64,000 nt of DNA from Mycobacterium sp. Marseille-P9652 (GTDB lineage Bacteria; Actinomycetota; Actinomycetes; Mycobacteriales; Mycobacteriaceae). The stretch is taken from the NCBI RefSeq assembly GCF_902652685.1, contig NZ_CACRUY010000008.1, positions 78,887-142,886 of the forward strand, given 5' to 3'. How positions within the stretch are numbered: position 1 is the stretch's first letter; each line of letters begins with the position of its first letter. Both the position numbers and the translations under genes were made by a program. The notes beneath the pieces were generated by a model. That model worked only from the letters and a program-made list of their open reading frames with translations, did not search any database and had not been told where the DNA came from. Below, piece after piece: positions 1-64,000 of this stretch.

Positions 1-963
1 CAGATGGAACCCGAGGTGCGGTTCGCGGAGTTGTCGCGGTCGCCTGAATTTCCCATCACGGTGCCGGTGGCGCTGTTCGGGGACTACGAGCGGCGGACAG
101 GAACGGGGATCCTGATCACCGAGCGAATAGCGTTTGGCGGCAACGGGATCGAACCGCAGTATCACAAGTGTCTCGACTACGAAATGCCGGAGCCGCTGGA
201 GCACTATCGGGCGTTGCTCAGGGCGGTGGCCCGTCTGGGGGGTACCCACCGGGCCGGGCGGCTGCGAGCCGACCTGGCCGCGCCGGCGGTGGAGCGGGCG
301 CCGCTGAGCCGGGAGAAGTTGGAGCGGCGGCTTTCTCAGCTCGCCGCCTTCGCGTCGGAAACCGATTTGCTGCCTGCACATGTCGCGGCTCCGGAATTTC
401 TGGCCCGCTTTCGCCGCGACGCTCACCGGGTCGCCCGTGACACCGACCGGGTCCTGGAGGGGCTCGCGGCCGACAGCGACTATGTGGGGCTGTGCCATTG
501 GAACGCCAACGTCGACAACGCCTGGTTCTGGCGGGATGCCGAGGGCCTGCACTGCGGGTTGATGGACTGGGGATGCGCCGGCCCGATGAACCTCGGGATG
601 GCCGTCTGGGGTGCGATGTCGGGAGCCGAAACCGACCTGTGGGAGCGGCATCTCGACGAGTTGCTCGGTGTGTTCGTCGCGGAATTCCGGCGCTGCGGGG
701 GACCGGATCTTCAACCCGATCGGTTGTTGCGGCACACGGTGCTCTACGCCGCGGCGATGGCGATTGAGTGGTTGCTTGACGTACCGGCCCTGTTTCGGTC
801 GCGATTCGGTGCCGACGTCCCGGTCAGTCGCATGGATCCGCGCATCAAGGAGGACGAGACCCTGCGCGCGCCGCTGCAGATGCTGTGCAACGTCCTGTAC
901 TTGTGGGAGCGGCACCGGGTGGGGGAGTTGCTCGATGCCGCCCTGGCGGACGCGCGGGTGTGA
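1..963 (+). CDS. Aminoglycoside-phosphotransferase-like (APH/kinase fold) protein, 5' end outside window
   Basis: The reading frame is open to the left edge, so the gene probably starts upstream; the first in-window ATG is at 4 (319 aa from there). The C-terminal half shows the APH-type catalytic block: HWNANVDN (residues 165-172 from that ATG), where the HxDxxxxN signature is expected, then MDWG (187-190), matching the metal-binding DxG. The usual catalytic Asp is Asn here, so activity is uncertain. The fold suggests an ATP-dependent small-molecule kinase or a related pseudoenzyme; the substrate is unknown. The next gene follows on the same strand 83 bp later and is probably independent. Confidence 0.6.
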
Positions 964-1046
964 ACACCTCAAATAACTTCCACCACAGTAGTTTCAGCAG
1001 TCACATTCCCGGCTTTCTTGTCGGGGAATCGCTTTATCGTTCGAAC

Positions 1047-2435
1047 ATGGGTTCGAGTGACCGGGATGAGATCGACGCCGACTATGCCGCGCTTCGCGCG
1101 GCAGTGTCGCGCATCCTCGGGCACTCCTATGACGCGCTCACCTGCCCGGAGCGGCTGGTCTATCTCGAGCGACTCGAACGCGAGACGCGTCGACTGCGCG
1201 CACCCCAGCACGCCCTGATCAACCAGCTGGCCGCCCAATCCAGTGACGAGCAACTTGGCGGCACGCTGTGTTCAGCTCTGGCGAATAGGTTGCGCATCAC
1301 CAAGGCCGAGGCCGGGCGGCGCATCGAGGACGCCGAGCAGCTGGGGGAACGCCGGGCGCTGACGGGGGAGCCGCTCGCGCCGCGGTTGGCCGCGACCGCG
1401 GCCGCCCAGCACGAGGGCCTCGTCGGCGACGGGCACGTGAAGGTCATCCGCCAGTTCTTCGCCCACCTCCCCACCGAGGTCGACGAGTGCACCCGGCACG
1501 CCGCCGAAGCCGATCTGGCCGCCCGCGCCGCCGAATACCGCCCCGACGAGCTGACCAAGTATGCCCAGCGGGTCATGGACTGGCTGCACCCCGACGGCGA
1601 GTACAGCGACGCGGAGCGGGACCGCAAGCGCGGCATCACGCTGGGCAGGCAGGAATTCGACGGGATGTCGCGCATCAGCGGGCTGGTCACCCCGGAACTG
1701 CGGGCGGCCATCGAGGCTTTCCTGGCCAAGCTGGCCGCCCCGGGGTCTTGTAACCCTGAGGACGAGACACCGGTGGTCGATGACGCACCCGACGAAGAAG
1801 CGGTGCGGCGCGACAACCGATCCCAAGCGCAGCGCAACCACGATGGGTTGCTGGCCGGGCTGCGCGGCCTATTCGCCGCAGGCACCCTCGGCCAGCACCG
1901 CGGCCTGCCCGTCTCCATCGTCGTCACCACAACGCTCAAGGACCTCGAGGCCGCCACGGGCAAAGCCGTCACCGCCGGCGGCACCATGGTGCCCATCGCC
2001 GATGTGATCCGCTGGGCCGGCCACGCCCACCACTACTCCCCCGCAAGCGGGAGGTGCCCCCAGGCCATCTTCGACGGAAGCAAGCCGCTCGCGCTTCACC
2101 ACACCAAACGGCTGGCCTCCCCGGCGCAACGAATCATGTTGTACGGCAAACACCGCGGCTGCACCGCGCCGGGCTGTGACGCCCCGGCCTACCACGGCGA
2201 AGTCCACCACGTCACCGGCTGGACCAAGACTCACCGCACCGACATCGACGACCTCACCATGGCTTGCGGCCCCCACAACCGCCTCGCCGAGAAGGGCTGG
2301 ACCACCCGCACCAACGCCCGCGGCGAAACCGAGTGGATACCACCGCCCCACCTTGACCACGGACAACCGAGAACCAACACCTTCCACCATCCGGAGAAGT
2401 TCCTATCGGACGAGGACGACGACGAACCCGATTGA
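1047..2435 (+). CDS. 13E12 repeat family protein (DUF222 plus HNH endonuclease domain)
   Basis: This is a 462-aa protein from the ATG at 1047. A helical DUF222 region fills the N-terminal two thirds. The C terminus carries the HNH nuclease core: [18 protein letters not shown], then the CGPHN stretch shortly before the end, with Cys and His residues spaced as in metal-bound HNH motifs. Members of this family occur in many copies in mycobacteria and are thought to be selfish or repeat-associated. The protein has an odd insertion: HHY is followed by SPASGRCPQ before AIFDG, where relatives normally read HHYLAIFD (from memory). That extra stretch is encoded by a small GC palindrome (see separate repeat entry). 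Confidence 0.85.
2036..2062. repeat. Short palindromic repeat inserted in frame within the 13E12 gene
   Basis: CTCCCCCGC is followed by AA and then GCGGGAG, forming a GC hairpin with a small bulge, and continues into GGTGCCCCC. It adds about eight codons to the 13E12 protein without breaking the frame. Similar CCCCC...GGGGGTACCCCC elements are dispersed in mycobacterial intergenic DNA, and one related copy lies at 41247-41271 in this window. Confidence 0.5.
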
Positions 2436-2443
2436 CGCGCGTG

Positions 2444-3550
2444 TCACGGGCCCGTTGTGAGCACCTCGGCGCCGCCGTCGGTGATGTGGACGGTGTCGCG
2501 GCGAAAGACCGCGCCCACGCCCCCTTCCCACACGTAGGCCGTGACCGCGAGCACCATCCCGGGCTCCAACCGGTTGTCTTCGTCCGCCGCCGAGAGCGAT
2601 TCGGAGACCACCGGTGGATCGAAGCCGAGTCCAAGTCCGTGCGCGACCGGCATGGGCGGTAGCGGCTCACCGGCGGACTCGTAGGCGGCGAGCAACCCGG
2701 CAGAGGAAGCACCCGGACGGCAGGCCGTAATCAGCCTGTCCCACAACGCGTCCGAACGCGCGAAGAGCCCGTGGCCGTCGGCCGCGTCGCCCGCCGGGCG
2801 GGTGCGGCCCACTTCGGCGACATAGCCGTTCGCCAGCGCGCCGGCGGCTAAGACCACGAGATCACCGGAAGCCACGTCACCCGTGCCCCCGGCGCGCCGC
2901 CAGGGGTGCTGCCGGGACGTCACCCACGCCGCGTCCTGAGTGGCCGGCGTGCTCACGCCGCCCGCGGCCATGGCGCCCATCATCGCGGCCGCCAACGCGC
3001 GCTCCGACACACCCGGCCGGAGTTCGGCTGCGGCCGCGGCTATTCCGCGTTCGGCCACGCTAACCGCGAGGCCCATCGCGTCGATCTCGTCCGGCGTCTT
3101 GATGCGTCGTGCGGCACGCATCGCCGGCTCGGCGTCCACGATCTCGGCATGGGGAAAGGCCTCGGGCAGCAGCGCGGCGAAGGTCGGCGTGATCGCGTCC
3201 GTTCCGACCCTGCGGGCCGTCTCGGCACCGTCGATCTTTTTCAGCACATCGATGAGAGTCATTGGGTTCCAGGCCAGCCCGTAGAGCCGCTCGCGCCCGA
3301 TCTCGTCGGGGACACCCTCGTCGTCGGTGCTGTTGAGGTAGATATCGCCTGTCGCGCGCACCACGACGCAGACCGGGCCGAACGGCCGCGTCCCGGCGAT
3401 CCACAGCTGGGGCGCGCCGGTGACGTAACGGACGTTGGCCTGCCGGCCCAGCACCAGGACGTCGAGGTCGTGCGCCTCCATTTGCGCGAGCGCGCGCGCC
3501 CGGCGCCCCGTGCGCAGCGGCCGCGGGTCGGGCGTGACCTCAGTCGCCAT
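2444..3550 (-). CDS. M24 (Xaa-Pro peptidase/creatinase fold) family protein with degenerate metal site
   Basis: This 368-aa protein has an N-terminal creatinase-like domain and a C-terminal pita-bread domain. Of the five M24 metal ligands only His304 (VAHGLG) is clearly kept. The first Asp is Ala235 (GDLVVLAAG), the second is Glu246 (GYVAEVGRT), and the two late Glu positions are Thr337 and Arg351 (FRRDTV). It is therefore probably not a conventional dinuclear metallopeptidase. The start overlaps the stop of the upstream, apparently intact M24 gene by 11 bp, so the two are co-translated and may form a heteromer of one active and one inactive chain. The gene converges on the 13E12 gene. Confidence 0.8.
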   Translation of the reverse strand: MATEVTPDPRPLRTGRRARALAQMEAHDLDVLVLGRQANVRYVTGAPQLWIAGTRPFGPVCVVVRATGDIYLNSTDDEGVPDEIGRERLYGLAWNPMTLIDVLKKIDGAETARRVGTDAITPTFAALLPEAFPHAEIVDAEPAMRAARRIKTPDEIDAMGLAVSVAERGIAAAAAELRPGVSERALAAAMMGAMAAGGVSTPATQDAAWVTSRQHPWRRAGGTGDVASGDLVVLAAGALANGYVAEVGRTRPAGDAADGHGLFARSDALWDRLITACRPGASSAGLLAAYESAGEPLPPMPVAHGLGLGFDPPVVSESLSAADEDNRLEPGMVLAVTAYVWEGGVGAVFRRDTVHITDGGAEVLTTGP

Positions 3551-4781
3551 AGGGGGTGTACGGGTAGTCGGTGATCGGCGTGTAGCCGCCCTCGGTGATG
3601 ACGACGATCTCCTCGCTCCGGTAGCCGCCCGTTCCGTCCTCCCAGACCACCGGCTCCAGCACCAGCACCGTGCCGTCGGGGAGGACGAAATTGTCGTCGA
3701 ACTCCTCACCGAGGTCGGTCCCGATCATGGGCGCCTCGGCCGGATACGTGCCGATGCCATGGCCCAGATAAAAGTGGGGCAGCCAGGGTTTGCGCCCGCC
3801 GTTCGCGGCGATGGCTGCGCGCGCCAGATCACCCGACGTGGCGCCGGCCTTCGTCACCGCAAGCACCGCATCCAGGATCGCCCGCCACTGCCGGAACTGG
3901 TCCTGCTGGCGCGGCGAGGGCCGGTCGCCGACCAGCCAGGTCCGCCCGAAGTCGGAACAATATCCGGCGTAGGTGATGCTGATGTCGGTCCACAGCACGT
4001 CGCCGGCGGCAAGCTCACGCCCGGAGGGCAGCAACGGCAGCGCGAGGTCGCCATGGGTCGTCCACACCCCCGCCTCCCGCGAAGCGGGCATGACCTGCCA
4101 GATCGCCTCCAGCATGTTGGTGGTCGCCCCCAATTCGAAGGCGCGGCGCACGAGCGTCGCCGACAAATCGGTCTGCCGCACGCCCGGCGCCAGCGCCTTC
4201 TGCACGTCGGCCATGGCCGCTTCGGTGATGCGGCAGGCGCGACGCAGGCAGGAGAGCTCGTCGCGCGTCTTGACCAGTTGCGCGGCCGCCACCACGATCG
4301 CGGCGTCGGACGGGGCTCCGGACGGGAACAGGGTGGCCGCCGACCGTCGCATGGCCCCGGTCAGTTCGTCGACCGCGACCGATGCGCCGCGCGGGATCAG
4401 GTCGGCCAGCTGCCGCGCGAAATCCGCTATGCCACAATCGAATTCGAGATAGACGGGGCCGTGCACGTGGTCAGCGGGCACCGGCGGATCCGCGGCCGCC
4501 CCGCTGCGGAACGGCATGAACAGATGGGGGTGTTCATCGTCGGCCAGCACGACCGCCACCGGGCGCTCCACGTGTGACAGGCCGGCGTCCAGCAACGGCC
4601 AGCTGGCGCCCGTCGCGTAGCCGACGTAGCCGTTCATCGACAGGATCAGCGCGTCGACGCCGTGCTCGGCCATCGCACCGCGCAGCCGCGCGCCGACCTC
4701 GGAACGCATCCGCGCCCAGTCGGGCTCGTCCGGGATGTCGATGAGCGAGCCGCGGGCACTGAGGGAGCCATGGGCCGACAT
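3540..4781 (-). CDS. M24 family metallopeptidase (Xaa-Pro dipeptidase/creatinase-like)
   Basis: This 413-aa protein has the full set of M24 metal ligands by eye: the Asp pair in WTDIS and CSDFGRT, His in YLGHGIG, Glu in VLEPV, and Glu in YRSEE. The family includes Xaa-Pro peptidases, creatinase and some lyases; the actual substrate is unknown. ATG 4781 is preferred over the in-frame GTG at 4787 because GAGGGGG lies five bases upstream of it. It is the third gene of a TetR - P450 - M24 - M24 operon, starting 10 bp after the P450 stop and overlapping the next gene by 11 bp. Co-expression with a P450 suggests processing of a small molecule rather than bulk protein turnover. Confidence 0.85.
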   Translation of the reverse strand: MSAHGSLSARGSLIDIPDEPDWARMRSEVGARLRGAMAEHGVDALILSMNGYVGYATGASWPLLDAGLSHVERPVAVVLADDEHPHLFMPFRSGAAADPPVPADHVHGPVYLEFDCGIADFARQLADLIPRGASVAVDELTGAMRRSAATLFPSGAPSDAAIVVAAAQLVKTRDELSCLRRACRITEAAMADVQKALAPGVRQTDLSATLVRRAFELGATTNMLEAIWQVMPASREAGVWTTHGDLALPLLPSGRELAAGDVLWTDISITYAGYCSDFGRTWLVGDRPSPRQQDQFRQWRAILDAVLAVTKAGATSGDLARAAIAANGGRKPWLPHFYLGHGIGTYPAEAPMIGTDLGEEFDDNFVLPDGTVLVLEPVVWEDGTGGYRSEEIVVITEGGYTPITDYPYTPYGD

Positions 4782-4791
4782 CTTCACCCCC

Positions 4792-6021
4792 TCACCATGT
4801 CACGGGCAGCTCGTACACACCGTAGGCCAACGAATCGTGTTTGAACGGAAGCTCCTCGACCGGCACCGCCAGCCGCAGCGTCGGGATCCGGCGGAACAGA
4901 GTGGGCAGGACGATCTGCAGTTCCATCCGGGCCAGCTGCTGACCCACACACTGGTGGCGGCCATACCCGAATCCGACATGCGGTCCGTCGTCGCGCCGCA
5001 GGTCCAACCGTTCGGGCTCCGGGAACTGGCGCGCATCCCAATTGGCCGGGGCGACGTCGAGGATGATGCCCTCGCCCGCGCGGATCGTCTCGCCGCCGAC
5101 CTCGATGTCCTCGACTGCGATGCGGCGCTGGCCGGTCTGGATGATGCTGAGATACCGAATCAGCTCCTCGACCGCGACCGCGACCGCCTTCGGGTCGTCG
5201 GCGTCGCGCAGAAAGGCGAGCTGCTCGGGATGGTCGAGCAGCGCCGCGACGCTGAGGCTGATCATGTTCGCGGTCGTCTCGTGGCCGGCGATGAGCACGC
5301 CGGTGGCCAACTGGGCCGCCTCCCGGACGCTCAGCTCCTCGGCGTTGACGCGCTCGGCGAGGTCGGACACCAAGTCCTCCGAGGGACCGCCCATCTTGGC
5401 CCGCACGAGGTTGGCGAGGTACTTGGCCAGCGAGGCGGCGCCCTGCGCGGTGTCCTCGGCGGTCGCGTATCGCCCCATGCCGCGCTGGGCCTGTTGCTGG
5501 AAGAACTCGGCGTCCTCGTACGGCACACCCAGCAGCTCGCTGATCACCAGCGACGGCACGGGCAGCGCCAGCGTGCTGACGATGTCGCCCGGTTTCGGGC
5601 CGGCCAGCAGCGCGTCGATGTGGTCGTCGGTGATCTTCTGGACCGCGGGGCGCAGCGCCTCCACCCGCTTGAACGTGAACGGCTTGGACAACATCCGGCG
5701 GAAGCGGGTGTGCTCCTCGGCGTCGGAGGTGAACACCGAGCGCGGGCGCGTGTGCACCGTCGCGAGCATTCCCTCGTTCCAGTGCGGGTAGCCGGGCAGC
5801 CGGTCGTCGACGCTGGCGCGCGAGTCGGCGAACAACGCGCGGATCGCGTCGTATCCGTGAATCAGCCAGGGCGTGCTGCCGTCCCAGATCCGCACCCTGC
5901 TCAACTGACGGGTTTGATTGAGCGCCAACGATTGTGGCGGCGGGGCAAACGGGCATCCCGGCGCCCGCGTCATCGGGAATTCCGGGACGCCGGTCTCATC
6001 AGCCGTGAACGTGTCGGTCAT
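4792..6021 (-). CDS. Cytochrome P450 monooxygenase
   Basis: This 409-aa protein has the P450 signature elements: I-helix AGHETTANM, the K-helix ExxR in VEELIRY, and the haem-binding loop FGYGRHQCVG with the Cys thiolate ligand at residue 358. General resemblance is to soluble bacterial class I P450s of the CYP105-like type; I cannot name the family. ATG 6021 follows AGGAGG with ideal spacing and overlaps the 3' end of the TetR gene by 23 bp. No ferredoxin gene is adjacent, so electrons must come from elsewhere. The overlap with tetR implies that the repressor controls this P450 and the two M24 genes behind it. Confidence 0.9.
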   Translation of the reverse strand: MTDTFTADETGVPEFPMTRAPGCPFAPPPQSLALNQTRQLSRVRIWDGSTPWLIHGYDAIRALFADSRASVDDRLPGYPHWNEGMLATVHTRPRSVFTSDAEEHTRFRRMLSKPFTFKRVEALRPAVQKITDDHIDALLAGPKPGDIVSTLALPVPSLVISELLGVPYEDAEFFQQQAQRGMGRYATAEDTAQGAASLAKYLANLVRAKMGGPSEDLVSDLAERVNAEELSVREAAQLATGVLIAGHETTANMISLSVAALLDHPEQLAFLRDADDPKAVAVAVEELIRYLSIIQTGQRRIAVEDIEVGGETIRAGEGIILDVAPANWDARQFPEPERLDLRRDDGPHVGFGYGRHQCVGQQLARMELQIVLPTLFRRIPTLRLAVPVEELPFKHDSLAYGVYELPVTW

Positions 6022-6715
6022 CGTCCTCCTTGCTCGAACCCCAACCCGCCGGACCAACGTGCACCGGCGCGCGCCACAGCCCGACGATCGCGTCGATCAG
6101 GCCCTCCCCGGCGACCGGCCAGGCCGACCGTGCTTGGGGGCCGTGTTCGGCCAGCGCCGCCTCGTGCTCGGCGCAGGTGTGCATGAGCAGGTTGCGGACC
6201 ATCACGATGCGCTCGGCACGCACGCGCCGGGGCAGGTCCGGCAGGCAGCGGTTGATGCCGTCGATCGTGCGCACCAGGAGCGGCGAGGTGAGGGCGTCCC
6301 TGGTGACCACGTGCCGGTAGGTGGGGTCGGCCATCGCCTGGGCCGCGAACCGTGCATACCAGCTCGGCGTGCCGAGCGCGGCGAGGTGCTCGGTGAGCGG
6401 GCGCACCAACGCGCCCACCCAGTCGCGAAGCTCGGCCGAATCGCCGATGCCGTCGAGCATCTGCGTCCGCAGTTCCTCGATGGGCGCCCGGTGCTTGCTC
6501 TCGATCGCCCGCAGCAGGTCCGTTCGGGTGCCGAAGTGGTAGCAGGCGGCGGCGTTGTTGCCCTGCCCGGCCGCCTCGCTGATCTGCCGATTGGACACGG
6601 CGTACATGCCGCGCTCCGCGAACAACACCTCCGCGGCCGACAGGATCGCCTCTCGCGTGTTCATCGACCTGGGGGAACGCGCCAGCCGCTCGGCGGTCAT
6701 CGTCTCAGTGAACAC
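5999..6715 (-). CDS. TetR/AcrR family transcriptional regulator
   Basis: This 238-aa regulator has an N-terminal helix-turn-helix: REAILSAAEVLFAERG, then the recognition region ISEAAGQGNNAAACYHFGTRTDLL. The C-terminal ligand domain is all-helical. The start is taken as GTG 6715, preceded by GGAGG; ATG 6700 is the alternative. It is the first gene of the operon leading to the P450 and two M24 genes, and its last 23 bp overlap the P450 start. An AT-rich inverted repeat directly upstream (6726-6749) is a likely autoregulatory operator. Confidence 0.9.
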   Translation of the reverse strand: MFTETMTAERLARSPRSMNTREAILSAAEVLFAERGMYAVSNRQISEAAGQGNNAAACYHFGTRTDLLRAIESKHRAPIEELRTQMLDGIGDSAELRDWVGALVRPLTEHLAALGTPSWYARFAAQAMADPTYRHVVTRDALTSPLLVRTIDGINRCLPDLPRRVRAERIVMVRNLLMHTCAEHEAALAEHGPQARSAWPVAGEGLIDAIVGLWRAPVHVGPAGWGSSKEDDDRHVHG

Positions 6716-6725
6716 GGCCCTCCAT

Positions 6726-6749
6726 GTTAAATCAAGCAGTTTATTTAAC
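6726..6749. promoter_or_regulatory. Candidate TetR operator (inverted repeat)
   Basis: GTTAAAT and ATTTAAC form perfect 7-bp arms around a 10-bp spacer, 11 bp upstream of the tetR GTG and within the divergent gap to the gene at 6829. The site is very AT-rich against a GC-rich background. Autoregulation is inferred from position. Confidence 0.55.
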
Positions 6750-6828
6750 TCACATGCCCGCGCGCCCCGTCACCGGCCGTTCACCGGCCCGACGCCCCGG
6801 GTCCAGCGGCGCGGCTTAGGGTCTCGCC

Positions 6829-7356
6829 ATGAATCCGCTGCAACGCCTGGCGCGCAACCCGACGGCCTACCGCCTGCTGGTTCTCGACCGGCACCGCATC
6901 GCCGAAAGCCTCGAGGAAGTGATCCGGTTCGTCACCACCGGCCGGGCCGGCGTCCTGGACCTGTTCGGCGTGCCGAACGTTCGCATCGTCACCTCGGGCC
7001 GCAAGACGGGCCTCGCGCGCACGGCGACGGTGCAATACGTGCCGATGCCCGACGGACTGGTGGTGGTCGCCTCGAACTGGGGCCGCGAGCGTCACCCGTC
7101 GTGGTCGGCGAATCTCCTGGCGAGCGAGCGGGTCACGGTGCGCGAGCGCGGCCACCGCTTCGTAGCCAAGGTCCGGTTGCTCAACGGGGCCGAACGAGAC
7201 CGGGCCTGGGCGACCGTCGTGGCGCAGTGGCCGAACTATCGGGTCGCTCAGGAGCGCGCCGGCACCCGCCGGTTCCGGTTGTTCCTCCTGACGCCGACGC
7301 CCGCCCAGGACGCTCCGTCGAGCGGCCTGCCCGCGGGCGCCGCGACGGCGCCCTAA
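6829..7356 (+). CDS. Nitroreductase/deazaflavin (F420)-dependent oxidoreductase family protein (Ddn-like)
   Basis: This 175-aa protein belongs to the split beta-barrel flavin/F420 family that is expanded in mycobacteria. Visible family marks are VRIVTSGRKTGLARTATVQYVP near residues 53-74, where the GRKTG loop normally contacts the cofactor phosphate, and SNWGRERHPSWSANLLA further on. It probably uses F420H2 to reduce an unknown substrate. It is divergent from the tetR-P450 operon and may share its control region. The stop codon overlaps the convergent DUF2231 gene by 4 bp. Confidence 0.8.
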   Translation: MNPLQRLARNPTAYRLLVLDRHRIAESLEEVIRFVTTGRAGVLDLFGVPNVRIVTSGRKTGLARTATVQYVPMPDGLVVVASNWGRERHPSWSANLLASERVTVRERGHRFVAKVRLLNGAERDRAWATVVAQWPNYRVAQERAGTRRFRLFLLTPTPAQDAPSSGLPAGAATAP

Positions 7357-7847
7357 CCCCCCGGGTGCGCCTTCTTCAGGTGCTCGATCTCGCCGCCCCA
7401 GACGGATTGGGCGCCGGCGTCACCGACCCGGTAGATCTGGACCGTCGAGGCGATGCCGACGGCGAGCGTCAGTATCCCGACCGCGACATTGATTGCGGTG
7501 CGCCGGCTTTCGAACCGGCCTTCGGTGAAGCGCAGGACGACCAATCCGATCGCGATCAACAGCAGCGCCCCGGAGAAATAGATCATCGCCTGGCCGCGCT
7601 CGGCATGCTCTTGCAGGATGGGGCTGGGCTTGGCCCTCAGGTCGTAGAGCCATTCGCCGGCGTCGATCGTGATCGGCGTCAGAACCATGTTCGCCACGGC
7701 CAGGAGCAACGTCAGCCATAGCAGCTGACCGCGCCGGGCGGCGGGCCAGAAGCCGCACACGACCTCCAGCAACGCGGTGAGTGGTACGAGCACCACGATG
7801 AAATGCAGAAACAGGGCATGGGCCGGCAGCCCGCCGATGACGGTCAT
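7353..7847 (-). CDS. DUF2231 family membrane protein
   Basis: This 164-aa protein has four predicted hydrophobic helices: LPAHALFLHFIVVLVPLTAL, a stretch through LLWLTLLLAVANMVL, one through MIYFSGALLLIAIGLVVL, and one through INVAVGILTLAVGIASTV. The pattern matches the DUF2231 family of bacterial inner-membrane proteins of unknown function. ATG 7847 follows GAGGAG; an in-frame GTG lies one codon earlier. It is tail-to-tail with the F420-type gene, with the two stop codons overlapping. Confidence 0.75.
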   Translation of the reverse strand: MTVIGGLPAHALFLHFIVVLVPLTALLEVVCGFWPAARRGQLLWLTLLLAVANMVLTPITIDAGEWLYDLRAKPSPILQEHAERGQAMIYFSGALLLIAIGLVVLRFTEGRFESRRTAINVAVGILTLAVGIASTVQIYRVGDAGAQSVWGGEIEHLKKAHPGG

Positions 7848-7908
7848 CACACTCCTCGGCTGGTGGTGGTTGAGGCTCGATCCAGGTTGGTCCGGCGACG
7901 ACGCCGGC

Positions 7909-8544
7909 CTAGCTACCCAGCCCCTTCTTGATGGCCGCGTCTTGCTTCTGGCCGACGTCGGTGACGAAGTCCGGCGGCGCGAGCATGTCCTTGGGGCCGT
8001 CGAACTCCAGCGTGACGAACGCCCTGCCCTCGGTGAAGAGCAGCAGCGTCACACCCTTGGAACCATCCGGTGAATTGCCCAGCAGCGTCGTCCCACCGGC
8101 GCCCACGGAGGACGGCTGGGTCGTCGGGTTCTTGATGGCATTGGACTGCCCGCTCTTGGCACTGTTCAGGGCGTTGGTGGCCGCACCGGGGTCCGCGAGC
8201 ACCTGAATGGTGTCCTTGATGATGCGACTGCCGTCGTCGTTGCTGAACGTGGTCGCGACGCCCGGTTGCCCGTTGGGGTTGGCGGTCGGCGGGGCGCCCG
8301 TGAACGGGATCGGTGCATCGATGTCGGACGCCTGGATCAGCAGCCCGGTGTAGTCGTTCGGCTGTGCCGACCCCGGCGCCGACGTCGACGCCGAGGTTGA
8401 CGCCGACGGCGCTGACGTGCCGCTGCTCGACGATCCTGGCGTCGACGGCGTTCCCGTCTTCTTGCTGTCGCATCCGGCCAGCGAGCCGGTCAGGGCCGCC
8501 CCCGCCACCACGCCCGCGACCACGAGCTGAGAAAGTTTCGTCAC
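7909..8544 (-). CDS. Putative secreted lipoprotein
   Basis: This 211-aa protein begins at GTG 8544 with a lipoprotein signal: MTKLSQLVVAGVVAGAAL, then the lipobox LAGC (Cys near residue 24). A Ser/Thr/Pro-rich low-complexity linker of about 40 residues follows, and then a folded domain of unknown type (NDYTGLLIQASDI... to the end). The linker is typical of mycobacterial surface lipoproteins. It lies downstream of the sigma factor gene on the same strand with about 105 bp between them. Confidence 0.75.
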   Translation of the reverse strand: MTKLSQLVVAGVVAGAALTGSLAGCDSKKTGTPSTPGSSSSGTSAPSASTSASTSAPGSAQPNDYTGLLIQASDIDAPIPFTGAPPTANPNGQPGVATTFSNDDGSRIIKDTIQVLADPGAATNALNSAKSGQSNAIKNPTTQPSSVGAGGTTLLGNSPDGSKGVTLLLFTEGRAFVTLEFDGPKDMLAPPDFVTDVGQKQDAAIKKGLGS

Positions 8545-8649
8545 ACCGCGCTCCCGTCCAGGTCCTTGAAGGCGACACGTCCGAATGGCACAGTACATCT
8601 CCGCTGTGCCCGAGCGTGCCGGGGAAGGGCCCGGCCGGGAACGGGTGCG

Positions 8650-9474
8650 CTATTCGAGGCGGTCCCGCAGGCAACGCAGGGTGCTCGCCAGGATGCGCGA
8701 GACCTGCATCTGTGACACGCCGATTCGTTCGGCGATCTGGCTCTGCGTCATCGATTCGAAGAATCGCATGCGCAGGACGTCGCGTTCGCGCTGCGGCAGC
8801 CCGTCCACCAGCACGCGCACCGCCTCCCGGTTGGTGATGTGCTCGATCTGCGGGTCGACCTCGCCCACCGCGTCGGCGACCAGCCGGGGCGTTCCCGAAC
8901 TATCGGCCCCCATGGGGGCATCGAGGGAGTCGAGGCGGTACGCGTCGCCGGCGACGAGGCATTCGATGATCTCCTCGCGCGGGACCTCCAGCACCTCGGA
9001 CAACTCACCCGCGGTGGGTGCGCGCCCCAGCTTCTGAGCCAGCTCCGATGTCGTGCGGCTGATCTGCACGTGAAGCTCCCGCAACCGGCGGGGTACGCGC
9101 ATGCCCCAGCTGTAGTCGCGGAAGTAACGGCGGACTTCACCCATCATGGTGGGAACGGCGAACCCGATGAAGCTGGGCCCCTTGTCGGGGTCGAACCGGT
9201 TGACCGCGTTCATCAGTCCTACGCGCGCCACCTGGGTCAGGTCGTCGTGACCTTCCCCGCGGCGCGCGAAATGGCTGGCCACATGGTCGGCCAGGGGCAG
9301 GCACCGGGACACGATTCGCTCCCGTTGTCTGCTGTACTCGTGCGATTCGGCCGGCATTGTGCGCAGCGCCACGAACATCTCGACAACGTCGTCATAGGAA
9401 TCGTCCGAGTGCGAACTGGCGGGCCGGGCGGTTGCCGGCTTAATCACTACGTCTTTGGTCATTACGTCGGTCAT
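8650..9474 (-). CDS. SigF/SigB-type alternative RNA polymerase sigma factor
   Basis: This 274-aa protein has sigma region 2 (LPLADHVASHFARRGEGHDDLTQVARVGL, with GFAVPTMMGEVRRYFRDYSWGMRVPRRL), region 3 (ELAQKLGRAPTAGELSEVL) and region 4 with a helix-turn-helix (MTQSQIAERIGVSQMQVSRIL). The layout is that of the group 3 SigF/SigB family used in stress responses. ATG 9474 follows AAGGAGG at 11 bases; ATG 9462 is an alternative. No anti-sigma factor gene is adjacent, unlike the classical usfX-sigF arrangement. Confidence 0.85.
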   Translation of the reverse strand: MTDVMTKDVVIKPATARPASSHSDDSYDDVVEMFVALRTMPAESHEYSRQRERIVSRCLPLADHVASHFARRGEGHDDLTQVARVGLMNAVNRFDPDKGPSFIGFAVPTMMGEVRRYFRDYSWGMRVPRRLRELHVQISRTTSELAQKLGRAPTAGELSEVLEVPREEIIECLVAGDAYRLDSLDAPMGADSSGTPRLVADAVGEVDPQIEHITNREAVRVLVDGLPQRERDVLRMRFFESMTQSQIAERIGVSQMQVSRILASTLRCLRDRLE

Positions 9475-9538
9475 CGGCTCAAGCGCCTCCTTGGGTCCCG
9501 ACGCGTCACGAAAACATTGGCGCGCAAACAAAATCGCA

Positions 9539-9754
9539 TCACTGCACACATCCATCGAGGTCGTGTGCAGCGACGTAGCGCGGGTATTCGCCGTCGCCAC
9601 CACTGCACCCGTAACGTGAGGTCGGGTCGGGTTTCAGCCACACACCAACGAGGGGTGACTTCGGGTGATTTGCCGGAGCCATTCCAAGCCCAGCAGCCGT
9701 GCGGCTGGCTGGCCGCTTTGAGCTAAACGGCGAAGAGTCCTCATCGGACTTCAC
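9539..9754 (-). CDS. Possible small leaderless ORF upstream of the sigma factor gene
   Basis: A 71-codon frame starts with GTG at 9754, five bases after a minus-strand TATAGT (9765-9760). This arrangement resembles a leaderless mycobacterial transcript. The peptide (starting MKSDEDSSPFSS) matches no family I recognise and could be chance. It ends 64 bp before the sigma factor start. Confidence 0.2.
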   Translation of the reverse strand: MKSDEDSSPFSSKRPASRTAAGLGMAPANHPKSPLVGVWLKPDPTSRYGCSGGDGEYPRYVAAHDLDGCVQ

Positions 9755-9848
9755 TGGTGACTATACGCCTGATCTGGTGATGTCGCGAAGGCTAGGGCGT
9801 CACGGACTCTTCCCAGTTCAGCCAAGGAGATTCGGGCAAACATAAGCA

Positions 9849-9959
9849 TTAATACTTAAGAATCTGAAGTGCCTGTTCGAGGTCGATTCCCGCTCCGGGA
9901 CCGCAGATCCGGAGCGCTCCGGCAAAGGCGACAAGCCCGACGAAGATGCCGGTTTTCAT
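9849..9959 (-). CDS. Possible 36-residue small protein
   Basis: The frame from ATG 9959 reads MKTGIFVGLVAFAGAL, then a short polar tail ending LQILKY. It has a hydrophobic start like a signal or membrane segment. No good ribosome binding site is visible, so this may be chance. Confidence 0.15.
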   Translation of the reverse strand: MKTGIFVGLVAFAGALRICGPGAGIDLEQALQILKY

Positions 9960-10070
9960 TTAACCGGGCGCTGGGTACTGTCGGCTGATGCCACCGACCC
10001 CCGTCGCGCCTTCCCGGGTGAACCCTTCTCGGAAGGCGCTGTCGTACAAGACGTTTGGAGAGATGTGTCG

Positions 10071-10958
10071 ATGAATGGGCTGCTCGCCGGGCGAGGGGCG
10101 GTGGTATGCGGCGGCAGCCGGGGGATCGGACGCGCCGTCGCCGAACTGCTGTGCGCCCTCGGGGCGGGCGTGGTCGTCAACGGCCGTGACGAAAAGGCCG
10201 TGGAAGACACCGTCGCGGCGATCGCGGCGTCCGGGGGCAGTGTCACCGGACTCGCCGGCGCCGCGAACGACCAGCGCGTCGCCGAGGCCCTCGCCGACGC
10301 GTGTGTCGCCGCGTTCGGGGCGCTGGACATCCTCATCAATTGCGCCGGGGTGGCCGAGCCTCCCGGGTCGTCGATTCTGAGCATTTCGCCGCAGGACTTC
10401 GACAGTCTGATCGGCGCGCACCTGGGCACGACGTTTCAGACGAGCCGCGTCGCGGCGCGGCTCATGGCCGGGCAGGGGCGCGGGACGATCGTCAACAGCA
10501 GTTCCGTGGCGTTTCTCGGCGACTACGGCGGCACCGGCTACCCGGCGGGCAAAGGCGCCGTCAACGCGCTCACGATGGCGATCGCGGCGGAGCTCAAGGC
10601 TCATGGGGTGCGCGCCAACGTGGTGTGCCCCGGCGCGCGCACGCGGCTGTCCACCGGCGCTGAGTACGAGGCCCACATCGCCGATCTGCACCGGCGGGGC
10701 CTGCTGGACGAGGCGACGATGCGGGCGTCGCTGGACAGCGCGCCCGCGGCCTTCGCGGCGCCGACGTACGCCTACCTGGCGAGCGACCTGGCTCGCGACG
10801 TGACCGGGCAGGTGTTTGTCGCCGCCGGCGGCTTCGTCGGCCGGTTCGACCGGCCGACGCCGCGGGTGCTGGCCTACCGCGATCATCACCACGCCGGCCC
10901 GTGGTCGGTGGAGGAGTTGCACGAGATGATCGGCGGCCCGGTGGCGGGTCGGCCGTAA
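10071..10958 (+). CDS. Short-chain dehydrogenase/reductase (SDR)
   Basis: This 295-aa Rossmann-fold oxidoreductase has the nucleotide motif GGSRGIGR near residue 15, an NCAG variant of the NNAG motif, and a catalytic set with Ser in VNSSSVAF and Tyr/Lys in YPAGK. The C-terminal 40 residues extend past the usual SDR core (HHHAGPWSVEELHEMIGG). ATG 10071 follows GGAGAG at eight bases and is preferred to GTG 10065. The substrate cannot be told from sequence. It is the first of three rightward genes. Confidence 0.85.
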   Translation: MNGLLAGRGAVVCGGSRGIGRAVAELLCALGAGVVVNGRDEKAVEDTVAAIAASGGSVTGLAGAANDQRVAEALADACVAAFGALDILINCAGVAEPPGSSILSISPQDFDSLIGAHLGTTFQTSRVAARLMAGQGRGTIVNSSSVAFLGDYGGTGYPAGKGAVNALTMAIAAELKAHGVRANVVCPGARTRLSTGAEYEAHIADLHRRGLLDEATMRASLDSAPAAFAAPTYAYLASDLARDVTGQVFVAAGGFVGRFDRPTPRVLAYRDHHHAGPWSVEELHEMIGGPVAGRP

Positions 10959-11029
10959 CGGTCGTGTTCGGCGGTCGCGCGGCCTACGCTATGGCTCGAC
11001 CGCAGGGGGGACAGAAGGGAACGGTGACC

Positions 11030-11815
11030 ATGCAGCCCAATCCGCTCGACCCCGTCGCCAGCGAACGACTGTCACATGCCGGGAAGGTGTTCACCTCGGA
11101 CCTCTCCATCAACGAGTTCGCCCTGCTGCACGGGGCCGGCTTCGAGCCGATCGAACTCGTGATGGGCGTGTCCGTCTACCACGTGGGCTACCAATTCACG
11201 GGCATCCGGCAGCAATCGGAGCTGCCGGTGCTCACGGAGGCGACGTATCGCGCCCGCTGGAACGCGATGTCGCGGATGCAGGCCGAAGCGGACTCGCTCG
11301 GCGCCGACGGGGTGGTCGGTGTGCGCCTGGAATGGCGTCATCAGGGCGAGGGGGAGCACCTCGAGTTCATCGCCGTCGGCACTGCCGTGCGCTACGTGCA
11401 GAAGCCCGGGGCGTATCGGCGCCCCAACGGGCAGGCGTTCACCAGCCACCTGTCCGGGCAGGACATGACGACGCTGCTGCGCTCCGGGTTCGCTCCGGTC
11501 GCGTTCGTGATGGGCAACTGCGTGTTCCACGTCGCCGTGCAGGGCTTCCTCAAGACACTGAGCCAGGTGGGTCGCAACGCCGAGATGCCGCAGTGGACAC
11601 AGGGCAACTATCAGGCGCGCGAGCTCGCGATGTCGCGCATGCAGAGCGAAGCCGAGCGCGACGGCGGCAACGGCGTCGTGGGCGTGCATTTCGCCATCTC
11701 CAATTACGCGTGGGGACATCACACGGTCGAGTTCTACGTCGCCGGAACCGCGGTGCGCCGCACCGGCGAGGGGCAGACCCTGACGCCGTCGCTCGTCCTG
11801 CCGCTCAGCGACTGA
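11030..11815 (+). CDS. YbjQ/UPF0145-like heavy-metal-binding domain protein (tandem duplication)
   Basis: This 261-aa protein is built of two similar halves. Each has a block like FTSDLSINEFALLHGAGFEPIELVMG or FTSHLSGQDMTTLLRSGFAPVAFVMG, followed by AMSRMQ(A/S)EA and GVVGV. That internal repeat and the beta-rich pattern match the YbjQ-type family. Function is unknown; some members form pentameric rings. ATG 11030 is used, with GTG 11024 possible after GAAGGGA. It lies 71 bp after the SDR gene. Confidence 0.65.
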   Translation: MQPNPLDPVASERLSHAGKVFTSDLSINEFALLHGAGFEPIELVMGVSVYHVGYQFTGIRQQSELPVLTEATYRARWNAMSRMQAEADSLGADGVVGVRLEWRHQGEGEHLEFIAVGTAVRYVQKPGAYRRPNGQAFTSHLSGQDMTTLLRSGFAPVAFVMGNCVFHVAVQGFLKTLSQVGRNAEMPQWTQGNYQARELAMSRMQSEAERDGGNGVVGVHFAISNYAWGHHTVEFYVAGTAVRRTGEGQTLTPSLVLPLSD

Positions 11816-11840
11816 GGGGCCGGCGATTGAGGAACGGCCG

Positions 11841-12218
11841 ATGACCGCCTTCGACGAGGAGCGGGTGAGCCGCGTGGTCGGCGCCGCCCTGTCCGGTCCC
11901 GGGGGAGTCGCCTTGGCGGTCAACGTCTTCCGCGGTGTTCCGGGAGTGCTGCTCACCCCTGCGCGGCGGAGCTTTCTGCGGTCGCAGCCGGAGCGGATCC
12001 AGATCGGCGACTGGCGGTATGAAGTCACCCCCGACGGTCGCCTGAGCGCCGCGCACGTGGTGAACGGCATCGTGCTTGCCGAGCACGTCCTGGCCGCCGC
12101 CGCGGTGGGTCCCCACGTCGCACGGGCGCTCGGGCAGGTCGTGAACAGTTACGGCCCGACGGTCGTTCCCCACATCGACGCAGCGCTCGAGGTCCTCGAG
12201 ACCGCGCCGGGGTTCTGA
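11841..12218 (+). CDS. Conserved hypothetical protein (DUF5073-like)
   Basis: This 125-aa soluble protein starts 25 bp after the preceding gene. It has no signal peptide or membrane segment. The middle contains LRSQPERIQIGDWRYEVTPDGRLSAAHVVNGIVLAEH, which resembles a small mycobacterial family of unknown function. It is probably co-transcribed with the YbjQ-like gene. Confidence 0.6.
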   Translation: MTAFDEERVSRVVGAALSGPGGVALAVNVFRGVPGVLLTPARRSFLRSQPERIQIGDWRYEVTPDGRLSAAHVVNGIVLAEHVLAAAAVGPHVARALGQVVNSYGPTVVPHIDAALEVLETAPGF

Positions 12219-12232
12219 GCCGCTACCACTCC

Positions 12233-12712
12233 TCAGGCTTGCGTCTGGTCGATCACCACCACCCAGCGGTGAAAACGCCAGGACCCGTGCTGCTTGACGG
12301 CGGTGAACTCGTAGCGGCCGGTCAGGTCGGGCGTGGGCGGGCCGCCGTCCTTGACGGCAAACACCTGGACATAGCAGTGCCCGGTCGCTTCGTCGGCGGT
12401 TTGGCCGGCGATCCAGAACGAGTCGAGCGCGTGGCGCCGTTGATTGTTCTCGGCCTTGAACGCGGCCTTCCTGGCGGCGAGCAGGCTCATGACGGTGTCG
12501 ATGTCGCCGGACAGCGGCGCGCCGTCGTGCAGCAGGACGAGCTCGGGTGATTCGGTGAACAGCGCGCGGAACTCGTCCAGGCGGTTCTCGTCGTACGTGT
12601 GGGCGTAGGCACCGAACAGGTTGATGATGGCCAGCCGGTCGGCGACGTCGAAGTCGACGCCGCCCACGTCGCTTCGGATGCCGTCCCGGTCCGGTTCCCT
12701 ATCCACCGCCAC
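12233..12712 (-). CDS. SnoaL-like/NTF2-fold protein
   Basis: This 159-aa protein has the pattern of the cone-shaped NTF2-like fold: an N-terminal helix ADRLAIINLFGAYAHTYDENRLDEFRALFTESPELVL, then a run of beta strands ending YEFTAVKQHGSWRFHRWVVVIDQTQA. Members are small-molecule isomerases, cyclases or hydratases, or ligand-binding proteins. GTG 12712 with GAGGGG upstream is preferred; GTG 12760 is possible. It lies downstream of the cutinase gene on the same strand. Confidence 0.65.
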   Translation of the reverse strand: MAVDREPDRDGIRSDVGGVDFDVADRLAIINLFGAYAHTYDENRLDEFRALFTESPELVLLHDGAPLSGDIDTVMSLLAARKAAFKAENNQRRHALDSFWIAGQTADEATGHCYVQVFAVKDGGPPTPDLTGRYEFTAVKQHGSWRFHRWVVVIDQTQA

Positions 12713-12782
12713 GCGCGCCCCTCGGTCGAGAGCTGAAAGCTTCCGGCCCAATACTTCCACGGGCGGCGAACTCCGGTAGGCG

Positions 12783-13442
12783 TCAGAGGCGACCGGCGGC
12801 GAAATCGGCCGCCTGGTCGACCATTCCCGTCTCGACGTAGCGCCGATGGGCGGTCGGGTCCCCGCCGCCCGTGCAGATCGGATCGCCCGGCACGCACAGT
12901 TCGAGTGTCTTGGCGGCATAGAGCGGGCCGACCGTCACGGGCGGCTCGTTGATGATGCTCATGAACTGGCCTGACGGCTTGCCGAACAGCGTCACCGCGG
13001 CGACGTGCCCGGCGACGTCGGACGGCATCGGCTGCAGCGCCTGCACCAGGTGCGCGCCGTCGGGAACCGCGCTGTCGGTGACGAACCCGATCACGGCCGC
13101 GCCCTGCGAGTAGCCGCCCAGCACCAGCCTGGTCCTCGGGCAGCTCGCCGCCATGTGTTCGATGTGGGTGCCCGCATCGGTGACCCCGTCGACCGCCGTC
13201 GGGAAGTCGGTGGTGGCCGGATAGTTGACCGGGTACACGCCGAGCGACTTCCCCCCGACGTGTGAGCGCAGGCTGTCGACGAAGCTCTGACCGACGCGCC
13301 CGACACCGGGCGGTTCGTTGGTGCCGCGGGCGAAGACCACCTCGATGTCGGGACACGGCTCGGCGGAAGCGGACGGCGGCGCCGCGACCGCGGCCCAGGC
13401 GGGCGCGAAGGCCGAGCACAGCAGGGCGGCGAGACGCGACAT
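12783..13442 (-). CDS. Secreted cutinase-family serine esterase
   Basis: This 219-aa protein has a signal peptide (MSRLAALLCSAFAPAWAAVA, cleavage near ASA-EPCP) and the cutinase alpha/beta-hydrolase core. The nucleophile is Ser112 in GYSQG, with Asp187 in CVPGDPIC and His199 in DPTAHRRY completing the triad. Cys pairs fit the family disulphides. Mycobacterial cutinase-like proteins hydrolyse lipid esters at the cell surface. An in-frame ATG at 13529 overlaps the upstream stop as ATGA and would add 29 residues; ATG 13442 gives the better signal peptide. Confidence 0.9.
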   Translation of the reverse strand: MSRLAALLCSAFAPAWAAVAAPPSASAEPCPDIEVVFARGTNEPPGVGRVGQSFVDSLRSHVGGKSLGVYPVNYPATTDFPTAVDGVTDAGTHIEHMAASCPRTRLVLGGYSQGAAVIGFVTDSAVPDGAHLVQALQPMPSDVAGHVAAVTLFGKPSGQFMSIINEPPVTVGPLYAAKTLELCVPGDPICTGGGDPTAHRRYVETGMVDQAADFAAGRL

Positions 13443-13525
13443 CACGTCGGAAATTTTTTCACAGGGCGATGCCGGCCGCTCGTTGAGCGATTCCGGGCCG
13501 GACGGGCCCCGCCGCGCGGACGGCG

Positions 13526-14020
13526 TCATGTCGGGGGGTTCGGATCGGCCGGCCCGTCCGGGCCGCCGACCGCACGCCGCCGGTGGACGAGCGCACTGGC
13601 CGACCGCATCATCCCGCGAATCGTGTACGCGGCGGCGACAATTGACAGCACGATCAGCAGGATGAACGTCGGCAGCCAATTACTCCGGCTGTGGTTGACG
13701 TCCCACCAGATGACCGTGAACAGCACCACGCACAGCAGCAGCACCACATCGCGCCAGTTCCCCCGGTAGGAGAAAGCGGCCACCCGCAGCGCGCGACCCC
13801 TGTCGCTGGCCTCGATCAGGTCGTCGACGCGGTCGTCGATCGTGCGCTGCAGCTCGGCGCGCCGTCGGGAGGCCTCGGGCGGCAGCCGCTCGAGCAGCTC
13901 CATGTCCTGCTTGATCAGCTCCCGAAAATTGGGGGCCCTGAACTGGCCGGCCGCGACGGCCAGCATCACACCACCGAAAACCGGGGCGCTGTTCAGCGCG
14001 ATCTGTCCCACACCCGCCAC
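13526..14020 (-). CDS. Hypothetical membrane protein with two C-terminal transmembrane helices
   Basis: This 164-aa protein has a soluble N-terminal half with a predicted coiled region (FRELIKQDMELLERLPPEASRRRAELQRTIDDRVDDLIEA). Two adjacent membrane helices follow (WRDVVLLLCVVLFTVIWW and WLPTFILLIVLSIVAAAYTI). GTG 14020 is chosen because TAGGAG lies five bases upstream; longer forms would need a TTG start. No family recognised. Its stop overlaps the in-frame upstream ATG of the cutinase gene. Confidence 0.6.
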   Translation of the reverse strand: MAGVGQIALNSAPVFGGVMLAVAAGQFRAPNFRELIKQDMELLERLPPEASRRRAELQRTIDDRVDDLIEASDRGRALRVAAFSYRGNWRDVVLLLCVVLFTVIWWDVNHSRSNWLPTFILLIVLSIVAAAYTIRGMMRSASALVHRRRAVGGPDGPADPNPPT

Positions 14021-14108
14021 GTTCGCTCCTACGGTTGTCGTCGACGTCGACCCGTCGAGAATCCCCGAAGTGCGGGGATCGATCAACCACCCATCGATCA
14101 ACCTGGGG

Positions 14109-14780
14109 TCAGGACGCCCTCGACGGCCGTCGGCGCGAGCCGCTCGGCTCCGGGGATCGAAGAGATTCCATCGCGCGCATCATCTGCGGGTAGGCGATCG
14201 CCGGGCCGATCCAACGGGTGAGATAGCGGCGCAGGCCGTCCCCACCGCGTGGCGGCCGTCCGGGGTCGGCGAGGAACGAGTGCAGCACCCGTAGGCAGAA
14301 TTCACTCAACTCGTCCAGGCCGGCATCATCGAATCCATAAGTCTCCCAGTCGATGTCGAAACTGTGCAGCATCGAGCGGCTGAAGGCCAGCGCCGTGTCC
14401 GACACGATGGGGACCGCGTGGCCGCCATGACGGCGCTGATTGAGCACCAATTCGAGCTGGGTGTCGGTGGCCAGTTGCTCGACGGCGAAGGCCATGCCTT
14501 CGGTCACCGCCACCACCGGATCGGTCACTCCCTTCAGGCGGGACGCCAGGCGATCGAGGAACCCGTCGGCCGAGCGCATCGCGGTCGCCACCATGAGCGC
14601 CTTGGTGCCGGGGAAGTAGCGGTAGACGGTCTGCCTCGTCACGCCCAAAGCCCGTGCGACGTCGGCGATCCGCATCGCCGCGCCGCGTTCGTCGATGATC
14701 CTGTCGGCGGCGTCCAGGATGCGCTCGATCGCCTCCTCGTCGGAGGCCGGCGTGTTCCCCGCCCACCCGTGGCTGCGCAT
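14109..14780 (-). CDS. TetR/AcrR family transcriptional regulator
   Basis: This 223-aa regulator has the TetR helix-turn-helix at residues about 18-62 (AIERILDAADRIIDERG, then VARALGVTRQTVYRYFPGTKALM). The C-terminal ligand domain is unassigned. Upstream of the ATG at 14780 is an inverted repeat (14790-14811) likely to be its operator. It heads a minus-strand run toward the membrane protein and cutinase genes, which may be its targets. Confidence 0.85.
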   Translation of the reverse strand: MRSHGWAGNTPASDEEAIERILDAADRIIDERGAAMRIADVARALGVTRQTVYRYFPGTKALMVATAMRSADGFLDRLASRLKGVTDPVVAVTEGMAFAVEQLATDTQLELVLNQRRHGGHAVPIVSDTALAFSRSMLHSFDIDWETYGFDDAGLDELSEFCLRVLHSFLADPGRPPRGGDGLRRYLTRWIGPAIAYPQMMRAMESLRSPEPSGSRRRPSRAS

Positions 14781-14789
14781 GCCTGGATC

Positions 14790-14811
14790 ATAGCGTTTAA
14801 GGGGGCGCTAT
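14790..14811. promoter_or_regulatory. Candidate TetR operator (inverted repeat)
   Basis: ATAGCG and CGCTAT form perfect 6-bp arms around a 10-bp spacer, ending 10 bp before the tetR start codon. The position fits autoregulation. Confidence 0.5.
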
Positions 14812-14859
14812 CGACGGCGCGAAGGGTGCCGTGCGAAAACGACTATGCCGCTGGGTGCT

Positions 14860-15453
14860 TCACGGTTCCGGCCGCGGCGCGGACGCCCCCAGGACAAGAC
14901 CGACGGCCTCGTCGAGCTGCCCCGCGATCTCCGGGAACGTGACGAACCGCGCCGTCATCAACGCACCGGCGAACGTCATCTGCAGCGTGGATCTGACCGC
15001 CCGGGGCCACCCCGGGCCGAGCGCCGCGGCGATCCGCCGGGACACCTCCTCGCCGATCTGGTCCCGGATCGGTTTCACCGCCGGATCGTCGGCCATCAGG
15101 GCCGCACCGCACGCGGCGGTCAACTCGGGTTCGTCGGCCACCACCACGGCCATGTCGCGCATGGTCGCGCTGACCCGGCTGCGGGCGGTGTCGTTGACGT
15201 CCGTGTGCATCGGCAGGTCGCGCAGGAAGCGCAGGTACACCGCCGCGACCAGCGCGCTCTTCGACGGGAAGTAGGTGTAAGCGCTCGCGGGTGACACGCC
15301 CGCCCGGGTCGCGACCGCCCGCATCGTCAGCTTGGCGTAGGAGGACTGGCGAAGTTCCTCCAGGCCGGCATCGAGGACCTTGCGGATCGTCTGACCCGGC
15401 CGGCGATCCGAGCGGCGCGCTGCGCCGGCCGGGGCGGGCGCATCTTTGGACAC
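14860..15453 (-). CDS. TetR/AcrR family transcriptional regulator (leaderless start)
   Basis: This 197-aa regulator has an HTH region KLTMRAVATRAGVSPASAYTYFPSKSALV near residues 42-70. The start is GTG 15453: the hexamer TACACT (15465-15460, minus strand) sits six bases upstream, so transcription probably begins on the GTG itself and no ribosome binding site is needed. A palindrome TGGAC-N4-GTCCA (15447-15460) covers the start site and would block the promoter when bound. The methyltransferase gene at 15505 is divergent and only 51 bp away, so both may be controlled together. Confidence 0.85.
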   Translation of the reverse strand: MSKDAPAPAGAARRSDRRPGQTIRKVLDAGLEELRQSSYAKLTMRAVATRAGVSPASAYTYFPSKSALVAAVYLRFLRDLPMHTDVNDTARSRVSATMRDMAVVVADEPELTAACGAALMADDPAVKPIRDQIGEEVSRRIAAALGPGWPRAVRSTLQMTFAGALMTARFVTFPEIAGQLDEAVGLVLGASAPRPEP

Positions 15454-15460
15454 CCGTCCA
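15447..15460. promoter_or_regulatory. Candidate operator overlapping a leaderless start
   Basis: TGGAC, spacer ACCC, GTCCA is a perfect 5-bp inverted repeat that covers the tetR GTG and borders its -10 hexamer (15460-15465). Binding would directly block transcription initiation; autoregulation is inferred. Confidence 0.5.
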
Positions 15461-15492
15461 GTGTAGAGAACCAGCCAGGGGCCGATCGGTCC

Positions 15493-15498
15493 TAGAGT
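15493..15498 (+). promoter_or_regulatory. -10 hexamer TAGAGT, leaderless promoter of the methyltransferase gene
   Basis: TAGAGT is followed by exactly six bases and then the ATG at 15505. This is the spacing seen for mycobacterial leaderless transcripts that start on the initiation codon. Confidence 0.55.
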
Positions 15499-15504
15499 GG
15501 CCCC

Positions 15505-16050
15505 ATGGCCGAGGACGACCGGCGGCACTGGGACGAGCGGTACGCCGTCGAGGGCCCACCGTCGTCGACTGCCGCCGGCCCACCCGACGTCTTCGCGCCC
15601 TATGCGGACGTCTTCCCCTCGGCCGGACGGGCGCTCGAGATCGCCTGCGGGCAGGGGCAGGCCGCGGTGTGGCTGGCGCAGCGGGGGCTGACGGTATGGG
15701 GCGTCGACGTCTCGTCGGTGGCCGTCGACCGTGCGCGAGACCTGGCCCGGCGCACCGGTGTCGCCGACCGCTGCCGCTTCGAGGCCGTCGACCTCGACGG
15801 CGGCCTGCCCGCCGGTCCCGCGGTCGACGTGCTGATGTGCCACCGGTTCCGGGACCGGCGCCTCGACGGGGCGATCCGCGAGCGCCTGGCGCCGGGCGGC
15901 CTGCTGGCGATGGCCGTCCTGAGCGAGGTGGGGGCGGCACCCGGCAGGTTTCGCGCGGCGCCCGGCGAATTGCGCGCCGCATTCGGCGATCTCGACGTTC
16001 TGCACTCGGGTGAGGGGCAGGGTCTGGCCTGGCTGCTGGCGCGCCGCTGA
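15505..16050 (+). CDS. Class I SAM-dependent methyltransferase
   Basis: This 181-aa protein has the SAM-binding glycine loop ALEIACGQGQAAVWLA (residues about 43-58) and the following acidic motif VWGVDVSSVAVDRA. The methyl acceptor is unknown. The protein starts WDERYAV, as in several small-molecule methyltransferases related to tellurite/thiol methylases. Divergent from the TetR gene at 15453 and likely its target. Confidence 0.8.
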   Translation: MAEDDRRHWDERYAVEGPPSSTAAGPPDVFAPYADVFPSAGRALEIACGQGQAAVWLAQRGLTVWGVDVSSVAVDRARDLARRTGVADRCRFEAVDLDGGLPAGPAVDVLMCHRFRDRRLDGAIRERLAPGGLLAMAVLSEVGAAPGRFRAAPGELRAAFGDLDVLHSGEGQGLAWLLARR

Positions 16051-16078
16051 TACCTCCCGGGGGACGCCGATCACCCGG

Positions 16079-16084
16079 TAAGGT
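16079..16084 (+). promoter_or_regulatory. -10 hexamer TAAGGT, leaderless promoter of the crotonase gene
   Basis: TAAGGT lies seven bases before the ATG at 16092, with no ribosome binding site in between, which suggests a leaderless mRNA. Confidence 0.45.
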
Positions 16085-16091
16085 CACGTGG

Positions 16092-16940
16092 ATGGAACGT
16101 CGCGTGCTGGAAGCGGTCATCTACGAACGCGAGCCGCCGATCGCGCGGATCATCCTGAACCGGGTCGAGAAGGCCAACACGAAGGACGCCGTGCTGGTCA
16201 CCGAAGTCGACACCTGCCTGCGCGAGGCCGACCGCGACAAGGACATCAAAGTCGTCATCCTCAAGGCCAACGGCAAGGGCTTCTGCGGCGGGCACGTCGC
16301 CCGCTGGGGACCGGACGAAAACCCTTACCCCGACTTCGGAAACACCTTCGAGGACCTGTACAAGGGCACCGCGGACCTGTTCCTGTGGCCCACCCTGTAC
16401 CTGTGGGAGTTCCCCAAGCCGACGATCTCGCAGATCCACGGGTACTGCATGGGCGGCGGCATCTATCTGGGCCTGCTGACCGACTTCTGCGTGGCCTCCG
16501 AGGACGCGTATTTCCAGATGCCGCTTGCCCAGAGCCTCGGGGAGCCCGGCGGGCACACCATGATCGAGCCGTGGCTGATGATGAACTGGCACCGCACCAT
16601 GGACTGGCTGCTGCTGGCGCCCACGCTGTCGGCGCAGGAGGCGCTCGACTGGGGACTGCTCAACAAAGTGGTGCCGCGCGACGAGCTCGAGGGCACCGTC
16701 GAGGACATGGCGCGCAAGATATCCCAGATCCCGCTGACCACGCTGATGGCGGTGAAGAACAACGTCAAGCGGGCCTGGGAGCTGATGGGCATGCGGGTGC
16801 ACCTGCAGGTCAGCCACATCCTCACGAACATGGTGGGCGCCGCGTCCGACGTCCAGGCGCGGCGGGCCGAGCTGATGCAATCCGGCATGAAACCAAGGGA
16901 TTTCGTGGAACGCGACGAGGCCGGCGGGGCACCAGCGTGA
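16092..16940 (+). CDS. Enoyl-CoA hydratase/isomerase (crotonase) family protein
   Basis: This 282-aa crotonase-fold protein has the oxyanion-hole segments ANGKGFCGGH (about residue 57) and IHGYCMGGG (about 116). The two catalytic Glu residues of classical enoyl-CoA hydratase are not where expected: the first position reads FQMPL and the second lies in HRTMDW. It may therefore be a hydrolase, decarboxylase or isomerase. It is a clear paralogue of the crotonase at 21613-22485, sharing blocks such as IKVVILKANGKGFC and KRAWELMGMRVH. It converges on the KstD-like gene and probably belongs to the same pathway. Confidence 0.8.
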   Translation: MERRVLEAVIYEREPPIARIILNRVEKANTKDAVLVTEVDTCLREADRDKDIKVVILKANGKGFCGGHVARWGPDENPYPDFGNTFEDLYKGTADLFLWPTLYLWEFPKPTISQIHGYCMGGGIYLGLLTDFCVASEDAYFQMPLAQSLGEPGGHTMIEPWLMMNWHRTMDWLLLAPTLSAQEALDWGLLNKVVPRDELEGTVEDMARKISQIPLTTLMAVKNNVKRAWELMGMRVHLQVSHILTNMVGAASDVQARRAELMQSGMKPRDFVERDEAGGAPA

Positions 16941-16995
16941 CGCTGTCGTCACCTTCGGCGCCGAGCGTGACCACAGCGTCACGCTCGCGGGCGGG

Positions 16996-18696
16996 CTAGC
17001 GACTGCGCTCCCCGGCCACACGGCGACCCGCGGCGTGGCGTGCCGCGACGTAACCGAACACCATCGAGCTGGCGATGCTGGCCCCCGCACCCGGATACGT
17101 CCGCCCCATGACCGTGGCGGTGCTGTTGCCGGTGGCGTAGAGGCCGTCGATCACCCGGTCGTGTTCGTCGAGCACCTGCGCGTACTCGTTCGTGACCACG
17201 CCGCCGCACGTCCCCACGTCCGATGGCAGCACCCTGGTGGCGTAGTACGGCGCGCGGTCGAGCGGTCCGACCGCGGCGTTGGGCCGGTACCCCGGGTCGC
17301 CGAGGCAGTCGTTGTACGCCGACTGGCCGCGCCCGAAATCCGGGTCCAAACCCTTCGCGGCGAACTTGTTGAACCGCTCGATGGTCCGCGCCAATTCGCC
17401 TGCGGGAAGGTCGATCTGCCGCGCCAGGTCGGCGACGGTGTCTCCCCGCTTGACCGCGCCGGTCTCGATCAGCCCGGGCGGCAGGCCCTGATTGCGCTTC
17501 AACGGGTTGGCGCTCGTGACGTAGCGGTGCACGTACCCGTCGTCGAAGATCATCCAGCACGGCACCGCCTTGTTCGCGTACATCGCCTTGCCGACCTCGA
17601 CGTAGGAGTTCGACTCGTTGCAGAACCGCCGGGCGGTCGAGTCGACGTAGATCGCGCCGGGCCGCTGCCGCCCCGACCCCAGCGACGCCGCCGCGGCGCC
17701 CCCGTTCGCGATGAAAACCGAAGGTAGCCACCATGCCTCGTCGAGCAGGTCGGTCTTGGCGCCCAGCCGCATCGCCGCCTGCAGCGCCTCGCCGGTGTCG
17801 CCCGCGTTGGCGATGGACCACTGCCCCTCGTTCGGCTGGTCGCCGCTGTACTGGCGGCGCATCTCCTTGTTGTGCGCGAATCCGCCCGAAGCCAGCAGCA
17901 CACCTTTGCGCGCCTCGACGTTGAGGGTCGCACCGCCCCGCGAGATCCGGGCGCCGACCACGCGGCCGTCGGAGACGATGAGGTCCTCCATCGCCGCGTC
18001 GGTCCACAGCGGGGGTTGCCCGTCCCCGAGTTCGATGAGCGCCTTGAGCATCTGCCCGATGAGCGAGGCGCCGTTGGTGAGGATCTGACGCCGGCGGGCC
18101 CGCGCGGCGGCGGTCCGCAGGAACACCCGGGTGGCCACCGCGAACGCGCGCGGGGACCGGTTGAAGTACTGCACGGAGCGAAGCTCGTTGGTGAGCACCA
18201 CGTAGCCGTAGTTCTTGGCGAGCGGGGGCTGCACCTTGTCGCTCCAGTCGCCGAGTTCGGCGGCGTCGAAGGGGATTCCCTCCACCGCGCGCCCGGCCTC
18301 GTTGCCGCCCTTGTGGTTCGGGTAGTAGTCGCTCCATCCGGCGCAGCGCATGAGGCGCACGCCCTTGCGCATCAGGAAGTTGAGCATCTCGTAGCCGGCG
18401 GTGAGGAACATCTCCCGGCGTGCGGGCGACGAGGCCGGCCCGATGTCGCCGACCACGTCGGCGAGATAGGCCAGTCCGTCCTCGTGCGAGTCGGCGATGC
18501 CGTCGGCCCTCATCAACGGGTTGTTGGGCAGCCACACGATGCCACCGGACAGGCCCGTCGAACCGCCGACCAGCGGCTGCTTCTCAAGGATCAGCGGCTC
18601 GAGGCCGCAGTCGATGGCGGCCAGGCCGGCGACCATGCCGCCGCCGCCGCTGCCCGCGATCAGCAGGTCGACGGAGCGGTCCCACCCGGTGGTCAT
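16996..18696 (-). CDS. FAD-dependent 3-ketosteroid dehydrogenase-like (KstD/fumarate reductase family) flavoprotein
   Basis: This 566-aa protein has the dinucleotide-binding motif GSGGGGMVAGLAA near residue 15, a family block LVGGSTGLSGGIVWLPNNP, and the C-terminal FAD contact region GLYATGNSTATVMGRTYPGAGASIASSMVFGY. This is the layout of KstD-type delta-1 dehydrogenases, which introduce a double bond into ring ketones. The exact substrate is not shown; steroid, terpenoid or other alicyclic ketones are possible. It is the last gene of the minus-strand operon, and its ATG overlaps the Rieske oxygenase stop as ATGA, implying translational coupling. Confidence 0.85.
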   Translation of the reverse strand: MTTGWDRSVDLLIAGSGGGGMVAGLAAIDCGLEPLILEKQPLVGGSTGLSGGIVWLPNNPLMRADGIADSHEDGLAYLADVVGDIGPASSPARREMFLTAGYEMLNFLMRKGVRLMRCAGWSDYYPNHKGGNEAGRAVEGIPFDAAELGDWSDKVQPPLAKNYGYVVLTNELRSVQYFNRSPRAFAVATRVFLRTAAARARRRQILTNGASLIGQMLKALIELGDGQPPLWTDAAMEDLIVSDGRVVGARISRGGATLNVEARKGVLLASGGFAHNKEMRRQYSGDQPNEGQWSIANAGDTGEALQAAMRLGAKTDLLDEAWWLPSVFIANGGAAAASLGSGRQRPGAIYVDSTARRFCNESNSYVEVGKAMYANKAVPCWMIFDDGYVHRYVTSANPLKRNQGLPPGLIETGAVKRGDTVADLARQIDLPAGELARTIERFNKFAAKGLDPDFGRGQSAYNDCLGDPGYRPNAAVGPLDRAPYYATRVLPSDVGTCGGVVTNEYAQVLDEHDRVIDGLYATGNSTATVMGRTYPGAGASIASSMVFGYVAARHAAGRRVAGERSR

Positions 18697-20051
18697 CGGG
18701 GCACCGTACCGGCGGGGGCGGTGAAGCCCAGATCGGCCATCGGCACGTCGATCGTGGTGTTGGTCTTCTGGATCGCGGGGACCAGGGCGTCGTAGGGGAG
18801 CCCGGCGAGGAACCCGTCGACGACCCGCTCGAAGTTGGAGATCAGCCCCTCGATGCGGCTGGACAGTCGCATGTACTCAAACCCCTTGGAGTGCAGGCCT
18901 TTCTGCTGCCTGGGCAGGTTGGCGAAGTCCTGGGCGGGGATGGGCGGCCAGCGCGGGTCGTCCGGCGCCATCGGCTCCGGTGGCGTCGGCTTGCCGGTGA
19001 CCTGGTCGGGTGGGATGCGGGTGAGCGACCAGATCTCGAACAGCGTCTCCTCGGGTCCCAGCGGGCGGATCCGGTACGACGAGGCGCTGCTGTACTGGGG
19101 GAGCAGGAAGTAGTGGGGGAACAGGAAATTGATTGCTTCGGTGATGCCGCGCCGCTCCAGCTCGTTGAGGTCGGGCATGTCGCAGCCGCAGGCCAGGTGC
19201 CAGGCGACGACAGCGTCGTTCAGCGCGTGCCGCCAGGCGGCCATCGCCGCCGCCGGGTCCGCCGGTAGCTCCATGGCCTGCAGGCCCTCGGCGATGCGGA
19301 TGTCGTTTTCGTGGGTCATGCCCGCCATGCCCTCGCCGAGGGTGCGCATGAAGTACAGGTTCGTCTGGGCCAGCCCCGGTTTGGACGTCTTCGGCATCGA
19401 GGACGGCAGCAGCTGCGGGTGCGTCTGGGGGACGTGGTAGCCCTCCATGAAGGCCGCCGTGGCCAGCTTCCAGTTCACCGGCAGCCGGCACGCCTGCCAC
19501 CACTCGACCCGCAGCGACTCCACCTTCCACTCGTCGTAGATGGAGGCGAACGGCTCGAAGCAGTCCCGCAGCGGCGGCGCGTCGGTGTCGAGGTTGATCC
19601 ATGCGCACCCGCCCCAGAGCTCGCAGCGGACCGAAACCAGCCGCAGATCTTCGGAATTCAGGTTGTGCTCGTCGAACTCCTCGGGACGCAGGACGAAGGT
19701 GTTGCGGCCGTCGATGCCCCAGCACCAGCCGTGGAAGGGGCATACGAAGGTGCGGCGGTTGCCGCCACCCTCCACCAGCTTGACCCCCCGGTGGCGGCAG
19801 GCGTTGTGGTAGGCGCGCACGGTGTCGGCGTCCAGCCGGACGACGATGATCGACTCGTCGAGGATCTCGTACTCGACGTAGTCGCCGGGCTTCGGGATTT
19901 CCTCCAGCCGGCAGGCCATCTGCCACACCCGCGGCCAGAGCATCTCGCACTCCGCGGCGTAGAACTCGGGGTCGTAGTAGCGCTGCTTGGGGATGCGGTC
20001 CGGGGTCTGGACCGCCCACGGCACCGGCAGCGGTGCCCAGTTCACATCCAT
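18693..20051 (-). CDS. Rieske non-haem iron aromatic ring-hydroxylating oxygenase, large subunit
   Basis: This 452-aa protein has the Rieske cluster motif CRHRG followed by CPFHGW, i.e. CxH-N17-CxxH, in the N-terminal 120 residues. The mononuclear iron site is marked by EGYHVPQTH in the catalytic domain. Such oxygenases hydroxylate or demethylate aromatic and alicyclic substrates using electrons from a separate reductase, which is not encoded here. ATG 20051 follows GAGGAA. It starts 13 bp after the FadD stop and its own stop overlaps the KstD-like gene. Confidence 0.9.
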   Translation of the reverse strand: MDVNWAPLPVPWAVQTPDRIPKQRYYDPEFYAAECEMLWPRVWQMACRLEEIPKPGDYVEYEILDESIIVVRLDADTVRAYHNACRHRGVKLVEGGGNRRTFVCPFHGWCWGIDGRNTFVLRPEEFDEHNLNSEDLRLVSVRCELWGGCAWINLDTDAPPLRDCFEPFASIYDEWKVESLRVEWWQACRLPVNWKLATAAFMEGYHVPQTHPQLLPSSMPKTSKPGLAQTNLYFMRTLGEGMAGMTHENDIRIAEGLQAMELPADPAAAMAAWRHALNDAVVAWHLACGCDMPDLNELERRGITEAINFLFPHYFLLPQYSSASSYRIRPLGPEETLFEIWSLTRIPPDQVTGKPTPPEPMAPDDPRWPPIPAQDFANLPRQQKGLHSKGFEYMRLSSRIEGLISNFERVVDGFLAGLPYDALVPAIQKTNTTIDVPMADLGFTAPAGTVPR

Positions 20052-20064
20052 GGCTCTTCCTCGT

Positions 20065-21600
20065 TCAGACGATCCGGGACACGCGCCCCTGCCAATATCG
20101 TTCGCGCAGGCGCCGCTTGTACAGCTTTCCGTTCGGGTCCCGGGGCAACTCCGGGGTGAAGTCGACGGTGCGCGGGCACTTGTAGCCGGCCAGGTGAGCC
20201 CGGCAGTGCGCGATGAGCTCGGCCTCGAGGTCGGGGCCCGCCGCCACGCCGTCCGCCGGTTGGACGACGGCCTTGACCTCCTCGCCGAACTCGTCGTTGG
20301 GGACGCCGAACACCGCGGCGTCGGCCAGCTTGGGGTGCATGACGAGCAGGTTCTCGACCTCCTGCGGGTAGATGTTGACCCCACCCGACACGATCATGAA
20401 CGTCGAGCGGTCGGTGAGGTAGAGGTAGCCGTCGTCGTCGAGGTAGCCCATGTCGCCCAGCGAGCGCCAGCCGCGATCGTTGGCCACCGACGCGGTCTTG
20501 ACCGGATCCTTGAAGTACTCGAAGTCGGGTCCACCCTCGAAGAACAACTCGCCAGGCTCGCCCGCGGGAAGCTCGGCCCCGTCCTCGCCCAGGACGTGCA
20601 CGGCAGTCATCGGCCTGCCGACCGAGCCGGGGTGCGCCAGCCACTCCTCGGGCCCGATCGTCGTCCCCGCGAATCCCTCGGTGCCGCCGTAGTATTCGTG
20701 GATGATGGGCCCGAACCAGTCCATCATCCGGTGCTTGACGTCCACCGGGCAGGGCGCGGCGGCGTGGATCACGCAGCGCAGGCTCGACACGTCGTAGCCC
20801 TCGCGGACGGCCTTGGGCAGCTTCAGCATCCGCACGAACATCGTGGGGACGAACTGCGCGTGCGTCACGCGGTGCGTTTCGATCAGCCGCAGCACGGTTT
20901 CGGCGTCGAACTTGCGCATCAGGATGGAGGCGGCGCCGACGCGGTTGACCGCCATCGTGTAGTTGACCCCCGCCGCGTGATACAGCGGGGCGGGGGAGAG
21001 GTACACGCTGTCGGAGCTCATGCCGTACTTGTGGACGAGCGCCATCTCCAGCACCGCCTGGGCCCACGAGCCGTTGCCGTCGACCGGCAGCGGCCGGCGA
21101 ACGGCCTTGGGCCGCCCCGTGGTTCCCGACGAGTACAGCATCTCCGAGCCGTCCGAGTGCGGCGGCGGATCGCCGGCCGAGGCCAGCGCGTCCTCGTAGG
21201 TCCGCCACCCCGGCAGCCCGCCCCCGACCGCGACATGGAGCTTGACCCCCGAGTTGACCCGCAGGATGTGCTCCGCGAGTTCGGGCATCGACGCGTCGAC
21301 GAAGACCGCGTGGGCGTCGGAGTCGTCGACGACGTAGGCGACCTCGTCCGGCGTGAAGTGGGTGTTGACCGCGGTGTAGTAGAGCCCGGAAAGTTGGCAG
21401 CCCCAGGTGATTTCGAAGAATTCGGGCCGGTTGGGCAGCACCAGGGCCACGCCGTCGCCGCGGCGCAGCCCCGCCTCGTGCAGGAGCGCCGCGGCCCGCA
21501 GGCTCCGCTCGTGCAGCGCCGAGTACGAGATGGTGTCGCCGTCCGCGATCACGAGAGCCACCGAGTCGGGGGCCGTCGCGGCGTGGTCGGCGATGTTCAT
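20065..21600 (-). CDS. Acyl-CoA synthetase (FadD-like, AMP-forming)
   Basis: This 511-aa adenylate-forming enzyme has the P-loop-like motif YSSGTTGRPKAV (about residues 155-166), the YGGTEG motif, the hinge GWRSLGDMGYLDDDGYLYLTDR, and the C-terminal catalytic Lys in PNGKLYKR. It activates a carboxylic acid to its CoA thioester through an acyl-AMP. In this operon it would supply CoA esters for the neighbouring crotonase and dehydrogenase-like enzymes. The gene starts 12 bp after the crotonase stop. Confidence 0.9.
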   Translation of the reverse strand: MNIADHAATAPDSVALVIADGDTISYSALHERSLRAAALLHEAGLRRGDGVALVLPNRPEFFEITWGCQLSGLYYTAVNTHFTPDEVAYVVDDSDAHAVFVDASMPELAEHILRVNSGVKLHVAVGGGLPGWRTYEDALASAGDPPPHSDGSEMLYSSGTTGRPKAVRRPLPVDGNGSWAQAVLEMALVHKYGMSSDSVYLSPAPLYHAAGVNYTMAVNRVGAASILMRKFDAETVLRLIETHRVTHAQFVPTMFVRMLKLPKAVREGYDVSSLRCVIHAAAPCPVDVKHRMMDWFGPIIHEYYGGTEGFAGTTIGPEEWLAHPGSVGRPMTAVHVLGEDGAELPAGEPGELFFEGGPDFEYFKDPVKTASVANDRGWRSLGDMGYLDDDGYLYLTDRSTFMIVSGGVNIYPQEVENLLVMHPKLADAAVFGVPNDEFGEEVKAVVQPADGVAAGPDLEAELIAHCRAHLAGYKCPRTVDFTPELPRDPNGKLYKRRLRERYWQGRVSRIV

Positions 21601-21612
21601 TGGCGGACCGGC

Positions 21613-22485
21613 CTAACTGGTTGCGGCACCGTCGGTCTGGGAAGCCGCGGCCGCCTGGCGCCGCGCCTGCTCGGCCGGCAGCACCTTGTCCTTGAACACC
21701 GTCTGGATCAGCTCCTGCACGTCCCTGCTGATGGAGGCGAGCGCGACGAGGTCGTTGGAGCTCTGCCAGTGCACCCGCATGCCCATCAGCTCCCACGCGC
21801 GCTTGAGGTTGGCCTTGGTCGCCAGCAGCGTCGTCATCGGCGCCTGGGCGATGTGGCGGGCGATGGTCTCGACCCGGTCGGTCAGCTGTTCGCGCGGGAC
21901 CACCTCGTTGATCAGGCCGTACTCCAGCGCCTTGTGGGCGTCGACGACCTCGGCGGTGTACAGGTAGTAGGCGGCTCGCCGCCAGTTCATGAAAACCCAG
22001 GGCTCGATGGAGCATTCGCCCGACGGCATGCCGAACCCCTGCAGCGGCGGGTAGGAGAAGTAGGCGTCCTCCGACGCGATGACGATGTCGGTGGTCAGCC
22101 CGTAATGCGTGCCCCCGCCCACGCAGTAGCCGTGCACCTGCGCGATCGTCGGCTTGGAGAACTCCCACAGGTTGAGCACCGGCTTGACGAACAGGTCGGT
22201 CTGCGGCTTCCAGGGCGTGCCCATCACTTTCGCGCCCTCGACGAAGGCCGGGTAGTCGACCGCGTTGTTGCCGATCGCGTGTCCGGAGCAGAAGCCCTTG
22301 CCGTTGGCCTTGAGGATCACGACCTTGATGTCGTAGTCGCGGTCGGCGTCGAGCAGCGCCGCGTCGACCTCCTCGGCCAGCTTCTGGTCCTGGGCGTTGG
22401 CCTTCTCCGGCCAGTTCAGCGTGACACGCGCGATCGGGCCCTCCTTTTCGTAGATGATCCTCTCGCGGGTCTCGTTGAGGTCCAT
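21613..22485 (-). CDS. Enoyl-CoA hydratase/isomerase (crotonase) family protein
   Basis: This 290-aa crotonase-fold protein has oxyanion-hole segments ANGKGFCSGH and VHGYCVGGG. As in its paralogue at 16092, the classical catalytic Glu pair is not apparent: the positions read FSYPP and RRAAYYL. An unusual aromatic-rich stretch (KPVLNLWEFSKPTIAQ) precedes the second oxyanion loop. The reaction is unassigned; hydratase is only the default family label. A good AAAGGG site precedes ATG 22485. Confidence 0.8.
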   Translation of the reverse strand: MDLNETRERIIYEKEGPIARVTLNWPEKANAQDQKLAEEVDAALLDADRDYDIKVVILKANGKGFCSGHAIGNNAVDYPAFVEGAKVMGTPWKPQTDLFVKPVLNLWEFSKPTIAQVHGYCVGGGTHYGLTTDIVIASEDAYFSYPPLQGFGMPSGECSIEPWVFMNWRRAAYYLYTAEVVDAHKALEYGLINEVVPREQLTDRVETIARHIAQAPMTTLLATKANLKRAWELMGMRVHWQSSNDLVALASISRDVQELIQTVFKDKVLPAEQARRQAAAASQTDGAATS

Positions 22486-22520
22486 TCGCTGCCCTTTCTC
22501 CGGTTACGTCGCTTGTCGAC

Positions 22521-22757
22521 TTATGAAGTGATGACGCCAATTTCGGCGCCGATGTCGTAGACGGTCCCGACCTGGCCGGTCCACTGCACGGTGCCCGATG
22601 CCCCGGCCTCGATCTCCTGCTCCACCTTCTCGGTGGCGATCACGTAGATGGGCGTCCCCTCGTCGACGTGCTCGCCGGCGTCGACGAGGAGCCCGGTCAG
22701 CTCGGCCTCGGAGACGGCCACGGAAACCCGCGGGATGCGAATGACGAAGTCAGCCAT
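22521..22757 (-). CDS. Free-standing lipoyl/biotinyl-domain protein
   Basis: This 78-aa protein is a single lipoyl-type domain: IRIPRVSVAVSEAELTGLLV, then the hairpin with the modifiable Lys in IATEKVEQEIEA (residues about 40-51), then GTVQWTGQVG. E2 catalytic and subunit-binding domains are absent. It would carry a lipoyl arm that takes an acyl group from the E1 encoded just upstream. Its ATG overlaps the E1 beta stop by 8 bp, so a tight stoichiometric link is likely. No E2 core or E3 is encoded in the operon. Confidence 0.8.
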   Translation of the reverse strand: MADFVIRIPRVSVAVSEAELTGLLVDAGEHVDEGTPIYVIATEKVEQEIEAGASGTVQWTGQVGTVYDIGAEIGVITS

Positions 22758-23748
22758 GGACCTTGGCCCTCTGGAGGGTGCTCAGCGCGGCGGCGACAAT
22801 GCGCGACGGCGAGGGGTACACCTGCGCCTCGAGCGCAGGTGCGGCGGGGTTGGGAACGAACCGGGCGCCGACGCGTTCGATGGGCGCGGCCAGCTCGCCG
22901 AACAACTCGGCCTGCAATATCGCGGCGATTTCGGCCCCGGGACCGGCGAACTGGACGGCGTCGTGCACGACGACGACGCGCCCTGTGCGGCGGGCGGATT
23001 CGACGATGGTGTCGACGTCGAGGGGCACGAGGGTGCGCAGGTCGACCACCTCGGCGCTGACCTGTTGCTCCTGGAGGGTGGCCGCCGCCGCCAGCGCGTC
23101 GTGCACGCTGCGCCCGTAGGCGATCAGGGTCACGTCGGTGCCGGGCCTCTTGACGTCGGCCTGCCCCAACGGGATCGAGAACCCGGGTTCGAGCGGGACC
23201 GGACCCTTTTTGCTCTGCAGGCGGATCGTCTCGACGAACAGGCAGGGGTCCTCGTCGAAGATCGCCGCGGTCAGCAGGCCTTTGGCGTCACGCGGCGTGG
23301 CGGGCACGATCACCTTCATGCCGGGGATGTGCATGAACCACGCCTCCAGGCTCTGGGAGTGCGTGGCGCCCGTCGCCAGCCCCCCGTAGACCTGGGTGCG
23401 GATGGTGATCGGTGCCGTCGTGCGGCCCGCGGTCATGAACCGTAGCTTGGCGGCGTTGTTGATCAGCTGGTCGGCGGCGATGCCGATGAAGTCCATGATC
23501 ATGATCTCGGCCACCGGCAGCATGCCGTCGATCGCCGCCCCGATGGCGGCGCCCACGATCGCGGCCTCCGAGATGGGCGTGTCGAGCACCCGTTCGTGGC
23601 CGTATTTCGTCGACAGGCCGGCGGTGGGTCCCGACGCGCCGGGGTCGGCGATGTCCTCACCGAGCAGGAACACCCGCTCGTCGGCCGCCAGGGCCTCGTC
23701 CAGTGCGAGGTTCAGCGCCTCGCGCATCGTCATTTCTTTTTCGTCCAT
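22750..23748 (-). CDS. 2-oxoacid dehydrogenase E1 component, beta subunit (thiamine-dependent)
   Basis: This 332-aa protein is a transketolase-type pyrimidine-binding domain plus C-terminal domain, as in PdhB/AcoB/BkdB: MREALNLALDEALAADERVFLLGEDIADPGASG, then the conserved TPISEAAIVGAAIGAA with the Glu that activates thiamine, and GRSVHDALAAA. It pairs with the alpha subunit encoded just upstream. The ATG lies 3 bp after the alpha stop, with GTG one codon earlier. The substrate could be a branched-chain, acetoin-like or pathway-specific oxo compound. Confidence 0.9.
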   Translation of the reverse strand: MDEKEMTMREALNLALDEALAADERVFLLGEDIADPGASGPTAGLSTKYGHERVLDTPISEAAIVGAAIGAAIDGMLPVAEIMIMDFIGIAADQLINNAAKLRFMTAGRTTAPITIRTQVYGGLATGATHSQSLEAWFMHIPGMKVIVPATPRDAKGLLTAAIFDEDPCLFVETIRLQSKKGPVPLEPGFSIPLGQADVKRPGTDVTLIAYGRSVHDALAAAATLQEQQVSAEVVDLRTLVPLDVDTIVESARRTGRVVVVHDAVQFAGPGAEIAAILQAELFGELAAPIERVGARFVPNPAAPALEAQVYPSPSRIVAAALSTLQRAKVHG

Positions 23749-23751
23749 CAC

Positions 23752-24741
23752 TCACACCGGAAACTTGATCGGAGTGGCATACACGTCGCGGTCGAGTTCG
23801 TCGGCGGCCGGGGCATCCGCGGCCATCACCGCGGCCAGGGCGCTTTCCACAGCGGTCAGCGCCTCCGCCTCGATGCGGTCGAGTTCGTCTGCGCCGCAGA
23901 TCCCCGCCTGGGCGAGGTGGTCACGGAACCGCGGCACCGGGTCGGCCGCCATCGCCTCGGCAAGTTGATCCTTGGGAATGTAGGGCATGCGGTCGCCGAA
24001 GTAGTGGCCGCGGAAGCGGAAGGTTTCGCACTCGAGCAACGTCGGGCCGCCCCCGGCCCGCGCCCGCTCCAGCGCGGCTTCCAGCGCGGTCTTGACCGCC
24101 AGCGGATCGTTGCCGTCGACGCGGACGCCCGGCATGCCGTATCCCGCCGCCCGCTCGGCCACGTGCTCGAGTTTCATGGTGTCCGTCGTCGGCGTCATCT
24201 CCGCGTAGCGGTTGTTCTGGCACACGAAAACCGTTGGGAGGCACCACAAAGCGGCCATGTTGGCCGCCTCGTGGAACGACCCGGTGTTGGTGGCGCCGTC
24301 GCCGAAGCTGACCACCGTGACGCGGTCGAGGCCCTTGCGTCGGGCGGCCATGGCCAGTCCGACCGCCACGGGCGGTCCGGCCCCGACGATTCCGGTGGAC
24401 AGCATGACGCCCTTCGCTGGGTTCGCGATGTGCATGGTGCCGCCCTTGCCGCGGCTCGCGCCGACGGTGCGACCCATCATCTCGCCGTAGATCTCTTCCA
24501 GCGGAACACCCTTGCCGATGAGGTCGTGCAGGCCGCGGTACGTGGTGACCAACTGGTCGTCGGGTCGCAGGCACACACCCATCGCGGCGGCGATGGCCTC
24601 CTGGCCGCGCGACGGCCAGTAGACGCACATGAACTCGCCGGTCCCGATGCCCTTGGACAGCCGGTCGTCGGCCGCCTTCATGAGCACCATCAGTTCGTAC
24701 AGGCGGCGCTCGACGCCCCTCCCCGAATCCCGTTCGCTCAC
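23752..24741 (-). CDS. 2-oxoacid dehydrogenase E1 component, alpha subunit (thiamine-dependent)
   Basis: This 329-aa protein carries the thiamine-diphosphate motif GDGATNTGSFHEAANMAALWCLPTVFVCQNN in segments (GDG...N) around residue 150, and the family signature RGKGGTMHI. With the beta subunit it would decarboxylate a 2-oxo acid or acetoin-like compound and pass the acyl group to a lipoyl domain. GTG 24741 is the chosen start, 8 bp after the SDR stop. Operon context links it to CoA-ester catabolism rather than central pyruvate metabolism. Confidence 0.9.
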   Translation of the reverse strand: MSERDSGRGVERRLYELMVLMKAADDRLSKGIGTGEFMCVYWPSRGQEAIAAAMGVCLRPDDQLVTTYRGLHDLIGKGVPLEEIYGEMMGRTVGASRGKGGTMHIANPAKGVMLSTGIVGAGPPVAVGLAMAARRKGLDRVTVVSFGDGATNTGSFHEAANMAALWCLPTVFVCQNNRYAEMTPTTDTMKLEHVAERAAGYGMPGVRVDGNDPLAVKTALEAALERARAGGGPTLLECETFRFRGHYFGDRMPYIPKDQLAEAMAADPVPRFRDHLAQAGICGADELDRIEAEALTAVESALAAVMAADAPAADELDRDVYATPIKFPV

Positions 24742-24749
24742 AGCGCCGC

Positions 24750-25613
24750 TCAGCCCCCCGACCACGGCTTCACCTTGAGGAAGCCGCCGGCGTCGACACG
24801 CAGCTGCTGGCCGGTGATGTAGCGCGCCGCGTCCGAGGCCAGGAAGAGGACGGCCTCGCTGATGTCCTCGGGTTCGACGTAGGGGATGGGCATCGCCTGC
24901 ACCACCGGGAAGACCGGCTCGGCGTCCGCGCGCGTCGGCTCCTTCAGGTCGGGCCGGAAGGCCCGGTACATCGGCTCGCTGTGCAGCATGTCGGTGTTGA
25001 CATTGGTCGGATGGACCGCGTTCATGCGGATGGAGAACGGCGCCAGGGCCAGGGCGAAGTCGTTGACATAGTGCGCGGCAGCGATTTTCGCGAACGCATA
25101 GCCGGCGCCGCCCGGACCACCGTCGATGCCGGTGGTGTTCATCGACGACATGAACGCCGCGTTCGACCCGATCACGATGATCGACGCGCCCGCCTGGAGA
25201 TGCTTCAGGCTCGCGTGCACCAGGTTGAGGACGCCGACCAGGTCCACGTCGACGGCGTCGGCGAACGCCTGCGGCGGCAGTCCGGCGGTGAGCGGGCAGA
25301 TGCCGGCGTTCGCGACCACGATGTCGAGGTGGCCGAACTCGGCCACGCCCGCCTCGATCGCGGCGCCCAGGGCCACGCGGTCGCGGACGTCGGCGATGGC
25401 CGTGTACGCGCGCTGGCCCTCCTTCTCGACCAGCCGCGCCGTCTCGTCGAGGTCTTCCGGCCGGGCGAGCGGGTATCGGTTGGTTTCGATGTCCGCGCAC
25501 AGATCCACGGCGATGATGTCGGCGCCCTCGGCGGCCAGCATCCTTGCGTGGGAGCGCCCCTGACCGCGGGCCGCCCCGCTGATCACGGCGACCTTACCCG
25601 TCACCCTGCCCAT
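24750..25613 (-). CDS. Mycofactocin-type SDR oxidoreductase
   Basis: This 287-aa SDR has the nucleotide motif SGAARGQGRSHA and an insert after the second strand (VDLCADIETNRYPLARPEDLDETARLVE) that is typical of the mycofactocin-coupled SDR family. These enzymes hold a non-exchangeable NAD that is recycled through the mycofactocin redox cofactor. Catalytic residues appear as Ser in IGSNAAF and Tyr/Lys in YAFAKIA. ATG 25613 follows GGAGG. It is the first gene of the eight-gene operon and probably oxidises an alcohol intermediate or the starting substrate. Confidence 0.9.
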   Translation of the reverse strand: MGRVTGKVAVISGAARGQGRSHARMLAAEGADIIAVDLCADIETNRYPLARPEDLDETARLVEKEGQRAYTAIADVRDRVALGAAIEAGVAEFGHLDIVVANAGICPLTAGLPPQAFADAVDVDLVGVLNLVHASLKHLQAGASIIVIGSNAAFMSSMNTTGIDGGPGGAGYAFAKIAAAHYVNDFALALAPFSIRMNAVHPTNVNTDMLHSEPMYRAFRPDLKEPTRADAEPVFPVVQAMPIPYVEPEDISEAVLFLASDAARYITGQQLRVDAGGFLKVKPWSGG

Positions 25614-25787
25614 GGTCCGTCCTCCGTCATCGTGGCCGAATCTCAATCATGTTGCTGCTCAGGATCATTCGCCACGGCACCGGGCCGCCGCACCGGAGAC
25701 CGGGCTCGTCCAATGGTCGGCTCCATCGCATCTCTTCCGCGAACACACTGCGCGTGGCTGCGGCCGGGCTATCGATATCCCTTAGAG

Positions 25788-25815
25788 TAGCTAGAATACT
25801 TAAAATAGCAAGAAA
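25788..25815 (+). promoter_or_regulatory. AT-rich control region between the SDR operon and the CoA-transferase gene
   Basis: A direct repeat TAGCTAGAAT (25788-25797) and TAGCAAGAAA (25806-25815) lies 18 bp apart and encloses TAAAAT (25801-25806), a fair -10 for the CoA-transferase gene. AGTA-N7-TACT (25786-25800) is a weak inverted repeat. It is the only plausible shared control site for the divergent pathway genes. Confidence 0.4.
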
Positions 25816-25832
25816 GGCCCGAGGGGGTGGCG

Positions 25833-27053
25833 ATGCCCGGTGTCCTGCAGGGTGTCCGTGTTGTCGAACTGGCGTCGTGGACCTACGTCCCGTCGGCCGG
25901 CGCCGCGCTGGCGGATTGGGGCGCCGACGTGATCAAGGTGGAAGGGGTCGCCTCGGGCGATCCCGGACGGGCGCTGGTGGTCGGCGGTTTCACGCGCGAG
26001 GCGGCCCGGCCGGACGCCGACTTCATCCTCGAGCTCGGCAACCGGGGCAAGCGCAGCATCGCCGTCGACATCAAGTCCGAGGCGGGCCGCGAGTTCTTCG
26101 GCAGGCTGCTGGCCAGTGCCGACGTGTTCCTCACGAACTGGCTGCCCGGCGCGCTGGAGCGGGCGAGGCTGACGGTCGAGGACATCCGCTCCTTCAACCC
26201 CGACATCATCATCGCCCGCGGCACCGGGCTGGGCGTGCGCGGACCGGACCGGGACCGCGGCGGATTCGACGCGGCCACCTACCTGGCCCGGGGCGGCGTG
26301 GCGTACACGCTGACGCCGTTCGGCTCGGAGACGCCGGCCGTCCAGGGGCCGGCTTTCGGCGACCTGCAGGGCGGGGCGACGCTGGCCGGCGGCGTGTGCG
26401 CCGCCCTGTTCCACCGGGAACGCACCGGCAAGGCGACGATCGTCGACTCCTCCCTGCTGGCGCAGGCGATGTGGGCCATCGCGCCGTCGATCTGCGCGGC
26501 CGACTTCTTCGGCATCGACGGTATCCCGGGGGCGCCGCCCGGGCTGGCGATCAACCCCTTGGTCAACAGGTACAAGACCAAAGACGGCAGATGGATCCAG
26601 CTCGTCTTCCTCCAGCCCGACAAGTTCTGGGCCGGCTTCTGCCACCGCATGGGGTTGCCGGAGCTGGCGACCGACGAGCGGTTCGTGCCGTCGAGCAACC
26701 TGATCGCCAATGCGGCGGAGGCGACCGCCATCTTCAACGACGCGTTCGCCGCCCACGACCTCGCGCACTGGCAGAAGGTTCTCGAGGACGAGCCGGGGGT
26801 CTGGGGTGCGCTGGCGACACCGCGGGAGACGCTCAACGACCCGCAGGTCGAGCCCAACGGGTACGTGGTGACCAACGTCGACGACCACGGCGAGAAGTAC
26901 CGGCTCGTCGCCGCGCCCGTCCAATTCGACGAGACGCCGCCCGCCCCTGCGCGGGCCCCGGAGCACGGCCAGCACACGGAGGAAGTGCTGCTCGAGCTCG
27001 CGGTCGACTGGGACGACATCGCCCGCGCGAAGGATCTCGGGGCGATACTGTAA
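25833..27053 (+). CDS. Class III CoA-transferase (CaiB/BaiF family)
   Basis: This 406-aa protein has the family N terminus LQGVRVVELASWTYVPSAGAALADWGADVIKVE and the region GFDAATYLARGG, whose Asp is the expected covalent acyl carrier. It moves CoA from a donor thioester to an acid without ATP. ATG 25833 is preferred over GTG 25827 because GAGGGGG is spaced five bases before it. It is divergent from the eight-gene catabolic operon and likely activates a pathway acid alongside FadD. Confidence 0.85.
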   Translation: MPGVLQGVRVVELASWTYVPSAGAALADWGADVIKVEGVASGDPGRALVVGGFTREAARPDADFILELGNRGKRSIAVDIKSEAGREFFGRLLASADVFLTNWLPGALERARLTVEDIRSFNPDIIIARGTGLGVRGPDRDRGGFDAATYLARGGVAYTLTPFGSETPAVQGPAFGDLQGGATLAGGVCAALFHRERTGKATIVDSSLLAQAMWAIAPSICAADFFGIDGIPGAPPGLAINPLVNRYKTKDGRWIQLVFLQPDKFWAGFCHRMGLPELATDERFVPSSNLIANAAEATAIFNDAFAAHDLAHWQKVLEDEPGVWGALATPRETLNDPQVEPNGYVVTNVDDHGEKYRLVAAPVQFDETPPAPARAPEHGQHTEEVLLELAVDWDDIARAKDLGAIL

Positions 27054-27428
<375 letters not shown>

Positions 27429-27468
27429 GGCGGGCGCCGCAGAATCCGAGCACAAAGGAGTAGTCGCC

Positions 27469-27888
27469 ATGGAACTGGGAATCTCGACGTCGCTGCACAG
27501 TTCGTTCGAGGAGGCCGTCGCGCGCACCCGTGCGGCGCTCGCGGAGCAGGGTTTCGGCGTGCTGACCGAGATCGACGTCAAGGCCACGCTGAAGGCCAAG
27601 CTCGGCCACGACATGGAGGACTACCTGATCCTCGGCGCCTGCAATCCGCCGCTGGCGCACCGCGCGATCGACGCGAACCGCCAGATCGGGCTCCTGCTGC
27701 CGTGCAACGTGGTGGTGCGCAGCGACCCCGACCACGCCGGCACGGTGCTGGTCGAGGCGATGAACCCCGCGATGCTCGTGGAGGTGACGGGCGAGCCGGC
27801 ACTGCGCCCGATCTCCGAGGAGGTCACCGGCAAGCTGCGGGCGGCCATCGACTCGCTCGGCCGCAGCGCCGCGGTGGCGGGCGCGTAG
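27469..27888 (+). CDS. DUF302 family protein
   Basis: This 139-aa protein has the DUF302 marks GACNPPLAHRA (Cys58) and LLPCNVVV (Cys79). Two conserved Cys suggest thiol or metal chemistry. DUF302 genes are often found with sulfur or thiol metabolism. It starts 40 bp after the repressor gene with an AAAGGAG site, and is almost certainly in the same operon. Confidence 0.8.
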   Translation: MELGISTSLHSSFEEAVARTRAALAEQGFGVLTEIDVKATLKAKLGHDMEDYLILGACNPPLAHRAIDANRQIGLLLPCNVVVRSDPDHAGTVLVEAMNPAMLVEVTGEPALRPISEEVTGKLRAAIDSLGRSAAVAGA

Positions 27889-27941
27889 GACGGCAGCGAG
27901 GCGCCGATGTCCTAGGCCAGGGCCGGCCGCGCCGCGTTCAG

Positions 27942-27947
27942 TAGGGT
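27942..27947 (+). promoter_or_regulatory. -10 hexamer TAGGGT, leaderless promoter of the M28 peptidase gene
   Basis: TAGGGT is followed by six bases and then GTG 27954, the spacing expected for a transcript starting on the initiation codon. Confidence 0.5.
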
Positions 27948-27953
27948 GACGAC

Positions 27954-29165
27954 GTGCATGTGACCGCGATCACCGCGCTACCCGGCGAGCTGGCCACCAT
28001 GCGCGAGGTCGTCGAGACGCTGGCGCCGATCGAGCGCGCCGCGGGGGAGCCGGGCGAACGGCGGGCGGCCGAGTGGATCGTCGAGCGCCTGAACGCGGCC
28101 GGCGCCCGGAACGCGCGCATAGAGGTCGAAGAGTTCTATGGCGGCTACCCGCGACTGCACGCCAGACTGTCGGCGGTCGGGGCGGTGGCGGGCATCGCCG
28201 CCCTGGTCACCCGCCGCCTGCGCGCGCCGGCCGCCCTGGCCGGGCTGGGGGCCGGCCTGGCCATCGCCGACGACTGCTCGAACGGCGTCCGGTTCGCGCG
28301 CCGGGCCATCGAAAAGCCTTCCACCACATGGAACGTCGTCGCCGAGGCCGGTGACCCGGACGGCGAGCGGACGGTCGTCGTGTGTGCGCACCACGACGCC
28401 GCGCACAGCGGGAAGTTCTTCGAGCCGGGCTACCAACGGTTCTTCGTCGAACGCTTCCCCGGGATCGTCGAGCGAATCGACACCTCGCTGCCCAACTGGT
28501 GGCCCTCGATATTCGCGCCGGCGCTGGCCGGCATCGGCGCGCTGCGCGGCAACCGGAAGATGATGCTGGCGGGTGCGGCGGCGAGCGCGGTGGGCGTTGC
28601 CGTGTTCGCCGACATCGCCAGGAGCCCGATCGTCCCCGGGGCCAACGACAATCTGTCCGCGGTCGCGCTGCTCGTCGCGCTCGCCGAGCGCCTGCGGGAG
28701 CGACCGGTCCGGGGCGTGCGGGTGTTGCTGGTCTCGCTCGGCGCCGAGGAGCAGTTGCAGGGCGGCATCTACGGTTTCATGGCGCGCCACAAGGACCGGC
28801 TCGACCGCGACCGCACGTCGTTTCTGAACTTCGACACCGTCGGCTCGCCCGAGCTGATCATGCTCGAGGGCGAGGGCACCACCGTCATGGAGGACTACTA
28901 CCACCGGCCGTTCCGCGATCTCGTCGTCCGGGCCGCCGAGCGCGCCGAGGCGCCCCTGCGGCGAGGCATGCGGTCGCGCAACAGCACCGACGCGGTGTTG
29001 ATGAGCCGGGCGGGATATCCGACCGCGTGCTTCTCCTCGATCGACCGCCACAAGGCGCTGTCGAACTACCACCAGATGACCGACACCCCGGACAACGTCG
29101 TCTACGAAACGATCACGCACGCCATCACCGTCGCCGAGGCGGTGGTGCGCGAGCTGGCCCGCTGA
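27954..29165 (+). CDS. M28-like zinc metallopeptidase, possibly membrane-associated
   Basis: This 403-aa protein has the M28 metal-site pattern: CAHHDAAHSG (about 144-153), GANDNLSAV, GAEEQLQGG, and a late His in SNYHQMTDTP. Two hydrophobic stretches, around residues 74-106 (LSAVGAVAGIAALV and LAGLGAGLAIA) and near 190-215, could anchor it to the membrane. Likely role is aminopeptidase or related hydrolase; substrate unknown. Confidence 0.8.
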   Translation: MHVTAITALPGELATMREVVETLAPIERAAGEPGERRAAEWIVERLNAAGARNARIEVEEFYGGYPRLHARLSAVGAVAGIAALVTRRLRAPAALAGLGAGLAIADDCSNGVRFARRAIEKPSTTWNVVAEAGDPDGERTVVVCAHHDAAHSGKFFEPGYQRFFVERFPGIVERIDTSLPNWWPSIFAPALAGIGALRGNRKMMLAGAAASAVGVAVFADIARSPIVPGANDNLSAVALLVALAERLRERPVRGVRVLLVSLGAEEQLQGGIYGFMARHKDRLDRDRTSFLNFDTVGSPELIMLEGEGTTVMEDYYHRPFRDLVVRAAERAEAPLRRGMRSRNSTDAVLMSRAGYPTACFSSIDRHKALSNYHQMTDTPDNVVYETITHAITVAEAVVRELAR

Positions 29166-29274
29166 GCCGTACGGGCCGGTCCGCACAGTCGACGAACGGC
29201 ACCACTGGTGAGGACCAAAGTCTGCTGACCCCGCGCGCGAGCCGCCGTAGGTTCTGTGCAAAAGGGAGCAGACC

Positions 29275-30639
29275 ATGACGTCATTCATGCGCGCGAGCGA
29301 CGCCTTCACCTGGGCGATGGAGACCGACCCACGGCTGCGGTCGACCGTGGTGAGCGTGGTGCTCCTGGACCGCTCGCCGGACTGGGACGAGGTGCGCGAA
29401 CGCTTCGACCTGATCAGCCGCAAGCTCCCCATGTTCCGGCAACGGGTCGTCGAGTCACCACCGCCGACCCCGCCGCGCTGGGAGTACTACCGGGACTTCG
29501 ACCTCGACTACCACCTGCGACGGATCGCCCTCCCCGCGCCGGGCACGCTCGACGACGTGCTCGAGCTGGCCCGGGTGGCCGAGATGCAGGACTTCGACCG
29601 GGCCCGCGCGCTGTGGGAGACCACCTTGATCGACGGCCTCGAAGACGGCGGCGCGGCGATGATGTGCAAGTTCCACCACGCTCTCACCGACGGCGTCGGC
29701 GGCGTCCAGATCGCCATGCACCTGTTCAACCTGTCCGAGGCGCTCTACGAGCACGAACCCCTGCCGCCAGAACCCGAGGTGTCGAACCCCGGGCCGCTGA
29801 GCGGATACCGCGACACGTGGCGATACGACGTCGGTCTGCTCGGCAGCGCGGTCGCGGGGGCGGTCAGGGGCGCGCCGCGGATGGTGGTCGACACGGCCCG
29901 GCGGCCCGTCGCCACGGTGCGATCCGCCGCGTCCACCGCCGCATCGGTGTACCGCACCGTCCGGCCGATCGGCCGGCCCGGTTCGCCACTGGTGACCCGG
30001 CGCGGTTTGACCCGGCGCCTCGGCGTGCACGAGGTGCCGATGCCGCTCCTGCGGGAGGCGGCGCACCGGTGTGGCGGGGCGCTCAACGACGCCTTCGTCG
30101 CCGGCGTGGCCGGGGGCCTGCGCCGCTATCACGAGAAGCACGGGGTCTCCGTCGGCGACCTGCACCTCACGATGCCGGTCAGCCTGCGCACCAAGGCCGA
30201 CGACATGGGCGGTAACCGGATCACCCTGATGCGCTTCGACGTACCCGTCGGCGAGGCCGACCCAGCCGCCCGGATCAAGGCCGTCCACGAGCGCACGTCC
30301 ACGGTGCGCGGGGAAGGCTCGCTGCCCTACACGCAGCTGATCGCCGCCGCGCTGAACCTGATGCCGCGCTGGTACATCGGTTCGGTGCTGCGCCACGTCG
30401 ACTTCCTGGCCAGCGACGTGCCGGGCGTGCCCGTGCCCGTCTTCCTCGGCGGGGCCCCGGTGCGCGCCCAGTACGCCTTCGGTCCCACGATCGGCGCGTC
30501 GGTCAACGTCACGCTGCTCACCTACGTCGACACCTGCGCCCTCGGAATCAACGTCGACACCGCCGCGATCCCGGATTTCGACGTCTTCCATGACGCGCTT
30601 GTCGCGGGCTTCGACGAAATACTGGCGCTGGCACGCTGA
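29275..30639 (+). CDS. WS/DGAT family acyltransferase (wax ester/triacylglycerol synthase type)
   Basis: This 454-aa protein has the catalytic motif HHALTDG (residues 134-140, matching HHxxxDG) and the conserved C-terminal block SDVPGVPVPVFLGGAPV. It would transfer an acyl group from CoA to diacylglycerol or a long-chain alcohol at the membrane surface. A good GGGAGC site precedes ATG 29275. It resembles Rv1760 of M. tuberculosis (from memory), a member of the large Tgs family. Confidence 0.85.
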   Translation: MTSFMRASDAFTWAMETDPRLRSTVVSVVLLDRSPDWDEVRERFDLISRKLPMFRQRVVESPPPTPPRWEYYRDFDLDYHLRRIALPAPGTLDDVLELARVAEMQDFDRARALWETTLIDGLEDGGAAMMCKFHHALTDGVGGVQIAMHLFNLSEALYEHEPLPPEPEVSNPGPLSGYRDTWRYDVGLLGSAVAGAVRGAPRMVVDTARRPVATVRSAASTAASVYRTVRPIGRPGSPLVTRRGLTRRLGVHEVPMPLLREAAHRCGGALNDAFVAGVAGGLRRYHEKHGVSVGDLHLTMPVSLRTKADDMGGNRITLMRFDVPVGEADPAARIKAVHERTSTVRGEGSLPYTQLIAAALNLMPRWYIGSVLRHVDFLASDVPGVPVPVFLGGAPVRAQYAFGPTIGASVNVTLLTYVDTCALGINVDTAAIPDFDVFHDALVAGFDEILALAR

Positions 30640-30828
30640 TTCGCGGGTCCCGGAACGGTCACGGGCTCGTATCGATATGGCCCCATGGGGTGGCACAGCC
30701 CGCCGATTGCACAAATCATGGCACAGGGCGCCCTTGAGGACCGAGTAGCCGCGACGATGCGCAGCGCATGGTTTCCTCCCGCCGTCGGGTGGCGGATATC
30801 GCTGGGGCGCAACAGGAGGTACCACAGC

Positions 30829-31119
30829 ATGATGGCGAACTGGGTTCCAGCCCAGACTTCGTGCGGCCCGAACTCCGGCCGCATTCTCGACACCGCCCGG
30901 GGCATCCTGATCGGGCTGCGCCGGTGCCCGTCGGACGCAGCGTTCGACGAATTGCACACCGCCGCACTACGTCACAAGGTGCCGGTGTTCGCGATGGCGT
31001 GGGCGCTGGTGCACCTGGCCGGCGATGGCGAGGAGACGCCCAGTTTCGAAGAGGCACAGTCGGCGGCACGGCACGAGTGGGGTGCCCTGTTCGGCCGGAC
31101 CGCGGCGATGACCCACTGA
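30829..31119 (+). CDS. ANTAR-domain protein
   Basis: This 96-aa protein is essentially one ANTAR domain: SGRILDTARGILIGLRRCPSDAAFDELHTAALRHKVPVFAMAWALVHLA, with its three-helix pattern and paired hydrophobic positions. ANTAR domains bind RNA hairpins and relieve transcription termination. ATG 30829 is chosen because AGGAGG lies nine bases upstream; a longer form from 30685 is less likely. No attached sensor domain is seen, so its signal is unknown. Confidence 0.7.
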   Translation: MMANWVPAQTSCGPNSGRILDTARGILIGLRRCPSDAAFDELHTAALRHKVPVFAMAWALVHLAGDGEETPSFEEAQSAARHEWGALFGRTAAMTH

Positions 31120-31188
31120 GCCGAGCTCGAGCGGCCGGGTTCTCGAGGGGTAACGCGGACGGCGGGCTAACTGGCGTGACGGCGTGAC

Positions 31189-31935
31189 TCAGCGCGCCCA
31201 CACGGGCGAGCCGGCGGCCTTGCGGAGCGCCTGGGTGATGCGCCGCTCCTTGTGCCGGAACCGCTCGGAGGGCGCCGGGACGGAGATGGCGACCACCCCG
31301 TGGGCGGCGGTGCGTCGCGCGATGGCCGCCGCGGAGATGCCCGGCGTGTGCTCGTCGCGGTCGAAAGCAAGGCCATTGCAACGGATCTCGTCGATCTCGT
31401 CGCGCAGCCGGTCGGCGGTTTCGGGGTCCAGGCGCGACAGGACGACCCGCGCTTCTGCGTCGTCGAGTGCCGCCAGGGCCGCCTTCCCGTTGGCCGTCGA
31501 CTCCAACGGGAAGCGGACACCGACGGCCGACACCGCCCGCAGCCGGTGTGTGGACTCGATCTGGTCGATGAACCGCATCCGCCGCCCCCGCAGCACCGAC
31601 AGGTCGACGGTCTCGCCCCCGGTGGCCTGCGCCACGCCCTCGATGGTCGGACGGAAGATCGCCGCAATGCGGGCGCCGTCGGCCCGCCCCATGCCCAGTA
31701 GCCGCTCGCCGACGGAGAACCGGCCCCGGGAGTCGACGCTGGCCAACCCGACCTCGACCAGGCCGACGAGCAGGCGGCGAGTCGTCGATTTGGCCAGCCC
31801 GAGCCGCTCACCGAGGTCCACCAGGCGCAGTTGACCGGGCTCGGCGGCGATCTCGTCCAGCGCGGCGGCGGCCCTGCGTAACACCTGGATGCCCTCGTCG
31901 CGTCCAGTTGGCGAACTGTCCCCCGTATTCGACAC
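31189..31935 (-). CDS. IclR family transcriptional regulator (leaderless start)
   Basis: This 248-aa regulator has an N-terminal winged HTH (IQVLRRAAAALDEIAAEPGQLRLVDLGERLGLAKSTTRRLL) and a C-terminal IclR ligand domain. GTG 31935 follows the minus-strand hexamer TATAGT (31947-31942) at six bases, so the mRNA is probably leaderless. It is divergent from the FAD oxidase and DAPG-hydrolase-like genes, as Rv1773c is from Rv1774/Rv1775, and is probably their local regulator. Confidence 0.85.
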   Translation of the reverse strand: MSNTGDSSPTGRDEGIQVLRRAAAALDEIAAEPGQLRLVDLGERLGLAKSTTRRLLVGLVEVGLASVDSRGRFSVGERLLGMGRADGARIAAIFRPTIEGVAQATGGETVDLSVLRGRRMRFIDQIESTHRLRAVSAVGVRFPLESTANGKAALAALDDAEARVVLSRLDPETADRLRDEIDEIRCNGLAFDRDEHTPGISAAAIARRTAAHGVVAISVPAPSERFRHKERRITQALRKAAGSPVWAR

Positions 31936-31940
31936 ACGTC

Positions 31941-31950
31941 CACTATAGTG
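31941..31950. promoter_or_regulatory. Palindromic promoter of the IclR gene
   Basis: CACTATAGTG is a perfect 10-bp palindrome that contains the minus-strand -10 TATAGT (31942-31947). It sits 52 bp before the divergent oxidase gene and could serve as both promoter and operator core. Confidence 0.55.
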
Positions 31951-32002
31951 ATCCGCACAGCGAATCAGCAAAGACCGAAATGCGGTTCAAAGGAGAGGCA
32001 GT

Positions 32003-33343
32003 ATGGGCGCGCTTCCGGCCGGGCGGCATTACTTCCGTGGCGACGAGGGTTACGAGGACGCCCGCCGCGCCACCGTCTGGCACCAGGGCGTGCCCGAGCG
32101 CTACCCCGAGGTGATCGTCCAGGCCGTGGACGCCGACGACATCGTCGCCGGCCTGCGTTACGCGAAGGCCCACGGACACACGGTCAGCATCGTCTCGGGC
32201 GGACACAGCTTCGCGGCCAGCCACCTTCGTGACGGCGCCGTGCTGCTCGACGTCAGCCGCCTGGACCACGCCACCATCGACGCCGAGAACAAGACCGCGG
32301 TCGTGGGCCCCGGCAAGGGCGGCAGCCTGCTCATGGCCGACCTCGAGGCGCAGGGCCTGTTCTTCCCCGGCGGCCACTGCAAGGGCGTCTGCCTCGGCGG
32401 TTATCTGCTGCAGGGCGGGTACGGCTGGAACAGCCGCGTCTACGGGCCGGCGTGCGAGAGCGTCGTCGGACTGGACGTCATCACCGCCGACGGCGAACGG
32501 ATCTACTGCGACGCCGACCATCACCCCGACCTGTTCTTCGCCGCACGCGGCGCCGGCCCCGGGTTCTTCGGCGTGGTGACCTCGTTCCACCTCAAGCTGT
32601 ACCCGCGCCCGGCGGTGTGCGGCACCAGCGTCTACGTCTATCCCTGGGACGTCGCCGACGAGATCTACACCTGGGCCCGAAGCATCAGCGCCGAGGTCGA
32701 TCGCCGCGTCGAGATGCAGGCCATCGCCACCCGCAGCCTGCCCGAGATGGGCATCGACACCCGCGCCATCGCCTTCGCGTCGCCGGCGTTCGCCGACTCC
32801 GAGGAGGAGGCAGAGCAGGCGCTGGCCATCTTCAGCACCTGCCCGGTGGTGGACAAGGCGCTGGTGAAAGTTCCCTACATGCCCAGCGACCTGCCCACCT
32901 GGTACACCGCGGTCATGACCCACTACCTCGACGACCACCGCTACGCGGCGGACAACATGTGGACCTCGGCGCCTGCGGAGCAGCTGCTCCCCGGCATCCG
33001 GACGATCCTCGACACGATGCCGCCCTCCCCGTCGCACTTCCTCTGGCTGAACTGGGGGCCGTCCCCCCAGCGCCAGGAGATGGCCTACAGCGTGGAAGAC
33101 GAGATCTACCTGGCGCTCTACGGCTCGTGGAAGGATCCCGCCGACGACGCCAAATACGGCGACTGGGCGGGATCGAACATGGCCGCCATGTCGCACCTCG
33201 CGACCGGCATCCAGCTGGCCGACGAGAACCTGGGCCGCCGGCCCGCCCGCTTCGCCTCCAACGAGGCGATGGCCCGCCTCGATAAGGCGCGCGCCACCTA
33301 CGACCCCGATGGTTTGTTCAACAGCTGGATGGGACGGCTCTAG
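32003..33343 (+). CDS. Bicovalent-FAD oxidoreductase (berberine-bridge-enzyme-like)
   Basis: This 446-aa flavoprotein has the FAD-binding PCMH layout, with SGGHS at residues 65-69 and GGHCKGVCLGGYLLQGGYGW after residue 122. His68 and Cys126 match the two residues that attach FAD in bicovalent berberine-bridge-type enzymes. Such enzymes oxidise alcohols, sugars or phenolic compounds with O2 or another acceptor. The C terminus (RATYDPDGLFNSWMG) is also typical. Its stop codon directly abuts the ATG of the DAPG-hydrolase-like gene. Confidence 0.85.
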   Translation: MGALPAGRHYFRGDEGYEDARRATVWHQGVPERYPEVIVQAVDADDIVAGLRYAKAHGHTVSIVSGGHSFAASHLRDGAVLLDVSRLDHATIDAENKTAVVGPGKGGSLLMADLEAQGLFFPGGHCKGVCLGGYLLQGGYGWNSRVYGPACESVVGLDVITADGERIYCDADHHPDLFFAARGAGPGFFGVVTSFHLKLYPRPAVCGTSVYVYPWDVADEIYTWARSISAEVDRRVEMQAIATRSLPEMGIDTRAIAFASPAFADSEEEAEQALAIFSTCPVVDKALVKVPYMPSDLPTWYTAVMTHYLDDHRYAADNMWTSAPAEQLLPGIRTILDTMPPSPSHFLWLNWGPSPQRQEMAYSVEDEIYLALYGSWKDPADDAKYGDWAGSNMAAMSHLATGIQLADENLGRRPARFASNEAMARLDKARATYDPDGLFNSWMGRL

Positions 33344-34165
33344 ATGACCGGCGACCTCTATCTCGGCTATCGCCACGACGATGCCGACACGCCTTTCGGC
33401 AAGTTCTTCAAGCCCGAGATGGCCCCGCTGCCCAGGCACGTCGCCGAGGCGCTGGAGCACGGTCCGCAGGGGGGCATGGCCCTGCTGGCCTTCGAGGATG
33501 CCGCAAGCGTCGCCGCCCCGGGTTACCAGCAGACCGAGAACGGCTACGGCGTGCTCGACGACGGGAGCCTGCAGGTGTCGGTCCGCACCGACATGCCCGG
33601 TGTCACGCCGCCGATGTGGGCGTGGTGGTTCGGCTGGCACGGGTGCGACACGCGCCGGTACAAGCTGTGGCACCCGCGTGCTCACCTCTCCGCCGCCTGG
33701 AGGGACGGCAGTGCGGATGAAAGGGACGCGGGCCGGCGGGGTGACCGGCGATACGTCGGGCGCTGCTCGCTGATCAGCGAGTACATCGGCTCGAGCTTGC
33801 TGCGCGCCGCAATCCAATTCGTCGCGCCGTCGGCGATGGGCCTGCCCGCGGACGGCGGCGACGCCGTGGCCATCTGCGCGAGGCTGGGGTCGGGGGACGC
33901 GCCGGTCGACATCGGGTGGTTCGTCCACCACGTCCGGTCCACCCCGTCGGGCGCCGAAATGCGGTCGCGGTTCTGGATGGGCGGCCCGCACATTGCCGTC
34001 CGCAACGGCCCCGGCGTGGCGTCGCGGGCCATTCGACCCATCGCCTCGCGGATCATCGGGTCGCCGGAGGTCATGGCCCGAAACCTGCTGGTGCACTGCG
34101 CGCAGGAGATGAACCACCTGGCCGGATTTCTGCCCGAGCTCTACGAGGTGTTCGGCGAGGAGTAG
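33344..34165 (+). CDS. DAPG hydrolase (PhlG-like) family protein
   Basis: This 273-aa protein resembles PhlG, the zinc enzyme that cleaves a C-C bond of 2,4-diacetylphloroglucinol. Family marks are WAWWFGWHGCDTRRYKLWHP, MRSRFWMGG and the late HCAQEMNHLAGFLPELY, which offers Glu and His metal ligands. The start codon follows the oxidase stop immediately, so the pair is translationally linked. It matches Rv1775 in size and place (from memory). The natural substrate in mycobacteria is unknown. Confidence 0.75.
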   Translation: MTGDLYLGYRHDDADTPFGKFFKPEMAPLPRHVAEALEHGPQGGMALLAFEDAASVAAPGYQQTENGYGVLDDGSLQVSVRTDMPGVTPPMWAWWFGWHGCDTRRYKLWHPRAHLSAAWRDGSADERDAGRRGDRRYVGRCSLISEYIGSSLLRAAIQFVAPSAMGLPADGGDAVAICARLGSGDAPVDIGWFVHHVRSTPSGAEMRSRFWMGGPHIAVRNGPGVASRAIRPIASRIIGSPEVMARNLLVHCAQEMNHLAGFLPELYEVFGEE

Positions 34166-34193
34166 CGCTGGGGACCGGAAGCGGTTGCGCCCG

Positions 34194-34634
34194 TTACCCG
34201 GACGGCTGGGGCAGACCGATGACCACGAACGCCTCGACGGCCGTGGCGTGCCCGAAACCCTCGACCTCCACGCGCCACTCGTAGATCCCCGGATCCAGGG
34301 GAATGCCGGCGGGGATGTTGAGGGTCAGCGGCATGCGCACGGACGTCCCGTGGATCGCCCCGGGCGGGCGACCGGCCTCCGCGGATGCTTCGAATGAAAT
34401 CAACTGCGGCCCTTGCGGTCCCATGATCTCCACCGGCTCTCCGTCGGTGGTGAGCAGCTGGCATTTCAGCTTGTGCTGCTTGTTGGTCTCGTCCCAGTCG
34501 ATGTCGAGGAACACCACCAACGCGAAAGGGGGAGTGGGGGTTTGGCACTGCCGCCAGCCCAGCCCGAGGGCGTGGACTTTGCCGGATTGGGCGTCGGCCT
34601 GGGCCGCGTCCGCGAGGAACAGGCTGATTTTCAT
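34194..34634 (-). CDS. Conserved hypothetical beta-sandwich protein
   Basis: This 146-aa soluble protein begins MKISLFLADAAQADAQSGKVHALGLGWRQC and ends with a run of beta strands (YEWRVEVEGFGHATAVEAFVVIGL). It looks like the actinobacterial DUF6941-type family, function unknown. It converges on the DAPG-hydrolase-like gene. Confidence 0.6.
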   Translation of the reverse strand: MKISLFLADAAQADAQSGKVHALGLGWRQCQTPTPPFALVVFLDIDWDETNKQHKLKCQLLTTDGEPVEIMGPQGPQLISFEASAEAGRPPGAIHGTSVRMPLTLNIPAGIPLDPGIYEWRVEVEGFGHATAVEAFVVIGLPQPSG

Positions 34635-34775
34635 GCGCCGCCCGAGGCGGGGGTCGATCTTCCGGTCCTCACCGCGACATCCCGCCCTCCGATTGCCGGC
34701 GAATCACGGAACCCGGCCGGGCCCGTCGGCTGGATATTACGCCTGGGCCGGGCCCGCCAGTCCGGCTGCCCGCGC

Positions 34776-35120
34776 TCAGGCGTTGCCCGGCTTCGGGGCC
34801 TGGGTGTCCTCCACGGGGGTGAGCTTCTGGGGGCAATAGGCCTGGGCCGCGAGCGCCGCGAACTTCGCCGCGCCGTCGCCCTGGAACCCCGGATTCTTGT
34901 CCTGCAGGTTCTTGACGATCTCGAAGCCCTCCATGCCGTTGTCGGCGAGGTCGCACACCGACTTGCCGGCCGCCACCGCCCGCTCGGGGCTCATGTAGAC
35001 CAGACCGGCCTGGCTGAGAGTGTTCAGGAACGCCTGATCTCTGGCGGTGAGGTCGGCGTGGGCCGGGGCGGCGGTGCCGATCGCCACGGCGACACCGGCC
35101 AGCAGCAGTACCTTCTTCAT
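34776..35120 (-). CDS. DUF732 family secreted protein
   Basis: This 114-aa protein has a signal peptide (MKKVLLLAGVAVAIGTAAPAHA, cleavage before DLTARD). The mature part has the DUF732 pattern DQAFLNTLSQAGLVYMSPERAVAAGKSVCDLADNG and a second Cys in AYCPQK, suggesting one disulphide. Many small secreted mycobacterial proteins belong here; function unknown. Confidence 0.8.
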   Translation of the reverse strand: MKKVLLLAGVAVAIGTAAPAHADLTARDQAFLNTLSQAGLVYMSPERAVAAGKSVCDLADNGMEGFEIVKNLQDKNPGFQGDGAAKFAALAAQAYCPQKLTPVEDTQAPKPGNA

Positions 35121-35259
35121 AGTTCCGAGATTCTCGCAAAGTGGGGAGGCGATTGCATCCGCTGCGACGAACGGAACGTTAACGCAGGCTGCCCGGCGGG
35201 TGAAATGCCAATGATTCTGAGTGGCAGCACCATTGGCCGCCTTGAAGCGAGCGAATCGG

Positions 35260-37071
35260 CTACTCCGCCGGCGGCAACTGCCGGGGCCCGTCGGGCGCGT
35301 CCAGCTCGCGGGGCCCGTCGCGCTCCATCAACTCCAGACGGGCGTCGCGCCCGCTCGACCCCAGCGTCCGGCGACCCGCGCCCTCGGCGGATATCTCCCG
35401 CATCGACGCATGCGCGGCGTCGCCGGCCGCGTACCCGGCGGCCCCGTGGTCACGAGCGTGCTCGCCGCGCGACGATGCGACCCGCCCGGGCGCGGCGGCC
35501 GCGGGGCGGGGCTCCGCGCCGCCCGGGTCCGTCGCTTGGGAGTCGAGGGTGACCTTGCGAGTTCGCTTGAGCGAGAACGTGATCTCCTCCACCTCCTCGA
35601 ACACCTGGCGCGCGGTGCGCAGCGGCGCGGTGGTGTTGTCGATCACCCGGGCGACGAACGGCGGCACCAACGGCCGAACCCAGCGGGCGGCGGCTTTGGT
35701 GGCGTCGGGCAGCGACGGGATCAAGGGGGTGGCCCGCTCGCGGTGCGGTTCGACGTCGGCGACGGGTTCGACCGGCGCCGGCAGGCTCTCCGGCGTGCCG
35801 TCGTCTGTCGCGCCCGCGGGATATCGCGTGATCGCCCGGCTCGCCGCTTCGGCTTCGGCGGCAATCGGCAGATACATGTCGTCTTCCTCCGGCGGTTCAA
35901 TCGGCGGGGCGGGCTCGAATTCGCGCCGCGACGACGCGGGCGCGGGCCCCTCGATGGCCTCGGCAACGCGGCGGCGCTGCCGCTCGCGGTCTATCTCGAT
36001 CTGCGCCTCGACGGCGAGGCGGGCCTGCGTGAGTTGGTGCTCCGCCCAGAGGATCTCGGCCTCGCGGCGCACCTCGGCGCGCTTGACCGCGATCGCGGTG
36101 TCGGCGTCGAGCTCGGCGCGTTCGCGCTCCGCGCGCGCGGCCGTCCGCCGGTCGTGTGTCGTCTGGCCACGCCACAGCCCGAGTATCAGCGGCAGGACAC
36201 AGAGCAGCGCGCACGCCGCGCTCGTCGCCAGCCGCAGCGACAGCGCCCCGGCGCCGGCCAAGTCGTTCATGGCGACCCAGCGGGCACCCAGACCCCGGCC
36301 CGCGCCGGCGGCCGCGTTCCGGCGCGCCTCGTCGAGGGTTTGCCGCTCGCGCGCGATCGCGGCGTCGAGACCGGGCGCCCGGGAGTCGCGGGTCGCGAGG
36401 GCAACGTCCAACTGTCGTTGCGCGTCGGCGAGAAGGTCGTTGGCCGTGCGCGTTTCGGGCCCCGGGCCGGGAACGCCGGTGATGCGCGTCTGCGGGCAGG
36501 CCGGCGTCGGGTTGTACTCGCAACGGGCCACGACCAGGGCCTTGTCCTGCTGCTCGCGGGCCTGGTCGACGGCGCGGTCGAGCGCGGCGCGCGCGTCCAC
36601 GTCCTGCTGCAGCGAGGCCGCCGCCCGGGCCACGGCCGGCGTGGAGTCCGCGTTGCGCAGCGCCGTCTCGTCCAGGCGGTGATCGATGGGACCCGCGAAC
36701 ACCGCGAGCGACGCCAGTTCACCGATCAAGACACCGGTCGCCAGCGCGACGGCGGCGCGGGCCGCGATGCCCCGCCGGCCCCGGTGCGGCGCCCCGACGG
36801 TGCCCCGCGTGACCGCCCCCACGAGCAGCCCGAAGAGCAGGGCGAGGGGCAGCACGGCCGCCAGCGACCACCCCGTCGACTGGCGAAGGGCCACGGCGGC
36901 GACCGCCCAGGCGAGCAGCGCCCCCACCAGCACCACCGCGCCGGCGACGGCGTAGGCGGACCGCTCGTGGGGCTCACCCGGCTCGGCGCGGTGACCGCCA
37001 CCGAGCCACGGGAGCAGGCTTCCGGCGCGGGACACGGCGGCGGGGGACTCAGCGATATCGTGGGCGCCCAT
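35260..37071 (-). CDS. DUF4407-like integral membrane protein
   Basis: This 603-aa protein has two pairs of membrane segments: one around residues 41-85 and another near 100-125 in the first quarter, and one around 285-305. Charged coiled-coil stretches follow (RTAARAERERAELDADTAIAVKRAEVRREAEILWAEHQ in part). The C-terminal half is cytosolic, Pro- and charge-rich. Size and place match Rv1779c of M. tuberculosis (from memory), an integral membrane protein of unknown function near ESX-5. Confidence 0.75.
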   Translation of the reverse strand: MGAHDIAESPAAVSRAGSLLPWLGGGHRAEPGEPHERSAYAVAGAVVLVGALLAWAVAAVALRQSTGWSLAAVLPLALLFGLLVGAVTRGTVGAPHRGRRGIAARAAVALATGVLIGELASLAVFAGPIDHRLDETALRNADSTPAVARAAASLQQDVDARAALDRAVDQAREQQDKALVVARCEYNPTPACPQTRITGVPGPGPETRTANDLLADAQRQLDVALATRDSRAPGLDAAIARERQTLDEARRNAAAGAGRGLGARWVAMNDLAGAGALSLRLATSAACALLCVLPLILGLWRGQTTHDRRTAARAERERAELDADTAIAVKRAEVRREAEILWAEHQLTQARLAVEAQIEIDRERQRRRVAEAIEGPAPASSRREFEPAPPIEPPEEDDMYLPIAAEAEAASRAITRYPAGATDDGTPESLPAPVEPVADVEPHRERATPLIPSLPDATKAAARWVRPLVPPFVARVIDNTTAPLRTARQVFEEVEEITFSLKRTRKVTLDSQATDPGGAEPRPAAAAPGRVASSRGEHARDHGAAGYAAGDAAHASMREISAEGAGRRTLGSSGRDARLELMERDGPRELDAPDGPRQLPPAE

Positions 37072-37308
37072 AACTGACAAACACCTCCAAGCCGTCAAGC
37101 CTCCCAGCCCGCCGCCCGACACACCGAACCGAATAGCCCTGCTGTGGTGGGGTTCACAACACTTTCGAAGGCGCGCGCGTCGAACCGGCGTGGTAGCCGC
37201 ACCCCGGGCTTCGACCCCGGTTTGCCAGGGGTTGAAGTTTCCGACTCGCCGCGACGCGAACTCCGATCAGCGGCCGTTCCGGCGGGGGACGTGAGACGGT
37301 ATAAGCCT

Positions 37309-37866
37309 ATGCAGAACCTGGATTATGTCACCTACGAGGAGTTCGGCCGCCGATTCTTCGAGATCGCGGTCACTCCCGAGCGCGTCGCGGCGGCGCTGGC
37401 CGACGTTGCGGGCAGCGAGTTCGCGATGGAGCCGATCGCCCAGGGCCCCGGCAAGATCGCCAAGGTCAGCGCGCACGTCAAGATCCAGGAGCCGCGCGTC
37501 ACCCGGCGTCTGGGTGACAGCATCACCTTCGTCATTCACATCCCGCTGTCGATCGACCTGCTCGTCGACCTGTGGCTCGACAAGCAGCGCTTCGTGGTGT
37601 CGGGGGACATCGCCCTGCGCGCCACCGCCCGGGCCGCCGAGCCGTTGCTGCTGATCGTCGACGTCTCCAAGCCGCGGCCCTCCGACATCACCGTCAACGT
37701 GTCGTCGAAGTCGATCCGCGGCGAGGTGCTGCGCATCCTCGCGGGGGTCGACGGCGAAATCCGGCGCTTCGTCGCCCAGTACGTCGCCGACGAGATCGAC
37801 GCGCCGCATTCCCAGGCCGCCCAGATCATCGATGTCGCCCACCAGTTGCAGGAGGTCTGGCCCTAG
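37309..37866 (+). CDS. Conserved hypothetical protein (Rv1780-like)
   Basis: This 185-aa protein has no signal or membrane segment. Residues 20-120 alternate beta strands (ITFVIHIPLSIDLLVDLWLDKQRFVVSGDIALRA, then LLLIVDVSKPRPSDITVNVSSKS), and the C terminus is helical. This suggests a lipid- or hydrophobic-ligand binding fold. Position between a DUF4407 protein and malQ matches Rv1780 (from memory). Confidence 0.7.
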   Translation: MQNLDYVTYEEFGRRFFEIAVTPERVAAALADVAGSEFAMEPIAQGPGKIAKVSAHVKIQEPRVTRRLGDSITFVIHIPLSIDLLVDLWLDKQRFVVSGDIALRATARAAEPLLLIVDVSKPRPSDITVNVSSKSIRGEVLRILAGVDGEIRRFVAQYVADEIDAPHSQAAQIIDVAHQLQEVWP

Positions 37867-37935
37867 GCGCCGGTTTTCCGATCTTCTCCGCCGGGTATCA
37901 ACCTTGCGACCCACCGTCTGGAGGAGGAGTGACAC

Positions 37936-38364
37936 TTGGCGCAGGTAAACGTCTCCATGGCGTCGGATCTGGACCCGGAAGCCGCGTGGAAACTCGCCTC
38001 CGACCTGCGCCGGTTCGACGAGTGGATGACGATCTTCGGCGGCTGGCGCTCACCGGTCCCGTCCAAGATCGAGAAGGGCACGTGCGTCTCGTCGTGCGTC
38101 AAGGTCAAGGGGTTTCGCAACGTGGTCCATTGGGAGGTCACGTGCTACGACGAGCCGAACGGCATTGAGCTCCAGGGCCGCGCCCGAGGCGGCATCCGCA
38201 TCGGGGTCGGCCTGAACATCGACCCCGACCACGGCGGATCGGAGTTCCATCTGCGGGCCGACCTCAGCGGGGGCGTGCTCAGCGGCCCGGTCGGCGGGGT
38301 GGTCGCCCGGGTGCTGCGCGGCGACATCCGCAAGTCGGTCAACAACCTGGCCGCCCTCCAGTAA
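37936..38364 (+). CDS. SRPBCC (START-like) small-molecule binding protein
   Basis: This 142-aa protein has the SRPBCC fold pattern: MAQVNVSMASDLDPEAAWKLASDLRRFDEWM, then strands through GTCVSSCVKVKGFRNVVHWEVTCY. Members bind hydrophobic ligands; some mycobacterial ones are annotated as Rv0910-type toxins, but no antitoxin gene is adjacent. It starts with TTG 37936, supported by GGAGGAG six bases upstream. Confidence 0.7.
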   Translation: MAQVNVSMASDLDPEAAWKLASDLRRFDEWMTIFGGWRSPVPSKIEKGTCVSSCVKVKGFRNVVHWEVTCYDEPNGIELQGRARGGIRIGVGLNIDPDHGGSEFHLRADLSGGVLSGPVGGVVARVLRGDIRKSVNNLAALQ

Positions 38365-38456
38365 ATACGAGCCGCAGCGACCCGTAAGGGGTGCGGTCCC
38401 GGCGCCGGTGCGTTAAGTTACGCCGAGCAGTCGCACAGGACACTCGGGAGGTCCGC

Positions 38457-38882
38457 ATGGCTCGTCGGTGGTTGTTGGTCGCGATCGTTTCGGCGGTGGC
38501 GTTGTCAGCAGGGTGTTCGGGGGGCAAGTCGACGCCTGCCGCATCGACGACGACCCAGTCCACCGGCAAGTCGTCGTCATCGACATCGTCGACGGCGGCA
38601 ACCTCCAGCGCGACCAGCTCCAGCGCCGCCGCGCCGGCGGCCCCGCTCGACAGCAACCAATGCGTCGATGTCACCGGCGCGTTCGCCGACCTGCTGACCG
38701 CGAACGACAAAGACGGGGCCCGAAAGGCCGCCACCACCCTCGAGGGCTACAACCCACCGTCCGACGTCAAGGACGCCATCGAGCACTTCGTCACCACCGG
38801 CGGCGCGCATTTCGACGACCCGGACTACACCAAGAACCACAACGCCGTGGACGGCTGGGTCAAGCAGGTGTGCCCCAGCTGA
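38457..38882 (+). CDS. Putative lipoprotein
   Basis: This 141-aa protein has a lipoprotein signal (MARRWLLVAIVSAVALSAGC, lipobox LSAGC), a Ser/Thr-rich linker of about 45 residues, and a small folded domain with two Cys (NQCVDV and QVCPS) near its ends. No family recognised. GGGAGG precedes ATG 38457. Confidence 0.75.
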   Translation: MARRWLLVAIVSAVALSAGCSGGKSTPAASTTTQSTGKSSSSTSSTAATSSATSSSAAAPAAPLDSNQCVDVTGAFADLLTANDKDGARKAATTLEGYNPPSDVKDAIEHFVTTGGAHFDDPDYTKNHNAVDGWVKQVCPS

Positions 38883-38883
38883 G

Positions 38884-39165
38884 TCAGGACCAGCGGGCCG
38901 GCGGCAGCGCGCCGTCGACCGTCATTTCGCGTTCGGCCTGACGAACCCGCCGGCGCTCCATGGCAAGCCACGACATGCCCGCGCCGACGGTGAGCAACCC
39001 GATGCTCGCCACGTCGACGCCCAAGCGGACGTGGCCGAGGGCGAAGTTGGCCACGGAGGCCAGCAGCGTCAGCACGGCGGCCGCGACGACGACCAACCGG
39101 GGTTTCCTCTCGACTCGCTCTTCCAGGTCGTGCGCCGATTGCGGAGTTCTGGCGGTCCGTCCCAT
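38884..39165 (-). CDS. Small two-helix membrane protein
   Basis: This 93-aa protein has two hydrophobic helices (LVVVAAAVLTLLASVANFAL and VDVASIGLLTVGAGMSWLAM) with a charged N terminus (LEERVERK) and C terminus (ERRRVRQAERE). Function unknown. It faces the lipoprotein gene tail to tail with 1 bp between stops. Confidence 0.6.
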   Translation of the reverse strand: MGRTARTPQSAHDLEERVERKPRLVVVAAAVLTLLASVANFALGHVRLGVDVASIGLLTVGAGMSWLAMERRRVRQAEREMTVDGALPPARWS

Positions 39166-39230
39166 GCAATCTGAGCTACCCGAATTGCGTTTTCCACAAA
39201 CGACTTCGGCGGACGGTGGCGCCGGGGCGC

Positions 39231-41045
39231 TCAGAGCGTCTGGTGCCGCCCGAAATACTTGTGGTCCTCGCTGTAGCCGCCATAGCCGCTGCCGATGTCA
39301 CGGAAGTCGGCGACGAACTCGATTCCCTTGATCCACTTGACCAGTTTGAAGCCGTGTTGGAGCTCGTTGCGCAGCCGCAGCGGCGCCCCGTGCATGTAGG
39401 GCAGTGGCCGGTCGTTCATGTTGTACGCCAGCATCGTCATGTGGTGGTCCATCTGGCCGATGGGATGGGCGTTGTAGTAGATGCCGCCGGTGGCACCGAG
39501 GCCCAGCGAATAGAACACGACCCACTTCGCCCCGGGCAGTGGTTTGACGATGTCCATGATCGTCTTCATCTGCACGCCACCCCATTTGGCGACGCCGGAC
39601 CACGCCTGGATGCAGAAGTGCTGCGAGATCTGGTCGTGGTAGGGCAACGCCTTGAGGTCGTCGAGCGAGAACTCCATAGGATGCTCGACGAGTCCGTAGA
39701 CCCTCAGCCGCCAGTCCCGGAAGTCGTTCTCCTGCAACTCTTTGTATTCCACCGTCTCCGGCAGCCGGCCGTTGCGCCAGTGGTGCGGCGAGATGTCCTT
39801 CTCGGTGAACGCGCCGGGCTTGGGATCCAGCCGTTCCAGGGATCGCTGGAAGGGCCCGACGAGCGCGGAACCGACGCGCTGGATGACCCGGGGGTGCCGG
39901 ATCGTGAAGGGAGTGGCCCAGACCCACGCGACCGCCGTCAGCACCATGGCCGCGACGAACAAGCAGAAACCCACCCAGCTGTTGTCGTCGCGGGCGGCGA
40001 ACATGTGGTTGAGGTTGCGCAGCGCCTGCGTCGCGAACACCAGCGTGACGTGCACGACGATGAAGAACAGGAAGTAGGCCAGCACCAAGAAGTGCAGCGA
40101 GCGCGCGTGCTGGATGCTCAGCCGCTTGCTCAGCCAATGGACCCGCTGGGACAACGCCGGCGACATCCCGAGCCCGGTGAGCAACGCGGCCGGGGCGGCG
40201 ATGAAGACGGTGGTGAAGTAGGCCAGCACCTGCAGGGCGTTGTAGGCGACCCAGCCGTTGTCGGTGGGCCAGTGCTCGACCGAAAGGTATTGGATGGCAA
40301 CGGAAGCCGCATTCGGGAAGACGGACCAGCTGGTGGGCACGATGTGCCGCCACTGCCCGGTGCTGAACAGCAGCACGTAGAACACCGCCCCGTTGACGAG
40401 CCACAGCACGTCCATGCCGAGATGCCACCAGCGGGCCAGCCCGATCGAATGCCGGAAGCCGGGCAGCCCGAATTGCGGTGGCAGGGCGACGGTGTCGGAG
40501 TTCGCGGTCCAGTATTCGTCGTCGGGGACCGGTGGACCCACCCGCAGCCACTCGTCCTTTCCGGGCGTGGCGTTGCGGCTGAAGTACAGCCGCGGGTGAT
40601 CGCAGAGGATCTGGATCCCCGACCTGATGATGAAGACCATCATGAACAGGTTGAAGAAGTGGGTCCAGCCGAGCCAGGCGGGAATGCCGGGCGTCTTGGC
40701 GTGCGCGTCGACCCCCGGGTAGCGCTGGATGAACGCCTGAATCGAGGGCATGTTGTACAGCCCCTTGCCGATCGCGACCGCGGCCACCAGGAGGGCGAAG
40801 CCGATCGGGATGAGCCAGAGCAGGTTGAACCACCGGTCGCGTCCGACCCGCAGCTTTGGCGCCGACGCGCGTCGGGTGAGGTCGAAGCCCCCGCCGTACG
40901 TCTGGAGGTCGATGGCGTCCTCGGCGGAATGGATTTCGTTGCGGTAGCCCGGGTCGTCCGTCAGCGGCCTGCCCACCGCAAGCGTCTGGCGTCCCGGGCC
41001 CTCGGCGGTCCCGGCGTGCAGGCCCCGGTGGTCGGTGTCCGTCAC
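39231..41045 (-). CDS. Membrane molybdopterin oxidoreductase with cytochrome b561-type N-terminal domain
   Basis: This 604-aa fusion protein has an N-terminal membrane half with several helices and His residues suited to haem b (HFFNLFMMVFIIRSGIQIL, ARWWHLGMDVLWLVNG, HARSLHFLVLAYFLFFIVVHVTLVF). The C-terminal half is a sulfite-oxidase-type molybdopterin domain with the likely Moco ligand Cys in HFCIQAWSGV and the conserved YNMNDRPLPYMHGAPLR. It probably oxidises or reduces a small substrate and exchanges electrons with the quinone pool. GTG 41045 lies seven bases after a minus-strand TAATTT, suggesting a leaderless mRNA. Confidence 0.85.
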   Translation of the reverse strand: MTDTDHRGLHAGTAEGPGRQTLAVGRPLTDDPGYRNEIHSAEDAIDLQTYGGGFDLTRRASAPKLRVGRDRWFNLLWLIPIGFALLVAAVAIGKGLYNMPSIQAFIQRYPGVDAHAKTPGIPAWLGWTHFFNLFMMVFIIRSGIQILCDHPRLYFSRNATPGKDEWLRVGPPVPDDEYWTANSDTVALPPQFGLPGFRHSIGLARWWHLGMDVLWLVNGAVFYVLLFSTGQWRHIVPTSWSVFPNAASVAIQYLSVEHWPTDNGWVAYNALQVLAYFTTVFIAAPAALLTGLGMSPALSQRVHWLSKRLSIQHARSLHFLVLAYFLFFIVVHVTLVFATQALRNLNHMFAARDDNSWVGFCLFVAAMVLTAVAWVWATPFTIRHPRVIQRVGSALVGPFQRSLERLDPKPGAFTEKDISPHHWRNGRLPETVEYKELQENDFRDWRLRVYGLVEHPMEFSLDDLKALPYHDQISQHFCIQAWSGVAKWGGVQMKTIMDIVKPLPGAKWVVFYSLGLGATGGIYYNAHPIGQMDHHMTMLAYNMNDRPLPYMHGAPLRLRNELQHGFKLVKWIKGIEFVADFRDIGSGYGGYSEDHKYFGRHQTL

Positions 41046-41052
41046 GATGTCG

Positions 41053-41058
41053 AAATTA
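41053..41058 (-). promoter_or_regulatory. -10 hexamer TAATTT, leaderless promoter of the molybdopterin oxidoreductase gene
   Basis: On the minus strand TAATTT is followed by seven bases and GTG 41045, with no ribosome binding site in between. Confidence 0.5.
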
Positions 41059-41246
41059 CACGAGTCGGCTTGGATAAATCGGAATCGATCCGCAGACGGC
41101 CGCCGCGCAGGGCATTTTTCGGGGCCGGCGCAGGCGGCGGGAACCGGCCGGATTGCCGATGACCGCCGCGGACGCGGATACCTGGACGGCCCCTGTGAAT
41201 GTGCGCATAACGCGCTGGACGAGCCCGAGCGATGGTCGCGATCCGT

Positions 41247-41271
41247 CCCCCAGCTACGCGGGGGTACCCCC
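41247..41271. repeat. Dispersed-type GC palindrome
   Basis: CCCCC pairs with GGGGG around an 8-base loop, and the second arm continues as the palindrome GGGGGTACCCCC. It resembles short mycobacterial intergenic repeats and the element inside the 13E12 gene at 2036. Confidence 0.45.
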
Positions 41272-41303
41272 ATCGCCCGGCGATGCCGCGCTCGCGATCG
41301 CGA

Positions 41304-41774
41304 CTAAGCCGGGTCGTGCGGGCGCAACCGCCGAGTGGGTCGGGTCTCGATGGCGTTGATCGTCAGGGCCCGGCGACTGATCCGCCACCCGGCGTCGGTC
41401 AACTCGTACTCGTCGTCGTAGCGCAGATGCCAGACCGCGTCGAACACCTCGTCGCCACGGCGGTCCCAGTGGTGCGCGATGCAGGCGATGCGGCCCCGCG
41501 CATTCCCGGGCCGCGCGGCGCCGTCGTAGACCTCCCCGATGATCGCGTGCTCGGTGCGGGCAACCCCGGCCACGGCAGCGAGCGCGGCGGTGATCGCGTC
41601 GCGGCCCCGGTGAAGGTGAACCGGGTCCAGACGCCCCGGCGGCTCCGGGACCGCCAGCTCCGCGCCGTCGGCGAAAAGCGATGCGGCTTCGGCGAATTGG
41701 CGGTCGTCGACTCCGGCGGCATACCGGTGCACCAGATCGCTGAGGGCCCATCGCACGTCGGCGGACAGCGTCAC
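41304..41774 (-). CDS. SnoaL-like/NTF2-fold protein
   Basis: This 156-aa protein has the NTF2-like start LSDLVHRYAAGVDDRQFAEAASLFADGAEL followed by strands ending GWRISRRALTIN. It may bind or isomerise a small molecule. GTG 41774 lies 13 bp after the stop of the LLM flavin gene, so the two are probably co-transcribed. Confidence 0.7.
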   Translation of the reverse strand: MTLSADVRWALSDLVHRYAAGVDDRQFAEAASLFADGAELAVPEPPGRLDPVHLHRGRDAITAALAAVAGVARTEHAIIGEVYDGAARPGNARGRIACIAHHWDRRGDEVFDAVWHLRYDDEYELTDAGWRISRRALTINAIETRPTRRLRPHDPA

Positions 41775-41787
41775 GGAAGGCCGGCCG

Positions 41788-42666
41788 TCACGACAGGGAC
41801 AGCCGCTGCGCGCACGCCGACAACATGTCCTTGGCCTGCTCGACGTCGGTGGTGGGCGGCATGCCCAGCACGATCCGATCGGCGCCCTGCTCGACTAGGC
41901 CGCCCGCGCGGTCGGCGTCGATCTTGCTGACCAGGTGTCCCAGCGAGACCTCCAGCGCGCCGGGGTCGCGCCCCACCGCCGCCGCCTCGTCGCGCATCAG
42001 CGCGATCAGCGCCGCCAACCGCGGCCCGGTCACGCCGAGCGGCTGGAATCCGTCGCCGAGCCGTCCCGCCCGGCGCGCGGCCGCCCGGCTGTGGCCGCCG
42101 ATGTGCACCGGAAGCCGGTCTCCGGCAAGGGGTTTCGGGTACGACGCGACGTTGTCGAAGGCGAAGAACTCGCCGTGATGCGACGCGCCGTCGGGGTGGT
42201 CGGCCCACAGGGTCCGCAGGACGGCCAGCTGTTCGTCGGCCCGGCGCCCGCGGCTGTCGAACTCCGCACCGCACGCCTCGACCTCCTCCCTCAGCCATCC
42301 GACGCCCACGCACAACCGCAGCCGGCCGCGGGAGAGCACGTCGACGGTCGCGGCCCGCTTGGCGAGCATCACCGGATGGTGGTTCGGCAGGACGAGCACG
42401 CCGGTGGCCAGGCCCAGCCGCGTGGTGTGGGCCGCCAGGAAAGCGAGCACGTCCAGGGGATCGGGGATGGGGCAGTCCGCTGCCATGCCCACCCGTCCGG
42501 AGCTGTCGTACGGGTAGACGCTGTCGTAGCGGGTGGCCAGGACGGTGTGCTCTGCGACGACGATCGACTCGAAGCCGCACCGCTCGAGGTGCGTCGCGAA
42601 CTGCACCATCCATTCGGGGTCCGCGGTGACGCCGTCGGCCACGGGGGCGACGACCGATACCTTCAT
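41788..42666 (-). CDS. LLM-class F420-dependent oxidoreductase
   Basis: This 292-aa protein is a luciferase-like TIM-barrel enzyme: WMVQFATHLERCGFESIVVAEHTVL, then GLATGVLVLPNHHPVMLAKRAATVDVLSRGRL and VGVGWLREEVEACGAEF. In mycobacteria this class usually uses F420. The substrate is unknown. Confidence 0.85.
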   Translation of the reverse strand: MKVSVVAPVADGVTADPEWMVQFATHLERCGFESIVVAEHTVLATRYDSVYPYDSSGRVGMAADCPIPDPLDVLAFLAAHTTRLGLATGVLVLPNHHPVMLAKRAATVDVLSRGRLRLCVGVGWLREEVEACGAEFDSRGRRADEQLAVLRTLWADHPDGASHHGEFFAFDNVASYPKPLAGDRLPVHIGGHSRAAARRAGRLGDGFQPLGVTGPRLAALIALMRDEAAAVGRDPGALEVSLGHLVSKIDADRAGGLVEQGADRIVLGMPPTTDVEQAKDMLSACAQRLSLS

Positions 42667-42715
42667 GGCCGTTCAAACTACAGGGCGGATCGGGCGTGCC
42701 CGCTGATCCGGCGCC

Positions 42716-44875
42716 TCAGTTGGTGGCCGGCGCGATCGCCGCGCGCACCGCCTCGGCCAGGGCGGCCGCCCGCCGATCGGTGAAGACGTCTTCGAGGAGC
42801 AGGGGGCGACCGTCGGGGCCCGCCAGCGGCATCCGCCAGTTGGGGTATTCGTCGGTCGTGCCGGGCTGGTTCTGCGTCCGGCGGTCACCGACCGCGTCGG
42901 CCAGTGAGACGCCCACGAGCCGCGACGGGGTCCGGCCGACGTACCGGTGCAGCGCCACGACGACCGACTCCGGGTCGTCGTCGCCCTCGGCCAGCAGCCC
43001 ACCGCGGCGCAACTCGGCCAGCCACGCCGCCAGCTCGGCGCGGCTCGCTTCCAGCTCCTCCCCGGCGGGCCGGGTCAGCAGCCCCAGCGACTCGCGCAGC
43101 CGCACGTGGTCGCCGGCCAGGTAGCCGGCGGTCGGCGGCAGGTCGTGCGTCGTGACCGAGGACAGGCAGTACTCCCGCCAGCGCTCGGCGCGGAGCGGAG
43201 CGCCGCTGGCACTTGGGTCGTCGCGGTCCAGTTCGAACCACAGGATCGAGGTGCCCAGCACCCCGCGCAGCAACAGATAGTCGCGCACCCACGGCTCGAC
43301 CGTCCCGAGATCCTCGCCGACAACGACAGCGCCCGCGCGGTGGGCCTCCAGCGCGACGATGCCGATCATGGCCTCGTGGTTGTAGCGGACGTAGGTGCCC
43401 GCGGTGGGCGCGGCGCCCTCGGGGATCCACCACAGCCGGAACAGCCCGATGATGTGATCGATCCGCACCCCGCCGGCGTGCCTGAGCACCGCCCGGATGA
43501 GCGCGCGGAACGGCCGGTATTCCTCCTCCTCGAGGCGGTCCGGGCGCCAGGGCGGCTGCGACCAGTCCTGACCGAGCTGGTTGAACTCGTCCGGCGGCGC
43601 CCCCGCGGTGACGCCGGGCGCCAGCACGTCCTGCATGGCCCAGGCGTCGGCGCCGTTGGGGTGCGCCCCGACGGCGAGGTCGTGCATGATGCCCAGCGTC
43701 ATCCCGGCCCGCACGGCCTGCGACTGCGCCGCCGCGAGTTGCTCGTCGAGTTGCCACTGCAACCAGCGATGGAAGTCCACGGTGCCCGCGTGCTTGCTGA
43801 CGAACTTGGCGACGCCCTTGCCGCCCGGGTGCCGCAGCGACTCCGGCCACCGATGCCAGTCGCCGCCGTATTCCTCCGCCAGGGCACACCAGGTCGCGAA
43901 GTCATCGAGCGCGCGTCCCTCCCGTTTCCGGAACGCCTCGTACGCCAGCTCGCGGCCGGCCGACCGGGGCACCCCGTGCAGCAACGCGAGCGCCTCACGT
44001 TTCGCCGCCCAGGCGCCGTCCCGGTTGATGCGGTCGAGCCGTCGCGCCGCGCGCTGCACGTCGGCGCGCAACCGCCGCACGCGGCTGCGCTTGACGAGGT
44101 CGGCGAACTCCGGGACGGCCTCGACACGCAGGTAGAGCGGATTGAAGAAGCGCCGTGACGTCGGCAGGTACGGCGACGGCTCCATCGGCGCGGTCGGGGC
44201 GGCCGCGTGCAGGGGATTGACCACGACGAAATCGGCCCCGTGGCATGTCGCGGACCACACCGCCAGGTCGGCCAGGTCGGTGAGATCGCCGACGCCCCAC
44301 GAACATTCCGACCGCACGCTGTAGAGCTGGACGGCCGTGCCCCAGGCCCGTCGGGCGCCCAGCCGCTCCGGCAGCCCGAGCCAGTCGGGCGTCACGATGA
44401 GCGCGGCCGCGGCCTCGCTGTCACCGGACCGCAGGTGCACCCGGTGGTAGCCCAGCGGCAGGTCGGTGGGGAGCACGAAGCTGGCTTCGCCGACCCATCG
44501 CCCCGCCAGGTCGAACGGCGGGGTGAAGTTGTCGACCTGGCGCACGCCGTCGCGCACCGTGCCGTCCTCCAGTTCCAGCCAGACCTCGGCGGGGGCGCCG
44601 TGTGTCACGTGCACCCAGAACTTCGTCTGCGCGCCCGTGCGCGCGACGATCGTCGGCGGCAACGGCCGGGCCCAGTACGACCGCAACTGCGTCACCAGCG
44701 CGACGTTCCGCTCCTGTTCGTCGCCGGCGGCCACCCCGAGTGCCGCCAGCACCGCGACCACGGTGGACTCGGGGACCGGAACTCGCCTGCCGGTCCAGTC
44801 CTCGTACTCCGTGGCGATGCCATACCTGCGGGCAAGTTCGACCAGCGAGGGGGCGAGCTCAGTCATAACGGTCAT
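42716..44875 (-). CDS. malQ: 4-alpha-glucanotransferase (amylomaltase)
   Basis: This 719-aa GH77 enzyme has the family regions GIMHDLAVGAHPNGADAWA, VRIDHIIGLFRLWWIPEG (with the catalytic Asp region) and VVGEDLGTVEPWVRDYL (catalytic Glu), then SVTTHDLPPTAGYL. It transfers maltodextrin segments between glucans in the cytosol. Length and place just before eccB5 match Rv1781c malQ. It is divergent from the ESX-5 operon. Confidence 0.95.
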   Translation of the reverse strand: MTVMTELAPSLVELARRYGIATEYEDWTGRRVPVPESTVVAVLAALGVAAGDEQERNVALVTQLRSYWARPLPPTIVARTGAQTKFWVHVTHGAPAEVWLELEDGTVRDGVRQVDNFTPPFDLAGRWVGEASFVLPTDLPLGYHRVHLRSGDSEAAAALIVTPDWLGLPERLGARRAWGTAVQLYSVRSECSWGVGDLTDLADLAVWSATCHGADFVVVNPLHAAAPTAPMEPSPYLPTSRRFFNPLYLRVEAVPEFADLVKRSRVRRLRADVQRAARRLDRINRDGAWAAKREALALLHGVPRSAGRELAYEAFRKREGRALDDFATWCALAEEYGGDWHRWPESLRHPGGKGVAKFVSKHAGTVDFHRWLQWQLDEQLAAAQSQAVRAGMTLGIMHDLAVGAHPNGADAWAMQDVLAPGVTAGAPPDEFNQLGQDWSQPPWRPDRLEEEEYRPFRALIRAVLRHAGGVRIDHIIGLFRLWWIPEGAAPTAGTYVRYNHEAMIGIVALEAHRAGAVVVGEDLGTVEPWVRDYLLLRGVLGTSILWFELDRDDPSASGAPLRAERWREYCLSSVTTHDLPPTAGYLAGDHVRLRESLGLLTRPAGEELEASRAELAAWLAELRRGGLLAEGDDDPESVVVALHRYVGRTPSRLVGVSLADAVGDRRTQNQPGTTDEYPNWRMPLAGPDGRPLLLEDVFTDRRAAALAEAVRAAIAPATN

Positions 44876-45256
44876 CTTGCAGCGTTCGCCGGACGACGGC
44901 CCGGCGTGCGGGGCGCGGCCGGTCCTCGCCTAGCCGTTCGCCGAAAGCTGACATTCGACAGGACGAGCAGCCGGTTCGCGGCTACCATGAGACCGTCGAT
45001 TCGCTCGGGGGGTCAGTGGGGCACACGGAATGTGCAGGTGAGCGGTACACACCGCCGCTGCCGCCATCGACCTGCCCGTCGAGGAGAAAAGCTTCGGAAT
45101 CGGCCGGCACGAGATGTAATAGAGGACGGAAACGGCGCCGCGTGGCGAGGTCCACACGGGTGCCTTACCGTTGTCACGGTTGTGGAAACAATGCGCACTG
45201 GACTGATCCACGAAGGCTTTATCCAGGCGTTCTAGCAGACCGGATGGTGAAATAAC
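44876..45256. other. Divergent malQ-eccB5 control region
   Basis: The 381-bp gap contains no large gene. TACCAT (44983-44988) is a fair rightward -10. A 14-residue ORF close to eccB5 is listed separately. None of the TGAAC repeats found at the PE/PPE promoters occurs here. Confidence 0.5.
45191..45235 (+). CDS. Possible 14-residue leader ORF upstream of eccB5
   Basis: ATG 45191 opens MRTGLIHEGFIQAF and stops at TAG 45233-45235, 21 bp before the eccB5 GTG. No strong ribosome binding site is seen, so it may be chance or a leader peptide. Confidence 0.2.
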   Translation: MRTGLIHEGFIQAF

Positions 45257-46774
45257 GTGGCGGAAGAGAGTCGCGGACAGCGCGGGTCGGGGTACGGCCT
45301 CGGGCTGTCGACGCGGACACAGGTTACGGGCTACCAGTTCCTGGCCCGCCGGACCGCGATGGCGCTCACCCGGTGGCGAGTGCGCATGGAGATCGAGCCG
45401 GGCCGGCGGCAGACGCTCGCCGTGGTGGCGTCGGTGTCCGCGGCGCTCGTGATCTGCCTGGGAGCGTTGCTCTACTCCTTCATCAGCCCGTCCGGCCAGA
45501 TCAACGAGTCGCCCATCATCGCCGACAAGGACTCCGGTGCCCTCTACGTGCGCGTGGGCGACAAGCTGTACCCCGCGCTCAACCTGGCGTCGGCGCGGCT
45601 GATCACCGGCCGCCCGGACAACCCGCACCCGGTGCGGTCCAGCCAGATCGCGAGCATGCCGCACGGGCCTCTGGTCGGCATCCCGGGCGCCCCCAATGCC
45701 TTCGCCCCCAAGAGCCCGTCCACCTCGTCCTGGCTGGTGTGCGACACCGTGGCCGGCTCGACCGGAGCGGGTGCGCCGTCCGGCGTCACCGTCACCGTCA
45801 TCGACGGCAGCCCCGACCTGTCGAACCACCGCCGGGTGCTGAACGGGTCGGACGCCGTGGTGCTCAACTACAACGGCGACGCCTGGGTGATCCGGCAGGG
45901 ACGCCGGTCGCGCATCGATGCCACGAACCGGTCGGTGCTGCTGCCCCTGGGCCTCACCCCGGAGCAGGTGAGCATGGCCAAGCCGATGAGCCGCGCGCTG
46001 TTCGACGCGCTGCCGGTGGGGCCCGAGCTGACGGTTCCCGAGGTGCAGAACGCGGGCGCCCCGGCGACGTTCCAGGGCGCCCCGGGCCCGATCGGCACGG
46101 TGATCGTCACGCCGCAGATCAGTGGGCCGCAACAGTATTCGCTCGTGCTCGCCGACGGCGTGCAGACGCTGCCGCCCCTGGTGGCCCAGATCCTGCAGAA
46201 CTCCGGCCCGGGCAACACCAAGCCGGTGACCGTGGAGCCGGCCGCGCTGGCGAAGATGCCGGTGGTCAACAAGCTGGACCTGTCCTCTTACCCGGACACC
46301 CCGCTGAACGTCATGGACATCCGCGAGAACCCGGCGACGTGCTGGTGGTGGGAGAAGACGTCCGGTGAGAACCGCGCCCGCATCCAGGTCGTGTCCGGGC
46401 CGAGCCTCCCGATCGAGCAGAAGAACATGGGCAAGGTGGTGTCGCTGGTGAAGGCCGACACCACCGGCCGCGAGGCCGACCAGGTCTACTTCGCTTCCGA
46501 CCACGCCAACTTCGTGGCCGTCACCGGCAACGACCCCGGCTCCAAGACCACCGAATCGATGTGGTGGCTGACCGATGCCGGGGCCCGGTTCGGCGTGGAC
46601 GACACCCGCGAGGTGCGCGAGGCGCTCGGCCTCAAGGGCCAGCCGAGCCTGGCGCCCTGGGTGGCGCTGCGGCTCCTGCCGCAAGGTCCGACCCTGTCGC
46701 GCGCCGACGCGCTGGTGGAGCACGACACCCTACCCATGGACATGTCCCCGGCAGAATTGGCGGTACCCCGATGA
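45257..46774 (+). CDS. eccB5: ESX-5 type VII secretion core protein EccB5
   Basis: This 505-aa protein has an N-terminal cytosolic stretch (TRTQVTGYQFLARRTAMALTRWRVRMEIEP), one membrane helix near residues 56-76 (LAVVASVSAALVICLGALLYSF), and a large periplasmic domain with internal repeats and Cys residues. EccB is a core part of the inner-membrane type VII complex with EccC, EccD and EccE. GTG 45257 opens the operon, and the stop overlaps the eccC5 ATG as ATGA. Confidence 0.95.
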   Translation: MAEESRGQRGSGYGLGLSTRTQVTGYQFLARRTAMALTRWRVRMEIEPGRRQTLAVVASVSAALVICLGALLYSFISPSGQINESPIIADKDSGALYVRVGDKLYPALNLASARLITGRPDNPHPVRSSQIASMPHGPLVGIPGAPNAFAPKSPSTSSWLVCDTVAGSTGAGAPSGVTVTVIDGSPDLSNHRRVLNGSDAVVLNYNGDAWVIRQGRRSRIDATNRSVLLPLGLTPEQVSMAKPMSRALFDALPVGPELTVPEVQNAGAPATFQGAPGPIGTVIVTPQISGPQQYSLVLADGVQTLPPLVAQILQNSGPGNTKPVTVEPAALAKMPVVNKLDLSSYPDTPLNVMDIRENPATCWWWEKTSGENRARIQVVSGPSLPIEQKNMGKVVSLVKADTTGREADQVYFASDHANFVAVTGNDPGSKTTESMWWLTDAGARFGVDDTREVREALGLKGQPSLAPWVALRLLPQGPTLSRADALVEHDTLPMDMSPAELAVPR

Positions 46775-49700
46775 AACGTGGATTCGCAAGGCCGACACCG
46801 GAGAAGCCTCCGGTCATCAAGCCGGAGAACATCGTCCTCCCGACGCCGCTGAGCATCCCGCCGCCGGAGGGCAAGCCGTGGTGGCTGATCGTGGTCGGTG
46901 TCGTGGTGATCGGCCTGCTGGGCGGCATGGTCGCGATGGTCTTCGCCAGTGGGTCACACGTGTTCGGCGGCGCCGGCGCGATCTTCCCGATCTTCATGGT
47001 CGGCGGGATGATGATGATGATGTTCGGCGGCCGGTTCGGCGGCCAGCAGCAGATGAGCCGGCCCAAGCTGGACGCGATGCGCGCCCAGTTCATGCTGATG
47101 CTGGACATGCTGCGCGAGACCGCGCACGAGTCGGCCGACAGCATGGACGCCAACTACCGGTGGTTCCACCCGGCGCCGACCACGCTGACGGCCGCGGTGG
47201 GCTCCCCGCGGATGTGGGAGCGCAAGCCCGACGGCAAGGACCTCAACTTCGGTGTGGTCCGCGTGGGCGTGGGCATGACCCGTCCCGAGGTGACCTGGGG
47301 TGAGCCCCAGAACATGCCGACCGACATCGAGCTGGAGCCGGTGACCGGTAAGGCACTGCAGGAGTTCGGCCGCTACCAGAGCGTCGTCTACAACCTGCCC
47401 AAGATGATCTCGATTATGGTCGAGCCGTGGTACTCGCTGGTGGGGGACCGCGAGCAGGTGCTGTCGCTGATGCGCGCGATCATCTGCCAGCTGGCGTTCT
47501 CGCACGGGCCCGACCACGTGCAGATGATCGTGGTGAGCTCGGACCTCGACGAGTGGGACTGGGTGAAGTGGATTCCCCACTTCGGTGACCCCCGGCGCCA
47601 GGACGCGGCCGGCAACGCGCGCATGGTGTACGCCTCGGTGCGCGAGTTCGCCGCCGAGCAGGCGGAATTGTTCGCCGGCCGTGGGTCTTTCACGCCCCGG
47701 CACGCCAGTTCGTCGGCCCAGACCCCGACGCCGCACACGGTGATCATCGCCGACGTCACCGACCCGCAGTGGGAGTACGTGATCAGCGCCGAGGGCATCG
47801 ACGGCGTCACGTTCTTCGACCTGACCGGCGCGTCCATGTGGTCGTCGGTGCCGGAGCGCACCCTCCGGTTCAACGAGCGCGGCGTGATCGAGGCGCTGCC
47901 CCGCGACCGCGACACCTGGATGGTGATCGACGAGCAGCCGTGGTTCTTCGCCCTCACCGACCATCTGACCGGCGCCGAGGCCGAGGAGTTCGCGCAGAAG
48001 CTGGCGCGCTGGCGGCTCGCCGAGGCCTACGAGGAGATCGGTCAGCGGGTCGCGCACATCGGCGCCCGCGACATCATGGCCTACTACGGCATCGACGACC
48101 CGGCCGACATCGACTTCAATGAGCTGTGGGGCAAGCGGACCGATGCCCTGGGCCGGTCGCGGCTGCGGGCGCCGTTCGGCAACCGCTCCGACAACGGCGA
48201 GCTGCTGTTCCTGGACATGAAGTCCCTGGACGAGGGCGGCGACGGCCCCCACGGCGTCATGTCCGGAACCACCGGTTCCGGTAAGTCGACCCTGGTGCGG
48301 ACCGTGATCGAGTCGCTGATGCTCGGCCACCCGCCGGAGGAGCTGCAGTTCGTGCTCGCCGACCTCAAGGGTGGGTCGGCCGTCAAGCCGTTCGCCGGCG
48401 TGCCGCACGTCTCCCGCATCATCACCGACCTGGAAGAGGACCAGGCGCTGATGGAGCGCTTCCTGGACGCGCTGTGGGGCGAGATCGCCCGCCGCAAGGC
48501 CATCTGCGACAGCGCCGGCGTCGACGACGCCAAGGAGTACAACTCCGTGCGCCTGCGGATGCGAGCCCGCGGCCAGGACATGCCGCCGCTGCCGATGCTC
48601 GTCGTCGTCATCGACGAGTTCTACGAGTGGTTCCGCATCATGCCCACGGCGGTCGACGTGCTCGACTCGATCGGCCGTCAGGGCCGCGCCTACTGGATCC
48701 ACCTGATGATGGCGTCGCAGACGATCGAGAGCCGCGCCGAAAAGCTCATGGAGAACATGGGTTACCGGCTGGTCCTGAAGGCGCGCACCGCCGGTGCCGC
48801 GCAGGCGGCCGGCGTGCCGAACGCGGTGAACCTGCCGGCGCAGGCCGGTCTGGGGTACTTCCGGAAGAGCCTCGAGGACATCATCCGGTTCCAGGCCGAG
48901 TTCCTGTGGCGGGACTACATCCCGCGCGGCCTCACCCTCGACGGCGACGACGGTCCGGCGCTGGTGCACAGCATCGACTACGTGCGCCCGCAGCTGTTCA
49001 CCAACTCATTCACCCCGCTCGACATCACCGTCGGCGGACCCGACATCGAGGCCGTCACCGCCCACTCCAACGGTGAGCTGCTTGAGGCAGAGGCCGAAGA
49101 CGAAGAAGAGGGCGGCATCCGCGTGCCGAAGGTCGGCACGGTGATCATCGACCAGCTGCGCAAGATCGACTTCGAGCCGTACCGCTTGTGGCAGCCGCCG
49201 CTGAACCAGCCGGTCGCGATCGACGAGTTGGTCAACCGCTTCCTCGGCCACCCGTGGCAGCAGGACTACGGCACCGCCCGCGACCTGGTGTTCCCGATCG
49301 GCCTCATCGACCGGCCGTTCAAGCACGACCAGCCGCCGTGGACGGTCGACACCTCGGGCCCGGGCTCCAACGTGTTGATCCTGGGCGCCGGCGGGTCGGG
49401 CAAGACCACGGCGCTGCAGACGCTGATCTGCTCGGCCGCGCTGACGCACACCCCCGAGCAGGTGCAGTTCTACTGCCTCGGCTACAGCAGCACCGCGCTG
49501 ACGACGGTGGCCCGCCTGCCGCACGTCGGCGAGGTGGCCGGCCCCACCGACCCATACGGGGTGCGGCGCACGGTGGCCGAGTTGCTGGCGCTGGTGCGCG
49601 AACGCAAGCGAACCTTCCTCGAGTACGGGATCGCCTCGATGGAGGTGTTCCGGCGCCGCAAGTTCGCGGGCGAGCCCGGCCCGGTGCCCAACGACGGGTT

Positions 49701-50934
49701 CGGCGACGTGTACCTGGTCGTCGACAACTACCGCGCGCTGGCCGAGGAGAACGAGGTCCTGATCGAACAGGTCAACGTGATCATCAACCAGGGCCCGTCG
49801 TTCGGTGTGCACGTGGTCGTCACCGCGGACCGCGAGTCGGAACTGCGGCCGCCGGTGCGAAGCGGCTTCGGATCCCGCGTCGAGCTGCGGCTGGCCGCGG
49901 TCGAGGACGCGAAGCTGGTGCGGTCGCGGTTCGCCAAGGAGGTTCCGGTCAAGCCGGGCCGCGGCATGGTCGCGGTCAACTACGTCCGCCTCGACGCCGA
50001 CCCGCAGGCGGGCCTGCACACGCTGATCGCCCGCCCCGCGCTGGCCACCACCCCGGACAACGTCTTCTCCTCCGACAGCATCGTCGACGCGGTCAGCAGG
50101 CTCACCAGCGCCCAGGCGCCGCCGGTGCGCCGGCTGCCGGCCATCTTCGGCGTGCAGCAGGTGCGCGAGCTCGCCGCGCGGGACACCCGCCAGGGTGTCG
50201 GCGCGGGCGGAATCGCCTGGGCGATCTCGGAATTGGACCTGGCGCCGGTGTACCTCAACTTCGCGGAGAACTCGCACCTGATGGTGACGGGCCGCCGCGA
50301 GTGCGGGCGCACCACGACGCTGGCGACGATCATGTCGGAGATCGGCCGGCTCTACGCGCCGGGCGCCACCAGCGCGCCGCCGCCACCGGCCGGGCGACCC
50401 TCGGCACAGGTGTGGCTGGTCGACCCGCGTCGTCAACTGCTGACGGTGTTGGGTTCCGAATATGTCGAGAAGTTCGCCTACAACCTCGACGGCGTCAACG
50501 CCATGATGACGGACCTGGCTGCCGTCCTGGCCGGCCGCGAGCCGCCGCCCGGATTGTCGGCGGAGGAGTTGCTGTCGCGGTCGTGGTGGAGCGGTCCGGA
50601 GATCTTCCTGATCGTCGACGACATCCAGCAGCTTCCGACGGGTTTCGACTCGCCGCTGCACAAGGCCGCGCCCTGGGTCAACCGGGCGGCGGACGTCGGT
50701 CTGCACGTGCTCGTCACCCGCACCTTCGGCGGATGGTCGTCGGCGGGCAGCGACCCGATGCTGCGGGCGCTGGCGCAGGCGAACTCGCCGCTGCTGGTGA
50801 TGGACGCCGACCCCGACGAGGGCTTCATCCGCGGCAAGATGAAGGGTGGACCGCTACCCCGAGGCCGCGGCCTGCTCATGGCCGAGGACACCGGCGTGTT
50901 CGTCCAGGTGGCGGCGACCGAACTCCGCAAGTAA
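46771..50934 (+). CDS. eccC5: ESX-5 type VII secretion FtsK/SpoIIIE-type ATPase EccC5
   Basis: This 1,387-aa motor protein has two N-terminal membrane helices (WWLIVVGVVVIGLLGGMVAMVF and the following AIFPIFMVGGMMMMMF), then a DUF domain and three ATPase domains. Walker A of domain 1 is GTTGSGKST (499-507), with Walker B ending VVVIDEF. Domain 2 has GAGGSGKTT (872-880) with VVDNY. Domain 3 has GRRECGRTTT (from 1174), where the P-loop Lys is Arg, with IVDDI. This pattern, one canonical and two degenerate sites, is usual for EccC. It recognises substrate signals and drives export. As in H37Rv reannotations, the gene is a single frame. Confidence 0.97.
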   Translation: MKRGFARPTPEKPPVIKPENIVLPTPLSIPPPEGKPWWLIVVGVVVIGLLGGMVAMVFASGSHVFGGAGAIFPIFMVGGMMMMMFGGRFGGQQQMSRPKLDAMRAQFMLMLDMLRETAHESADSMDANYRWFHPAPTTLTAAVGSPRMWERKPDGKDLNFGVVRVGVGMTRPEVTWGEPQNMPTDIELEPVTGKALQEFGRYQSVVYNLPKMISIMVEPWYSLVGDREQVLSLMRAIICQLAFSHGPDHVQMIVVSSDLDEWDWVKWIPHFGDPRRQDAAGNARMVYASVREFAAEQAELFAGRGSFTPRHASSSAQTPTPHTVIIADVTDPQWEYVISAEGIDGVTFFDLTGASMWSSVPERTLRFNERGVIEALPRDRDTWMVIDEQPWFFALTDHLTGAEAEEFAQKLARWRLAEAYEEIGQRVAHIGARDIMAYYGIDDPADIDFNELWGKRTDALGRSRLRAPFGNRSDNGELLFLDMKSLDEGGDGPHGVMSGTTGSGKSTLVRTVIESLMLGHPPEELQFVLADLKGGSAVKPFAGVPHVSRIITDLEEDQALMERFLDALWGEIARRKAICDSAGVDDAKEYNSVRLRMRARGQDMPPLPMLVVVIDEFYEWFRIMPTAVDVLDSIGRQGRAYWIHLMMASQTIESRAEKLMENMGYRLVLKARTAGAAQAAGVPNAVNLPAQAGLGYFRKSLEDIIRFQAEFLWRDYIPRGLTLDGDDGPALVHSIDYVRPQLFTNSFTPLDITVGGPDIEAVTAHSNGELLEAEAEDEEEGGIRVPKVGTVIIDQLRKIDFEPYRLWQPPLNQPVAIDELVNRFLGHPWQQDYGTARDLVFPIGLIDRPFKHDQPPWTVDTSGPGSNVLILGAGGSGKTTALQTLICSAALTHTPEQVQFYCLGYSSTALTTVARLPHVGEVAGPTDPYGVRRTVAELLALVRERKRTFLEYGIASMEVFRRRKFAGEPGPVPNDGFGDVYLVVDNYRALAEENEVLIEQVNVIINQGPSFGVHVVVTADRESELRPPVRSGFGSRVELRLAAVEDAKLVRSRFAKEVPVKPGRGMVAVNYVRLDADPQAGLHTLIARPALATTPDNVFSSDSIVDAVSRLTSAQAPPVRRLPAIFGVQQVRELAARDTRQGVGAGGIAWAISELDLAPVYLNFAENSHLMVTGRRECGRTTTLATIMSEIGRLYAPGATSAPPPPAGRPSAQVWLVDPRRQLLTVLGSEYVEKFAYNLDGVNAMMTDLAAVLAGREPPPGLSAEELLSRSWWSGPEIFLIVDDIQQLPTGFDSPLHKAAPWVNRAADVGLHVLVTRTFGGWSSAGSDPMLRALAQANSPLLVMDADPDEGFIRGKMKGGPLPRGRGLLMAEDTGVFVQVAATELRK

Positions 50935-50966
50935 GGGACGGCTGCCGCTGCGTTGGGGTTGGGAGA

Positions 50967-52560
<1,594 letters not shown>

Positions 52561-52629
52561 AGAACGGCCGGAAGCGGACCCGACGCGCCGCGACCGACTC
52601 GCTCCCGTGCGCCAAATGCGAACGGCACG

Positions 52630-52713
52630 TGAACATTCGGTTGTTCCAGATGAACGCCGGTTGGCCGGGATTGAACAATCGTTGGCGCCGAGTGAACAGT
52701 TGGCATCGCGGGT
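52630..52713 (+). promoter_or_regulatory. Four TGAAC direct repeats at exact 21-bp spacing
   Basis: TGAAC begins at 52630, 52651, 52672 and 52693, so the spacing is 21 bp each time, or two helical turns. Each copy is followed within 3-6 bases by GTTG or a near match. The last copy, AGTGAACAGTTGGC, is repeated exactly upstream of the PE gene at 54401. A regulator binding array is the likely meaning; the protein is unknown. Confidence 0.75.
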
Positions 52714-52735
52714 CGGCGCACCCGTCGGGAGCAGT

Positions 52736-52741
52736 TAATCT
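52736..52741 (+). promoter_or_regulatory. Candidate -10 TAATCT for the PPE gene
   Basis: TAATCT begins 43 bp after the last TGAAC, exactly the distance seen at the PE promoter (54403 to 54446). The extended match is TTAATCTC versus TTAGTCTC. No -35 hexamer is visible. Confidence 0.5.
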
Positions 52742-53087
52742 CGTTTGCGAGCGGCAGTTCAGTGCAAAAGCGGGCTGTCGCTCGGTTGCTGACAGCGGGG
52801 GTGATTGGGGCAGATAGTGCATGTCGATCCTGATCAGAAGTCCGGGAATGCCGGTGGCACACCACCGATCCGGACGCGACGGACGGATGCGCCACCGGCT
52901 CCCGGCCACCTTTGCAACTGGGTTTGCTGGTCGAAGGATCCAACTCAGGTAGGCGGTGTCTGATGGGTCAACGAAGCCCGAGGCCGGCGACGCATGACAA
53001 GGCCGTGACGGCGGCCGACTTGAGTTCTTAAAGTTCTTATATGAGAGCCGAGATCGTTATCGATCACGGCCGACTGAGGAGGACACG

Positions 53088-54341
53088 GTGTTCGACTTCG
53101 GAGCGTTACCGCCCGAAATCAATTCCGGTCGGATGTACGCGGGCCCGGGGGCTGAGTCGATCATGGTTGCCGCCACGGCGTGGGACGCGCTGGCGGCGGA
53201 ACTGTCGACCGCGGCGAGTGGTTACAACTCGGTGATCACCGAGCTGACCAGCGCCCCCTGGGTGGGGCCCTCGTCGACCGCGATGGTCTCGGCCGTCGTG
53301 CCCTACGTCAGCTGGCTCAGCTCGGCGGCCGGCCTGGCCGAGGAAAGCGCAAGTCAGGCGCGGGCGGCCGCGGGCGCGTTCGAGGCCGCGTTCGCGATGA
53401 CCGTGCCGCCGCCGGTGATCGCGGCCAACCGGGTGCTGCTGATGACGCTGGTGGCGACGAACTTCTTCGGGCAGAACACCCCCGCGATCATGGCGACCGA
53501 GGCCCAGTACATGGAGATGTGGGCCCAAGACGCCGCGGCCATGTACGGCTACGCCGCCTCGTCGGCCGCCGCCACACAGCTGACCCCCTACCAGTCGCCG
53601 CAGAACACGACCACCCCCGAGGGCGTGGCGAACCAGGGCCTCGCGGTGGCCCAGGCCACCGCCCAGCCGGCCGGCAACACCGGGCAGACGGCGGCGGCGA
53701 CCACTAGCAACCTCACCCAGGCCGCCGGGATACCCGACATCCTGCAAGCACTGTCGAACTACACCGCCACCAACTGGCCGTTCACCATGATCCAGAACCA
53801 GATCCAGGCCTTCCTCACCTACGGGCTGCCCACCCCGACCAACAACTGGTTCGGGATCACCACGGGCATGTACGACACGATCCGGCGCTTTGCGCAGGCC
53901 TACTTCGGCGTCGGCCTCGCGAACTTCGGCTGGTCGATCGGCCAGCAGTTGACGTTCGGCCAGGGCACGACGGTCGGCGCGGCCGACGGCCCGTTCCCGA
54001 CGCCGCAGTTCGCCGGCCTGCACCTGGGCGCCGTCAGCGGCGTCAGCGCCGTGAGTGGCGGCAACCCCGGCGGCGGAGCCCTGCTGGCCAGCGCCGGTAG
54101 CGCCGGCAAGGTCGGCGCTCTGTCCGTGCCGACCAGCTGGACCAACTCGGCGACCGAGGCCACGCTCGTCAGCGCGGTGTCCGAGGAGGCCCCGGCGGCG
54201 GGCGCGGGCGGGCCCGGCAGCAACACCCTGTTGCGCGGGATGCCGATGGCAGGCACCGCGCGGCGCAGCGCGGGCTACGGCTACACCAACAAGTACGGGT
54301 TCAAGCACAGCGTGCTGACACGACCGCCGTCGGCCGGGTGA
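53088..54341 (+). CDS. PPE family protein (PPE-SVP type), module 1 first PPE
   Basis: This 417-aa protein has the PPE N-terminal domain ([20 protein letters not shown], about 180 residues) that pairs with a PE protein and is bound by EspG5. The C-terminal part has the SVP motif in GALSVPTSW and ends [16 protein letters not shown]. It is most similar in the window to the PPE at 56534. Place corresponds to PPE25. GTG 53088 follows GAGGAGG. It is predicted to be exported by ESX-5. Confidence 0.93.
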
Positions 54342-54381
54342 CCACGATGTCCGTTCGAGCCAGGCCGCACAGGGCCGCAAA

Positions 54382-54407
54382 TGAACACCAGTTGTCCACC
54401 AGTGAAC
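54382..54407 (+). promoter_or_regulatory. Two TGAAC direct repeats at 21-bp spacing (PE promoter)
   Basis: TGAAC begins at 54382 and 54403. The second lies in AGTGAACAGTTGGC, a 14-bp exact match to 52691-52704. The PE start codon is 133 bp downstream. Confidence 0.7.
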
Positions 54408-54445
54408 AGTTGGCGCTAAGGAGGCGCGACGCGACGCGATCCGAT

Positions 54446-54451
54446 TAGTCT
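54446..54451 (+). promoter_or_regulatory. Candidate -10 TAGTCT for the PE-PPE operon
   Basis: The hexamer begins 43 bp after the second TGAAC, in the extended context TTAGTCTC. Confidence 0.45.
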
Positions 54452-54535
54452 CACTAGCAAGCCATGCCTGCAGTGAAATTCGAGCAGCAAACATTCTTTC
54501 AAGGTCACCGAGCCTGAGGTTGAGGAGGGATTTTC

Positions 54536-54835
54536 ATGTCGTTTGTGACTACGCAGCCCGAAGCGTTGGCGGCTGCGGCGGGCACGTTGCAGGGCATCGG
54601 CTCGGCGCTGAGCGCCCAGAACGCCGCGGCGGCTGCCCCGACGACGGGTGTAGTGCCCGCGGCCGCCGACGAGGTGTCGGCGCTGACCGCGGCTCAGTTC
54701 GCCGCGCACGCGCAGATGTACCAGGCCGTCAGCGCCCAGGCTGACGCCATCCACCAGATGTTCGTCAACACCCTGGGCGTCAGCTCTGGGTCGTACGCGG
54801 CGACCGAGGCGGCCAACGCGGCCGCGGCCGGCTAG
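54536..54835 (+). CDS. PE family protein, module 1
   Basis: This 99-aa protein consists only of the PE domain (MSFVTTQPEALAAAAGTLQGIG), a helical hairpin that pairs with a PPE partner. It ends with YAATE, the YxxxD/E secretion signal read by type VII systems. The PPE gene follows 11 bp later, so the pair is co-produced. Place corresponds to PE18. Confidence 0.95.
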   Translation: MSFVTTQPEALAAAAGTLQGIGSALSAQNAAAAAPTTGVVPAAADEVSALTAAQFAAHAQMYQAVSAQADAIHQMFVNTLGVSSGSYAATEAANAAAAG

Positions 54836-54846
54836 GGGGTCAGAAC

Positions 54847-56079
54847 ATGACTATCGATCTAGGCGCACTGCCGCCGGAGGTCTCCTCCGCGATGATCTAC
54901 GCGGGCCCGGGTTCCGGGTCGCTGACGACCGCGGCAGCGGCGTGGAACGGCCTGGCCGCCGAGCTCAACGCGGCCGCACTGGGCTACGACCAGGTCATCA
55001 CCTCGCTCGCGGGCGAGGAGTGGCTGGGGCCCGCCTCCGGCGCCATGGCGGCGGCGGCGCAGCCGTACGTGGACTGGATGACGACCACCGCCGGGATTGC
55101 GGAACAGACCGCCGGCCAGCACATGTCGGCCGCGGCGGCCTACGAGACCGTGCTCGCCTCCGTCGTCCCGCCGCCCCTGATCGCCCTGAACCGCGCCGAG
55201 CTGGCGCAGGCACAAGCGACGAACATCCTGGGCCAGAACAACGGCATCATCGCGCAGCTCGAGGCGCAGTACGCCCAGTTCTGGGCGCAGAACGCGTCGG
55301 CGCTGTACAGCTACGCCGGCCAGTCCGCGGCGGCGACGAAGGTGACGCCCGTCCAGAACGCGCCGAACATCGTGAACCCGTCGGGAACCACCACCCAGGC
55401 GGCCGCGGTCACGGCGGCGCAGGCCACTCCGGCCGCGACGATCCAGGACTTCCTGACCCAGGTCCAGCAGCAGCTGGGCGCCCTGGCGGGACCGTTCGCC
55501 AACGTGGGCGCGACGCAATCCGCGGTCACTGGGATCACGAACACCAACCCGCTGCTGACGGAGGCGTGGTTCCTGATCAGCGGCCAGACCGTATTGCCGA
55601 GCAACTTCGGCACGATGATCAACGGCTACGCGCCCTACGCCAGCCTCTTCTACAACACCGAGGGTCTGCCCTACTTCAGCGTCGGTATGGGCAACTTCGG
55701 TGTCCAGATGGCCAAGACGCTGGGCATGATCGGCGGTGCGGCCCCGGCCGCCGCCGCGGCCGTGCCGAAGGCGCTGCCCGGCCTGGGCGGTCTCCTCGGC
55801 GGCGGTGCGGCCGGCGCGGCGGCCCACCTCGGCAGCGCCACCTCGATCGGCAAGCTGTCGGTGCCGGCCACCTGGGCCAGCGCCGTCGGCCCCGGCACGA
55901 TCGGGCATGCGCCGCAGCTGGTCAGCACCGTGAGCGCCGCCCCGGAGGCGGCTGGCGGAACCGGAAACCTGCTGGGCGGCATGCCGCTGGCGGGCATGGG
56001 CACCGGGACCTCCGGTGCCGCCGGCCCCCGTTACGGCTTCAAGCCGACCGTCATGGCCCGGCCGCCGCTGGGCGGGTAG
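54847..56079 (+). CDS. PPE family protein, module 1 second PPE
   Basis: This 410-aa protein has the PPE domain (MTIDLGALPPEVSSAMIYAGPG) and a C-terminal region with KLSVPATW and the ending RYGFKPTVMARPPLGG. It is the probable dimer partner of the PE encoded just upstream. It pairs in sequence with the PPE at 58235, sharing NTEGLPYFS(V/I)G and SATSIGKLSVPA(T/S)W. Place corresponds to PPE26. A strong terminator follows (56179-56212). Confidence 0.93.
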   Translation: MTIDLGALPPEVSSAMIYAGPGSGSLTTAAAAWNGLAAELNAAALGYDQVITSLAGEEWLGPASGAMAAAAQPYVDWMTTTAGIAEQTAGQHMSAAAAYETVLASVVPPPLIALNRAELAQAQATNILGQNNGIIAQLEAQYAQFWAQNASALYSYAGQSAAATKVTPVQNAPNIVNPSGTTTQAAAVTAAQATPAATIQDFLTQVQQQLGALAGPFANVGATQSAVTGITNTNPLLTEAWFLISGQTVLPSNFGTMINGYAPYASLFYNTEGLPYFSVGMGNFGVQMAKTLGMIGGAAPAAAAAVPKALPGLGGLLGGGAAGAAAHLGSATSIGKLSVPATWASAVGPGTIGHAPQLVSTVSAAPEAAGGTGNLLGGMPLAGMGTGTSGAAGPRYGFKPTVMARPPLGG

Positions 56080-56533
56080 CCACTCGTTTCACCACCGATG
56101 CTCCGGGCGTCCCACCGTCGCCCGGAGCAGCGGTGTTTTCCTGGCAGATGACCGACCCGCTCGCGGGTCTGGACGGGCTCCGGACCGGCTTTAGCCGCGG
56201 CCGGATTTTTTTGCCTCCCGGGCGGTTTGGCACCGCCGCCCACGGCCCGGGACGCCGCTGCCCGCGCCGCCCAAAATCGGGTCGGCGCGCCAATTCATGA
56301 CGCGTTTCCCCAGATAGAAGCCCTTTCCGGGCGAGAGCCCTCCCCGCGGGGCGCCGCTCGCCCTCTGCTCCGATCGTGCGGCCGCGCGGCGGCCGTCGCA
56401 GGCCCGTCGGGCGCATCGCCGGGCCTCGGCCGGCGCCGGCCCGGCTTAGCCTCGCAAGCGAGCGGGTCAGGGTCGGCAGTCATAACAGCTTGCGGGGAAT
56501 CACATGTCAATCGAGTCCGGCGGTTCGTAGGCC
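56080..56533. other. Inter-module gap in the PE/PPE block
   Basis: The 454-bp gap contains an intrinsic terminator (56179-56212) and a palindrome CTCGC-AA-GCGAG (56451-56462). No TGAAC repeat and no clear -10 were found upstream of the next PPE gene, and that gene has only a weak ribosome binding site. Confidence 0.55.
56179..56212 (+). terminator. Intrinsic terminator after module 1
   Basis: The outer arms TCCGG/CCGGA and inner arms CGGC/GCCG enclose a TTTA loop, with a small internal loop, and seven T follow (56206-56212). This classic form is uncommon in mycobacteria. It should end transcription of the first PE-PPE pair. Confidence 0.75.
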
Positions 56534-57778
56534 ATGGACTTTGGTGCGTTGCCGCCCGAGATCAACTCGGGCCGGATGTACGCGGGCCCGGGCTCGGGGT
56601 CGATGATGGCGGCCGCTTCGGCGTGGGACGGCCTGGCCGCCGAGTTGGCTACGACGGCGGCGGGCTATTCGTCGGTGGTCTCCGAGCTGACCGGCTCGCC
56701 GTGGTTGGGCCCGGCGTCGCGGTCGATGCTCGCCGCGGCCACGCCGTACATTTCCTGGCTGAACGCGGCGGCCGGGCTGGCCGAGGAGGCCGGCAGCCAG
56801 GCGCGCGCCGCGGCCGCCGCCTTCGAGGCCGCGTTCGCCATGACGGTGCCGCCCCCGGTGATCGCGGCCAACCGGGTGCTGCTCATGACGCTGATCGCCA
56901 CCAATTTCTTCGGCCAGAACACCCCCGCGATCGCGGCCACCGAGGCGCAGTACGCCGAGATGTGGGCGCAGGACGCCGCCGCGATGTACGGCTACGCGGG
57001 CGCGTCGGCGACCGCCACCCAACTCACCCCGTTCGCCGAACCGGCGCAGACCACCGACCAGGGCGGGCTGGCCGCCCAGGCGGCCGCCGTCACCCAGGCC
57101 CTGTCCACTCCGGCCGGCACCGGCGTGTCCCAGGCGGCCGCCGCGACCCCCGGGGCGGGCCTGATTCCGGACTCCTTGTCACCCACGTCGGTATTCGCGT
57201 CGATAAACCAACTGTTGCAACAGCTTTCGTCGGGCGCCCTCGCGTCGCCGCTGAATCCGTACACCTGGCCGCTGGTGCAGCAGTTCACCGACCTCAACGT
57301 GGCGAACCGGACCGCGCTCTCGCGCACCACCGTCGGTCTCGCCTACTTCTCGGTCGGCATGGCCAGCTTCTTCGCGTCGATCCAACAGCAGCTGACCTTC
57401 GGCGCCGGAACGACCGCCGGTGCGCAGGGCGCCTGGTACGCGACACCGCAGTTCGCCGGCCTGCACCTGGGGGCCATCAGCGGCGTCAACGCCGTCAGCG
57501 GGCACACCGGGGGAGCGGTGCTGGCCAGCGCGGGCGGCGCCGGCAAGGTCGGGGGCCTGTCGGTGCCGTCGAACTGGGCCGGCGCGCCGGGTGCCGGCGA
57601 GCAGGCCGCCACCCAGGCGGTGACCGCCGATTACGTCACCGGCGAGCAGGCCGGAACCAGCGGGCTGCTGCGCGGCATCCCGATGGGCAGTGGCGGCCGG
57701 CGCGCAGCCGCCTTCGGCTCCTCGCGCGAATACGGCTTCAAGCGAAGCGTCCTCGTCCGTCCCCCGTCGGCCGGGTGA
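56534..57778 (+). CDS. PPE family protein (PPE-SVP type), module 2 first PPE
   Basis: This 414-aa protein has the PPE domain ([20 protein letters not shown]), GLSVPSNW and the ending [16 protein letters not shown]. It is a paralogue of the PPE at 53088, sharing long stretches such as [10 protein letters not shown](V/I)[12 protein letters not shown]. It could correspond to PPE27 or be an extra copy. The only visible start signal is weak, so expression may depend on read-through or an unseen promoter. Confidence 0.92.
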
Positions 57779-57923
57779 TGCGCATGCCGATCGCGAATCA
57801 TCCAGCGCGCCAGCAGATTTCATCTCCCGTGCGGCGCCGTTCCATCCAACCGGCCGCCGGCCCATCGCCTGCGCCGGTCGAGGGCGCGTTACCCGTTTCA
57901 TTCCGAGGACAGGAGTGAGCAGC

Positions 57924-58223
57924 ATGGCATTCGTGACCACCCAGCCCGAGTCCCTCACCGCGGCGGCGGGCGCTCTGCAGGGCATCGGTTCGTCGTTGGC
58001 CGCGCAGAGCGCCGCGGCGGCCGGCCCCACGACGGGAGTGGTACCGGCCGCAGCCGACGAGGTGTCGGCGCTGACGGCCGCGCAATTCGCCGCGCACGCC
58101 CAGCTGTACCAGGCGGTCAGCTCCCAGGCCGCGGCCATCCACGAACTGTTCGTCAACACCCTGGGCATCAGCTCGGGGTCCTACGCGGCGACGGAGGCGG
58201 CCAACGCGGCCGCGGCCGGTTAA
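57924..58223 (+). CDS. PE family protein, module 2
   Basis: This 99-aa PE-domain-only protein (MAFVTTQPESLTAAAGALQGIG) ends with YAATE, the YxxxE export signal. AGGAG precedes ATG 57924. It differs from the other two PE proteins here at several sites (for example AQSAAAAG and ELFVNTLGISSG), so it is the more diverged copy. The next PPE starts 11 bp later. Confidence 0.95.
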   Translation: MAFVTTQPESLTAAAGALQGIGSSLAAQSAAAAGPTTGVVPAAADEVSALTAAQFAAHAQLYQAVSSQAAAIHELFVNTLGISSGSYAATEAANAAAAG

Positions 58224-58234
58224 GGAGTCAGGAC

Positions 58235-59464
58235 ATGGCAATCGACTTTGGTGCGTTTCCGCCGGAAGTGAACTCGGCACGCCTGTACGCGGGCGTGGGC
58301 TCGACCCCGCTGGTGGCGGCGGCCTCGGCGTGGAATTCGCTTGCGGCCGAGCTCAGTTCGGCCGCGATCGACTACGACAAGGTGGTGACCCAGCTGGCCG
58401 GCGAGGAATGGCTTGGGCCCGCCTCGGCGTCCGCGGCGGCAGCGCTGCAGCCGTACGTCGAATGGGTGGGTGCGACCGCCGCGCTCGCCGAGCAGGCGTC
58501 CACGCAGGCCAGCGCGGCCGCGGCCGCCTACGAGGCGGCGTTCGCGTCGATCGTGCCGCCCCCGCTGATCGCCGCCAACCGCGCCGAGCTCGCGCAGGCG
58601 GTGGCGACCAACGTGCTGGGGCAGAACACCGGGATCATTGCCCAACTCGAGGCGCAGTATGGCGAGTTCTGGGCCCAGGACGCCGCGACGATGTACAGCT
58701 ACGCCGGGAACTCGGCGTCGGCGTCCGCCGTCACCCCGTTCGCCGCGCCGCCGCAGGTCGCCAACCCGGCGGCCGCGGCCACCCAGGGGGCCGCGGTCGC
58801 CGCGGCGACAGGCCCGACGGTCAGCTCGATCCAGAACCAGATCAACAGCACGATCAGCCAGATCACCGCGCAGCTGTTCAACCTGGCGGCGCCGTTCGCC
58901 TCGCCGTTGCAGACCGAATACAACTACCTGTCGTCGGCGTCGGGACCGCTGTCGTGGCTGTGGCAGGGCCTGTTCGGGACGCCGGCTTTCCCGGGCCAAA
59001 GCCTGTCCCAATTCATGACCGCCTACCAGCCCTACGCCGGCGTCTTCTACAACACCGAGGGTCTGCCGTACTTCAGCATCGGCCTGAGCAACTCCTTGAC
59101 CCAGACCGCGAAGACCCTCGGCGCGATCGGCGGGGCGGCCCCGGCTGCGGCCGCCGCCGTTCCCAAGTCCCTGCCCGCGCTGGGGGGTCTGCTCGGCAGC
59201 GGCGCCCCGCCGGTGGCGGCGCACCTGGGCAGCGCGACCTCCATCGGGAAGTTGTCGGTGCCGGCCTCGTGGTCCGCGCCGGTACAGGCGATCAACCACG
59301 CGTCCGCGATACCGGTCAGCAACGTCCGGGAGGCCCCCGACGCGGCCCCCGGCAACCTGCTCGGCGGAATGCCCCTGGCGGGCGTGGGCACCGGGGCATC
59401 CGGCTCGGGGCCCCGGTACGGGTTCAAACCCACGGTCATGGCCCGCCCGCCCGCGGCCGGATAG
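58235..59464 (+). CDS. PPE family protein, module 2 second PPE
   Basis: This 409-aa protein has the PPE domain (MAIDFGAFPPEVNSARLYAG) and a C-terminal region with SIGKLSVPASW and ending RYGFKPTVMARPPAAG. It is a paralogue of the PPE at 54847 and probable partner of the PE encoded just upstream. It is followed by a promoter region for the last PE gene. Confidence 0.93.
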   Translation: MAIDFGAFPPEVNSARLYAGVGSTPLVAAASAWNSLAAELSSAAIDYDKVVTQLAGEEWLGPASASAAAALQPYVEWVGATAALAEQASTQASAAAAAYEAAFASIVPPPLIAANRAELAQAVATNVLGQNTGIIAQLEAQYGEFWAQDAATMYSYAGNSASASAVTPFAAPPQVANPAAAATQGAAVAAATGPTVSSIQNQINSTISQITAQLFNLAAPFASPLQTEYNYLSSASGPLSWLWQGLFGTPAFPGQSLSQFMTAYQPYAGVFYNTEGLPYFSIGLSNSLTQTAKTLGAIGGAAPAAAAAVPKSLPALGGLLGSGAPPVAAHLGSATSIGKLSVPASWSAPVQAINHASAIPVSNVREAPDAAPGNLLGGMPLAGVGTGASGSGPRYGFKPTVMARPPAAG

Positions 59465-59770
59465 CCCGTCGCCGTGTGAAGATCACGCATTTGCTCCACG
59501 GGTTTGGCTTCCCAATGCGGTGCGCGCCCTATACCCTGGTCAGGAACCATGTGACGGGTGGGCCCGCACGGGCCGGCTGACGATTTGCTGTGATTGTGTT
59601 TTGACGTCAGCGGGCGGGGTCCGCCGCTGTTACTGTGTCGTTACCAAAAATGAATTCGCCGTGCCGTTCAGTGAACAATTGCGAACAGGCGGCTTCGGAA
59701 AGGTCTTCCGGCGGCGCGCGTCAACTACTCTCTTCGCAGGGAGTGGGGGAATCAACTTAGGAGGAATCCA
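59465..59770. other. Control region upstream of the last PE gene
   Basis: The 306-bp gap carries TGAAT (59651) and TGAAC (59672) at 21-bp spacing, a further CGAAC (59682), the inverted repeat GTTCA-G-TGAAC (59666-59676) and a -10-like TACTCT (59726-59731). No gene seen. Confidence 0.6.
59651..59687 (+). promoter_or_regulatory. TGAA(C/T) repeats at 21-bp spacing (last PE promoter)
   Basis: TGAAT at 59651 and TGAAC at 59672 repeat the 21-bp phase, with CGAAC 10 bp further on. TACTCT at 59726 is 54 bp from the TGAAC, one helical turn more than at the two other promoters, but 44 bp from the CGAAC. Confidence 0.6.
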
Positions 59771-60070
59771 ATGTCGTTTGTGACGACACAGCCCGAGGCA
59801 CTGGCCGCGGCGGCCGGCACCCTGCAGGGCATCGGCTCGGGCCTGAGCGCCCAGAACGCCGCCGCGGCGGCCCCGACCACGGGCGTCGTGCCCGCGGCGG
59901 CCGACGAGGTGTCGGCGCTGACCGCGGCCCAGTTCGCCGCGCACGCGCAGATGTACCAGGCCGTCAGCGCCCAGGCTGACGCCATTCACCAGATGTTCGT
60001 CAACACCCTGGGCGTCAGCGCCGGTTCCTACGCCGCCACCGAGGCGTCCAACGCCGCCGCCGCCGGCTGA
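59771..60070 (+). CDS. PE family protein (PE19-like)
   Basis: This 99-aa PE-domain-only protein is nearly identical to the PE at 54536 (SFVTTQPEALAAAAGTLQGIGSGLSAQ) and ends with YAATE. AGGAGG precedes ATG 59771. It lies just before esxM and esxN, like PE19 in M. tuberculosis. Confidence 0.95.
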   Translation: MSFVTTQPEALAAAAGTLQGIGSGLSAQNAAAAAPTTGVVPAAADEVSALTAAQFAAHAQMYQAVSAQADAIHQMFVNTLGVSAGSYAATEASNAAAAG

Positions 60071-60177
60071 CCGGGGAAGCTCACTCAGGAATCCGGTCCG
60101 TCGGTAGTGACGTGAACCGGCACCACAGTCTTTTTGACGGCAAACAACCATTAATCACGCAGTAAGGAGTCAGCCAC

Positions 60178-60474
60178 ATGGCAACACGTTTTATGACCGA
60201 CCCGCACGAGATGCGGGCGATGGCGGGCCGCTTCGAGGTCCACGCCCAGACCGTTGAGGACGAGGCCCGCAAGATGTGGGCGTCGTCGATGAACATCGCC
60301 GGTGCCGGCTGGAGCGGCCAGGCCCAGGCGACCTCCTACGACACGATGGGGCAGGTCAACCAGGCCTTCCGCAACATCGTCAACATGCTGCACGGGGTGC
60401 GCGACGGCCTGATCCGCGACGCCAACAACTACGAGCAGCAAGAGCAGGCTTCGCAGCAGATCCTCGGCAGCTAG
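60178..60474 (+). CDS. esxM: ESX-5 secreted WXG100 protein EsxM
   Basis: This 98-aa helical-hairpin protein has the WxG turn (GWSGQ, about residue 43) and the C-terminal export motif YEQQE (YxxxE). It should form a secreted heterodimer with EsxN. AAGGAG precedes ATG 60178. Confidence 0.95.
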
Positions 60475-60522
60475 TCGCCGGCCAACTTTCCCAGACATTC
60501 AAACTTTGAGAGGACGTAAACC

Positions 60523-60807
60523 ATGACGATTAACTACCAGTTCGGCGACGTCGACGCCCACGGCGCGACGATTCGCGCCCAGGCCGCCTCGTTGGAGGCC
60601 GAGCACCAGGCCATCGTTCGCGATGTGCTGGCTGCCGGTGACTTCTGGGGTGGCGCCGGTTCGGTGGCTTGCCAGGAGTTCATCACCCAGCTGGGTCGCA
60701 ACTTCCAGGTGATCTACGAGCAGGCCAACGCCCACGGCCAGAAGGTGCAGACGGCAGGCAACAACATGTCGAGCACCGACAGCGCCGTCGGCTCCAGCTG
60801 GGCCTAA
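60523..60807 (+). CDS. esxN: ESX-5 secreted WXG100 protein EsxN
   Basis: This 94-aa protein has the turn FWGGAG (WxG) and the helical-hairpin pattern of ESAT-6-like proteins; it belongs to the EsxN/Mtb9.9 group. It starts 48 bp after esxM and is its partner. Confidence 0.95.
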   Translation: MTINYQFGDVDAHGATIRAQAASLEAEHQAIVRDVLAAGDFWGGAGSVACQEFITQLGRNFQVIYEQANAHGQKVQTAGNNMSSTDSAVGSSWA

Positions 60808-60821
60808 CTTCCCACTTCAGG

Positions 60822-60857
60822 CGCGGCAGCACACCACCCATCCGGTGTGCTGCCGCG
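60822..60857 (+). terminator. 14-bp perfect mRNA hairpin between esxN and espG5
   Basis: The arms 60822-60835 and 60844-60857 pair perfectly (CGCGGCAGCACACC with its complement) around an 8-base loop. No U-run follows, so it is either a weak terminator or a 3'-end stabiliser that gives more esxMN than espG5 mRNA. Confidence 0.65.
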
Positions 60858-60894
60858 TCCTGCGGTTTCCGTGCAATTCGACCTCGAGGTATTG

Positions 60895-61800
60895 ATGGAC
60901 CAACAGAGCACTCGCACCGACATCACCGTCAACGTCGACGGTTTCTGGATGCTCCAGGCGCTACTGGACATCCGGCACGTCGCCCCGGAGTTGCGGTGCC
61001 GGCCCTACGTGTCGACCGACTCCAGCGACTGGCTCAACGAGCACCCCGGCATGGCGGTGATGCGTGAACAGGGCATCGTCGACGCCAACAACGAGGTGCA
61101 CGAGCAGGTCGCCGCGCGCATGCGAGTGCTCGCCGCACCCGACCTCGAGGTGGTCGCGCTGCTGTCCCGGGGCAAGCTGCTCTACGGCGTGGTCGAGGAC
61201 GAGAACCAGCCGCCCGGATCCCGCGACATCCCCGACAACGAGTTCCGCGTGGTGCTCGCCCGCCGCGGCCAGCACTGGGTGTCCGCGGTGCGGGTGGGCA
61301 GCGACATCACGGTCGACGACGTCGCGATCGCCGACAGCGCCTCGATCGCGGCCCTGGTGATGGACGGCCTCGAGTCGATCCACCACGCCGAGCCGGCGGC
61401 GATCAACGCCGTCAACGTGCCTCTGGAGGAAATGCTGGAGGCGACGAAGGACTGGCAGGAGTCCGGATTCAATGTCTTCTCCGGCGGTGACCTGCGGCGC
61501 ATGGGCATCAGCGCCGCCACGGTGGCCGCCCTGGGCCAGGCGCTGTCGGACCCCGCGGCCGAGGTCGCGGTCTACGCGCGCCAGTACCGCGACGACGCGA
61601 AGGGCCCCAGCGCCTCGGTGCTCTCCCTCAAGGACGGTTCCGGTGGCCGCATCGCGCTGTACCAGCAGGCGCGAACCGCCGGATCCGGCGAGGCGTGGCT
61701 GGCAATCTGCCCCGCGACTCCGCAACTCGTCCAGGTGGGCGTCAAAACGGTTCTGGACACGCTGCCCTACGGCGAATGGAAATCGCACCGCAGGGTGTGA
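60895..61800 (+). CDS. espG5: ESX-5 chaperone EspG5
   Basis: This 301-aa cytosolic protein starts MDQQSTRTDITVNVDGFW and matches EspG5 closely, including RHVAPELRCRPYVSTDS and GFNVFSGGDLRRMGISAA. It binds the tip of PE-PPE dimers and keeps them soluble for export. ATG 60895 is chosen; an upstream extension to 60847 is unlikely. It lies just after the esxN hairpin. Confidence 0.96.
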   Translation: MDQQSTRTDITVNVDGFWMLQALLDIRHVAPELRCRPYVSTDSSDWLNEHPGMAVMREQGIVDANNEVHEQVAARMRVLAAPDLEVVALLSRGKLLYGVVEDENQPPGSRDIPDNEFRVVLARRGQHWVSAVRVGSDITVDDVAIADSASIAALVMDGLESIHHAEPAAINAVNVPLEEMLEATKDWQESGFNVFSGGDLRRMGISAATVAALGQALSDPAAEVAVYARQYRDDAKGPSASVLSLKDGSGGRIALYQQARTAGSGEAWLAICPATPQLVQVGVKTVLDTLPYGEWKSHRRV

Positions 61801-61879
61801 ATTTCCGATGCGAAACACAATGTTTACCAATGGTTTTGCGCTTAGCAGGCGGCCGAGATGCGAACACGGCATACTTCTC

Positions 61880-61885
61880 TAGAAT
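61880..61885 (+). promoter_or_regulatory. Candidate -10 TAGAAT upstream of eccD5
   Basis: TAGAAT lies in an AT-rich stretch of the 208-bp gap between espG5 and eccD5. It would give a start site about 115 bp before the eccD5 ATG. No good -35 is seen. Confidence 0.4.
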
Positions 61886-61940
61886 CATCAGCAAATCCCA
61901 GACAAGTGTCACCACGACTCATGACCGCAAGGCGAGGCAG

Positions 61941-62012
61941 ATGAAATCCGAAATGCTCGGGCTGGTGGCACGCAATCACACAAACACCATGGCAGGGGGT
62001 GCACGGCGATGA
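61941..62012 (+). CDS. Possible 23-residue leader ORF coupled to eccD5
   Basis: ATG 61941 follows GGCGAGG and opens a frame starting MKSEMLGLVARNH. Its TGA (62010-62012) overlaps the eccD5 ATG as ATGA. The overlap would couple translation of the leader and eccD5. The peptide matches nothing I recognise. Confidence 0.35.
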   Translation: MKSEMLGLVARNHTNTMAGGARR

Positions 62013-63520
62013 CCGCGGTAGTTGAAGCGCCACAGCCTGACGTTGAGGGACTGTCTCAGCCTCGGGCGGTAGTGGTCGGCATCATGGCCGGCGAGGGAGT
62101 GCAGATCGGGGTGCTGCTCGACGCCAATGCCCCGGTCTCGGTGATGACCGACCCCCTGCTGAAGGTCGTGAACAGCCGGCTGCGCGAGCTCGGTGAGACC
62201 CCGCTGGAGGCCACGGGCCGCGGCCGATGGGCCCTGTGCCTCGTCGACGGCACCCCGCTGCGCTCCACCCAGTCGCTGACCGAACAGGACGTCTACGACG
62301 GCGACCGGCTGTGGATCCGGTTCATCGGAGACACCGAGCACCGGTCTCAGGTCATCGAGCACATCTCCACCGCGGTGGCCGCGAACCTCAGCAAACGCTT
62401 CGCCGCGATCGACCCCGGCATCGCCCTCCAGGTGGGCGCGACGATGGTCGCGGTCGGCGTCACGGCGGCGTCCGGCCTGCTGGGCTGGTGGCGCTGGCAC
62501 CACAACTCGTGGCTGCCCACCGTCTACGCCGCGGTGATCGCCGCGGTCATGCTCGGCGTCTCGTTGCTGCTGCTGATGCGCGCCACCACGGACCGGGATC
62601 GCCTCGTCGGCGACACCATGCTGCTCAGCGGCCTCGCGCCGCTCACGGTGTCCGCGGCCTCCGCGCCGCCCGGGGGAGTGGGCGCGCCGCACGCGGTACT
62701 AGGATTCGGCGTCCTCACCATCGCCGCGATGCTGGCCCTGCGCTTCACCGGGCGCCGGCTGGGCCTGTACACCGCGATCGTGACCATCACCCTGGTGACC
62801 GCGATCGCCGCGCTGGTGCGCATGGTCGCCAACTCCAGCGCCGTGACGCTGTTCACCAGCGTCGTGTTGCTGTGCGTGCTCGTCTACCACGGCGCTCCCG
62901 CGCTCTCGCGCAGGTTGGCCGGCATCCGCCTGCCCGTCTTCCCGTCGGCCACCAGCCGGTGGGTCTTCGAGGCCCGGCCCGACCTGCCCACCACGGTGGT
63001 GCGCTCCGAGGGTGGTCCGCCGGTGCTCGAGGGGCCGGCGTCGGTTCGCGACGTCCTGCTGCAGGCCGAGCGCGCGCGTTCGTTCCTGAGCGGTCTGCTC
63101 ATCGGTTTGGGCACGCTGATGGTCGTCTCGCTGACCGCGCTGGCCGACCCGCACACCGGGCAACGCTGGCTGCCGCTGCTGCTGGCCGGCTTCTGCGCCG
63201 GGTTCCTCATGCTGCGCGGGCGTTCGTACGTGGACCGCTGGCAGGCGATCACGCTGGCCGTGAGCTCTGTGCTGATCGTCGCGGGTGTGGTGGTGCGGTA
63301 CGCGCTGGTGCTGCAGTCGCCGCTCGCGGTGTCGGTCAGCGTCGCGATCTTGGTGCTGCTGCCGGCGGCGGGCGTGGCGGCCGCGGCCGTGGTGCCGAAC
63401 ACCGTCTACAGCCCGCTCTTCCGCAAGTTCGTGGAGTGGATCGAGTACCTCTGCCTCATGCCGATCTTCCCGCTGGCATTGTGGTTGATGAACGTTTATG
63501 CAGCCATCCGATACCGCTAG
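62009..63520 (+). CDS. eccD5: ESX-5 type VII secretion channel protein EccD5
   Basis: This 503-aa protein has an N-terminal ubiquitin-like domain (about residues 20-110, ending DRLWIRFIGD) and about eleven membrane helices. It ends FRKFVEWIEYLCLMPIFPL and is close to the M. tuberculosis protein in length and sequence. EccD dimers form the membrane pore lining of the complex. Its 3' end overlaps the mycP5 start by 23 bp. Confidence 0.96.
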   Translation: MTAVVEAPQPDVEGLSQPRAVVVGIMAGEGVQIGVLLDANAPVSVMTDPLLKVVNSRLRELGETPLEATGRGRWALCLVDGTPLRSTQSLTEQDVYDGDRLWIRFIGDTEHRSQVIEHISTAVAANLSKRFAAIDPGIALQVGATMVAVGVTAASGLLGWWRWHHNSWLPTVYAAVIAAVMLGVSLLLLMRATTDRDRLVGDTMLLSGLAPLTVSAASAPPGGVGAPHAVLGFGVLTIAAMLALRFTGRRLGLYTAIVTITLVTAIAALVRMVANSSAVTLFTSVVLLCVLVYHGAPALSRRLAGIRLPVFPSATSRWVFEARPDLPTTVVRSEGGPPVLEGPASVRDVLLQAERARSFLSGLLIGLGTLMVVSLTALADPHTGQRWLPLLLAGFCAGFLMLRGRSYVDRWQAITLAVSSVLIVAGVVVRYALVLQSPLAVSVSVAILVLLPAAGVAAAAVVPNTVYSPLFRKFVEWIEYLCLMPIFPLALWLMNVYAAIRYR

Positions 63521-64000
63521 TCGCACGGCGTGGCGTGGTCGCGCATCCCGCGTGACCATCGCCGCGCTGTTGCTTGCGTCGGGAGCACTGGCCGGCCTGC
63601 CGCCGGCCTACGCGATCTCGCCCCCGACGATCGATCCGGCCGCGGTGCCGCCGGACGGTCCGCCCGGGCCGCCGGCGCCCATGAAGCAGAACTCGTACTG
63701 CACCGAGGTCGGTGTCCTGCCGGGCACCGACTTCCGGTTGCCGCCGAAGTACATGGAGATGCTGAACCTCCAGGAGGCCTGGCAGTTCGGCCGCGGCGCC
63801 GGACAGAAGGTCGCCGTCATCGACACCGGCGTGACGCCGCACCCGCGGTTCCCGCACCTGCTTCCCGGCGGCGACTACATCATGGGCGGCGACGGCCTGT
63901 CGGACTGTGACGCCCACGGCACGATCGTCGCGTCGATGATCGGCGCGGCCCCGGCCAACGGCCCCCCCCCCCCGCCCGCCGCACCGCGCAAACCCGTCAC
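63498..64000 (+). CDS. mycP5: ESX-5 mycosin protease MycP5, 3' end outside window
   Basis: The frame from ATG 63498 is open to the right edge (167 complete codons). It shows a signal segment (VTIAALLLASGALAGLPPAYA), the N-terminal extension with Cys in NSYCTEVGVLPGTDF, the catalytic Asp in VAVIDTGV and the catalytic His in DCDAHGT; the Ser lies beyond the window. MycP is a periplasmic subtilisin that stabilises the secretion complex. A run of 12 C (63962-63973) encodes part of a Pro-rich loop. Confidence 0.95.
   Translation, partial: MQPSDTASRTAWRGRASRVTIAALLLASGALAGLPPAYAISPPTIDPAAVPPDGPPGPPAPMKQNSYCTEVGVLPGTDFRLPPKYMEMLNLQEAWQFGRGAGQKVAVIDTGVTPHPRFPHLLPGGDYIMGGDGLSDCDAHGTIVASMIGAAPANGPPPPPAAPRKPV

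What the first reader, a model, noticed from the sequence alone, without database searches (positions are those of the whole stretch)
52630..52741. Four TGAAC elements at exact 21-bp spacing, fixed distance from a -10, upstream of the first ESX-5 PPE gene
TGAAC occurs at 52630, 52651, 52672 and 52693. Such exact phasing over two helical turns suggests cooperative binding of a dimeric regulator on one DNA face. The last copy is 43 bp before TAATCT, and the same 43-bp distance recurs at the PE promoter. I know of no described regulator with this pattern at ESX-5.
Basis: seen in the sequence. Interest (0 to 1): 0.85.

Follow-up and report, generated by a model that had tools for sequence, protein, structure and literature searches.

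The report
Phosphate-sensor binding array at ESX-5 promoters
A row of evenly spaced DNA docking sites, well conserved across many slow-growing mycobacteria, sits in front of genes linked to the ESX-5 secretion machine and is most likely where the phosphate-starvation regulator RegX3 binds to switch them on.

Summary
Four TGAAC elements at exact 21-bp steps lie 43 bp (start to start) before TAATCT. A two-element version precedes the next PE gene, and a third related site precedes the PE19-type PE gene. In 49 loci found through a neighbouring gene, TGAAC pairs 6-60 bp apart lie at 21 (106 pairs) or 42 bp (67), once at 23. Aligned without selecting for the motif, TGAAC columns are 89% identical to the window, against 53% between them and 49% in the flanks. 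The distance to the -10-like box is 43 in 51 and 44 in 9 of 62 sequences. Copy number differs between species in whole 21-bp steps. Weaker half-sites fill the gaps, giving a 10/11-bp lattice of OmpR/PhoB response-regulator type. The array's head, CAAAC-N6-TGAAC, recurs at the senX3 promoter and a divergent pstS promoter: 12 of 34 classified non-ESX-5 hits. RegX3 is reported to bind and regulate esx-5 genes in M. tuberculosis. Best reading: a RegX3 operator array coupling these PE/PPE promoters to phosphate starvation. The kind is known; the multi-copy 21-bp architecture was not found in the papers searched. RegX3 binding itself was not tested.

The parts
52619..52623 (+). head half-site CGAAC, 11 bp before the first TGAAC
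   Evidence: 56 of 61 distinct arrays with at least three units have NNAAC here: CAAAC in 34, CGAAC in 18, four others once each; AAC columns 87% identical over 49 unselected rows
52630..52634 (+). TGAAC element 1
   Evidence: columns 86-90% identical over 49 unselected rows
52651..52655 (+). TGAAC element 2
   Evidence: columns 86-90%
52661..52665 (+). weak intermediate half-site TTGGC (YYGRC type), 10 bp after element 2
   Evidence: seen in sequence; unit offsets 9, 12 and 14 are conserved in unit 2 of 34 four-unit arrays
52672..52676 (+). TGAAC element 3
   Evidence: columns 90-98%
52682..52686 (+). weak intermediate half-site TTGGC, 10 bp after element 3
   Evidence: seen in sequence; unit offsets 9 and 11-15 are conserved in unit 3 of 34 four-unit arrays
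52693..52697 (+). TGAAC element 4, promoter-proximal
   Evidence: columns 78-94%, the last base being T in one clade
52713..52718 (+). presumed -35 region (TCGGCG), 20 bp after the start of element 4
   Evidence: TCGG stands here in most PPE25-type rows but not in the PE18-type rows; role inferred from the -10-like box
52736..52741 (+). -10-like box TAATCT, 43 bp from the start of element 4
   Evidence: 43 bp in 51, 44 in 9, none found in 2 of 62 distinct sequences, distances of about 37-52 searched; 87% identical over 49 unselected rows
54382..54386 (+). TGAAC element a, PE18-type promoter
54403..54407 (+). TGAAC element b, PE18-type promoter
54446..54451 (+). -10-like box TAGTCT, 43 bp from element b
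   Evidence: 43 bp in 16, 44 in 2, 42 in 1, none found in 1 of 20 distinct PE18-type sequences
59651..59655 (+). TGAAT element, PE19-type promoter (TTAC at 59641)
   Evidence: PE19-type pattern in 57 of 297 genomes
59672..59676 (+). TGAAC element, 21 bp after the TGAAT
59682..59686 (+). CGAAC promoter-proximal half-site, 44 bp before TACTCT (59726)
53088..54341 (+). first ESX-5 PPE gene (PPE25 position)
   Evidence: Pfam PPE and PPE-SVP
54536..54835 (+). PE gene (PE18 position)
   Evidence: Pfam PE
59771..60070 (+). PE gene (PE19 position), before two WXG100 genes, an EspG gene and an EccD gene
   Evidence: Pfam PE; WXG100 at 60178 and 60523, EspG at 60847, EccD at 62009

Best explanation
The array is a multi-dimer operator for phosphorylated RegX3, the response regulator of the SenX3-RegX3 phosphate-starvation system. 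RegX3 DNA-binding domains bind head to tail to direct-repeat half-sites (strong: TGAAC; weaker: NNAAC or YYGRC) spaced 10 or 11 bp, so each dimer takes up about 21 bp and up to four dimers stack on one helix face. The promoter-proximal half-site is held 43-44 bp before the -10-like box, placing the last dimer just upstream of the -35 region where it can contact RNA polymerase and activate transcription of the ESX-5 PE/PPE genes when phosphate is scarce. Shown here: the elements, their spacing, their conservation, the shared promoter geometry, and the shared half-site pair at senX3 and one pstS promoter. Inferred: that RegX3 is the protein, that the boxes are real promoters, that it activates, and that copies bind cooperatively.
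For: Position and phase conserved: 106 TGAAC pairs at 21 bp, 67 at 42, one at 23 and none at other distances from 6 to 60 in 49 loci. In an alignment of all 49 without selection for the motif, identity to the window is 89% in TGAAC columns, 53% between them, 49% in the flanks. Distance to the -10-like box 43 in 51 of 62 PPE25-type and 16 of 20 PE18-type sequences. In 37 of 39 PE19-type promoters the second TGAAC lies 53 or 54 bp before the box, so the half-site 10 bp further on lies 43-44 bp before it. Head NNAAC-N6-TGAAC in 56 of 61. The triple CAAAC-N6-T(G/A)AAC-N6-NGAAC stands on the coding strand of the gpm1-senX3 intergenic region in 6 of 6 genomes searched, with CAAAT at the head in one; the gene after it in the window's genome has HisKA and HATPase_c domains. 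Its 3-half-site score is 17.3-19.1, against a background 95th percentile of 16.1 and maximum of 17.3 in 381 windows. CAAAC-N6-TGAAC in 14 genomes: of 38 classified loci, 7 are senX3, 5 the divergent pstS promoter, 4 ESX-5. [quoted passage not shown] pe19 is listed among SenX3-RegX3 regulated genes (PMC13192937, passage); GTGAAC is given as the RegX3 repeat (PMC7525159, passage).
Against: No binding or expression data were available here. The published motif description is an inverted repeat, not a direct one. Of 20 pstS upstream regions, scored on the pstS-coding strand only, 4 passed the 95% background line, and the pstS group printed shows no TGAAC lattice by eye. The window's own PE19-type site scores 15.9, below the 95% line of 16.1. 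The 21-bp two-unit pattern with 0-1 mismatch was found only at the two ESX-5 promoters in 10 genomes, so senX3 and pstS share the half-site pair but not the 21-bp array; senX3 uses 11+11 bp. 22 of the 38 classified CAAAC-N6-TGAAC loci are neither Pho nor ESX-5, 28 of the 66 hits were not classified, and the reversed control pattern itself gave 32 hits against 66. The weights were set after the arrays had been seen. RegX3 is thought to be universal in mycobacteria (recalled), so co-occurrence cannot test it.
Confidence: 0.75

Rival explanations
1. Another OmpR/PhoB-type response regulator (GlnR, MtrA, PhoP or an uncharacterised one) binds the same kind of tandem direct repeats.
For: The geometry (two half-sites per dimer, dimers in tandem) is general to the family (recalled). 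The amt promoters of the same genomes show such a layout with GAAAC repeated at 22 bp (6 of 6 in one orthologue group, counted by eye on the alignment); that these are GlnR sites is recalled.
Against: The amt half-site is GAAAC, not TGAAC, at 22 and not 21 bp. The TGAAC type is instead shared with senX3 and a pstS promoter. The control is imperfect: my recalled GlnR consensus GTNAC-N6-GNAAC matched none of the 6 promoters of that group and 2 of 6 in the other. MtrA and PhoP motifs were not tested.
Confidence: 0.13
2. An AraC/XylS-type activator binds 21-bp direct repeats, with TGAAC as box A and GTTGGCC as box B.
For: A 21-bp direct-repeat spacing with two boxes one turn apart is typical of that family (recalled).
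Against: The box B match is shifted in unit 1 and unit 4 and altered in one clade (by eye). The head AAC half-site 11 bp upstream and the extra CGAAC in the PE19-type promoter fit a 10/11-bp half-site lattice better.
Confidence: 0.05
3. A dedicated ESX-5 regulator, not yet described, that recognises a half-site like RegX3's.
For: Two-unit 21-bp matches with 0-1 mismatch (21 hits) occur only at the two ESX-5 promoters in 10 genomes, which were chosen because they hold the array.
Against: Sharing of the head pair with senX3 and pstS. No search for such a regulator gene was made here.
Confidence: 0.05
4. Neutral tandem duplication of a 21-mer, codon-phase repetition or chance.
For: Two-copy TGAAC-N16-TGAAC is found at 24 further places in the genome.
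Against: Units share little beyond TGAAC (by eye), while TGAAC columns are 89% and the spaces 53% identical to the window across 49 unselected rows; no frame is open in all 54 arrays; 0 of 100 shuffles hold the four-copy run.
Confidence: 0.02

Closest known systems
RegX3 sites / regulation of esx-5 by SenX3-RegX3 in M. tuberculosis
   Same: GTGAAC-type half-site; same secretion locus; pe19 is a SenX3-RegX3 regulated gene; RegX3 reported to bind esx-5 directly (PMC6016242, PMC13192937, PMC7525159; passages only)
   Different: PMC7525159 describes the motif as an inverted repeat with a 5-7 nt spacer; here TGAAC units are direct repeats at 21 bp, up to four of them, and also lie at the PPE25 and PE18 positions. 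PPE25 has 0 occurrences in the main text of PMC6016242 and PMC13192937.
PHO boxes of actinobacteria (Streptomyces PhoP, Microlunatus PolR)
   Same: Half-site GTTCA(C) is the reverse complement of (G)TGAAC; direct repeats, with complex operators in Streptomyces (PMC6754071, PMC4415409; passages)
   Different: 11-nt units; here strong sites alternate with weak ones in 10+11-bp steps, and TGAAC is on the coding strand of the PE/PPE genes.
amt promoter sites of the same genomes (GlnR by recall)
   Same: Tandem direct repeats with an AAC-type half-site
   Different: Half-site GAAAC at 22 bp, not TGAAC at 21 bp

Membership tests
RegX3 operator (Pho regulon) | GTGAAC / GTTCAC-type half-sites | tested here: met
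   TGAAC conserved at 4 positions; published repeat GTGAAC (passage); the base before TGAAC varies
RegX3 operator (Pho regulon) | published arrangement of the half-sites (inverted repeat with 5-7 nt spacer, or the 11-nt direct repeats of PHO boxes) | tested here: inconclusive
   Head pair is an 11-bp direct repeat, intermediate half-sites at 10/11 bp are degenerate, strong TGAAC elements step by 21, not 22; no inverted GTGAAC repeat was noticed in the array (by eye)
RegX3 operator (Pho regulon) | Same motif at Pho-regulon promoters of the same genomes | tested here: met
   senX3 in 6 of 6 aligned genomes; 7 senX3 and 5 pstS promoters among 38 classified hits in 14 genomes. Against: 16 of 20 pstS upstream regions did not pass the background line
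RegX3 operator (Pho regulon) | RegX3-P binds it and phosphate starvation activates the promoter | not testable with these tools
   needs footprint and reporter assays
GlnR operator | GAAAC-type b-sites at 22 bp, as at the amt promoters of the same genomes (GlnR by recall) | tested here: not met
   array has TGAAC at 21 bp; amt promoters have GAAAC at 22 bp
AraC/XylS operator | box A and box B at fixed offset in every repeat (recalled) | tested here: inconclusive
   by eye the GTTGG box is shifted in units 1 and 4 and altered in one clade

The most novel reading that the evidence does not exclude
A regulator oligomer of tunable length: in some slow growers the ESX-5 PE/PPE promoters have gained RegX3-dimer sites in whole 21-bp steps (two, three, four), giving species-specific, possibly switch-like activation of the same secretion locus, through a stacking mode at 21 bp that differs from the 22-bp PHO box; or the binder is an undescribed ESX-5-specific regulator that borrows the RegX3 half-site.
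Probability: 0.3. Interest if true: 0.7.

Novelty: new variant of a known kind. Interest (0 to 1): 0.55.

Why it matters
It gives a base-level model, testable at once, of how ESX-5 PE/PPE genes would respond to phosphate starvation in many slow-growing mycobacteria. It would extend a regulator reported for esx-5 and pe19 to two further promoters. It also offers a natural series of promoters with two, three and four operator units at constant geometry, useful for asking what cooperativity does.

Tried and rejected
SigL-type -35 repeats and WhiB/LexA/EspR-type sites were considered from memory only and dropped. The AraC/XylS reading was my first idea and was given up when the 10/11-bp half-sites and the PE19-type promoter were seen. 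pstS upstream regions were scanned for TGAAC/GTTCA with mostly negative result; searches used loci in contig orientation, so their upstream/downstream sense is not reliable. One search oriented them but scored only the pstS-coding strand, so it could not see the box that later showed on the other strand of one pstS group. GTTCA-N6-GTTCA (a strict 11-bp box) gave 7 hits in 4 of 5 genomes, none followed up. Rfam found nothing at gathering threshold in 50900-62000. The plasmid collection has no stretch similar to 52600-53130. A first conservation measure (99% in TGAAC columns, 76% between, 34 arrays) is partly true by construction, since those rows were picked for TGAA[CT], without that selection, replaces it. 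Literature: searches, in an open-licence library, listed no paper that I recognised as describing a 21-bp TGAAC array at PPE25; only listings and passages were looked at, and key papers on RegX3 binding could not be read. Passages in PMC12301784, PMC5741670 and PMC12977502 added nothing on the motif.

Full report
What is there. The window is part of an unnamed Mycobacterium genome (5.7 Mb, 128 contigs). Among 49 loci in titled genome records found by the P450 protein next to the array, the closest by identity is M. bohemicum at 87%. Between a ferredoxin gene (52366-52560) and the first ESX-5 PPE gene (53088-54341; Pfam) TGAAC stands at 52630, 52651, 52672 and 52693. WXG100, EspG and EccD genes follow further on. 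The names PPE25, PE18, PE19 and ESX-5 are given by position, from recall of the M. tuberculosis gene order.

Is it more than chance. The four-copy pattern is found once in the window and in 0 of 100 shuffles. Two-copy matches alone are weak evidence: the genome has 28, only 4 of them here. The decisive evidence is conservation. In the 49 loci, counting all TGAAC pairs 6-60 bp apart in the 1300 nt upstream of the P450 start, 106 pairs are 21 bp apart, 67 are 42, one is 23 and none is at any other distance. 44 of 49 have at least two TGAA[CT] at 21 bp: 34 with four, 5 with three, 5 with two. One of the two-unit ones (L139) is the PE19-type promoter, not the PPE25-type. Of the five without, M. 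celatum (L134) has a three-unit array elsewhere in its locus and L142 a PE19-type site; L133, L141 and L143 have none. I then aligned 1000 nt from all 49, with no choice of rows by motif: identity to the window averages 89% in the TGAAC columns, 53% between them, 49% in the flanks and 87% in TAATCT. An earlier figure of 99% against 76% over 34 four-unit arrays is partly true by construction. These species are related and not independent; no tree was made.

Wider searches. By DNA similarity 69 of 198 genus genomes matched, many only at the start of the PPE gene; all 29 other-genome loci returned (L010-L038, the best-ranked ones) hold the 21-bp pair. A three-copy pattern matched in 99 of 396 genomes, an upper bound: of the 29 new loci of that search (L039-L067), 6 were unrelated repeats by inspection. 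No frame is open in all 54 distinct four-unit arrays.

Geometry. From the start of the last unit to the start of the -10-like box is 43 bp in 51, 44 in 9 and not found in 2 of 62 distinct PPE25-type sequences; for PE18-type ones it is 43 in 16, 44 in 2, 42 in 1 and not found in 1 of 20 (only about 37-52 bp were searched, and loci L009-L145 without the six unrelated ones). In the window both are 43. A third promoter, before the PE19-type PE gene, has TGAAT at 59651, TGAAC at 59672 and CGAAC at 59682; its pattern occurs in 57 of 297 genomes. There the second TGAAC is 53 bp (24), 54 bp (13) or at no found distance (2) before the box in 39 distinct sequences (about 45-62 bp searched), so the half-site 10 bp further on is 43-44 bp before it. 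The three promoters thus hold a promoter-proximal half-site at the same distance. The unit is about 10.5 bp: in units 2 and 3 weak YYGRC half-sites follow TGAAC by 10 bp, and an NNAAC head precedes the first TGAAC by 11 bp in 56 of 61 distinct arrays.

How specific. A degenerate two-unit pattern, up to 2 mismatches, in 10 genomes chosen because they hold the array, gave 57 hits; the 21 with 0-1 mismatch are all at the PPE25-type and PE18-type promoters of this locus, and the other 36, with 2 mismatches, include further array units and scattered places. The reversed control gave 8.

Who binds. Direct-repeat half-sites in 10-11-bp steps are the signature of OmpR/PhoB-type response regulators (family knowledge). 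RegX3 belongs to that family (recalled) and is reported to bind and regulate esx-5 genes directly (PMC6016242, passage); pe19 is listed among SenX3-RegX3 regulated genes (PMC13192937, passage). Its motif is described as an inverted repeat of GTGAAC (PMC7525159, passage) or as 'GT/GTCAcc-n4-cG' (PMC7884335, passage). Test one: the gpm1-senX3 intergenic region of all 6 genomes searched has the triple CAAAC-N6-TGAAC-N6-NGAAC on the coding strand (TAAAC in the middle in two, CAAAT at the head in one); the gene that follows in the window's genome has HisKA and HATPase_c domains. Its 3-half-site score is 17.3-19.1, against a 95th percentile of 16.1 and a maximum of 17.3 in 381 background windows; the window's PPE25, PE18 and PE19 sites score 19.0, 18.6 and 15.9, the last below the 95% line (weights chosen after seeing the arrays). 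Test two: CAAAC-N6-TGAAC gave 8 hits in 3 genomes and 58 in 11 more, against 6 and 26 for the reversed control. I classified the 38 of these 66 for which loci were returned: 7 senX3, 5 a divergent pstS/DUF4436 promoter, 4 ESX-5, 22 neither. senX3 was the prior candidate; the pstS class was added after seeing the hits. Two promoters taking 12 of 34 non-ESX-5 loci in genomes of 5-6 Mb is very unlikely by chance. Against: of 20 pstS upstream regions scored, on the coding strand only, 4 passed the 95% line.

Controls. In 6 of 6 amt promoters of one orthologue group GAAAC repeats at 22 bp (by eye), so the presumed GlnR half-site differs from TGAAC; but the consensus for GlnR that I recalled matched none of these six and two of six in the other amt group, so the name GlnR is not secured here.

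Evolution. Six records have two units, TGAAC then TGAAT, after a TAAC head (L211, L213, L215, L218, L132, and L135, which is also L217); M. celatum has three; 34 of the 49 have four. By eye the distance to a -10-like box is 43 in the two-unit ones as well (listing). The array seems to change length in whole 21-bp steps on its upstream side; this is inferred from the comparison, without a tree.

Verdict. The finding is real, strongly conserved and looks functional. It is most likely a RegX3 operator array, a new variant of a known kind. Binding, activation and cooperativity are inferred. In the searches listed I saw no paper describing it, but the library holds only open-licence papers and three papers on RegX3 and pe19 were not readable.

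Noticed in passing
window 52736-53087: From the start of the -10-like box to the PPE start is 352 nt, a long leader; the same interval is about 295 nt in L211 and 322 nt in L213 (worked out). No Rfam family matches at gathering threshold.
   Followed up: partly
window 57779-58234: A further PE-like reading frame (begins MAFVTTQPESL, read by eye) lies here before the PPE at 58235; one search lists no TGAAC or TGAAT in this stretch.
   Followed up: no
window 60113: A single TGAAC stands upstream of the WXG100 gene at 60178, without a 21-bp partner.
   Followed up: no
L195 / G134:C4:1350000 and 1351065: One genome holds the PE19-type promoter pattern twice, about 1 kb apart, as if the promoter region had been duplicated.
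   Followed up: no
L211, L213, L215, L218, L132, and L135 (= L217): The first-PPE promoter has only two units (TGAAC, then TGAAT 21 bp on) after a TAAC head; in all six records the second unit is followed by (A/T)GTTGG, as in the window. Three of the eight stretches fetched (L212, L214, L216) show only the PE19-type pair.
   Followed up: partly
L157, L158, L159, L160: A pstS gene lies divergent from a DUF4436 gene (Pfam on L233), and the shared intergenic region carries AAAC-N6-TGAAC in three and AAAG-N6-TGAAC in L160.
   Followed up: partly
L239: CAAAC-N6-TGAAC followed by an AT-rich stretch; a possible further RegX3-type promoter, gene not identified.
   Followed up: no
L131, L140: Two loci keep three units (the last TGAAT) but no -10-like box was found at about 37-52 bp.
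   Followed up: no
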